Assembly (NCBI GenBank): GCA_945873955.1
Contig: CAMCFA010000021.1
Coordinates: 1-37,158 of the forward strand
Source: an uncultured Clostridia bacterium
Lineage (GTDB): Bacteria > Bacillota > Clostridia > Oscillospirales > Ruminococcaceae
DNA: 37,158 nt
Reading direction: 5' to 3'
In this document: piece by piece, positions 1 to 37,158 of the stretch
How the letters are laid out: each line of letters starts with the position of its first letter
How positions within the stretch are numbered: the stretch's first letter is position 1
Notes under the pieces: generated by a model
Told to the model about the DNA's origin: nothing
Database searches by the model: none
Seen by the model: only the letters and a program-made list of their open reading frames with translations
Translations under genes and position numbers: made by a program

Positions 1-910
1 CAACGTGCGCAGGAACGGAGGAAGAACCAGCGAACTGTGCGTCGGAGTGCATACGGCCCATGGTATCGGTCATGCCGTAGGAAGCAGGACCTGCTGCCAT
101 GTTGTCGGGGTGGAGGGTACGGCCTGTACCGCCGCCGGAAGCAACGGAGAAGTACTTCTTGCCAGCCTCAAGGCGCTCCTTCTTGTAGGTGCCTGCAACC
201 GGGTGCTGGAATCTGGTCGGGTTGGTGGAGTTACCGGTGATGGAAACGTCAACGTTTTCCTTCCACATGATGGCAACACCCTCTGTTACGTCGTTAGCGC
301 CGTAGCAGTTAACCTTGGAGCGGAGTCCGTCGGAGTATGCCTTGCGGAATACTTCCTTAACCTCGCCGGTGTAGTAGTCCATCTCAGTTTCAACGTATGT
401 AAAGCCGTTGATACGAGCGATGATCTGAGCAGCGTCCTTGCCGAGACCGTTCAGAATAACGCGCAGGGGCTTTTTACGAACCTTGTTAGCCTTCTCAGCG
501 ATACCGATAGCGCCCTCAGCAGCCGCAAAGGACTCGTGACCTGCGAGGAATGCGAAGCACTCGGTGTCCTCTTCGAGGAGCATCTTGCCGAGGTTGCCGT
601 GACCAAGACCAACCTTACGCTGGTCAGCTACGGAGCCGGGAATGCAGAATGCCTGAAGACCCTCGCCGATAGCGGCAGCAGCGTCAGCAGCTCTGGTGCA
701 GTTCTTCTTGATAGCGATAGCGCAGCCTACGGTGTAAGCCCACTTTGCGTTCTCGAAGCAGATAGGCTGAATGCCCTCAACGAGCTTGTAGATGTCAAGA
801 CCCTTAGCCTTGCAGATATCAGCACATTCCTCGATGGAATTGATGCCGTAGTTCTTTAAAACAGCGAGAATCTGCGGTTCGCGTCTGTCGTAGGATTCAA
901 ATAAAGCCAT
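1..910 (-). CDS. GGGtGRT-family protein (C-terminal end beyond window)
   Basis: The reading frame runs leftward from ATG at 910 and is still open at base 1, giving 303 codons. The start is fixed by a TAGGAGGT-type site about 9 nt upstream. The protein begins MALFESYDRRE and carries GGGTGRT followed by LHPDN at residues 259-265, the hallmark for which the family is named. The family has no established biochemical role. No membrane segment or signal peptide is evident. It lies 16 nt downstream of the NifU-like scaffold gene on the same strand, so the two are almost certainly co-transcribed. From established knowledge, this pair occurs together in anaerobic Firmicutes, which suggests, by inference only, a link to Fe-S cluster handling. 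Confidence in the family is high; the function is unknown. Confidence 0.88.
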   Translation of the reverse strand, partial: MALFESYDRREPQILAVLKNYGINSIEECADICKAKGLDIYKLVEGIQPICFENAKWAYTVGCAIAIKKNCTRAADAAAAIGEGLQAFCIPGSVADQRKVGLGHGNLGKMLLEEDTECFAFLAGHESFAAAEGAIGIAEKANKVRKKPLRVILNGLGKDAAQIIARINGFTYVETEMDYYTGEVKEVFRKAYSDGLRSKVNCYGANDVTEGVAIMWKENVDVSITGNSTNPTRFQHPVAGTYKKERLEAGKKYFSVASGGGTGRTLHPDNMAAGPASYGMTDTMGRMHSDAQFAGSSSVPAHV

Positions 911-926
911 TGTTTTTTACCTCCTA

Positions 927-1619
927 TTACTGCTTTCTGGGGTCGATAACCTTAACAGCGTCAGCAACACGGCCGTACTGACCCTGTGCCTTCTCAAATG
1001 CTGTGTTAGCGTCATCGCCGTTCTTGATGAATTCCATCATCTTGCCGAAGTTTACGAACTTGTAGCCGATGATCTCGTCATCTTCGTTAAGAGCAATACC
1101 GGTAACATAACCGTCTGTCATTTCGAGGTAGCGGGGACCCTTTGCCAGAGTACCGTACATTGTACCTACCTGAGAACGCAGACCCTTGCCGAGGTCCTCA
1201 AGACCTGCGCCGACTGCAAGACCGTCCTCAGAGAAAGCAGACTGGCTTCTGCCGTAAACGATCTGGAGGAACAGCTCTCTCATTGCTGTGTTGATAGCGT
1301 CGCATACGAGGTCGGTATTGAGCGCTTCAAGAATGGTTCTGCCGGGGAGGATCTCAGCAGCCATTGCTGCGGAATGAGTCATACCGGAGCAGCCGATAGT
1401 CTCAACAAGAGCCTCCTGGATAACGCCACCCTTAACGTTGAGGGACAGCTTGCATGTACCCTGCTGGGGTGCGCACCAGCCAATACCGTGTGTGAAACCG
1501 TTGATATCAGCGATTTCCTTTGCCTTTACCCACTTAGCTTCTTCGGGGATAGGCGCAGCGCCGTGAGCAACGCCCTGTGCCACGGGACACATGTTTTCAA
1601 CTTCATGAGAATAAGTCAT
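927..1619 (-). CDS. NifU/IscU-like iron-sulfur cluster assembly scaffold protein
   Basis: This 230-residue protein starts at ATG 1619, chosen because an AAAGGAGT site lies about 10 nt upstream; an in-frame ATG at 1670 has no such site. Cysteines at 11, 49, 56, 77 and 106 include a CAPQQGTC segment (49-56) and GCSGM (76-80), which resemble the cluster-ligating cysteines of U-type scaffolds. It is longer than a typical IscU (about 130-150 residues), with extra sequence after residue 115. The likely role is transient assembly and transfer of Fe-S clusters in the cytoplasm. No cysteine desulfurase gene is adjacent; the partner is the GGGtGRT protein 16 nt downstream. A TTGAAA-17-TATAAT promoter lies upstream. 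The scaffold family is well supported; its client proteins are unknown. Confidence 0.82.
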   Translation of the reverse strand: MTYSHEVENMCPVAQGVAHGAAPIPEEAKWVKAKEIADINGFTHGIGWCAPQQGTCKLSLNVKGGVIQEALVETIGCSGMTHSAAMAAEILPGRTILEALNTDLVCDAINTAMRELFLQIVYGRSQSAFSEDGLAVGAGLEDLGKGLRSQVGTMYGTLAKGPRYLEMTDGYVTGIALNEDDEIIGYKFVNFGKMMEFIKNGDDANTAFEKAQGQYGRVADAVKVIDPRKQ

Positions 1620-1678
1620 TGTTGTTTGAACTCCTTTCAACATTTTGTCCGGAGAAGTTTGCCCGGACATACAATTGT

Positions 1679-1707
1679 ATTATACAACATTTCCGCTGAT
1701 TTTTCAA
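1679..1707 (-). promoter_or_regulatory. Promoter for the Fe-S scaffold/GGGtGRT operon
   Basis: On the minus strand the -35 box is TTGAAA (1702-1707) and the -10 box is TATAAT (1679-1684), separated by exactly 17 nt. Transcription would begin near 1672, about 50 nt before the ATG at 1619. It is divergent from the RNase J promoter at 1776-1804. Confidence 0.75.
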
Positions 1708-1775
1708 TAGGTTATGCGGATTTTTTTAGAAATTTTGTGCGTCCCGCGCGTCGGCGCTCATTCTTCGGCGGGTAC

Positions 1776-1804
1776 TTGACAATTTTATGCTTATGCGGTA
1801 TAAT
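1776..1804 (+). promoter_or_regulatory. Consensus promoter for the RNase J transcript
   Basis: A perfect TTGACA (1776-1781), 17-nt spacer and perfect TATAAT (1799-1804) are visible. The predicted start of transcription is near 1811, over 500 nt ahead of the RNase J start codon. No competing consensus promoter was seen closer to the gene. Confidence 0.82.
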
Positions 1805-1810
1805 ATAATA

Positions 1811-2330
1811 TAAATGTCCGGGAATGATCTCCTGATCTCTCCCGGTGTCCATTTCCGTTAAGCTATTATTTTAGCCGGAGGACGCGGCAGTCATTATGAA
1901 TAATTGCGCTCCGCCGGTCAAATATAGAATATAGAACCATTTGATAATTTGCAGTATTACAGATCTGCGTGCGGCAGGGAAGTTGATCCAGCCACGCAGA
2001 CCAGCATACCGGCTGAACAGCAGAGCGCCTGCGCCTGCCGCAGGAATACAGCCGACCCGCAGCCTGCGCGGCTTCATTTGCCGTGCTGACCGGGTCTGTT
2101 CCGCATTGCCACTTTACTCAACCGACCGTGAGATCCTGCGCCGCCATGCCTGATCCCGCAGTCACCGCCGCAGCGGCGGGGAGGTTCATCTAACCTCTCC
2201 CGTGCTGCCTGTACTTACTTATATGCGGACGCTGCCTGCTCTTGACTGATGTGTATCTCTCTGTTTACGGGGGAGTTCTGCGCTTTTGCGCCGCCGTGTA
2301 TGCTCTGCATAAGAGAAAGGAAAAGAATAT
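1811..2330 (+). promoter_or_regulatory. Long structured 5' leader of RNase J, or a separate ncRNA
   Basis: About 520 nt without a credible gene separate the promoter from the RNase J start. Several stems can be drawn. CCGGGA/TCCCGG with an inner GATC/GATC stem spans 1818-1845, practically at the RNA 5' end. CTGCGTG/CACGCAG spans 1965-1999. A GGGGAGGTT/AACCTCTCCC hairpin with one bulged base spans 2178-2201. A GCGC-TTTT-GCGC stem sits in 2279-2292, close to the ribosome site. I compared it with remembered conserved motifs of RNase P RNA, SRP RNA, tmRNA and 6S RNA and found no match. The short ORFs inside lack ribosome sites. It could be a regulatory leader or an independent small RNA; the sequence alone does not decide. 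Confidence 0.5.
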
Positions 2331-4310
2331 ATGGGATTACTGACCAACAACAAGCTCCTTACCGAAACAGAGAATATCACACCGAAGAACCGCCCGGAGC
2401 ATACCCAGCCCGGCAGCCGGGTGCAGCCCGGAAGCCGTGTTCAATCCGCTCCGCAGGACGCACCAAAAGAAAACAACGGCGAGAAGAAATACCGCGCCCG
2501 CTTCACTCCGGTGAAGAAGAACGACCAGAAGTCCGCTAGGGCTGCGCAGGAGCGCGTCAAGCGCGAGATACGCGACTACAACGACAGCCGCCCGGTACAG
2601 CGCACCGCGGCGAAGAAGCCGAGGGAGATACGCTCCGCGCCGGTGAAGTTCATTGCCCTGGGCGGACTTAACGAGATCGGCAAGAATCTCTATGTTTACG
2701 AGTGCTGCAACGATATGTTTATCGTGGACTGCGGACTGGCGTTCCCGGACGAGGAAATGCCGGGCGTAGACCTTGTCGTGCCGGATTTCACCTATCTTGA
2801 AAAGAACCGCGACCGTCTGCGCGGCATAGTTATCACCCACGGTCACGAGGATCATATCGGCGCACTGCCGTACCTCTTAAAGAAGATTAACGCGCCTATC
2901 TACGGCACACGGCTGACGCTTGGTCTTGTAGAGGGCAAGCTGAAGGAGCACGGTCTGCTGTCGCAGGCTTCGCTGAACGTGGTAGAGCCGCGGCAGAACG
3001 TCCGCATGGGCTGCATGTCGGTGGAGTTTATCCGTGTGAACCACTCTATCCCCGACGCCTGCGCGCTTGCGATCCACACCCCGGCGGGAGTTATCGTCCA
3101 CACCGGCGACTTCAAGGTGGACTACACCCCGATAGAGGGCGGTATAATCGACCTTGCGCGGTTCGGCGAGCTGGGCAACCGCGGAGTACTTGCGCTGCTG
3201 TCCGAGAGCACCAACGCAGAGCGCCCCGGCTACACCAAGTCCGAACGCGCAGTGGGCGAGAGCTTCAAGAACCTGTTCAACTCCGCCGAGGGGAAGCGCA
3301 TTATTATTGCTACATTCTCCAGCAATATCCACAGAATACAGCAGATAATCGACCAGGCGATAGTTCACGACAGAAAGGTCGCTGTTTCCGGCAGGAGCAT
3401 GCAGAACGTTATCGCAAAGGCGGTCGAGCTGAACTATATCAAGGTGCCTGAGAACATTCTTATCGACATTGAGGACGTCAACAAGTACCAGCCGGAGAAG
3501 CTGGTTATATGCACCACCGGAAGTCAGGGCGAGCCGCTGTCCGCGCTGTCGAGAATGTCCAGCGGCGACCACAGGCAGGTGACTATCACCCCGAACGACT
3601 TCATCGTTATCTCCGCGAACCCGATCCCCGGCAACGAAAAGCTGGTGACAAAGGTAGTCAACGAGCTGATGAAGCAGGGCGCCGAGGTCATTTATGAGTC
3701 CATGTACGAGGTACACGTTTCCGGTCACGCGTGTCAGGACGAGCTGAAAATGATGATATCGCTGACGAAGCCGAAGTTCTTCATACCTATCCACGGCGAG
3801 TACAAGCACCTCAAAAAGCACAGCAAGCTTGCCATGAGCATGGGCATTCCGGAGGAGAACATCTTCATATCCGACCTAGGACAGGTCATTGAGACCGACG
3901 GCGTTGAGATGAAGTTCACCGGGACTGTCCCCAGCGGCAAGGTTATGGTAGACGGCTACGGCGTCGGCGACGTCGGCAGCGTGGTGCTCCGGGACAGAAA
4001 GCACCTTGCCGAGGACGGCGTGATGATAATCGTTGCCACTATCGATCGGGAGAGCGGCTGCGTGCTTGCCGGACCGGATATCGTATCCCGCGGGTTCGTG
4101 TACGTCCGGGAGAGCGAGGAGCTTATCGACGAGGCAAAGCAGCTCATGAAGCAGGTCATGGACAACTGCCGCGAGCGCAATATCCGCGAATGGGGCAACA
4201 TCAAGTCGGCAATGCGGGACGCGCTTAGCGACTATATCTATTCAAAGACCAAGCGCAGCCCGATGATACTTCCGATAATCATGGAGGTGCAGGGCAGGGC
4301 GATAGACTGA
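2331..4310 (+). CDS. rnj: Ribonuclease J (metallo-beta-lactamase/beta-CASP family)
   Basis: This 659-residue protein is an RNase J, a 5'-to-3' exonuclease and endonuclease in mRNA decay and rRNA maturation. The zinc-binding motif HGHEDH is at residues 170-175, and HTGDF, with its metal-ligand aspartate, starts at 257. The beta-CASP domain and the C-terminal part (GPDIVSRGFVY) follow in normal order. RNase J enzymes are usually near 555 residues; the excess is an N-terminal tail of about 100 residues rich in Lys, Arg, Pro and Gln with low complexity before the core begins at about 105 (KFIALGGLNEIG). Such tails may bind RNA, which is inference. The start ATG at 2331 follows a GAGAAAGGA site. 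gdpP follows 37 nt downstream. Confidence 0.95.
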   Translation: MGLLTNNKLLTETENITPKNRPEHTQPGSRVQPGSRVQSAPQDAPKENNGEKKYRARFTPVKKNDQKSARAAQERVKREIRDYNDSRPVQRTAAKKPREIRSAPVKFIALGGLNEIGKNLYVYECCNDMFIVDCGLAFPDEEMPGVDLVVPDFTYLEKNRDRLRGIVITHGHEDHIGALPYLLKKINAPIYGTRLTLGLVEGKLKEHGLLSQASLNVVEPRQNVRMGCMSVEFIRVNHSIPDACALAIHTPAGVIVHTGDFKVDYTPIEGGIIDLARFGELGNRGVLALLSESTNAERPGYTKSERAVGESFKNLFNSAEGKRIIIATFSSNIHRIQQIIDQAIVHDRKVAVSGRSMQNVIAKAVELNYIKVPENILIDIEDVNKYQPEKLVICTTGSQGEPLSALSRMSSGDHRQVTITPNDFIVISANPIPGNEKLVTKVVNELMKQGAEVIYESMYEVHVSGHACQDELKMMISLTKPKFFIPIHGEYKHLKKHSKLAMSMGIPEENIFISDLGQVIETDGVEMKFTGTVPSGKVMVDGYGVGDVGSVVLRDRKHLAEDGVMIIVATIDRESGCVLAGPDIVSRGFVYVRESEELIDEAKQLMKQVMDNCRERNIREWGNIKSAMRDALSDYIYSKTKRSPMILPIIMEVQGRAID

Positions 4311-4347
4311 CCCAAGCCGACTTTAGTTTTATCAGGAGGGGCTATTC

Positions 4348-6408
4348 TTGAAAAATATGTACAGGAGCAATGTCCTGCTGGCGGCGGTCTCGGCTCTGGT
4401 CGTGTGCCTGCTGGTGCTTGATGTCGCTCTGTTCAGAAGCGATTCCAGACTGTTCTGGCTGACTTTCCCGCTGCTGCTGCTTGTGGGAGGGCTTGCGATA
4501 GGTAAGCTGATACAGATACGGCTGAACGAATACGCTTACTACGACCGTCTGGACAAGTCGATAGACAACGCGAACCACATGGCGCTGGTCAGCTTTCCGC
4601 TGCCGGTGGCGCTGGTCACTGACGACCGTCGGATAATCTGGTGCAACGACTCATTTGTTTCGACATTTTTCCGTCCGACGGACGATGAAAGCAGTATCGA
4701 CAAGATCACGACGGAGCCGTTTTCCATGCTTGTCGGCGAGGGCCGCGAGATCCAGAAGAACGGCAGGTGGTACAGAGTCACCGCCCGCGACACGGTATAC
4801 AAGCCGGACGAAAAAGGCAGCAGACGGCGCCTGCTGGAGCAGGACACCATAAATTCCGCGAACAAGGTGAATATCCTGTTTTTCAGCGACGTTACCGCGA
4901 TAAAGACCTTGCAGGACGAATTCCGCAAGTCAAAGCCGGTGGTAATGATCATCTCCGTGGACAACTACGACGATTCCGTCAGCGCAGCCCGCGAGAGTGA
5001 CAAGACGCTTATCAGCGTGCTGATAGACCAGCTCCTTGAAAAATATTTTGCGGAGATGAACGCGGTACTGCGGAAGATCTCCGGCGATAAATTCATCGTT
5101 GTCGTAGAGGACAGATACGTTGAGAAAATGATCGACGAGCGCGTAAAGCTGCTTGAAGATGCGCGCAAGATCGCGGTGAACGACCGCACCAACGTCACCC
5201 TCTCCATAGGCGTGGGCAGAAATGCCTCCAACCTGTCGGAAAGCGAAAGCTACGCATGGCAGGCGCTGGAAAAGGCGATAGGCAGAGGTGGCGATCAGGC
5301 GGTTATCCGCAGGGAGTCCGGCTATGACTATTTCGGCGCGGAGACCCAGCGTACCGAGCGAAACGGCAGCAGCGTGAGGACGAGAATTACCGCAGACCGC
5401 ATAAAAGTATTGATGAATCCCGCCGACGCAGTGTACATAATGGGACACAGCTACGGCGATTACGACAGCGTGGGCGCGGCGATAGGTCTTGCGGCGGCGA
5501 TACGGCGCATGGGCAAGACTGCCTACGCCTGCGTCAGCCGCGAGCTTGACAGAAACGGCAACGTAAAGAACCTTTCGGAACAGCTTCTGGCGCGTTTCTC
5601 GGAGTACGACCCGCCGCTCATTATCGAGCCGAAGGTGGCGGCGATACGCTTTACCGAAAGCTCACTGCTGTTCATTGTGGACACCCACATCGAAAAGAAG
5701 GTAGACAGCACCGAACTGTACGAACGTGCAGACCCAAGCCATATGGTGGTAATTGACCACCACCGGAAGGCGGATAACGAGATACAGGCGGTAATAAGCT
5801 GGGTAGACCCCAACGCTTCTTCAACGTCGGAAATGGTGACAGACCTGCTTCAATACTTCGGCGACGCCGGGAATATCCAGCCGCTGGAGGCGGAGGCTCT
5901 GCTGGCGGGTATCACGCTGGATACAAAGGATTTTGTAATGCGTACCGGCGAAGCTACGTTTGAAGCCGCGGCGCGGCTGAAAAAGCTGGGCGCGGATACG
6001 ATACTTGTGAAGAAGCTGTTTGCGACCTCCATGAAGGCGCGGAAACGGCGCTCCGACGTGGTTTCGGCGGCGGAGGTGTACCGTTCATTCGCTATTTCTG
6101 TTGTGGAGGAGTCCTTCGAGGATATCCGGGTGGTATGTTCGCAGGCGGCGGACGAAATGCTGAATATCAGCGGCGTGGACGCGTCCGTGACCGTCTACCC
6201 GATAGAGAACGGCTGGAGTTACAGCGCGCGCTCCCTCGGCAAAGTGAACGTGCAGGTGCTCATGGAAAACATCGGCAACAAAAAGGACGACGGCGGCGGA
6301 CACCTCACAATGGCGGGTGCGCAGCTATACAACATAACTAAGGACGAGGCAGTGCAGAAGCTGCACGAGGCAATCGACAGCTACTACGACAATCTGCCCA
6401 AAGACTGA
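4348..6408 (+). CDS. gdpP: Cyclic-di-AMP phosphodiesterase GdpP (YybT type)
   Basis: The gene starts with TTG at 4348, chosen because AGGAGGGG lies about 8 nt upstream; the next ATG (4357) is too far away. The 686-residue protein has two membrane segments at about 10-28 and 33-52, a PAS-like sensor region to about 180, a degenerate GGDEF domain at about 195-325, and a DHH/DHHA1 phosphodiesterase module. Seen in the sequence are DYDSVGAA at 371-378, DHH at 470-472 and [10 protein letters not shown] near 649-658. The family hydrolyses c-di-AMP to pApA and so affects cell-wall and potassium homeostasis. The order gdpP-rplI-dnaB matches Bacillus and many Clostridia, with 16 nt to rplI. Confidence 0.94.
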
Positions 6409-6424
6409 TATAGGAGGAATCGAC

Positions 6425-6871
6425 ATGAAAGTAATTTTACTTCAAGACGTAAAGGGAACCGGCAAAAAGGGCGAGGTACACGAGGTAAAGGACGGCTACG
6501 GCGTGAACTTCCTTATTAAAAAAGGACTTGCGCAGGAGGCGACCGCTAAGAATCTGAATCTTCTTCAAGGGCAGAAGGACTCCGCGCAGCACAAGATCGA
6601 CGTTGATATCGCTAATGCGAAGGATATCGCCGCGAAGCTGCAAGATAAGAAGATAAAAGTGACCGCAAAGGCAGGTCAGAACGGCAGACTTTTCGGCACT
6701 GTCACCGCTAAGGAGGTTTCTGCCGCGATAAAGCAGGAACTTGGCTGCGACGTAGACAAGAAAAAGATCCTGCTTAACCTCAAGATAGAGGGCTTCGGCG
6801 ACTATGCGGCTGAGGCAAAGCTGTACGCCGGCGTTTCCGCGAAGTTCACCGTAAGCGTAGTAGAGGGCTGA
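6425..6871 (+). CDS. rplI: 50S ribosomal protein L9
   Basis: This 148-residue protein has the usual L9 length and layout. The N-terminal rRNA-binding domain begins [17 protein letters not shown] and contains [13 protein letters not shown]; a charged connecting helix (about 45-75) and a C-terminal domain follow. L9 binds 23S rRNA in the large subunit and limits frameshifting. TAGGAGGA sits 8 nt before the ATG. The stop is followed after one base by the dnaB start, indicating translational coupling. Confidence 0.97.
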
Positions 6872-6872
6872 T

Positions 6873-8234
6873 ATGGCTGAGTACGATCTGACCGGGATCA
6901 ATATTCCGTATAATCTCGACGCGGAGCAGTCGGTGCTTGGCGCGGTGCTTATGGACAGCGACGCCATGAACGAGCTTGCGACCATGCTCCAGCCGGATTA
7001 TTTCTACGTCAGCCTGAACCGTGAGGTCTACGGCGTTTTACTGAACATGTTCATCGCTGGCGACAAGATCGACGTTGTAACGGTGCTGGAAGCAGTCATG
7101 CGGCAGGGTATATTCGAGACCTCCGAGCAGGCGAAGGAGTATCTCACCCGCATTATGACCGCAGTTCCGAGCATATCGTCGGTGGGAAAGTACGCCACGA
7201 TAGTTGCGGACAAGTACATGACCCGCAGCCTTATTTTCGCCGCGAAGGAGATAATCGACGCAGCGAACGAGGGCGCAGAGGACGCGAATACGCTGATAGA
7301 TTTCGCGGAGCAGAAGATATTCGATATCAGAAGCGGCGCGGACATCAAGGGCTTGACCCCTATCAGCGGGATAGTTTATGAGAACATGAAAGCTCTGAAC
7401 GAGCTTTATAAAAGAGCGAAGGCCGGCGGCGGTCAGACGATAACCGGTCTTTCCACCCTGTATAAAGAGCTGGACAAGCGGATCTACGGTCTTAACAAGT
7501 CGGATCTTATCATTCTGGCGGCAAGACCCGGTATGGGTAAGACCTCTTTTGCGATGAATATCGCAACGAATGTCGGCAAGAAATACAACGACAAGGCGAT
7601 TGCTGTGTTCAGCTTGGAAATGTCAAAGGAGCAGATCGTCAACCGTATGATAAGCAGCGAGGCGTCGCTCTCCTCAGACAGCATGAAAACCGGTGATATT
7701 CCGCCGGAAAAGTGGAAGGATATCGGCACGGCGGCAGATGTGCTTTCGCGCCTTAACATCTACATTGACGACACGCCGGGTATCACGGTGGCGGCGATAA
7801 AGTCGAAGCTCCGCCGCATGAAGAACCTCGGTCTGGTGGTTATAGACTACCTGCAGCTGATGTCCTCCACGAAGAACTACAACGGCAACCGCGTTGTGGA
7901 GATCTCCGATATTACCAGAAACTTAAAGATCATGGCGAAGGAGCTCAACGTGCCGGTCATAACCCTGTCGCAGCTTGCCAGAGGCCCGGAGCAGCGTCCG
8001 GACAAGCGACCTATGCTTTCCGACCTGCGTGAGTCCGGCTCTATCGAGCAGGACGCGGATATCGTAATGTTCCTGTACCGAAACTCCTACTACGACAAGA
8101 CTGACCCAAACGTGAACGCCTGCGAGTGTATCGTGGCGAAGAACCGTCACGGCGAGACCGGGACAGTGCCGCTTGGCTGGGACGGCGAGTTTACACGCTT
8201 CACCAACGCTGAATTCGTGCGGCAGGAGCAGTAG
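6873..8234 (+). CDS. dnaB: Replicative DNA helicase DnaB
   Basis: This 453-residue hexameric helicase unwinds DNA at the replication fork. The N-terminal primase/loader-interacting domain (about 8-110) opens with the diagnostic IPYNLDAEQSVLGAVL. The RecA-like domain has Walker A GMGKT at 220-224, Walker B VVIDYLQLM near 325, and a C-terminal DLRESGSIEQDAD with the arginine-finger region near 380. The length is normal and no intein is present. The ATG lies one base after the rplI stop, with its ribosome site inside the rplI end. The loader candidates DnaD and DnaC/DnaI are encoded at 17029-19029 in this window. Confidence 0.97.
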   Translation: MAEYDLTGINIPYNLDAEQSVLGAVLMDSDAMNELATMLQPDYFYVSLNREVYGVLLNMFIAGDKIDVVTVLEAVMRQGIFETSEQAKEYLTRIMTAVPSISSVGKYATIVADKYMTRSLIFAAKEIIDAANEGAEDANTLIDFAEQKIFDIRSGADIKGLTPISGIVYENMKALNELYKRAKAGGGQTITGLSTLYKELDKRIYGLNKSDLIILAARPGMGKTSFAMNIATNVGKKYNDKAIAVFSLEMSKEQIVNRMISSEASLSSDSMKTGDIPPEKWKDIGTAADVLSRLNIYIDDTPGITVAAIKSKLRRMKNLGLVVIDYLQLMSSTKNYNGNRVVEISDITRNLKIMAKELNVPVITLSQLARGPEQRPDKRPMLSDLRESGSIEQDADIVMFLYRNSYYDKTDPNVNACECIVAKNRHGETGTVPLGWDGEFTRFTNAEFVRQEQ

Positions 8235-8263
8235 TATATTAATAATGTACATCGAGGTCTTTT

Positions 8264-9235
8264 ATGGACTTTCTTGAAAAAGTGCGTTCGGCGGCTGCCG
8301 ATCACAAAATGACAGAAAAAGGGGACGCTGTGGTCGCTGCGCTTTCGGGCGGGGCGGACAGCGTTTCACTTCTGTATGCCTTGAAAGAGCTTTCCGGGGA
8401 GCTGGGAATAACTGTTTCGGCGTGTCACATCAATCATCATCTCCGGGGCGAGGAAAGCGACAGCGACATGCGGTTTTGCGAGGAACTGTGCGGCAGGCTC
8501 GGAATACCGCTGACCGTGCGGGAGGCGGAAGTAGGCTCCATGCAGTTAAAGCACGAGAGCCTTGAAGAATGCGCCCGCCGGGTGAGATACGACTTCTTCG
8601 CGGAGGTCTCTGCCGGGAAAAAGCTCGCCACCGCACACACCGCCAACGACAGCGCCGAAACTGTGCTGCTGAACCTCATGCGCGGCACGGGGCTGAAAGG
8701 TCTGTGCGGGATACCGCCGGTGCGGGGGAATATAATCCGCCCGCTGATCTACTGCACCCGCGACGAGGTTGAGGAATACTGCCGCAGCCGCAGGCTGAGC
8801 TGGGTGACGGACAAGACCAACCTCTGCGACGACTACACCCGCAACAAGGTTCGGCACATTATCCTGCCGGAAATGCTGAAGATCAACGGCTCTCTGTTCA
8901 GCACCGCTGCCCGTATGCAGAAGAATCTCCGGGAGGACAGCGAGTTTCTGGAGGGAATGGCGGCGCAGGCGCTGGAGGAGTTCAGAATGCCGGGAGGATA
9001 CAGCGCGGCAGCGCTGGCGGCGCTCCCCAAGCCGATCCGGAGCCGCGCGATAAAGCTGATATTCTCCGCGGGAGGGATAGAGCCGAGCGCTCTGCGTATC
9101 AGCACCGCGGCGGATATACTTGCGGCGGGAAAGGGAAAGTTCAACCCCTGCCGCGGGAAGTTCTTCGTGGTGCGGCGGGGCGTCGCATTTGTCGAGGAGG
9201 CAGAGCAGCATTACCGCAAGCACGAGGGTAAGTGA
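8264..9235 (+). CDS. tilS: tRNA(Ile)-lysidine synthase, short form
   Basis: This 323-residue ATP-dependent enzyme attaches lysine to C34 of tRNA-Ile(CAU) so that it reads AUA. The PP-loop SGGADS is at residues 28-33, with HINHHLRGEESD at about 57-68 and the adjacent ATAHTANDSAET typical of TilS. Many TilS proteins are 420-470 residues with a C-terminal domain; this one ends soon after the central helical domain and a short beta region (FNPCRGKFFVVRRG). No frameshift or degraded extension is seen after the stop, so it looks like a naturally short form. The ribosome site is only GAGGT. In many Firmicutes the order is tilS-hpt-ftsH; hpt is absent here. Confidence 0.9.
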   Translation: MDFLEKVRSAAADHKMTEKGDAVVAALSGGADSVSLLYALKELSGELGITVSACHINHHLRGEESDSDMRFCEELCGRLGIPLTVREAEVGSMQLKHESLEECARRVRYDFFAEVSAGKKLATAHTANDSAETVLLNLMRGTGLKGLCGIPPVRGNIIRPLIYCTRDEVEEYCRSRRLSWVTDKTNLCDDYTRNKVRHIILPEMLKINGSLFSTAARMQKNLREDSEFLEGMAAQALEEFRMPGGYSAAALAALPKPIRSRAIKLIFSAGGIEPSALRISTAADILAAGKGKFNPCRGKFFVVRRGVAFVEEAEQHYRKHEGK

Positions 9236-9312
9236 ACTGCCCCTTTTGAGGGACAATTAACGGGATTCACTGTTTTCCTTTAAAATTTTCAGAAAATATT
9301 CACCGAAATAGT

Positions 9313-9341
9313 TTGCATTTTGATTGAAAGTATGATATAAT
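9313..9341 (+). promoter_or_regulatory. Promoter for ftsH
   Basis: TTGCAT (9313-9318), a 17-nt spacer and TATAAT (9336-9341) lie 123 nt before the ftsH ATG. The remaining 9239-9312 and 9342-9463 are AT-rich, with no convincing gene or terminator. Confidence 0.65.
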
Positions 9342-9463
9342 ATTCATTGTCCAAATTATATCAAGGACAATTACGCGACATTTGTGGCGTAAATAAGAGC
9401 GTATATTTCAAACATCACTAGATTATAATATACATGGAAATTACTTCCGGAAAGGCGGTATAA

Positions 9464-11488
9464 ATGAATTCTAAATTTAAAGGTATAATTATTTATCTTG
9501 TAATTATTTTCCTGCTTATTTTCGGGCTTGTGTCCGTACTTAATATGGCGAGCGCAACATCTCGCCAGACGGTTACTTATTCCGACGTTATCGCGGAGTT
9601 TGACTCGCTGAACGTGTCCGGCTATACGCTTGACCTCGGCAGCGGCTCGCTGACCTATTCGCTCAAGGGCGAGGACGTCACCAAGCCCTCGCACACTTAC
9701 AGCGTCCCGAATGTCAACATATTCATTAATGACATCAACACCGGCTACGACGAGAGCGGACATATAGCTAATTACCGCCAGAGATACAACGAGGCTAACC
9801 CCAACGCACCTCTCAAGGAGGACTATATCCCGATCTCCGACAATACCTTCCTTACAAGCGTACTTCCGTACCTGCTGCTGGTCGGCGTGATGATCGTGTT
9901 CACGATAATCGTAATGCGCCAGAGCAACGACGGCGGGAAGATGTCTAACTTCTCCCGGGCGAACGTCCGCCAGCAGACCGGCAAGAAGGTCACCTTCAAC
10001 GATGTAGCCGGCGCTGACGAGGAAAAGCAGGAGCTGGAGGAGATCGTTGACTTCCTGAAGAATCCCGGAAAGTACCGCGATATCGGCGCGAGAATTCCTA
10101 AGGGCGTGCTTCTGGTAGGCCCTCCCGGAACAGGTAAGACCCTGCTTGCAAAGGCAGTTGCAGGCGAAGCGGGCGCTCCGTTCTTCTCAATAAGCGGTTC
10201 TGACTTCGTTGAGATGTTCGTCGGCGTAGGCGCTTCCCGTGTGCGCGACCTGTTCGAGCAGGCGAAGAAGAAAACCCCGTCGATAATCTTCATTGATGAG
10301 ATAGACGCAGTTGGTCGCCAGAGAGGCGCAGGCTTAGGCGGCGGTCACGACGAGCGCGAGCAGACGCTGAACCAGCTTCTGGTCGAAATGGACGGATTCA
10401 CCGAGAACGAGTCGATAATCGTCATGGCAGCGACCAACCGCCGGGATATCCTTGACCCCGCGCTGCTCCGTCCGGGACGTTTCGACCGTCAGATCGTGGT
10501 GAACTACCCCGACATCAAGGGTCGTGAGGAGATCCTCAAGGTTCACACCAGAAACAAGAACATGGGTCCCGACGTTGACCTCAAAACTATCGCGGCTACC
10601 ACGGCGGGCTTCACCGGCGCGGATCTTGAGAATCTTGTGAACGAAGCGGCTCTGCTGGCGGCAAGAGCAAACCGCAGAGCGATCACCAAGAAGGATATCG
10701 AGGAGGCTACGATCAAGGTCGTAGCAGGTCCGGAGAAGAAGTCCAAGGTGGTAACGCCGGAGGAAAAGCGCCTTACCGCTTATCACGAGGCAGGTCACGC
10801 TATCACGACTTACTTCTGCAAGACGCAGGACAAGGTTCATCAGGTTTCTATCGTCCCCAGAGGAATGGCTGGCGGATTTACAATGCACGTTCCGGAGAAG
10901 GATCGCTCCTTTGTCAGCAAGACCTACATGGAGGAGGAGATCATCGTGCTGCTGGGCGGCAGAGTGGCTGAAAAGCTCATTCTGGACGACATTTCCACCG
11001 GCGCTTCCAATGATATCGAGCGCGCGACCTCCGTTGCAAGGAATATGGTGACCCGCTACGGCTTCTCCGAGAAGCTGGGTCCGATACTCTACGGGCATGA
11101 GAATCAAGAGGTGTTCCTCGGCAGGGATTATTCACAGGGCAGGAACTACTCTGAGAACGTAGCCGCCGAGATCGACGGCGAGATCCGTGAGCTTATCGAG
11201 ACCGGTTACGAAAAGGCGAAGGAGATCCTCACCGTACACGGCGACCTGCTGGAGCGCTGCGCACAGTACCTCATGCGTCATGAGAAGATCGAGGGCAAGG
11301 ATTTCTATCGCTTAATGGCGGACGAGATAGACCTTGACGGCAACGAGAAAAAGCCGGTACAGCAGGAGTTCACCACTGAAAAGGAATCCGCTGAACAGCT
11401 TAACGAGCAGAAGCCCGCAGAGCAGTTCAACGTGCAGAAGCCCGAAGAAGTTCCCGCTGACGACAGCGATAACAAGACAGAAGAATAA
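9464..11488 (+). CDS. ftsH: ATP-dependent zinc metalloprotease FtsH
   Basis: This 674-residue membrane-anchored AAA+ protease degrades damaged membrane proteins and short-lived regulators. There are membrane segments at about 8-27 and 126-146 flanking an extracytoplasmic domain of about 100 residues. Walker A GPPGTGKT is at 219-226, Walker B FIDEID near 276, and the SRH region [19 protein letters not shown] follows. The zinc site is HEAGH at 441-445, with the distal aspartate in the [17 protein letters not shown] region. The C-terminal tail, about 45 residues, is rich in Glu, Gln and Lys and contains an approximate EQLNEQKPA / EQFNVQKPE repeat, so it is likely disordered. GGAAAGG precedes the ATG. 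It has its own promoter. Confidence 0.97.
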
Positions 11489-11500
11489 AAAAGTTCAGAA

Positions 11501-11524
11501 GCCGTCCGCTGCGGGCGGCTTTTG
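11501..11524 (+). terminator. Hairpin terminator after ftsH (moderate)
   Basis: GCCGTCCGC pairs with GCGGGCGGC (one G-T pair, very tight loop), followed by TTTTGGTTT. It starts 12 nt past the ftsH stop and ends just before the GNAT ribosome site, so read-through or attenuation into the next gene is plausible. Confidence 0.55.
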
Positions 11525-11543
11525 GTTTGGGAGGAGAGAGATC

Positions 11544-11975
11544 ATGGCACTGGAATTCAAGGACGAAGCGCCGACTCTGGAGGAATACAAGGAAATGCGG
11601 CGGCTGGTGAACTTCATGCCGCTGTCCGACAGGATATGCAATAACGTGCTGAAAAACGCATTTCACATAACCACAGTCCGGGACAACGGGCGCTGCGTGG
11701 GAATGATAAGAGTACTTTCCGAGGGCGGGTATGCGAACTTCATCACCGACGTGATAGTTATCCCGGAGTACCAGCACCAAGGGATAGGAAAGCAGATGAT
11801 GCGCCGCACAATGGACTACCTCTATTCCACGCTGGAGGAGGGCGAGAAGATAGTGGTGTATCTGATGTCGGCAAAGGAGCGCGAGCCTTTCTACCGGCAG
11901 TTTGGCTTCCGCGACAGACCCAACGAGCTGCTGGGTGCGGGAATGAGCCAGTGGCTGGAAAAACCGGAAAAATAA
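11544..11975 (+). CDS. GNAT family N-acetyltransferase
   Basis: This 143-residue protein has the GNAT fold. The acetyl-CoA-binding loop is VIPEYQHQGIGKQMM at about 73-87 (Q-x-x-G-x-G), and the C-terminal REPFYRQFGFRDRP is a common beta6-beta7 element. The ATG at 11544 follows GGGAGGAG; in-frame upstream sequence overlapping the end of ftsH is not coding, since it has no ribosome site and lies in another frame of ftsH. The acceptor substrate cannot be told from sequence; small amines or antibiotic-like compounds are usual for the family. It is separated from ftsH by the hairpin at 11501-11524. Confidence 0.85.
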   Translation: MALEFKDEAPTLEEYKEMRRLVNFMPLSDRICNNVLKNAFHITTVRDNGRCVGMIRVLSEGGYANFITDVIVIPEYQHQGIGKQMMRRTMDYLYSTLEEGEKIVVYLMSAKEREPFYRQFGFRDRPNELLGAGMSQWLEKPEK

Positions 11976-12029
11976 ATTCGCTTATTTGGTGTACAAAGTG
12001 TGAAATTTATGTGTAATTCTTGTTTGTTA

Positions 12030-12058
12030 TTGACAGATTAGAATAAATATGATACAAT
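12030..12058 (+). promoter_or_regulatory. Promoter for the zinc-ribbon/ATPase genes
   Basis: TTGACA (12030-12035), a 17-nt spacer and TACAAT (12053-12058) lie about 100 nt before the ATG at 12156. The transcript could extend through the oxidoreductase operon to 16038. Confidence 0.72.
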
Positions 12059-12155
12059 TATGTTGTACATAATAACGGTAATGATTATCGTTTGTGTAAA
12101 ATTGTTTTCAGGGTATCTGGTTTACCCTTGATCTTAAGAAAAGAGGTAATTTATT

Positions 12156-12722
12156 ATGCAGAGAGTATGTCCCAAGTGCAATACCTTAGTAACAGGCGAG
12201 GGCGCGTTCTGTCCTTCTTGCGGCGAGCCGCTGCCTTCCGCAGTGCAGCTTGACAAGGATCCCGTCCCCAGCGCTTCTGTTCAGTTCACGCCGTCGCAGA
12301 GCATGGGCGCGCAGTCGTCGCAGCAGAGCAATTCTATCCCGAATTACGGCGCACCGCAGCCGAATACCGTTCCGAACTACGGCGGGACAGCAAATAACAA
12401 CTCGCAGTTCACCAATGCAAACGTTGTGAACACCACCGAAATGACTCTCGGTCAGTGGGTAGGCACGGTAATTCTCACCACATGGTTCGGAATTATCAGC
12501 CTTATCCTTTGTATAGTATGGGGCGTGAGCGACAGCACTCCTATCGCAAAGAAGCGCTACTGTCAGGCAATGATCATCATTCAATGCATAAGCATTGCGG
12601 TTTCTATCATTATGTCGATCGTTATGTTCTCAGTATTCACGTCTTTGATCCCGCAGATAGCTGAGGCTATTGAGGACGCAGTTGAAACCGGCTCATACAG
12701 CAGCTACTATTATTACGGATGA
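12156..12722 (+). CDS. Zinc-ribbon membrane protein, function unknown
   Basis: This 188-residue protein has three visible parts. An N-terminal zinc ribbon uses two CxxC pairs (C5/C8 and C19/C22). A linker of about 25-90 is rich in Gln, Ser, Asn and Pro, with an approximate NSIPNYGAPQPN / NTVPNYGG repeat. Two membrane segments lie at about 101-124 and 135-165, and the tail ends in Ser/Tyr (YSSYYYYG). The zinc ribbon would face the cytoplasm if the two helices form a hairpin. The membrane part loosely recalls small two-helix families such as CD225/TM2-like proteins, but I do not claim membership. Its stop overlaps the next start as ATGA, so it is co-translated with the MinD/ParA-like ATPase. 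A consensus promoter precedes it. Confidence 0.7.
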   Translation: MQRVCPKCNTLVTGEGAFCPSCGEPLPSAVQLDKDPVPSASVQFTPSQSMGAQSSQQSNSIPNYGAPQPNTVPNYGGTANNNSQFTNANVVNTTEMTLGQWVGTVILTTWFGIISLILCIVWGVSDSTPIAKKRYCQAMIIIQCISIAVSIIMSIVMFSVFTSLIPQIAEAIEDAVETGSYSSYYYYG

Positions 12723-13378
12723 CCGATTTAAACTCATTAGGCAGAATTATTGCAATAACCGGGCATTACGGCTCGGGCAAAACAAATCTTGCGGTCAACC
12801 TTGCTTCGGACTTCGCGCGGGCGGGGGACAGGGTGACGATAGTCGACCTTGATATCGTGAACCCCTACTTCCGCACTGCGGATTTCTCCGGGCTGTTCAG
12901 TGAGCTTGGAATAAAGCTGATAGCGCCGCAGTTCGCGAATACAAATCTGGATATCCCCTCGCTTGGCATAGACATGGCGGCGGTCGTCAACGGCTGCGAC
13001 AGGCTCATTATTGATGTCGGCGGGGACGACTCCGGGGCGATCGCGCTGGGGCAGTATTCCACCGTGCTGAACAATCTCGGCTGTTCGCTGTATTACGTTG
13101 TGAACAAGTACCGCTACCTCACCCGTACACCGGAGGAGGCGGTCGAACTGCTGCGGGACATTGAGCAGGCGTCCCGTATCAGAGCAAAAGGTATCATAAA
13201 CTGCTCGAACCTCGGCTCAGAAACCGCCGCCGTCGACGTGACAGTCACGGCGGATTATGCTGTAAGCTGCGGTAAAGCCGCCGGAATACCGGTGGTGATG
13301 ACCGCTGCGGAGCGTAGTCTGGGCGTTGACGGCGCTTATCCGGTGGACGTCTATATACGTCCGTTTTGGGAAGAATAG
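12719..13378 (+). CDS. MinD/ParA-like P-loop ATPase
   Basis: This 219-residue protein starts at ATG 12719, overlapping the previous stop by four bases. The P-loop GHYGSGKTN (about 15-23) is followed by VTIVDLDIVNPYFR, with the switch aspartates typical of SIMIBI ATPases, and LIIDVGGDDSG (about 96-106) as the Walker B/switch II region. In several Clostridia a protein like this sits just before the 2-oxoacid:ferredoxin oxidoreductase genes, as here, where ferredoxin starts about 100 nt later. A role in maturing or positioning the Fe-S enzyme, like Mrp/NBP35 ATPases, is only inference. It lacks the CxxC of Mrp. Confidence 0.8.
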   Translation: MTDLNSLGRIIAITGHYGSGKTNLAVNLASDFARAGDRVTIVDLDIVNPYFRTADFSGLFSELGIKLIAPQFANTNLDIPSLGIDMAAVVNGCDRLIIDVGGDDSGAIALGQYSTVLNNLGCSLYYVVNKYRYLTRTPEEAVELLRDIEQASRIRAKGIINCSNLGSETAAVDVTVTADYAVSCGKAAGIPVVMTAAERSLGVDGAYPVDVYIRPFWEE

Positions 13379-13381
13379 ACT

Positions 13382-13442
13382 GGGACGCGGCGTCCCCATG
13401 TATCACATACGCCGCATGGCGTTTTCTGCGGAGCTTCCGCAG
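13382..13442 (+). other. Three consecutive hairpins between the ATPase and ferredoxin genes
   Basis: GGGACG/CGTCCC (13382-13396), ACGCC/GGCGT followed by TTTTC (13409-13425), and CTGCGG/CCGCAG (13426-13442) lie back to back in a 99-nt gap. The middle one is terminator-like. They may attenuate transcription or stabilise the downstream oxidoreductase mRNA. Confidence 0.5.
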
Positions 13443-13477
13443 AGTTCCGGCATTGTCCGGACGGGAAAGGGAAAACT

Positions 13478-13699
13478 ATGGCAAAGATGAATGTGGATTT
13501 TGAGGTATGCAAGGGCTGCGCCCTCTGCACCACCGCATGCCCGAAGAAAATTGTTGCGATATCGCATGAAAGGCTGAATTCCAAGGGCTACTACACCGCG
13601 GAATGTATCGACGAGGACGCGTGTATCGCCTGCGCAATGTGCGCAATGATGTGTCCCGACTGCGCGATAACCATAATTCCGGACGGAGGTGACAAGTGA
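13478..13699 (+). CDS. 2-oxoacid:ferredoxin oxidoreductase delta (ferredoxin) subunit
   Basis: This 73-residue 2[4Fe-4S] ferredoxin has motifs CKGCALCTTACP (about 11-22) and CIACAMCAMMCPDC (about 47-60). These give eight cluster cysteines plus one extra cysteine after the second motif. It passes electrons from the TPP-dependent oxidative decarboxylase to an external ferredoxin. The ATG follows GGGAAAGGG. The stop overlaps the alpha-subunit start by one base. Gene order delta-alpha-beta-gamma matches VOR/KOR complexes of anaerobic Firmicutes. Confidence 0.93.
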   Translation: MAKMNVDFEVCKGCALCTTACPKKIVAISHERLNSKGYYTAECIDEDACIACAMCAMMCPDCAITIIPDGGDK

Positions 13700-14769
13700 T
13701 GGAAAGAAACCTCATGAAAGGCAACGAAGCTTTGGCGGAGGCGGCTATCCGCGCCGGCTGCAAGGGCTTCTTCGGCTATCCCATCACACCTCAGACGGAG
13801 ATCTCCGCATACATGGCGAAGCGCATGCCGAAGGTAGGCGGTGTGTTCCTGCAAGCGGAGAGCGAGATCGCCGCTATCAATATGGTGTACGGCTGCGCAA
13901 GCTCCGGCGTTCGCTGCATGACCTCCAGTTCCTCACCGGGAATTTCCCTCAAGAGCGAGGGCGTCAGCTACATGGCGGGGTCCGATCTGCCCTGTGTTAT
14001 CGTGAACGTAATGCGCGGCGGACCCGGTCTGGGCGGAATACAGCCCTCCCAGAGCGACTACTGGCAGGCGACCCGGGCGCTGGGACACGGCGATTTCCAG
14101 ATACTTGTTTTTGCCCCCTCTTCCGTTCAGGAAATGGCTGACTACATGGGCAAGGCGTTCGACCTTTCCGATAAATACAGAATGCCGGCAATGATCCTGG
14201 CGGACGGTCTGCTGGGTCAGATGATGGAGCCTGTCACCTTCGGCAGCGAGGAGATACACACCCCCGACCCGGCGCTGAAACCGTGGGCTACCAACGGACA
14301 CGGCAACAAGCGGAAACATAATATTGTGAACTCACTGTACTTACAGGCGGAGGAGCTTGAAAACCTTGTTGTTGAGCGCTTCAAGCGGTATGAGATCGTT
14401 AAGTCGGAGGTGCACGAGGCTGAGTGCTACCGCACCGACGACGCGGAGATCGTAGTTGCGGCTTACGGCTCTGTCGCACGTCTGGCAAAGGCGGCGGTGG
14501 ATCTCGCAAGAGAAGCCGGGATAAAGGCGGGGCTTGTCCGTCCGATAACCCTCTGGCCGTTCCCGGTGCAGGAGGTCAAGGACGCATGCAGAAACGCAAA
14601 GCGCGTTTTGTGCGTTGAAATGTCCATGGGACAGATGATAGAGGATGTCAAGCTGGCGCTGGACTGCCGCGTGCCGGTAGACTTCTACGGCAGGACGGGC
14701 GGAGTTATCCCCAAGCCCTCGGCTATCCTTGAACAGATAAAGATACTCAACGAAAAGGGGGCTGAGTGA
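13699..14769 (+). CDS. 2-oxoacid:ferredoxin oxidoreductase alpha subunit (VorB/KorA type)
   Basis: The 356-residue subunit starts at ATG 13699, placed 8 nt after GGAGGT; a GTG three bases earlier is possible but too close. The N-terminal pyrimidine-binding domain contains FFGYPITPQTEI (about 24-35), and the GGPGLGGIQPSQSDYWQA segment (near 112) is diagnostic. A transketolase C-like domain follows from about 245. Together with beta, gamma and ferredoxin subunits it converts a 2-oxoacid and CoA to acyl-CoA, CO2 and reduced ferredoxin. Databases often call close relatives the 2-ketoisovalerate (VorB) form, but 2-oxoglutarate cannot be excluded from sequence. The end is one base from the beta-subunit start. 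Confidence 0.92.
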   Translation: MERNLMKGNEALAEAAIRAGCKGFFGYPITPQTEISAYMAKRMPKVGGVFLQAESEIAAINMVYGCASSGVRCMTSSSSPGISLKSEGVSYMAGSDLPCVIVNVMRGGPGLGGIQPSQSDYWQATRALGHGDFQILVFAPSSVQEMADYMGKAFDLSDKYRMPAMILADGLLGQMMEPVTFGSEEIHTPDPALKPWATNGHGNKRKHNIVNSLYLQAEELENLVVERFKRYEIVKSEVHEAECYRTDDAEIVVAAYGSVARLAKAAVDLAREAGIKAGLVRPITLWPFPVQEVKDACRNAKRVLCVEMSMGQMIEDVKLALDCRVPVDFYGRTGGVIPKPSAILEQIKILNEKGAE

Positions 14770-14770
14770 T

Positions 14771-15511
14771 ATGCCGGAATTCAGAAAACCACATTCTCTG
14801 ACGGACGTTCCGTTCCATTACTGCCCCGGCTGCACCCACGGTATAGTTCACCGTCTGGTGGCGGAGGTCATTGACGAAATGGGCATTGAGGGCGACACTA
14901 TCGGCGTATGCCCGGTAGGCTGCTCGGTAATGGCGTATGATTACTTCGCCTGCGATATGATAGAGGCGGCTCACGGACGCGCTCCGGCGGTCGCGACCGG
15001 CGTGAAGCGCGGAAATCCCGACAAGTTCGTGTTCACCTATCAGGGGGACGGCGACCTTGCGGCGATAGGCACGGCTGAAACAGTCCACGCGGCGACCCGC
15101 GGTGAAAACATCACCGTGATATTCATTAACAACACTACCTACGGCATGACCGGAGGTCAAATGGCGCCCACAACTCTGCCGGGGCAGGTCACCCAGACCA
15201 CTCCCTACGGCAGAAATCCCGACGTAGAGGGCTTCCCGGTTAGGGTGTGCGAAATGCTTTCCACACTTTCCGGCGTGGCGCTGGCGGAGAGAGTCACCGT
15301 CACCGACCCGGCGAATATCCGCAAGGCTAAGGCGGCGATCCGCAAGGGATTTGAGTTCCAGAAGAACAAGCAGGGATTCTCAATAATAGAGGTGCTTTCC
15401 ACCTGTCCGACCAACTGGGGAATGTCCCCGGTGGAAGCTATCAACTGGCTAAAAGAGAACATGATACCGTATTATCCTCTCGGCGTTTTCAAGGAGGGAG
15501 CGATCAGATGA
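14771..15511 (+). CDS. 2-oxoacid:ferredoxin oxidoreductase beta (TPP-binding) subunit
   Basis: This 246-residue thiamine-diphosphate subunit has YCPGCTHGI at about 17-25, a cysteine-bearing VCPVGCSVMAYDYF segment, the TPP/Mg motif GDGDLAAIGT at about 94-103, and FINNTTYGMTGGQMAPTT after it. This is the standard KOR/VOR beta signature. The cysteines at about 18 and 21, with further conserved cysteines, may ligate an Fe-S cluster as in related enzymes. It is translationally coupled on both sides: one base after the alpha subunit, and an ATGA overlap with gamma. Confidence 0.93.
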   Translation: MPEFRKPHSLTDVPFHYCPGCTHGIVHRLVAEVIDEMGIEGDTIGVCPVGCSVMAYDYFACDMIEAAHGRAPAVATGVKRGNPDKFVFTYQGDGDLAAIGTAETVHAATRGENITVIFINNTTYGMTGGQMAPTTLPGQVTQTTPYGRNPDVEGFPVRVCEMLSTLSGVALAERVTVTDPANIRKAKAAIRKGFEFQKNKQGFSIIEVLSTCPTNWGMSPVEAINWLKENMIPYYPLGVFKEGAIR

Positions 15512-16038
15512 CAACAGAAGCAATACTTGCAGGATTCGGAGGGCAGGGAATACTGTTCGCCGGTAAGCTTCTCGCATACCTCGGACTTAACCAAGACAAG
15601 CAGGTTTCGTGGCTGCCGTCCTACGGCCCGGAAATGCGCGGAGGCACAGCGAATTGCAGCGTGTGCCTCAGCGACCACCCGATAGGTTCTCCCTACGTCA
15701 CCGACCCGGACGTGCTTATAGCAATGAATGGTCCCAGCTACGACAAGTTCATTGACTCGGTGAAGCCCGGCGGGATCGCGATAATCGACAGCACGCTGGT
15801 CACTAAAGAATGCACCCGCACCGATATCCGCAGCTTCCGCATACCCTCGACGGAGCTTGCCGCGCAGCACGGACTGCCGGGAATGGCGAACATCATTCTG
15901 GTGGGCAAGCTGATCAAGGAAACCGGTATCGCGGTGATCGACGCAGTACGTCCTGCGCTGGAAAAGATGATCCCCCCGAAAAAGGCAAATCTCATTGAAG
16001 CCAACATGAAGGCTCTCGCCCTCGGAATGGCTCTGTAA
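15508..16038 (+). CDS. 2-oxoacid:ferredoxin oxidoreductase gamma subunit
   Basis: This 176-residue subunit begins MTTEAILAGFGGQGILFAGK, with the gamma-family GFGGQG loop, and contains SWLPSYGPEMRGGTANC (about 33-49), which is diagnostic. It holds the CoA-binding side of the complex. The ATG overlaps the beta stop by four bases (ATGA), with GGAGCGAT upstream. It is the last gene of the oxidoreductase block and is followed by a hairpin. Confidence 0.93.
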   Translation: MTTEAILAGFGGQGILFAGKLLAYLGLNQDKQVSWLPSYGPEMRGGTANCSVCLSDHPIGSPYVTDPDVLIAMNGPSYDKFIDSVKPGGIAIIDSTLVTKECTRTDIRSFRIPSTELAAQHGLPGMANIILVGKLIKETGIAVIDAVRPALEKMIPPKKANLIEANMKALALGMAL

Positions 16039-16053
16039 CTATCAATATTCATT

Positions 16054-16078
16054 TTCGCCCGACCCTGTGCCGGGCGAA
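16054..16078 (+). other. Hairpin after the oxidoreductase operon
   Basis: TTCGCCCG pairs with CGGGCGAA around a 9-nt loop. There is no T-run after it on the plus strand, so it is not a classical intrinsic terminator. It may protect the 3' end of the operon mRNA. Confidence 0.5.
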
Positions 16079-16103
16079 TTCCGGCTATGGAGGGTTTTGG
16101 CTC

Positions 16104-16865
16104 ATGGAGAAAAAGCGGCGTATAATTACACCGTGGTCGGCTGCGGTGCTGGCGGTTTCAGCGGGAATGCTGGTGTGGTTCGTTCTGCCGGGATTCTTCA
16201 ATGCGGGGACTTTTCTGGGAGTGCTGCTGTGCCTTATCATTGCGGCGTGCGCGGTGTTTCGCTTTCGGCTGGCGGAGCTTCTGCGCCGGCTGTGGCGGCA
16301 TGTCGCGGGAAAGATCGTGCTGTGCGCTGCTGCTGCGGCGCTGGCGGGATTCGTGGGGTTCTGCGGCTATAACTGCGTGAAAATGGCGGAATACTCTGAC
16401 AAGCCGCTGGAACAGGTGAACTGCGTGATGATTCTGGGTTGTCAGGTCCACGGAACAGAGCCGGGCAGGGAACTCATAAACCGCATGAACGCCGCTCTGC
16501 CGCTTATTGAAGCGAATCCGGACTGCCCGGTGATCGTCACCGGAGGTCAGGGCAGGGGCGAGGACATCACCGAAGCGGACTGCGCGAAGCAGTGGCTGAT
16601 CTCGCAGGGAGTGGAGGAAGCGCGTATCTACACCGAGCGTGAGTCCCACTCCACCGCCGGAAACTTCGCCAACTCCGTCCCGATACTTGAGGAGCTGGGC
16701 ATAACCGACGGTATTGCCGTGGTGACGAACGACTTCCACCAGTACCGCTCGGACATCTACGCGCGGCGGCTGGGGCTTTCCACCGGGCATTATTCCACGC
16801 CGACAAGGGCGCTGGTGTTCCCGAATTACCTCATTCGCGAGCTGGCGGCGCTGTTTTTTGTGTAG
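16104..16865 (+). CDS. YdcF/SanA-like (DUF218) membrane protein
   Basis: This 253-residue protein has three hydrophobic segments at about 12-34, 38-56 and 66-90, followed by a DUF218 domain. The domain shows CVMILGCQV (about 106-114), ELINRMNAAL, VIVTGGQGRGED, ERESHSTAGNFANS and VVTNDFHQYRS, the conserved order of the YdcF/ElyC/SanA family. Relatives affect envelope integrity or vancomycin tolerance, but no reaction is established. TGGAGGG precedes the ATG by a long gap containing TTTTGGCTC. The oxidoreductase operon lies upstream and dnaD downstream, with a new promoter in between. Confidence 0.87.
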   Translation: MEKKRRIITPWSAAVLAVSAGMLVWFVLPGFFNAGTFLGVLLCLIIAACAVFRFRLAELLRRLWRHVAGKIVLCAAAAALAGFVGFCGYNCVKMAEYSDKPLEQVNCVMILGCQVHGTEPGRELINRMNAALPLIEANPDCPVIVTGGQGRGEDITEADCAKQWLISQGVEEARIYTERESHSTAGNFANSVPILEELGITDGIAVVTNDFHQYRSDIYARRLGLSTGHYSTPTRALVFPNYLIRELAALFFV

Positions 16866-16869
16866 CCTA

Positions 16870-16898
16870 TTGCAAAAAAGCAAATTTTGTGGTATACT
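16870..16898 (+). promoter_or_regulatory. Promoter for dnaD
   Basis: TTGCAA (16870-16875), a 17-nt spacer and TATACT (16893-16898) are visible. Transcription would start near 16905, just before the palindromic element at 16914-17008, so that element would be wholly in the mRNA leader. Confidence 0.65.
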
Positions 16899-16913
16899 GT
16901 ATTTATAAATTTC

Positions 16914-17008
16914 TTGGGAAATGCTGATTAAACCAAATTCGCCCCGCTCAAACCCGCATACTCACGTGGCTGAATTTGGTACGCTACGCTTTAACCAGCG
17001 TGTCCCTA
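16914..17008. repeat. MITE-like palindromic element in the dnaD leader
   Basis: The ends are imperfect inverted repeats: TTGGGAAATGCTGATTAAA on the left and, read from the right, TAGGGACACGCTGGTTAAA. Inside them a second pair, CCAAATTCGCC and GGCTGAATTTGG, also matches. The whole segment of about 95 bp can fold into one hairpin. It encodes nothing credible. A target-site duplication is not clear. A lone 13-base match to the terminus (ATGCTGATTAAAC) is at about 35925. Confidence 0.65.
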
Positions 17009-17028
17009 GAGCAAGATCGGGTGAAATG

Positions 17029-18027
17029 ATGAACTATTCTCTTGACGCCGGCGCGTGGAACAGCGTTTTCGCAGTCCCCGCCAGCGTGGTGGACAAATAC
17101 ATAAAGCTGGCGGACGGAAACAGCCTGAAGCTGCTGCTGTTTCTTCTGCGGCACGGCGGCGAGAGCTTCACCGAGGAGCAGCTTCGGGAGTCGCTGGGCA
17201 TAAAGCGGGACGGCGAGCTTGAGGACGCCGCGATGTTCTGGTTCCAGCGCGGGGTGATCCGCATGGACGAGGGCGAGTTGATACCCACAGGCGAAAGTGC
17301 GCAGGAGGTGCTCCCGGAGGTGGCAGCCGCCGAGCCGGAGCAGAAGCCCTCCAGCGTCCGCAGGGTGACGGAGAACAACGGCGCTGCGATCTACACCGCC
17401 GGAGATATCGCCCAGCGTATCAAGACCGACGGCGCAGTGGATTTCCTGTTCAAGGAGATACAGCAGCTTTACGGCAGACCGCTGAAAAACCCCGAAAGCC
17501 GCATGGCGCTCCAGATCACCGATTACTACGGTATTCCGGCAGAGGTCGCGGTAATGCTGTACAAATTCTGTTTCAAGATCGGCAAGACCACCCCCAGCTA
17601 TATCGAAGCAGTCGCTAAGGACTGGGTGAACGAGAATATCCGCACCGTCGAGGAGGCGGACGCTCACCTTGTAAAAATGGAGAAGCGTTTCAGCGTGGAG
17701 GAAAAACTCCGCCGCGCTATGGACTTAAAGACGAAGTTTTCGCCGACGCAGCTTAATTTTATCAAGTGCTGGACGGAGGACTGGGGCTTCGGCGAGGATA
17801 TGATAATCCTTGCGCATGAGATAACCCTCGACAGAACCGGCAGCATGAGTTTCAGCTACACAAACAAGATCTTAGAAAACTGGAAGAATTCCGGGATCTA
17901 CACGCAGGACGCCGCCAAGCGCGACGCGCAGGAGCACAAGGGAAAGCCTGCAAAGCAGCAGGAAACCGGCGGATCTTCTATCAACATGGACGAGATACTG
18001 GAGGATCTGCGCAAGCAATACCAGTGA
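17029..18027 (+). CDS. DnaD-domain replication initiation protein
   Basis: The 332-residue protein is read from ATG 17029, or from the adjoining ATG 17026. The upstream in-frame extension to 16921 lies in the palindromic element and is rejected. The ribosome site GGGTGA is weak. An N-terminal winged-helix-like region (about 15-90) is followed by a DnaB_2/DnaD C-terminal domain around 120-200 (FKEIQQLYGRPLKNPE, ITDYYGIPAEV) and a second similar helical repeat around 235-305 with YTNKILENWKNSGI, the YxxxILxxW signature. DnaD proteins help remodel the origin and recruit the helicase. It is 18 nt upstream of the DnaC/DnaI-like gene, as in many Clostridia. Confidence 0.88.
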   Translation: MNYSLDAGAWNSVFAVPASVVDKYIKLADGNSLKLLLFLLRHGGESFTEEQLRESLGIKRDGELEDAAMFWFQRGVIRMDEGELIPTGESAQEVLPEVAAAEPEQKPSSVRRVTENNGAAIYTAGDIAQRIKTDGAVDFLFKEIQQLYGRPLKNPESRMALQITDYYGIPAEVAVMLYKFCFKIGKTTPSYIEAVAKDWVNENIRTVEEADAHLVKMEKRFSVEEKLRRAMDLKTKFSPTQLNFIKCWTEDWGFGEDMIILAHEITLDRTGSMSFSYTNKILENWKNSGIYTQDAAKRDAQEHKGKPAKQQETGGSSINMDEILEDLRKQYQ

Positions 18028-18045
18028 TCCCCCGGAGGGTGATAA

Positions 18046-19029
18046 ATGAGTATCAATGAAAAATACTTCAATGCGGCAATGGAGAAGCTGGAGCAGCGCC
18101 GCAGCACAAATAAGATCATATCCGAGCAGCGCCGCAGCGAGATCTACGAAAAGATCCCGGAGTACCGGGAGCTTTCGCTTCACCTTGCGGAAACCGGCGG
18201 CAAGCTGGTGTCGCTGATCATGAAGGGCGGCGATACCGCAGAGGGAGTGTCCCGGCTGGAAAAGGACAATCTTGATACCCAGCGCTGCATGAGCGAGCTT
18301 CTGACAAAAGCGGGCTATCCGGAGGACTACCTCAAACCGATCTACACCTGCCCGGTATGCAAGGATAAGGGAACTGTTAATGGAAAGTGGTGCGGCTGTT
18401 TCCGCAAACTCATGCTGGAGGAGGCTGCGCGGGAGCTTAACGAGAACTCCCCGCTGGAGCTTTCCTCCTTTGAGAGCTTCCGGCTGGATTATTATTCCGA
18501 CCTCATCAACCCGCAGATGCATATTTCCGAGCGGGAAATGATGCAGAGGAATTTCGACACCTGCCGGCGTTACGCCGAGGAATTCACCCTAAAGAGCGAC
18601 GGGCTTCTGATGACCGGCGCGACAGGACTTGGCAAAACTCACCTGTCGCTGGCAATAGCGGCTAAGGTGCTGGAAAAGGGATTCAGCGTGATCTACGGCT
18701 CCTCGCCGGAGCTGATGAGGCTTCTTGAACAGGAGTACTACGGCAAGTCCGACAAGGACACCATGTCGGCGCTTGTCGGCTGCGACCTGCTGGTGCTGGA
18801 CGACCTCGGCGCGGAAATGGACAAGCCGCTGTATCAGTCGCTTCTGTATGAGATAATCAACGCCCGGATATGCCGCGGGCTTCCGATGATAGTCAGCACG
18901 AATTACTCTATCGTGGAGCTTCAAAGGCGCTATCAGGACAAGATATTCTCCCGGCTTGCGGTGCTGCGACAGTTGGCGTTCGTCGGCAGCGACAACCGCA
19001 GGCGCGCCAAAACGCAGCGGCAGCAGTGA
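18046..19029 (+). CDS. DnaC/DnaI-like ATP-binding helicase loader
   Basis: This 327-residue protein has a zinc-binding cluster CPVCKDKG...CGC at about 103-125, as in DnaI-like loaders, followed by an AAA+ domain. Walker A GATGLGKTH is near 190-198, and Walker B VLDDLGAE near 249-256. VSTNYS and RIFSRL-like sensor and arginine-finger regions follow (seen as DKIFSRLA). It probably loads DnaB (6873-8234) onto DNA with DnaD. CCGGAGGG precedes the ATG by 9 nt. Confidence 0.9.
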   Translation: MSINEKYFNAAMEKLEQRRSTNKIISEQRRSEIYEKIPEYRELSLHLAETGGKLVSLIMKGGDTAEGVSRLEKDNLDTQRCMSELLTKAGYPEDYLKPIYTCPVCKDKGTVNGKWCGCFRKLMLEEAARELNENSPLELSSFESFRLDYYSDLINPQMHISEREMMQRNFDTCRRYAEEFTLKSDGLLMTGATGLGKTHLSLAIAAKVLEKGFSVIYGSSPELMRLLEQEYYGKSDKDTMSALVGCDLLVLDDLGAEMDKPLYQSLLYEIINARICRGLPMIVSTNYSIVELQRRYQDKIFSRLAVLRQLAFVGSDNRRRAKTQRQQ

Positions 19030-19050
19030 TCAATAGAAAACGTAAATTCC

Positions 19051-19068
19051 GTGCCGCCGATACGGCAC
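19051..19068 (+). other. Hairpin between the helicase loader and pfk genes
   Basis: GTGCCG pairs with CGGCAC across a 6-nt loop. There is no T-run. It may be an mRNA processing or stability element. No separate promoter for the downstream phosphofructokinase was recognised in this 64-nt gap. Confidence 0.4.
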
Positions 19069-19093
19069 ATGAATAAAAATGGAGGTTACGAAA

Positions 19094-20179
19094 ATGGGAA
19101 AACTCAGAGTTGGTATGCTCACAAGCGGCGGCGACTGCCCCGGACTTAACGCCACGATAAGAGGCGCTGCAAAGGCTATTTATGAAACGTTCGGCGAGGA
19201 CAAGGTTGAGATAATCGGTATTCACGACGGTTATCACGGGCTTATCCACGGCGTTTACAAGAGTATGCAGCCGTCAGATTTTTCGGGTATTCTCACGCAG
19301 GGCGGAACTATCCTCGGCACAAAGCGCACCCCGTTCAAGATGATGCAGATCATTGAGGACGACAAGGTGGACAAGGTCAAGGAAATGAAGGAAACCTACA
19401 AGGAGCTGAAGCTCGACTGCCTGTTCACCCTCGGAGGAAACGGAACTCACAAGACCGCGAACATGCTGTCAGAGGAGGGTCTGAACGTTATCGGACTTCC
19501 CAAGACTATCGACAACGATATCTTCGGCACGGACGTTACTTTCGGCTTCCATTCCGCGGTAGATATCGGAACTGAGGTAATTGACCGTATACATACCACT
19601 GCGAATTCCCACAGCCGCGTTATGGTTATTGAGATCATGGGCAACAAGGCTGGCTGGCTGACGCTTTACAGCGGACTTGCAGGCGGCGCGGACATCATTC
19701 TTCTGCCGGAGATCCCCTACGACATCAACAAGGTCGCGCAGGCTTGCCAGAGGCGCGCCGACGCCGGCAAGAACTTCTCAATTCTTGCGGTAGCAGAGGG
19801 CTGCTTCGACGTTGAGGAGGCAAAGATGAAGAAGAAGGAGCGCGCGAAGCTCCGCGCAGAGCAGGGGCTTACCACCGCCACCGCCCGCATTGCGAAGAAC
19901 ATTCAGGAGATGACCGGGCTGGAAACCAGAACCGTCGTTCCCGGACACATGCTCCGCGGCGGCAGCCCGTCTGCATACGACAGGATCCTTGCGACGCAGT
20001 TCGGCGCACACGCTGCGCAGCTTTTAAAGGCGAAGAAGTTCGGCTACACCGTCGCAATGGTGGACGGCAAGATCACTGAGAATCCCCTTGGCGACGTGGC
20101 AATGAAAACAAAGTTCGTCCCGGTGGACTGCAAAATGGTGACTACCGCAAGAGATATCGGTATCTCCTTCGGCGATTGA
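19094..20179 (+). CDS. 6-phosphofructokinase, probably ATP-dependent
   Basis: The start is ATG 19094. The ATG at 19079 is part of the TGGAGGT ribosome site and is rejected. The 361-residue protein opens with TSGGDCPGLNATIRG (about 9-23). The donor-specificity positions, numbered as in E. coli PfkA, are Gly104 (GGNGT, about 114-118) and Lys124 (PKTIDND, about 136-142). This Gly/Lys pairing is known in ATP-using enzymes such as those of Streptomyces, whereas Asp/Lys marks PPi users. Asn replaces the usual Mg-binding Asp103. MEIMGNKAGWL follows. The catalytic aspartates of TIDND are intact. A strong terminator follows, and a second PFK with the PPi signature starts 173 nt later. Confidence 0.9.
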   Translation: MGKLRVGMLTSGGDCPGLNATIRGAAKAIYETFGEDKVEIIGIHDGYHGLIHGVYKSMQPSDFSGILTQGGTILGTKRTPFKMMQIIEDDKVDKVKEMKETYKELKLDCLFTLGGNGTHKTANMLSEEGLNVIGLPKTIDNDIFGTDVTFGFHSAVDIGTEVIDRIHTTANSHSRVMVIEIMGNKAGWLTLYSGLAGGADIILLPEIPYDINKVAQACQRRADAGKNFSILAVAEGCFDVEEAKMKKKERAKLRAEQGLTTATARIAKNIQEMTGLETRTVVPGHMLRGGSPSAYDRILATQFGAHAAQLLKAKKFGYTVAMVDGKITENPLGDVAMKTKFVPVDCKMVTTARDIGISFGD

Positions 20180-20216
20180 TCGCTGTGGATATTTCTTCAA
20201 GAATGTGGAATAATAG

Positions 20217-20246
20217 AAAATGGGCAGGGTTTCTGCCCATTTTTTG
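20217..20246 (+). terminator. Intrinsic terminator after the first PFK
   Basis: AAAATGGGCAG pairs with CTGCCCATTTT around a 5-nt loop, followed by a T-rich tract TTTTTTG. It separates the two phosphofructokinase transcription units. Confidence 0.9.
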
Positions 20247-20259
20247 TTTATTACGGCAA

Positions 20260-20288
20260 TTGAATAATCCGTATGTTTATGTTACAAT
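20260..20288 (+). promoter_or_regulatory. Promoter for the second PFK
   Basis: TTGAAT (20260-20265), a 17-nt spacer and TACAAT (20283-20288) lie 63 nt upstream of the ATG at 20352. The second PFK can therefore be transcribed independently of the first. Confidence 0.6.
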
Positions 20289-20351
20289 AATACCATAAAA
20301 TATAAAAATCTTCTCAACGGAACAATCCGCCGGGAAGCAGGAGGACAAAAG

Positions 20352-21566
20352 ATGTTCAATATTGCAGTCGCACAGTCCGGCGGGCCTACCGCCGCGATCA
20401 ACGCCAGCCTTACAGGTGTATTTAACGGAGCGGAGCAGAACCCGGAGGTAGATGAGATCTACGGCGCGGAAAACGGAATCGAGGGTATCTTAGGCGACCG
20501 TCTGTTCAACCTCAGAAACATTCTGACGGACGAGCATGACAAGCAGCTCCTTATAACTACGCCGTCCACGATACTTGGCTCCTGCCGCTTCAAGCTGAAG
20601 GACTACCACGAGGACGAAACCGACTATCTGAAGATAGTGGACACATTCAACCGCCATAACATCAAGGCGTTTTTCTATATCGGCGGCAACGACTCAATGG
20701 ATACAGTGATGAAGCTGCACAGCTACTTCACAGAGAACAATATCGACATCAAGGTCGTGGGAGTCCCGAAGACGATAGACAACGACGTCACCGAAACAGA
20801 CCACACTCCCGGCTTCGGGTCGGCGGCGAAGTACGTCGCGGCTTCCTTGCAGGAGATAATCCGGGACAGCCGAGTGTACTCCATTCCGTCGGTCACGATC
20901 GTGGAGATAATGGGGCGTGACGCCGGCTGGCTTGCGGCAAGTTCCTGCGTACTCAGAGCCAACGGCGAGCCTGCGCCGCACATGATCTATCTGCCGGAGG
21001 GCGAGTTCTCCCCGGAGAAGTTCCTCAACGACGTAAAGCAGGCGCAGCTCCGCTACAAGGCGGTTATCGTGGCTGTATCGGAGGGCATCAGCGCCGGGAA
21101 CAGCAGCGAGTTCTCCTCAGAGCTAACCGACGCGTTCGGGCATAAGTACAATTCGGGTATCGGCAAGTGGCTGGAGAAGTTCACCGCGGCGCATATTGGC
21201 TGCAAGGTGCGCTCTATCGAGCTGAACGTAATGCAGCGGTGCAGCTCCCACATTGCTTCCCTCACCGACCTCACCGAGGCGGAGCGTATCGGCAGGGAAG
21301 CGGTGAAAGCCGCGCTGGAATACGGCGAGAGCGGCGTGATGATGGCGTTCCGCAGGATCAGCAATAATCCCTATCGTGTGGAGATCGTCCCGTCGGACAT
21401 CACAAAGGTAGCGAATCAAGAGAAGAAGTTCCCGCGGGAGTGGATCAATCCGGAGGGCAACAACGTAACGGTTGACGCGCTGAATTACTTTCTGCCGCTC
21501 ATACAGGGCGAGCCGGTGCTGGAGTACAAAAACGGCATACCTGTGCATTTCAGATTAAATCAATAA
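20352..21566 (+). CDS. PPi-type 6-phosphofructokinase
   Basis: This 404-residue protein of the phosphofructokinase family starts MFNIAVAQSGGPTAAINAS. It has the PPi-donor signature: Asp in GGNDS (about 111-115, E. coli position 104) and Lys in PKTIDND (about 139-145, position 124). IMGRDAGWLA (about 186-195) is normal. Enzymes of this type interconvert fructose 6-phosphate and fructose 1,6-bisphosphate reversibly with pyrophosphate in the cytoplasm. The ATG follows AGGAGGA by 7 nt. It has its own promoter and terminator. PPi use is inferred from two residues and is the usual reading; it is not proven. Confidence 0.9.
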   Translation: MFNIAVAQSGGPTAAINASLTGVFNGAEQNPEVDEIYGAENGIEGILGDRLFNLRNILTDEHDKQLLITTPSTILGSCRFKLKDYHEDETDYLKIVDTFNRHNIKAFFYIGGNDSMDTVMKLHSYFTENNIDIKVVGVPKTIDNDVTETDHTPGFGSAAKYVAASLQEIIRDSRVYSIPSVTIVEIMGRDAGWLAASSCVLRANGEPAPHMIYLPEGEFSPEKFLNDVKQAQLRYKAVIVAVSEGISAGNSSEFSSELTDAFGHKYNSGIGKWLEKFTAAHIGCKVRSIELNVMQRCSSHIASLTDLTEAERIGREAVKAALEYGESGVMMAFRRISNNPYRVEIVPSDITKVANQEKKFPREWINPEGNNVTVDALNYFLPLIQGEPVLEYKNGIPVHFRLNQ

Positions 21567-21569
21567 TTC

Positions 21570-21599
21570 AAAAGGGGAGCGGTCAACGTTCCCCTTTTT
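21570..21599 (+). terminator. Intrinsic terminator after the second PFK
   Basis: AAAAGGGGAGCG pairs with CGTTCCCCTTTT (one G-T pair) around GTCAA, ending in TTTTT. It starts 3 nt past the stop codon. Confidence 0.88.
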
Positions 21600-21640
21600 C
21601 AACCACGGTGTGAAAATTTGTTAAAAATATATAAAAACTA

Positions 21641-21669
21641 TTGCAATAAGTGAAAATCGGTGGTATAAT
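21641..21669 (+). promoter_or_regulatory. Promoter for the flavin reductase gene
   Basis: TTGCAA (21641-21646), a 17-nt spacer and TATAAT (21664-21669) lie 51 nt upstream of the ATG at 21721. Confidence 0.7.
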
Positions 21670-21720
21670 TACGATAAAAGAAACGTTTCACAAGAAACGA
21701 AGAATTGGAGGCTATTTTTT

Positions 21721-22281
21721 ATGAGGAAGAATTTCGGAGCAAAGGCGCTTTTATATCCGCAGCCGGTGTTCATTATCGCGAGCTACGGCGAGGACGGCAC
21801 TCCCGACGCGATGAACGCTGCGTGGGGCGGTATTTCCGGGGATAACGAGATATTCCTGAGCATATCTCCCGAACATAAGTCTACCCAGAATATCCTTGCA
21901 CGCAAGTCATTTACCGTAAGCATGGCGACCGCCGCGCATGTAGCTGAGTGTGACTACGTCGGAGTGGTTTCCGCGAACAAGGTTCCGGACAAGCTGGCAA
22001 AATGCGGCTTCCACACCACCAAGAGCGAGTTTGTGGACGCTCCGCTTATCGACGAGCTGCCGCTTGCGCTGGAGTGCCGCCTTATCAGCTACGACCCGCA
22101 GAACTGCCGCCTTTTCGGCGAGATACTGAACGTCAGCGCGGACGAGTCTGTGCTGGACGAAGCTGGAAAAGTCAGCGCCGCAAAGCTTCGCCCGATAACC
22201 GTTGACCCGGCAACTCACGATTACCTTGTGATCGGCGAAAAGGTGGGCAATGCGTTCAAGGACGGCTTTACGATAAAGTAA
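21721..22281 (+). CDS. Flavin reductase-like (FMN-binding) protein
   Basis: This 186-residue protein has the flavin reductase-like split-barrel pattern: PQPVFIIASYGEDGTPDAMNAAW (about 13-35), SPEHKSTQNI (about 49-58), then FTVSMATAAHVAECDYVG and a C-terminal ALECRLISYDPQNCRLFGEIL (about 119-139). Relatives bind FMN and transfer electrons from NAD(P)H or ferredoxin-type donors; the partner is unknown. It is a single-gene unit with its own promoter and a strong shared terminator. GGAGG precedes the ATG by 9 nt. Confidence 0.85.
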   Translation: MRKNFGAKALLYPQPVFIIASYGEDGTPDAMNAAWGGISGDNEIFLSISPEHKSTQNILARKSFTVSMATAAHVAECDYVGVVSANKVPDKLAKCGFHTTKSEFVDAPLIDELPLALECRLISYDPQNCRLFGEILNVSADESVLDEAGKVSAAKLRPITVDPATHDYLVIGEKVGNAFKDGFTIK

Positions 22282-22297
22282 GAATTACATAGTAAAA

Positions 22298-22328
22298 GGG
22301 GTAAGCGCGGTTGCTTACCCCCTCTTTT
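22298..22328. terminator. Convergent (bidirectional) terminator
   Basis: GGGGTAAGC (22298-22306) pairs with GCTTACCCC (22313-22321). On the plus strand it is followed by CTCTTTTTATT, and on the minus strand by TTTTAC. It serves the flavin reductase gene and the converging DUF4026-type gene. Confidence 0.85.
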
Positions 22329-23641
22329 TATTCCTCCAGCCGGTACACGCTGTCCGGATTGATCATATCATTGTCGAAATACACCACCCAGTCGGTCAGC
22401 TCCTCCGGGGTGCAGCGCTTGATATCTCCGGGCTTTATCGCCTCAACGTAGTATGCCTCCTGCGTAAGCTCCGCTGAGAAACTCTCGTCGTCGTGGAACT
22501 CCTTTATCTCAAACCAGATATGCTCCTTCATGTCGCCTTCGCGGTACTGTTCGTCGACTTCCAGCCCGATCTTGGCGAGGGCGGCGAATTTCTGGTATTC
22601 CCCGCGCTTGTCAAAAAGCCGTTTCAGATAGTCCAGACGCTCTATCGCGAGGGACTTCATGCGGTCTGTTTCTTCGCTGGAGATCATCATCATCGGATTG
22701 TTTTCCAGCTCCTTGTTGTATCGGCTGATCTGCGCGAACCGCCGCTTTTCGCAGTCCTCCGGGGTGGGATAGACGAACAGCACGCCGGTGTTTTCGTTGT
22801 GACCGTTCACCCTGTCCTCTTTTCCGCCGAGTATTCTGCGGGGGAGGTGCTTCAAAGCCGTCTGCCAGCGCACCCATGTGGTCACTATCGGCTGACCGTC
22901 CGGCAGCCGTATTGCGAAATGCGGCTGGTATTCGTCCGGGATCGGCTCTTTTGTGATAACGTTCGCCGCCAGCGTATTGAAAACCGGGCCAAGACACCGG
23001 AAGTGCTTCGTGTCTGAATTCAGTACCTCCAGCTCAATGCTGCCGCAGCGGTTCAGACCGTGGGTGTGAAGCCACACGTCGCCGTTCTTGCCGCTGTTCA
23101 CGCACTGTATGCAGAACAGATATGTAGGCGCGGGTGGTACTTCCGAGTTCGCCGTGAGCTTTGCCCACCTGCCGGAAAGGATCCTCTCACCGCTGATGTC
23201 AGCGACCCCCGCCGGGTCGTCCACGAGGGCGCACAGCAGCTTTATCTGCAAGGCGTAGGATCGCAGATTGTCCCCGCCGAAGATCATGCGGCTGTACAGT
23301 GCGCGTTTCGCGGACTCCATAGCCGCGATCTCGGCTTCGGTGAAGTCATGCTCCGCCCGGAACAGCTCCGGAAGCTCAAAACTGTCGCAGAACAGCGCCA
23401 GCTTATATTCCTCCTCCTTGTATTCCACGATGAATTCCGTTTCGCCGCTGTCACGTTCGTTCTTTGAGATCACCTTGATGAACGGCAGCGAGAGCAGCTT
23501 TTCAGCGAGTTCGTCCGGTTTTTCCGGCAGGCTGCCGGATTTCGGCACGACCGCTACTAATGAAGGAGTTTTCTCAATCTTAGACGAAAGCGGCGTATCT
23601 TCGGGAGCTTTGTCTTTCTTGAATTTGTCAAAAATACCCAT
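22328..23641 (-). CDS. DUF4026/DUF2314-like protein
   Basis: This 437-residue soluble protein starts at ATG 23641 after GGAGGA. An N-terminal charged segment (MGIFDKFKKDK) is followed by a long region resembling DUF4026 (around 25-330). The C-terminal part (about 370-432) resembles DUF2314, with the pattern EHIWFEI...F.AEL......G.......ELTDWVVYFD. No catalytic motif, signal peptide or membrane segment is visible. The function is unknown for both families; I recall them as occurring singly in gut Firmicutes. It is a single-gene transcription unit. Confidence 0.75.
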   Translation of the reverse strand: MGIFDKFKKDKAPEDTPLSSKIEKTPSLVAVVPKSGSLPEKPDELAEKLLSLPFIKVISKNERDSGETEFIVEYKEEEYKLALFCDSFELPELFRAEHDFTEAEIAAMESAKRALYSRMIFGGDNLRSYALQIKLLCALVDDPAGVADISGERILSGRWAKLTANSEVPPAPTYLFCIQCVNSGKNGDVWLHTHGLNRCGSIELEVLNSDTKHFRCLGPVFNTLAANVITKEPIPDEYQPHFAIRLPDGQPIVTTWVRWQTALKHLPRRILGGKEDRVNGHNENTGVLFVYPTPEDCEKRRFAQISRYNKELENNPMMMISSEETDRMKSLAIERLDYLKRLFDKRGEYQKFAALAKIGLEVDEQYREGDMKEHIWFEIKEFHDDESFSAELTQEAYYVEAIKPGDIKRCTPEELTDWVVYFDNDMINPDSVYRLEE

Positions 23642-23661
23642 GCTGTGTTTCCTCCGATATT

Positions 23662-23682
23662 CTCTATACTTAGTTTATAGAG
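23662..23682 (-). promoter_or_regulatory. Inverted repeat upstream of the DUF4026-type gene
   Basis: CTCTATA (23662-23668) and TATAGAG (23676-23682) form a perfect 7-bp dyad with a 7-nt spacer. It overlaps a possible -10 box (TATAAA on the minus strand) and lies just upstream of the ribosome site. A clear -35 box was not found. It could be an operator or an mRNA hairpin. Confidence 0.4.
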
Positions 23683-23733
23683 TTAATATGCTTTATTAGG
23701 GGTACGGTGTGTTCATTTGTGTAATTATTATAA

Positions 23734-23892
23734 GGTCACCTCTAAAAACCTTGTTTGAGTGAAAATGTGCAGAGCACACCGCCTGCTTCGTCAAACCTCC
23801 TAGCAAGGCATACAGCCTTGCGTCGTCGGCTTTCCTCGCATTCGGTGCCCTCTACCCATTTTCCCTTTTCAAACCGGTTTTTAGAGGTTCCC
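23734..23892. mobile_element. MITE-like element, 159 bp, flanked by ATAA
   Basis: The ends are inverted repeats sharing ACCTCTAAAAACC exactly, and the match extends imperfectly about 37 nt inward to GAAAATG on each side. Inner stems continue the palindrome (AGAGCACACCG/CGGTGCCCTCT and GCAAGGC/GCCTTGC at the centre), so the whole element folds on itself. ATAA occurs immediately outside both ends (23730-23733 and 23893-23896), a candidate 4-bp target duplication. It has no coding capacity. It separates the DUF4026-type gene from the ImmA cassette and could act as a terminator for the latter. Confidence 0.75.
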
Positions 23893-23921
23893 ATAACATA
23901 TTTTACACGATCTGGCAAGAG

Positions 23922-24587
23922 CTAAATTGCCATACGTTCGCGGGATTTCATCTCCAGATATTTTCCGTAGCCGTCGTGGGCGCTCCTGCGGGTTATGTAC
24001 GAGGTGATGAATGGGGAGAACCAACGGAAAAGCTCCCGGTTTTCTTCGGTTTGCAGGAAAATGCTCTCCGGCGGAGCTTCCCCGTTTCGGATAGCGTTAG
24101 TGAAGCGGCTTTCGTCGGTGCGGCGCAGTACAGACAGCTCGTTGAACCTTGCGGACGCAGCTTGCCGTGAGATACCGCACAGGCGCTCTATCTCCAGCAC
24201 CGAAGATACGCCGCAGAAATGCAGCACCGTCAGCGGTGCAAGAAGCTCCGCGGCGAACCGGTCAGCCTCCCGCTCCTGTTCATGCGTAACGGGATCAGTC
24301 CCGTTCACATGCCCGCACAGCACATGCCCGACCTCATGAGCCGCCGTCCATTTTCGCCGGGACTGCCCGCAAAGCCCGCTGTTCAGCACGCAGACATACC
24401 GCCCCTCCGCTATAAGACTGAAGCCGCCGTAGCTTATTTTGCCGTAAAGCTCGTCCTTGCTTAGTTCGTAGGCTTGTACGAACGCGTTGTAGTCCACCAG
24501 CTTTATCCCGAAGCCCGCCGCCACTGCCGATACGCTGACCGGCAGCGACGACGTTCCCGATTTCATAAGTGCCTTAGCCGCGGTCAT
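23922..24587 (-). CDS. ImmA/IrrE-family metallo-endopeptidase
   Basis: The 221-residue protein is read from ATG 24587, which follows AAGGAGTGATTAC; a longer in-frame extension upstream has no ribosome site. The zinc-protease motif HEVGH is at 84-88, and the downstream EREADRFAAELLAP (about 105-118) is the usual third-ligand helix. A C-terminal region of about 100 residues (to RSREMAI) is longer than in minimal ImmA. From established knowledge, ImmA of ICEBs1 cleaves the adjacent ImmR repressor to derepress a mobile element. Here the upstream neighbour is also an XRE repressor, with its stop 4 nt before this start, so the same partnership is likely (inference). Confidence 0.9.
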   Translation of the reverse strand: MTAAKALMKSGTSSLPVSVSAVAAGFGIKLVDYNAFVQAYELSKDELYGKISYGGFSLIAEGRYVCVLNSGLCGQSRRKWTAAHEVGHVLCGHVNGTDPVTHEQEREADRFAAELLAPLTVLHFCGVSSVLEIERLCGISRQAASARFNELSVLRRTDESRFTNAIRNGEAPPESIFLQTEENRELFRWFSPFITSYITRRSAHDGYGKYLEMKSRERMAI

Positions 24588-24591
24588 GTAA

Positions 24592-25026
24592 TCACTCCTT
24601 GTAGTCTGGCGCGTCAAGAATACTGCCGGCATTCCTGCGCTTTTTGAGCATTATCTTCTCCGGGTACTCATTCCTGCCAAAGCTGCGGGCTGCCACGGCG
24701 GTAAGCCCGTCTGACTCACAGCAGCGGCGGTGTTCAATGGCGGTGCAGGCGTCTACAAGCTCCCTGCCGTGTTCGTCCAGCTCCCGGTACAGCTCCAGAT
24801 GAATGCGTCCTTGATTCTTCTCAGCGCGGTAGTAGTCGGTGAAAAGCTCGTTCGGCTCGCAGTCCAGCGCCTTGAAAATACGATACAGTATCTCCTCCCG
24901 CGGGAAGCTGACGTCCCGCTCGTAGTTTCCCACCGCAGAGGGGGTGACCTCCAGCCGCTCCGCAAGCTGCTCCTGCGTCATTCCGGCGCGCTCCCGCAGT
25001 AGCTTGATCCTTTTTCCGATACCCAT
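24592..25026 (-). CDS. XRE-family helix-turn-helix repressor
   Basis: The 144-residue protein starts at ATG 25026 after AAAGGAG; an in-frame ATG at 25044 lies within the previous gene and is rejected. The N-terminal HTH_3 domain (about 4-60) shows LRERAGMTQEQLAERLEV and SAVGNYERDVSFP. The C-terminal 80 residues are charged, with no recognised fold, and could be the peptidase target. The ribosome site is embedded in the end of the preceding gene, so translation is coupled. Likely operators are the inverted repeats around the cassette promoter. Confidence 0.9.
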   Translation of the reverse strand: MGIGKRIKLLRERAGMTQEQLAERLEVTPSAVGNYERDVSFPREEILYRIFKALDCEPNELFTDYYRAEKNQGRIHLELYRELDEHGRELVDACTAIEHRRCCESDGLTAVAARSFGRNEYPEKIMLKKRRNAGSILDAPDYKE

Positions 25027-25030
25027 GATT

Positions 25031-25462
25031 TTACTCCTTTGCAACAGTCCGTGAAGTTTTGTGATCCGCGTTTTCTGGCGGCTTTCCGCCGAATCTGTCC
25101 AGCAGCTTTGAAAGCCCGCTTTTTCGGAGCAGGAATACCCTGCGGTCGCTCATGTACAGGTCAAGGGCAAGCTGCTGCCAGTTCTTTGCTAAAATGTAGT
25201 AGCCCTCGATCACGCTGCGCTCCTCCCCGGAGAGATAGCTTATGTACCGAAGAGCCTCCCGCTTTGCGTCCACCATTTCGTCGATAGAGTAGTTCAGCTC
25301 TCGTTCCAGCCCGGCGAGTTTTTCCACTGTTTCAGCGGCGCAGGCGGAGGAGTTCTTCGCCCGGTTCGCTATGCGGTGAAGTCTTTCTATATGTTCAAGC
25401 TGGGTTTGTATTTCAAGTTCCATGGACCTTGCCCGCTGGAGGGCGCCCATTACGTCCGGCAT
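25031..25462 (-). CDS. DUF1492/sigma-70 region 4-like phage-type regulator
   Basis: This 143-residue protein has an N-terminal coiled-coil-like region (about 8-60, heptad-like Leu/Ile spacing) followed by a region-4-like helix-turn-helix: LSGEERSVIEGYYILAKNW (about 78-96), QQLALDLYMS and RRVFLLRKSGLSKLL. This pattern fits DUF1492, a phage-associated family distantly like sigma region 4. It is the first gene of the cassette. The ATG at 25462 follows AAAGGAG. It lies 4 nt upstream of the XRE gene. No integrase, structural phage gene or attachment site is nearby. Confidence 0.7.
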   Translation of the reverse strand: MPDVMGALQRARSMELEIQTQLEHIERLHRIANRAKNSSACAAETVEKLAGLERELNYSIDEMVDAKREALRYISYLSGEERSVIEGYYILAKNWQQLALDLYMSDRRVFLLRKSGLSKLLDRFGGKPPENADHKTSRTVAKE

Positions 25463-25483
25463 GATATCACTCCTTTGTATAAA

Positions 25484-25542
25484 TGTTCACATAAGTTCTT
25501 TCTTGTGAACAAATTATACCACAAGAAACTTGTCTTTGTCAA
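25484..25542 (-). promoter_or_regulatory. Promoter with overlapping operator dyads for the XRE-ImmA cassette
   Basis: On the minus strand TTGACA (25537-25542), an 18-nt spacer and TATAAT (25513-25518) are visible. Three dyads overlap it. TTTCTTGTG-N12-CACAAGAAA (25499-25507 and 25520-25528) is a perfect 9-bp repeat bracketing the -10 box. TGTTCACA-N12-TGTGAACA (25484-25491 and 25504-25511) is a perfect 8-bp repeat over the transcription start. ACAAG-AAA-CTTGT (25521-25533) lies between -35 and -10. The first two have the same 12-nt spacing. They are good candidates for binding sites of the XRE protein encoded downstream. Confidence 0.72.
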
Positions 25543-25559
25543 GGGGTTTCTGCATAATA

Positions 25560-25922
25560 ATTTAAAAATATGTCAAAATCGGCGCAGTTTATTGTAGGAC
25601 TGCTTTATTAGCTCTTATAAATGAATTTTTTTGCTCAGAAAATTTCATAATTGGGTATTTGAGATATTGCACATGCACACCGCACCGGGCGCACTGACCT
25701 TAGTTGCCACTGACAAACTGCTTGGCAATGCGGTTTGCAGTGTGCTGAAGCATAAACTCAAAAACTGGAAATGACAAGGATTTTAGCTGAAATTTGCAAG
25801 CACAGGGCATTTCAACTGGTGGTTTTAGTAAAAATAACTGTATAATCTGCACAATTGCAGCACAAAAACCTTGTTGCAACTCAACAAAAAGCATTTTTGA
25901 GATGAAAAAAATCCAAAATTAT
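25560..25922. other. Gene-free structured intergenic region upstream of gdhA
   Basis: No credible gene is present: the longest ORF (minus, 25700-25894) has no ribosome site. An imperfect 12-bp hairpin spans 25708-25742, with arms CACTG and CAAAC paired to GTTTG and CAGTG. A stray TATAAT at 25841-25846 lacks a matching -35 box. The left arm of the long inverted repeat described separately lies at 25786-25800. It may be a decayed element or control region. Confidence 0.4.
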
Positions 25923-25923
25923 C

Positions 25924-25937
<14 letters not shown>
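25786..25937. repeat. 15-bp perfect inverted repeat spanning 152 bp ahead of gdhA
   Basis: GCTGAAATTTGCAAG at 25786-25800 is the exact reverse complement of CTTGCAAATTTCAGC at 25923-25937. The right arm contains the gdhA -35 box. The separation of about 122 nt is too long for a simple hairpin but fits DNA looping or the ends of a small element. Confidence 0.6.
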
Positions 25938-27390
<1,453 letters not shown>

Positions 27391-27408
27391 GCGGCAGCCG
27401 GTGGCTAT

Positions 27409-27585
27409 ATGGCTAAAACTCACACCATGAAGCAGGACGCAGATCTTGTCCGCGGCAGCGATAAGCCCAAGGACGTACATCTGCATAACGAGCTTCACCC
27501 CGACGACAGAAAAACGGGAAAGGGAGTTAAGGAAAGCAAGCAGTTCAACGAGAATTGCAGCTTCAACATCAACCATACCAAGTAA
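27409..27585 (+). CDS. Small hypothetical protein, 58 residues
   Basis: An ATG at 27409 opens 58 codons ending in TAA at 27583-27585. The product is hydrophilic and rich in Lys, Asp, Asn and His (starting MAKTHTMKQDADLVRGSDK, ending NFNINHTK-like), with one cysteine and no membrane segment. Codon choice resembles neighbouring genes. It lies 18 nt after gdhA and before the terminator, so it would share the gdhA transcript. The ribosome site (CCGGTGG) is weak, so translation may depend on coupling. I do not recognise the family. Confidence 0.55.
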   Translation: MAKTHTMKQDADLVRGSDKPKDVHLHNELHPDDRKTGKGVKESKQFNENCSFNINHTK

Positions 27586-27588
27586 AAT

Positions 27589-27622
27589 GATCCGCTCTGG
27601 CGTTTGCCGGGGCGGATCTTTT
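27589..27622 (+). terminator. Intrinsic terminator of the gdhA transcript
   Basis: GATCCGC (27589-27595) pairs with GCGGATC (27612-27618), extended by CTGG/CCGG inside, and is followed by TTTT. It lies 3 nt past the small ORF stop. Confidence 0.85.
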
Positions 27623-27712
27623 GCTATCCGGTACGAAATAATGCACAACTGCACACAGTTGCCAAAAAATGCTGCTTATACAACAAAAGTGTATTAAAGT
27701 GACTTGCTTCTC

Positions 27713-27741
27713 TTGACAAATTACCCACCGCGGTATATAAT
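27713..27741 (+). promoter_or_regulatory. Housekeeping-type promoter of the giant flagellin
   Basis: TTGACA (27713-27718), a 17-nt spacer and TATAAT (27736-27741) form a full vegetative consensus. Transcription would start near 27748. No sigma-28/SigD-type sequence (TAAA then GCCGATAA) was seen upstream. Confidence 0.82.
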
Positions 27742-27776
27742 AAATAATGAAGAACTATATGCAAAGGGTGAGTTGC

Positions 27777-30700
27777 TTGAACATCTCCAATAACGACATG
27801 GTACGTACCGCGAACCGCGGAAAGCGGGCTGAATCCAAGCTGGCGCAGGCAACGCACAGGCTCAGCTCCGGCTACCGTGTGAATTCCGCCGCAGATGACG
27901 CTGCCGGTCTTGCAATATCTGAAAAGCTCAGGGCTATCGACCGTGGGCTCAGACAGGGCATGCGCAATATCAACGACGGTATCAGCTATATCGACACCGT
28001 TGACGGAGCCGCGCAGGAGTTAAACAGCATGCTCCACCGCATGAAGGAGATAGCGGTGGAGGCGGCGAACGGCAATTATGACGATATCGACCGCAGCGCC
28101 CTTGATCTGGAGTACCAGCAGCTCATAGACGAGATAGGGCAGATCAGCGACTCTGCCGAATTCAACGGCATACCTCTGTTCGAGCGGCATTACCCGGAGT
28201 ACGAAAAGGACGAGGGCATGGTCGTCCATGAAAAACCGGTCACCATTGACAGCACGAACGACACGCTGGTGCTGGGATATACTATGAACGGCGCTCAGAA
28301 AGAGTATACCGTGCATATCCCGCGGGGCGTGTACAGTGTAGAGGAGCTTGCGGACGTCATTGACACAGACCTTTTTGACAACAGAAACGGTCTGATAATC
28401 GGCGTGAACGACCAGAAGCAGCTCACCATGCAGTGTGAGGGCGGCAAGCTGGACTACATAAGCGGAAACGCGTCGTCGCTGTTCTATGATACGGTCATAG
28501 GCTCCTCCGACGGCTATCTGCTGGGAGTTACCACGTTCTCCAACGATTACAACGCGGAGCTTGAAATAATCACGGGCAAGAACGACGTTATCGCTTTCCG
28601 GCTTGGCAACGAGGACGACACACTGTACTCTATCACCCTTGATCCGGGGAAGTATGTAAGACCCGCGCTGGTGCAGGAGATCAACGAAAAGCTGGACGCG
28701 GCAGGGCTTCCCTGCAAGGTTGAGGCTGTAATGCAGGACAATGCCGACGGCAAGAAGATAATCGGTCTGAAAAGCGAGAAAACAATGACCGGACTTTCCG
28801 GCAACTTTCTGATGATTGACGGCGGAAGCGTTCCGATACATTCGCCGATATATGATATATGCTGTTACAGCACGCTGGTGAACAGCGAGGCAACGCTTAC
28901 CGGCACCAAGTCCGTTCTGGCGGGGCTTGAAATAGAGCGCGGCAGAAACGACTATTTCGTGCTGGACGCAGGCTGGTACACCGGGGACGGAGTATCAAAG
29001 ACGGAAAAGCTGCGAATTGAGCTTCTGGACGCCGGAGAAAACCTCAAGACCTATACCAGCGGCGGGCAGCTCCTAGACCGCATAAACGAGCAGCTTGAGG
29101 CTCTTGACTGCCCGATAACGGCGGAGCTTACCTCCGGCGGCGCGCTGAAATTCACTACGCTGCAATACGGCAAGGAGTGCAAGATAAAGCTGGACACCTC
29201 CGACGTGCCGAGCGGATACATGGTGTATGACCTGTTCGACAATGCTACGCTTTCGACCCTCAGCCCGTGGAAAACCACGTCCTCTTATACTGCGGCGTGC
29301 TTTAATGCTAAAAAGCCACTGGGCGGCAGCATAATCATTCCGGCGACGCATAACCAGCTTTCGTTCACCGTCGGGATCGAGGAAGCCGGCGCAGTCACCA
29401 GCCGCACCCTTGATTTTGATATCCCGACGGGAACATATACTCAGGCGCAGCTAAACACCAAGCTGAACGATCTTCTTTCGTCCGGCTATCCCGACCTCAG
29501 CGACAAGCTGTATTTCAGTGTCGGTTCAACGCTGACCCTCAGCGCAAACGGGCTTAAAGGCTCTGACATAACCTCAATAAAAGCGAACAGCAGTTCTGCG
29601 TACAGTCGTCTGATCTACGGTCCGGTGTACTACGACAATATCGACGCATCGCATTCCTCCGGCACGGAAAAGGATCTGGTGTCCTACGGCAGCGGAGTTC
29701 CCGGGACAAGCCGTCCCAATGTTACCAGTACAGCGGGAAAAACCCAGACCGCCGTGACCTACACCAGCGTTTTCAACCCGTCGGAGAGCCAGCAGTCGGG
29801 GAATTATCTGAATTATTCCACGGTCACTGAAAACAAGGATAAGGGTGAAACCATATTCACCGGGATAGAGGGTCAAGTCACCGGTCCGGAATCATATACC
29901 TACACGCCGGCGGTCATGACTATCCCAAATGCGCTCACCCAGTTCACCGCCGCAGGGACTTCCCTCCGGGAAACGGCGCTGACCTTTGATCTGTCCGATA
30001 AAGACGGAAACTTCACAACTTACAGCGTTACCGTGCCAAAGGGATCAACTGCCGCACAGGCGGTGAACAAGCTCAACGAAGCTCTGTCGGGGGTCGCGGC
30101 TGTCGCGGCGGACGGAAACAATCTGGTTTTCACCTCCGTGGCGAAGGGCGAAAATGTGATGTTCGACAAGGTGAGCGGCACGCTGAAATGCCGCGCCGAC
30201 AAGAATTCACTTGCTTCGCAGTCCGGCGCAGTGGTGGACTCAGAAAACAACAAGGTATATAAGCCGTCAAAGCTGACTTTGTCCGCCGCCGGTTCGCATA
30301 TTCCGCTTATCGTCGGCACTGACAATGACCGCTTTAAATTCACTGCCGGCGGTCACAGCTATGATATCAGTCTTACTCACGGGACATATAATTCTTTGTC
30401 GGAGCTGGCGGACGAGCTTAACGCTAAGATCTCCGCAAAGGACGGCGGTTCTCCCGCGACCACAGTCGCGGTGAACGGTTCTACGCTGGTGATCACCGGT
30501 CCGCTGAAGGAATCCGGCAGTATCACAGTGGACGCAAGCTCCACCTGCAAGCTGCACCAGAAAAAGAACGTGAGCGATGTCGTGTCTTCGCCGTATTACG
30601 ACCCGGCTACCGGCAATGCGGAGATCCCGGCGAGTATCCGCGCCGAGGGTATCGACAGCCATTTCCCGCTGACGGTGGACAGCTCCAACAACACCATAAC

Positions 30701-32912
30701 TATGGACTACACAAGCCCCGACCCGGCGAATCCCGGCAGCAGTATCACAGAGAAGCTGACGATCACCCTGCCGGACGGGACGTACAACAGCGGCGCCGAC
30801 CTCACCGCGGCGATTAATTCGGCTATCGCGGCTGATCCGGCGCTTAACGGAAAGATCAAAGCCAGCTATTCTTCCTCCGGCTCTGACAAGGGACTGACGT
30901 TCCGGACGGTGAAGGGCGGAAACGGGTATTCTCTGACAAACCTCAGCGGCACTGCGAAGCTGGATCAGTACAAAACCACCAACAGCAGTTCTGGCGGCAC
31001 CGCTGTTCCGGACGAGAACAAGATAAAGTACCCCGCGTATATCCAGAACACCCAGTTCAACACCCTTTTCACCGGGGAAGGCGTTGAGATAAACGACTTG
31101 AACAATTTCGTGTCGCTTAAAGTGAACGGCACGGACTACAAGTTCACTATCCCGGAGGGGGAGTACTCCGGCTCCTCCGGGCAGAATGCGCTGGTGGCAG
31201 CGCTCAATAACGGACTTTCCGGCGCGGGAGTTACGGTTTCCGTCAGCGGGAACACGCTGCGTATCACCACCGACGCAGTTGGTACGTCTGCCTCTGTCAG
31301 CCTGAATGCTGATAATACCGCGCCATACTTCAAGCGTGCGCAGAGCTGCCCGGCGTCCCAGCAGATAAACCGGGCTTCGCAGCCCTGCCAGCTTATCGGC
31401 AGAACCACTATTTCTACGATCGACATTGAGGACTACTTTAATGAGATGAAATTCACCTATACGGAAAAGGGAAGCTCCGTGGAGGTGAACGTTTCCGTAC
31501 CGCCGGGGACATACACCGCAAACCAGCTTGCCGCGGCTATCCAAGCCAGCATTGACGCTACGCTGCCGGCGGACTCCCTCGTGGTAGGCGTGTCGGGCGG
31601 GAAGCTCACGATCACCGGCGCGGATATCTCGGATACCCGCGGGATCAGCAATTTCAGCGGCAGGCTGTTTGACCGCGTGTTTCAGAATCCTCAGTATACA
31701 AATATCACGCGGCACACGGAGAAGGTCGGCACGACCACCGGGTCGGCGGTATCATATATCGTCGGCAGGAACACCCTCCAGCCGGAATCGGCAGAGGAGC
31801 TGGAGAGCGGGAAGAATGTGATGATCTTTTCGGGGCTGAACGATAACGTTGTGTTCGACCTTACTTACAAGGGCGAGAAGTACAAGGTCGAGTTCCAGAT
31901 ACCCGCCGGTGGCTATATGCCGCAGGAGCTTGCGGACGCAGTGCAGACCGCCGGGCGGAGCGCTCTGGCGGCAATGACCGACGTCAACGGCGATCCTCTG
32001 CCGGCGGATCATTTCCATGCCACGATAGGTCTTGGCGGGCTTGGCATAGCAGACACCGGACATACGGCTATATCGCCGTCGGATAAGCTGGTGCTTAGCT
32101 ATGTCCTGCCGGACGACGGCACGATAAAGGTGTCTGACGCGATAATAGACGGCGTGCGCGGAAATTCGGCGTACAGGATATTCTATGATGCGACCCAGTC
32201 GCCCCGCCCGTCAAGGGTGCTGGGAAAAGCGGACCTCAGCGACGGTATCTCTATCCATGCCGGGGTGAACGATACCTTGTCTATGAATCTGGACGGCAGC
32301 GATATTACGGTGACGATACCGTCCGGCAGCTACACATGTGACGATCTGTCCGAAGCGCTTAACCAGAAGTACGCGGAGCTTGGCAGCATTATACGGACAT
32401 TTAACAACAATGGACACTTGATGTTCTACACAACGGAGAACGGCGCTTATTATATCGGCAGGTTCACCGGAAACGCCGCGGACGACCTGTTCTACGGCGC
32501 TGACAAGCGTGATGACGATGATGAGATAGGCATTCACACCGGCCGCAGGACGGACAGCTACATCTGGTACAGCAAGACCCGCGCGGACGACCACCTCATG
32601 CGGATAAACACCACCGGAGTGACTACGGTTGACCGCGCGCTGAAAGCGATAGACCGTATCGACTACGCGAACAACTATCTTCTGCAATGGAGGGCGCTCG
32701 CCGGAGCGATACACAACCGTTCGGAGTACACCTACGAACGCAACCAGAACTACGTTGAAAATCTTGAGGCAGCCGAGTCCGGTATCCGTGACGCGGATAT
32801 CCCCGGCGAACTGGCGAAAGCCGCTAAGGAGAAGCTCATCATGCAGGCGCAGAGCTATATTCTGGCGAGCCAGAAAGAGAATCAGCAGTCAATAATGGAC
32901 GTCATGGCTTGA
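27777..32912 (+). CDS. Giant flagellin with about eleven insertion modules
   Basis: The start is taken as TTG 27777, with AAAGGG (27763-27768) 8 nt upstream. In-frame ATGs at 27747 and 27759 sit at or before the predicted transcription start or lack a site. The product has 1711 residues against 270-550 for ordinary flagellins. The N-terminal D0/D1 region (1 to about 145) contains ATHRLSSGYRVNSAADDAAG and the TLR5-type segment HRMKEIAVEAANG. The C-terminal D1/D0 region (about 1608-1711) contains NYVENLEAAESGIRDADI and ends SIMDVMA. Between them, modules begin near 155, 260, 381, 517, 724, 841, 963, 1098, 1209, 1348 and 1491. Most carry a P-x-G-x-Y turn (IPRGVY, IPTGTY, LPDGTY, IPEGEY, VPPGTY, IPAGGY, IPSGSY), resembling Flagellin_IN repeats. 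About 12 cysteines occur, which is unusual for a flagellin. No other flagellar gene is in the window. Confidence 0.9.
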   Translation: MNISNNDMVRTANRGKRAESKLAQATHRLSSGYRVNSAADDAAGLAISEKLRAIDRGLRQGMRNINDGISYIDTVDGAAQELNSMLHRMKEIAVEAANGNYDDIDRSALDLEYQQLIDEIGQISDSAEFNGIPLFERHYPEYEKDEGMVVHEKPVTIDSTNDTLVLGYTMNGAQKEYTVHIPRGVYSVEELADVIDTDLFDNRNGLIIGVNDQKQLTMQCEGGKLDYISGNASSLFYDTVIGSSDGYLLGVTTFSNDYNAELEIITGKNDVIAFRLGNEDDTLYSITLDPGKYVRPALVQEINEKLDAAGLPCKVEAVMQDNADGKKIIGLKSEKTMTGLSGNFLMIDGGSVPIHSPIYDICCYSTLVNSEATLTGTKSVLAGLEIERGRNDYFVLDAGWYTGDGVSKTEKLRIELLDAGENLKTYTSGGQLLDRINEQLEALDCPITAELTSGGALKFTTLQYGKECKIKLDTSDVPSGYMVYDLFDNATLSTLSPWKTTSSYTAACFNAKKPLGGSIIIPATHNQLSFTVGIEEAGAVTSRTLDFDIPTGTYTQAQLNTKLNDLLSSGYPDLSDKLYFSVGSTLTLSANGLKGSDITSIKANSSSAYSRLIYGPVYYDNIDASHSSGTEKDLVSYGSGVPGTSRPNVTSTAGKTQTAVTYTSVFNPSESQQSGNYLNYSTVTENKDKGETIFTGIEGQVTGPESYTYTPAVMTIPNALTQFTAAGTSLRETALTFDLSDKDGNFTTYSVTVPKGSTAAQAVNKLNEALSGVAAVAADGNNLVFTSVAKGENVMFDKVSGTLKCRADKNSLASQSGAVVDSENNKVYKPSKLTLSAAGSHIPLIVGTDNDRFKFTAGGHSYDISLTHGTYNSLSELADELNAKISAKDGGSPATTVAVNGSTLVITGPLKESGSITVDASSTCKLHQKKNVSDVVSSPYYDPATGNAEIPASIRAEGIDSHFPLTVDSSNNTITMDYTSPDPANPGSSITEKLTITLPDGTYNSGADLTAAINSAIAADPALNGKIKASYSSSGSDKGLTFRTVKGGNGYSLTNLSGTAKLDQYKTTNSSSGGTAVPDENKIKYPAYIQNTQFNTLFTGEGVEINDLNNFVSLKVNGTDYKFTIPEGEYSGSSGQNALVAALNNGLSGAGVTVSVSGNTLRITTDAVGTSASVSLNADNTAPYFKRAQSCPASQQINRASQPCQLIGRTTISTIDIEDYFNEMKFTYTEKGSSVEVNVSVPPGTYTANQLAAAIQASIDATLPADSLVVGVSGGKLTITGADISDTRGISNFSGRLFDRVFQNPQYTNITRHTEKVGTTTGSAVSYIVGRNTLQPESAEELESGKNVMIFSGLNDNVVFDLTYKGEKYKVEFQIPAGGYMPQELADAVQTAGRSALAAMTDVNGDPLPADHFHATIGLGGLGIADTGHTAISPSDKLVLSYVLPDDGTIKVSDAIIDGVRGNSAYRIFYDATQSPRPSRVLGKADLSDGISIHAGVNDTLSMNLDGSDITVTIPSGSYTCDDLSEALNQKYAELGSIIRTFNNNGHLMFYTTENGAYYIGRFTGNAADDLFYGADKRDDDDEIGIHTGRRTDSYIWYSKTRADDHLMRINTTGVTTVDRALKAIDRIDYANNYLLQWRALAGAIHNRSEYTYERNQNYVENLEAAESGIRDADIPGELAKAAKEKLIMQAQSYILASQKENQQSIMDVMA

Positions 32913-32922
32913 CAAAATATGT

Positions 32923-32953
32923 ATGGGAGGGGCGCTGCCTCTCCCATGTTTTA
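32923..32953 (+). terminator. Terminator after the giant flagellin
   Basis: ATGGGAGGGG pairs with CCTCTCCCAT (one G-T pair) around CGCTG, followed by GTTTTA. The T-run is short, so the terminator is moderate. Confidence 0.7.
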
Positions 32954-33052
32954 TGAAAAATCGGTTGTGATTTTGACTAAAATACAGCCCACGAAGTTGT
33001 TAATTTTGTACGGCAAAGTTGACGAAAAAATACCATAAAAAAGCAATTTCTA

Positions 33053-33081
33053 TTGACTTTTTATTGTGTTTGTGCTAGAAT
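33053..33081 (+). promoter_or_regulatory. Promoter for the permease gene
   Basis: TTGACT (33053-33058), a 17-nt spacer and TAGAAT (33076-33081) are visible. Transcription would start near 33088, leaving a leader of about 130 nt. The gene-free stretch 32913-33217 otherwise holds only the flagellin terminator and the leader elements listed next. Confidence 0.62.
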
Positions 33082-33155
33082 AGATGAGCGCAAAAGAGAT
33101 ATATAAAAAAGCTCTCCCGATATTCAACGCAGTGCGGCGGATTGGGGGAATTTCT

Positions 33156-33182
33156 ATGTGCAGAACAAATCAGAAGCGGTAA
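33156..33182 (+). CDS. Possible leader peptide MCRTNQKR
   Basis: An eight-codon ORF with a GGGGGA site about 7 nt upstream ends in TAA just inside a hairpin. It is too short to judge by codon use and may be chance. Confidence 0.3.
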   Translation: MCRTNQKR

Positions 33183-33200
33183 CAGATACATATCCGCTTC
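33173..33200 (+). promoter_or_regulatory. Leader hairpin ahead of the permease ribosome site
   Basis: GAAGCGG (33173-33179) pairs with CCGCTTC (33194-33200). The stem overlaps the last codons of the short leader ORF and ends 5 nt before the CGGAGGT ribosome site of the permease gene. Confidence 0.45.
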
Positions 33201-33217
33201 ACAACGGAGGTCAATCT

Positions 33218-34753
33218 ATGGTATTATCAAGCATACTTGCCGTTGTCGTGTTCGCTGTGATGTTCATCATGGCGGCAAGGGACAGGCTGTCCCGGACGGC
33301 GGCAATGGGAATGAGTGCGCTGGGCGCAGTTCTGCTGCTGTTCGGAACGTTCATGGGAATCAGCGGAAACGATTCATCACTGGTCGCCCAGATCGTCGCG
33401 GTGCTTATATTTGTGGTGATGTTCGTACTTATCATCATGGATAAGATAGAGCGTCATATCGTTACCCTCTGCTGCGGACTGGCAACGCTGGTCATGGTGT
33501 TCGGTATATGCATGAAGAGCTTCGACGCAGTGTGGGAGACTCTCAACGTCGCGAACATATTCACGCCGGAGTTCTGGTACACCGCAGGCTCTGCGGAGGA
33601 AAGCTCCAGCGGTATAAACTGGGCGACAATAATCTTTATTGCCGGTATGATGGTAATGGTAGAGGGCATGGCAAAGGCAGGCTTCTTCCGCTGGCTGTGC
33701 ATGACCCTTGCGAAGCTGGTAAAGTACAAGGTTATCCCGCTGTTCATCACATTCATGCTGATGTCTGCGGTGCTGTCGATGTTCATTGACAGTATCACGG
33801 TCATTCTGTTCCTTGCGGCGGTAACTGTTGAGCTGGCGCAGCTCCTGAAATTCAACCCGATACCGATGATCCTGTCGGAGGTATTCTGCGCGAACCTCGG
33901 CGGCTCTGCCACCATGTGCGGCGACCCGCCAAACATCATTGTCGGTACTTCGCTTGGCTATTCCTTTGCGGACTTCCTCACCAACACCGGCGTTATCGCG
34001 GGTATCTCGCTTATTTTCGTGCTGGCGTACTTCTTCCTTATTTTCCGCAAGGAGCTTAAAGAAGCCAGCGAGCAGAATATCGACATCTCTGCCATGCCCG
34101 ACCCAAAGGAAGCTATCACCAACAAGCGTGATTTCGTCATCAGCCTTGTGATCTTCCTTATCGCGGTAGTTCTTCTGGTAACGCATGCCCAGACCGGACT
34201 TACCGTGGCATTTATCGGCGGGGTAGTTGCGGTGCTTACTCTCGCGACCTCCGGAAAGCACGCTCTGGAGCTGCTGAAGAAGGTGGACTACAAAACGCTG
34301 CTGTTCTTCATAGGACTGTTCGTAGTCGTCGGCGGTCTGGAGCAGACCGGAGTTCTGGTGGTCGTTGCAGACTTCATCGGCAACATAAGTGGCGGAAACG
34401 CTCTGCTGATGGTGGCTATCATTATCTGGGTATCGGCGATTGCAAGCTCCGTTGTGGACAACATTCCGTTTGCCGCAACCATGATACCGATAATAAAGAC
34501 CCTGTCGCTCACCACCGGCACAAACCTCGACGTGCTGGCATGGTCGCTGTCCCTCGGTACTGATATCGGCGGCAGCGCAACGCCTATCGGAGCCTCCGCA
34601 AACGTTGTCGGAACCTCCGTTGCCGCGAAGCACGGCTACCCGATAAGCTGGGGCAGATATCTGAAAGCGTGCGTTCCTGCAACGGTTATGGTGCTTATCA
34701 TATGCACCGTGAGCATTTTCGTGAGATACGGCGCGGAGCTTGGTATCTATTGA
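33218..34753 (+). CDS. ArsB/NhaD/SLC13-type ion permease
   Basis: The start is ATG 33218 after CGGAGGTC; an in-frame GTG at 33158 lies in the leader. The 511-residue product is very hydrophobic, with about eleven to twelve membrane segments. It contains MFIDSITVILFLAAVT and the conserved re-entrant motif GGSATMCGDPPNIIVG (about 228-243), repeated in pseudo-symmetry as DIGGSATPIGASANVVG near the C-terminus (about 447-463). This two-fold motif is typical of the ion transporter superfamily that includes ArsB, NhaD and SLC13 members. The substrate (sodium/proton, arsenite or a dicarboxylate) cannot be assigned. No ars or other substrate-linked gene is adjacent. Confidence 0.88.
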   Translation: MVLSSILAVVVFAVMFIMAARDRLSRTAAMGMSALGAVLLLFGTFMGISGNDSSLVAQIVAVLIFVVMFVLIIMDKIERHIVTLCCGLATLVMVFGICMKSFDAVWETLNVANIFTPEFWYTAGSAEESSSGINWATIIFIAGMMVMVEGMAKAGFFRWLCMTLAKLVKYKVIPLFITFMLMSAVLSMFIDSITVILFLAAVTVELAQLLKFNPIPMILSEVFCANLGGSATMCGDPPNIIVGTSLGYSFADFLTNTGVIAGISLIFVLAYFFLIFRKELKEASEQNIDISAMPDPKEAITNKRDFVISLVIFLIAVVLLVTHAQTGLTVAFIGGVVAVLTLATSGKHALELLKKVDYKTLLFFIGLFVVVGGLEQTGVLVVVADFIGNISGGNALLMVAIIIWVSAIASSVVDNIPFAATMIPIIKTLSLTTGTNLDVLAWSLSLGTDIGGSATPIGASANVVGTSVAAKHGYPISWGRYLKACVPATVMVLIICTVSIFVRYGAELGIY

Positions 34754-34769
34754 TATTTACAGTTGAAGG

Positions 34770-34798
34770 TTGAAATATCCGGGGTCGTGTGATATAAT
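34770..34798 (+). promoter_or_regulatory. Promoter for the cytidylate-kinase-like gene
   Basis: TTGAAA (34770-34775), a 17-nt spacer and TATAAT (34793-34798) lie 37 nt before the ATG at 34835. Confidence 0.72.
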
Positions 34799-34834
34799 TA
34801 TATAAGCAATACGGCTCTATGGGAGGTTTGAATA

Positions 34835-35428
34835 ATGTCAAAACAGCTTATTATTTCTGTCGGACGTGAATTCGGCAGCGGCGGACATATCGTTGCCGCG
34901 AAGCTGGCGGAGCATTTCGGGCTGCCGCTGCTGGACAGCAATATTCTCGGCGAGATAGCGAAGGAAAAGCACACCAGTGAGGAGGAGCTCAGAAAGTACG
35001 ACGAAAGCGCGCGAAACCCTCTGTTCTCCCGCACGGTGAACGGCTTCAGCAATTCGCCGGAGGAGGTCATCGCCCAGATGCAGTTTGATTACATCAAGGG
35101 CAGGGCAGACGCCGGGGAGAGCTTCGTAGTGATCGGCAGATGTGCGGACTGGATACTGCGTGACAATCCCGGTCTGGTGAGGGTGTTCATTCTCGGCGAC
35201 AAGGAAGCGAAGATACAGCGCACCGCCGAGCGCGAGGGTATCTCGCGGGAAAGGGCAAAGTTCCGCATGGAGCAGGCGGACAAGCGCCGTAAGTACTACC
35301 ACAACACCCACAGTGAGAACAAGTGGGGCGACTCCAGAAGCTACGACATCACCGTTAATTCCTCAAAGCTGGGGCTTGACGGAACTGTTGATCTGCTTAT
35401 AAAGTACATTGAGCTGAAAAATGCCTGA
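34835..35428 (+). CDS. Cytidylate kinase-like protein
   Basis: This 197-residue P-loop protein begins MSKQLIISVGREFGSGG, a glycine-rich loop typical of the cytidylate kinase-like family; classical Cmk has a GxxGxGK form. It also has VVIGRCADWIL (about 99-109), the RTAEREGISRERA arginine-rich region and DITVNSSKLGLDG near the end. True CMP kinases are about 220 residues and have a CMP-binding insert that is not clear here, so the substrate is uncertain. GGGAGG precedes the ATG. It is a single-gene unit. Confidence 0.85.
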   Translation: MSKQLIISVGREFGSGGHIVAAKLAEHFGLPLLDSNILGEIAKEKHTSEEELRKYDESARNPLFSRTVNGFSNSPEEVIAQMQFDYIKGRADAGESFVVIGRCADWILRDNPGLVRVFILGDKEAKIQRTAEREGISRERAKFRMEQADKRRKYYHNTHSENKWGDSRSYDITVNSSKLGLDGTVDLLIKYIELKNA

Positions 35429-35442
35429 CCGTATATCATAAT

Positions 35443-35480
35443 AAAAAACTCCCCGCAGTTCAAAAAAGCTGCGGGGAGCG
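35443..35480 (-). terminator. Strong terminator of the small XRE gene (also a hairpin for the plus gene)
   Basis: CTCCCCGCAG pairs with CTGCGGGGAG. On the minus strand the stem is followed by TTTTTTATT, a classical intrinsic terminator for the gene at 35532-35789. On the plus strand there is no good T-run, but the hairpin may still end the cytidylate-kinase-like transcript. Confidence 0.85.
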
Positions 35481-35531
35481 TATTATACGGAGGAACAAAA
35501 TACCCCTGCAAAGCGCAGAGGTATCATGTGT

Positions 35532-35789
35532 TTACTTCTTTTCCTTATCAAAGAAAGCGAGAAGCTCATTTACCGGGATATCGAGGTACTTAGAGATTAC
35601 CACCAGTTCGATATCGGTGATGAAACGCTGCCCGGACTCCATGCGCTGAACGGCATTCTTATCAATGATAAGACCCATTTCAGCCAAGTCGTCAGCTACC
35701 TGACGCTGGGAAATGCCGCGCTGTTTTCTTACTTCGCGCATTTTAATGCCGATGTAGTTCTTGCGGCCTTCTGCCTGATTCTTGAACAT
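35532..35789 (-). CDS. Small XRE-family HTH regulator
   Basis: This 85-residue, single-domain DNA-binding protein has an HTH_3 domain over about 16-78: IKMREVRKQRGISQRQVADDLAEM, then NAVQRMESGQRFITDIELVVISKYLDIPVNELL. It has no effector domain. The ATG at 35789 follows TAGGAGGATC. It is monocistronic, with its own TTGATT-17-TATAAT promoter and strong terminator. Targets are unknown. Confidence 0.9.
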   Translation of the reverse strand: MFKNQAEGRKNYIGIKMREVRKQRGISQRQVADDLAEMGLIIDKNAVQRMESGQRFITDIELVVISKYLDIPVNELLAFFDKEKK

Positions 35790-35828
35790 TGCTTGATCCT
35801 CCTATGGATTTGTAATAGTTGTTCTTTA

Positions 35829-35857
35829 ATTATACTACAAACAATATTAAAAATCAA
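35829..35857 (-). promoter_or_regulatory. Promoter for the small XRE gene
   Basis: On the minus strand TTGATT (35852-35857), a 17-nt spacer and TATAAT (35829-35834) are visible. Transcription would start about 35 nt before the ATG. Confidence 0.62.
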
Positions 35858-35954
35858 TACCTAAACCCCGGTTTTATTTAAATCAGATGATATATTTATT
35901 AAATGTCATGCACTGTAATTCATTATGCTGATTAAACGAAAACATGTGATTCAA

Positions 35955-35989
35955 AAAAGCACCGCCGTTGCATTTTAACGGCGGTGTGT
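35955..35989 (-). terminator. Intrinsic terminator of pdxST
   Basis: On the minus strand CACCGCCGTT pairs with AACGGCGGTG around AAAATGC, followed by C and TTTTTT. It begins 5 nt past the pdxT stop. Confidence 0.9.
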
Positions 35990-35993
35990 TGAG

Positions 35994-36578
35994 TTATACT
36001 GCGATCTTTTTGCCTGCCTGTGCGGCCATGTCGAGGAAGTATCTGTGTACCGAAAGATCCTCGGTAAGCTCCGGGTGGAATGCTGTTACCAGAATGTTGT
36101 CCTGCCGTGCTGCGACTGCCTTTCCGTCCACTTCGGCGAGTATCTCCGCGCCGGTGGAGCGGCTGATGTACGGCGCACGAATGAACGTCATAGGTATCTC
36201 GCCCAGCCCCTTGAACTCAGCCCCTGCTGCGAAGCTGCCGAGCTGTCTGCCGTAGGCGTTGCGCTTTGCCACGATATCCATTGCGGCAATGTGGGGAGCT
36301 TCGCCGCCGTCTATCTCCTTTGCAAGCAGTATAAGCCCGGCGCAGGTGCCGAATACCGGCAGCCCCTCTGCAATGCGCCGGCGTACCGGCTCCATAAGCC
36401 CCAGCTCCCGCAGGAGCTTTCCCTGAACAGTGCTTTCGCCGCCGGGAATAATAAGTCCGTCCATAGGCTGGTCGAAGTCTCGGAGCTGGCGTATCTCAAA
36501 GCTGTCTGCGCCTAGCTTCGAAAGCATTTTCTCATGCTCTATGAATGCGCCCTGAAGCGCAAGTACTCCTATCCTCAT
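35994..36578 (-). CDS. pdxT: Pyridoxal 5'-phosphate synthase glutaminase subunit PdxT
   Basis: This 194-residue class-I-like glutamine amidotransferase supplies ammonia to PdxS. It begins [22 protein letters not shown] is at 45-50, the nucleophile C79 in GTCAG, and the His/Glu pair H168 and E170 in FHPE. The start is ATG 36578, overlapping the pdxS stop by one base (TGATG); a GTG three bases earlier is a possible alternative. The length is normal. A terminator follows at 35955-35989. Confidence 0.96.
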
Positions 36579-37158
36579 CACTTGCCGCGCTCCGCCATGA
36601 GCAGCGCGATCTCCTGCTCGTTGATACCTACCATAGCTTCGCCTAAGTCCTCGGACAGCTCTGCGAGGAGCTTAGCGTCGGTGAAGTTGGTGACTGCCTT
36701 TACGATAGCTGCGGCGCGCTTTTCCGGATTTCCGGACTTGAATATGCCGGAGCCTACGAATACACCCTCAGCGCCAAGCTGCATCATCAGCGCAGCGTCT
36801 GCGGGGGTCGCAACGCCACCGGCTGCGAAATTAACTACCGGAAGCTTCTTGTTGTCGTGTACGAACTTCACCAGCTCAAACGGCACAGCAAGCTGCTTTG
36901 CGGTTTCGTACAGCTCGTCCTCAGCCATAGAGGTGATACGGCGGATCTCGCTCTGCATCATTCTCATGTGGCGCACTGCCTGTACTACGTCACCGGTGCC
37001 GGGCTCGCCCTTTGTTCTTATCATGGAAGCGCCCTCGTTGATACGGCGGAGCGCTTCGCCGAGATCCTTCGCGCCGCATACGAACGGCACGTCGAACTGG
37101 CGCTTGTCGATGTGGTACTTGTCGTCAGCGGGGGAGAGTACCTCGCTCTCGTCGATGT
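36578..37158 (-). CDS. pdxS: Pyridoxal 5'-phosphate synthase lyase subunit PdxS (N-terminus beyond window)
   Basis: About 192 residues of the C-terminal part are present out of roughly 290. The visible part begins [16 protein letters not shown] and includes the second active-site lysine in [31 protein letters not shown] and the phosphate-binding GVFVGSGIF. PdxS makes PLP from ribose 5-phosphate, glyceraldehyde 3-phosphate and ammonia in a 12:12 complex with PdxT. The first catalytic lysine and the promoter lie outside the window. Confidence 0.97.

Follow-up and report, generated by a model that had tools for sequence, protein, structure and literature searches.

Gene organization of the locus

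The window analysed here comprises 37,158 bases of contig C21 from a draft genome of 3.47 Mb (172 contigs, 99.68% complete). On its plus strand, a single open reading frame with a TTG start encodes a giant flagellin of 1,711 aa (Table 1). The Pfam scan of this protein detected Flagellin_N with 118.8 bits and Flagellin_C with 40.6 bits, against curated cut-offs of 26.6 and 23 bits, respectively. This confirms the initial annotation, which described a flagellin of about 1711 residues with normal N- and C-terminal regions. The length of the protein, like that of its orthologues, exceeds the 1,000 residues above which flagellins are termed giant (Thomson et al. 2018).

Table 1. Features of the giant flagellin gene and its flanks (window coordinates)
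Feature	Position	Strand	Remark
Terminator-like hairpin	27589..27618	+	Upstream; divides the giant gene from the gdhA side; consensus scan only
Sigma-A-type promoter TTGACA-17-TATAAT	27713..27741	+	12/12 consensus match
Likely ribosome binding site AAAGGGTGAG	27763..27772	+	Read from sequence
Giant flagellin coding sequence	27777..32912	+	One frame
N-terminal D0/D1 core, residues 1-148	27777..28220	+	Flagellin_N
Module M1	28221..28538	+	Position kept in 8/8 distant homologues
Module M2	28539..28895	+	Position kept in 8/8 distant homologues
Module M3, interior	28896..29297	+	Module profile
Module M4, interior, long linker	29298..29927	+	Module profile
Module M5, interior	29928..30266	+	Sole weak Flagellin_IN stretch in whole-protein scan
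Module M6, interior	30267..30632	+	Module profile
Module M7, interior	30633..31046	+	Structure predicted; module profile
Module M8, interior	31047..31379	+	Module profile
Module M9	31380..31793	+	Position kept in 8/8 distant homologues
Module M10	31794..32216	+	Position kept in 6/8 distant homologues
Module M11	32217..32510	+	Position kept in 8/8 distant homologues
C-terminal D1/D0 core, residues 1579-1711	32511..32909	+	Flagellin_C, orthologue alignment
Weak terminator-like hairpin	32925..32943	+	Downstream; consensus scan only

The neighbouring genes encode a glutamate dehydrogenase and a citrate-transporter-type protein. Judged by consensus matches, it appears to be a stand-alone unit with its own promoter and terminator signals; the exact promoter pattern occurred on average 0.00 times in the shuffled window. 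The scan of 18 other proteins of the window, among them ribosomal protein L9, DnaB, an M41 protease and phosphofructokinases, revealed no flagellar family. A mobile or phage origin was considered and rejected, as none of these 18 proteins matched a mobile-element family. In the plasmid search, each of the 186 records showed less than 60% identity, and none covered 80% of the query. Two further perfect TTGACA/TATAAT promoters are present in the window, one at 1776-1804 (+) and the other at 25513-25542 (-), ahead of the minus-strand ORF 25031-25462. A small ORF of about 58 codons, 27409-27585 (+), directly follows the glutamate dehydrogenase gene and is itself followed by the upstream terminator-like hairpin.

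The eleven-module insert

The two cores enclose an insert of approximately 1,430 residues, which consists of 11 divergent tandem modules. The annotated recurrence of a module about eleven times was borne out by leave-one-out profiles: every module was found by a profile built without it, with 27-65 bits against 11 bits for the best shuffle. The modules might also have paired in sequence along an outgoing and a returning half, but this idea was dropped because no such pattern was seen in their Z matrix.

The predicted structure of module M7 has pLDDT values of 81-94 across residues 11-110 and displays the beta-beta-alpha-beta-beta(-beta) arrangement of the flagellar outer-domain fold known from flagellin and FliD. 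In a fold search, where the absence of a family from the match list does not exclude it, the predicted module resembled flagellar outer domains and its best matches were Vibrio flagellins. The outer domains of Vibrio cholerae flagellins (PDB 9n8h, 9n8a, 9n8m, 9p7r, 9n8g) and of Pseudomonas aeruginosa FliC (4nx9) match the module in fold at no more than 20% identity; these proteins contain one matching stretch, whereas the window giant contains eleven modules. The D2-D3 domains of FliD (6iwy, 5h5v, 5fhy) have a related fold, but FliD is the filament cap and has its own terminal regions. Since the fold predicted for one module is common to the others by sequence, the objection that the array might lack a repeated fold does not hold. 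A structure prediction for four modules together gave a pLDDT of 52.6.

The suggested relationship to Flagellin_IN (PF07196) proved weak by sequence. The whole protein scored 19.6 bits, below the cut-off of 22.7; a partial likeness stands in that 3 of the 22 single-module sequences matched at E <= 0.1 (best 7e-6). This Pfam entry is a short motif that overlaps a few modules, its model having 55 positions against 120 in the module profile. Weak matches to EAL (E 0.009), DUF3383, DUF6081, Prim-Pol, DUF2922 and PD40, each in 1/22 modules, are taken as chance, as is the best match of the module profile to PDB sequences (E 0.037). No peptidase family was found in the whole protein or in the 22 module sequences, and the metallopeptidase insert of flagellinolysin is thus absent from both. 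The idea of an enzyme or lectin insert was dropped after these Pfam scans.

Conservation in the genus

A full-length match was detected in five of the 61 genomes of the relatives search, namely the own genome and four of 36 genus mates. The four orthologues, encoded in frames of 1,704-1,777 residues, share 73, 62, 52 and 50% identity with the window protein, are colinear with it and align end to end. The module profile finds exactly 11 domains in each of them, although three were not used in building it. Identity to the window protein in the closest orthologue is 80-82% for the cores and 61-81% for the single modules; the corresponding values in the orthologue of genome G028 are 61-65% and 37-59%, the modules being somewhat lower. 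At E <= 10 the modules are absent from the 24 other genus flagellins (28 scanned, four of them giant) and from 257 frames of at least 150 residues, 31 of them flagellin-like by a looser motif, in 23 genus loci.

An assembly fusion of separate genes had been named as a possible objection to the giant gene, and a decayed gene may be considered with it. The draft state of the genome, in 172 contigs, and the broken frame of one distant homologue (G864) could be taken as hints in this direction. Against them stand five open colinear genes in five assemblies, conserved across their whole length and with all 11 modules in the four other genus genomes. The fusion is refuted by these colinear orthologues, and an explanation by fusion or decay retains essentially no probability.

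Flagellin inserts are usually hypervariable and often dispensable, and ordinary flagellins carry one or few outer domains. The giant insert has eleven domains, and its length and module order are kept across the genus at about 50% identity. The six pairs formed by four giants share 60-74% identity in the N-core and 45-58% in the insert. The 24 ordinary flagellins of the genus (276 pairs) have a mean N-core identity of 83% and a mean insert identity of 35% (7-84). In the 40 ordinary pairs whose N-cores fall in the band of the giants, insert identity averages only 25% and does not exceed 44, with a shuffled-partner baseline of 18.6%. An insert identity of 45-58% against 25% at like core divergence indicates that the giant insert is held by selection, while ordinary inserts of similar age are nearly free of constraint. 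The giant cores, on the other hand, are less conserved than the ordinary cores of the same four genomes (60-77% versus 81-89%, six pairs).

Distribution and the homologues of another clostridial family

In the genus survey the insert was found in 5/43 genomes, a sixth marginal match (E 0.395) being excluded from the count, and a flagellin N-core in 29/43. The order survey recovered it in one of 394 genomes, the own genome, from a draw that contained few genus mates and zero of the other carriers. A class survey with a single-module profile gave matches in 34/391 genomes. Examination of the loci of 13 of these 34 revealed 12 matching proteins in 11 loci, which were typed by eye from their ends as seven FliD-like proteins, three FlgL-like proteins and two flagellins, the latter of 1,824 and 929 residues and from two further families. 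The same module type thus occurs in FliD-like, FlgL-like and flagellin proteins of Clostridia, which suggests one outer-domain family common to flagellar axial proteins.

In another clostridial family, that of the 1,824-residue flagellin, an even draw of 200 genomes from a larger group contained eight with giant homologues of 1,262-1,824 residues. The number of modules at E < 0.01 is 11 in G820, G938 and G823, 10 in G931 and G785, nine in G864, whose frame is broken, and eight in G829 and G959; counting weak matches, G785 and G864 also attain 11. Position-specific profiles identified the first module as M1-like and the second as M2-like in all eight homologues. The third-from-last is M9-like and the last M11-like, likewise in 8/8, one spurious match beyond the last module of G959 being disregarded. 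The penultimate module is M10-like in six, one of these six being nearly tied, and the interior modules mostly have no match by position. As the end modules keep their places and the interior ones mostly do not, the frame M1-M2 ... M9-M10-M11 either is ancestral or was transferred in one piece, with turnover of the interior. An independent origin of the entire array in the other family is refuted in this way for the end modules only, not for the interior. These end modules are kept across two families while the ordinary flagellins of the genus vary.

In a tree of the N-cores (about 145 columns, G931 left out), the genus giants cluster with ordinary flagellins from their own genus and not with the other family's giants (local support 0.96). 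Such a grouping would fit pressure toward matching one filament, or an insert that has moved. On the sequence evidence, the window gene is a member of a conserved giant-flagellin family that is retained beside ordinary flagellins in Clostridia. The G864 homologue (L111, G864:C39, 5536-10802) is encoded in two overlapping frames of 172 and 1,620 residues, which reflect either a sequencing error or a decayed gene.

Promoters and genomic context of the giant genes

The own genome encodes FliD and sigma-28, both above cut-off, and FlgK and FlgL as recognized by eye. It also contains an ordinary flagellin of 487 residues with a sigma-28-type site (10/12), a match that is reached in 8% of shuffles and, taken singly, is not strong, whereas the giant has the sigma-A-type site. 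In the wider comparison, a sigma-28 match of at least 10/12 was found for 19/32 ordinary flagellins and 2/12 giants, and a sigma-A match of at least 11/12 for 3/12 giants and 2/32 ordinary genes. All three of these giants, the window gene and the two orthologues nearest to it, match sigma-A at 12/12; the sigma-A site is therefore a trait of these genes and not of the family. A general rule that giants use sigma-A was rejected, because beside these three of 12 there are two giants with sigma-28-like sites (10/12) and G931, which was outside the 12 giants scored and has a perfect sigma-28 site.

By BLAST, the genes beside the five genus loci, two of which lie on short contigs of 7 and 10 kb, have nothing in common except a related sensor-type protein in two of them (41% identity). 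No flagellar family was detected among the scanned neighbour proteins of the giants in the other family. Glycosyltransferase genes immediately adjoin the giant in three of the eight loci there (L082, L110 and L112), and their products may glycosylate the giant flagellin.

Relation to known giant flagellins

Flagellins exceeding 1,000 residues were reported as giant flagellins in 2018 (PMC6248924). That paper counts 92 UniProt entries of this size with a Flagellin_N domain in 2017; the giants studied best have two DE regions in tandem and form filaments with a width of at least 30 nm. Its examples from the Oceanospirillales are the giants of Bermanella marisrubri (1,020 aa) and Oleibacter marinus (1,190 aa). 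Compared by description, these giants share with the window protein the flagellin cores, the total of more than 1,000 residues and the tandemly duplicated outer regions. They differ in having two DE regions, some with one additional insert, and in being the only flagellin of the cell, whereas the window giant has eleven modules and 1,711 aa and occurs beside ordinary flagellins in Clostridia. A Firmicutes giant, that of Eubacterium plexicaudatum, is named in the legend of Fig. 1 of the same paper and may belong with the clostridial giants.

A mode of action similar to the one we propose, in which outer domains pack into a sheath and alter motility in viscous media, is described for the sheath flagellins of EHEC H7, EPEC H6 and Achromobacter (PMC8931119); the sheath itself has been demonstrated for these flagellins and is only proposed for the window giant. 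Their outer domains are few, those of EHEC H7 being named D2, D3 and D4, and such sheaths are described from viscous habitats. A review (PMC9254593) briefly notes giant flagellins as well as flagellins whose outer domains number more than two, and the 2018 paper is cited in PMC7018530. The open-licence literature searched contained no description of a clostridial giant flagellin with eleven modules, which is weak evidence of novelty. As a giant flagellin the window protein belongs to a known kind, although it has 11 outer domains; a record in length is not claimed.

Proposed role of the giant flagellin

The initial annotation had seen in the insert a very large repeated outer-domain array, a view that the sequence, the orthologues and the predicted fold of one module support. 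The array is probably displayed on the filament surface, because the insert lies between the core halves as in solved flagellins. We consider it reasonably probable that the window protein is an auxiliary giant flagellin, whose D0/D1 core sits in a filament of mostly ordinary flagellin and whose insert forms long arms or a sheath. The protein would be exported through the flagellar type III system, and its D0/D1 core, which should make polymerisation possible, would then insert into the mostly ordinary filament or build stretches of it. The insert may fold as a chain of beads that runs out from D1 via M1-M2, through M3-M8, and back via M9-M11, the fixed end modules packing near the core and the interior modules lying farthest out; constant end modules and a variable interior would fit such an out-and-return chain. 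With each module roughly estimated at 3.5-4 nm, five to six of them would make an arm about 20 nm long. By analogy with outer-domain sheaths, the insert would probably act mechanically, its arms or sheath making the filament stiffer or thicker where the surroundings are viscous. From its housekeeping-type promoter, the giant of this strain would be made outside the late flagellar schedule.

Alternatively, as in Bermanella marisrubri, the giant could make up all or most of a separate thick filament, which here would serve at different times from the ordinary flagellin. Filaments with a width of at least 30 nm are formed by a giant of 1,020 aa without another flagellin (PMC6248924), and a promoter class unlike that of the ordinary flagellin in the same genome would allow separate timing. 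The Bermanella giant, however, is the only flagellin in its genome, while a second flagellin N-core is present in 4/5 genus carriers (the fifth, the 73%-complete G018, has a C-terminal fragment only) and all eight carriers of the other family have further Flagellin_N genes, some of them FlgL. With ordinary flagellins in the same cell the giant is likely an added subunit, and a separate filament is rather unlikely. The housekeeping-type promoter of the window gene and two orthologues, which would precede the sigma-28 flagellin, could also mean that the giant is placed early at one special site, such as the first filament turns by the hook, and its D0 start is indeed unlike that of the ordinary flagellin. 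Yet three other family members have sigma-28-like promoters and no sequence feature points to a junction role, so that we regard such a placement as very unlikely.

Surface arrays of many domains often serve in adhesion, and flagella are adherent as well. On these general grounds, and in line with the adhesion or glycan binding suggested at first, the array might chiefly be an adhesin with outer modules that recognise mucin or glycans of the host or the diet, and glycosyltransferase genes adjoin three of the eight distant homologues. These genes suggest modification of the flagellin rather than binding, though, and none was found beside the window gene. Positive evidence for adhesion or glycan binding was not obtained: binding families are limited to one weak match to GalBD_like (E 0.0005) in 1 of the 22 module sequences, and the predicted module fold resembles structural outer domains. 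An adhesive main function therefore appears improbable.

A further arrangement of the arm can be imagined. Instead of sticking out, the eleven-module arm would lie along the filament as its own sheath, with the end modules (M1, M2, M9-M11) docked on the core of the same protein and the interior modules on protofilaments next to it. Each of the eleven protofilaments of the filament (PMC6248924) might thus receive one module, giving a conserved, invariant coat over or among the varying ordinary flagellins. We hold this to be extremely unlikely; the match in number may be chance, since three of the eight distant homologues have 8 or 10 modules.

The giant family offers a natural test of the purpose of outer domains and of how far a subunit can grow and still pass the export channel. 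For Clostridia, it also provides a candidate surface antigen of large size and comparatively little variation.

Ordinary flagellin loci of the genus

At L046 (G000:C18, 12230-18223) and likewise at L060 (G021:C70), two divergent ordinary flagellin genes flank two serine recombinases with Resolvase and Recombinase domains. The 5′ ends of the L046 pair are inverted repeats of 315 nt (94%), and at both loci a sigma-28-type site (10/12) is found only at the copy encoding 486-487 aa. The arrangement looks like a candidate invertible flagellin switch, predicted from one orientation alone, as the L046 and L060 genomes are in the same orientation. The ordinary flagellins of the window's genome thus seem able to switch, against a comparatively invariant giant. 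More flagellin pairs with inverted repeats of about 430-570 nt occur in the genus at L057, L069, L061 and L059. The pairs are convergent in L057, L069 and L061, and in L057 and L069 one flagellin has a perfect sigma-28 site and the other has none.

A second class of large flagellins, with 840-846 residues and without detectable modules, is encoded at L052 (G034:C3) and L053 (G009:C16). Their cores are set apart from those of the other ordinary flagellins, and both genes have 11/12 sigma-A-type sites, that of L053 together with an 11/12 sigma-28 site.
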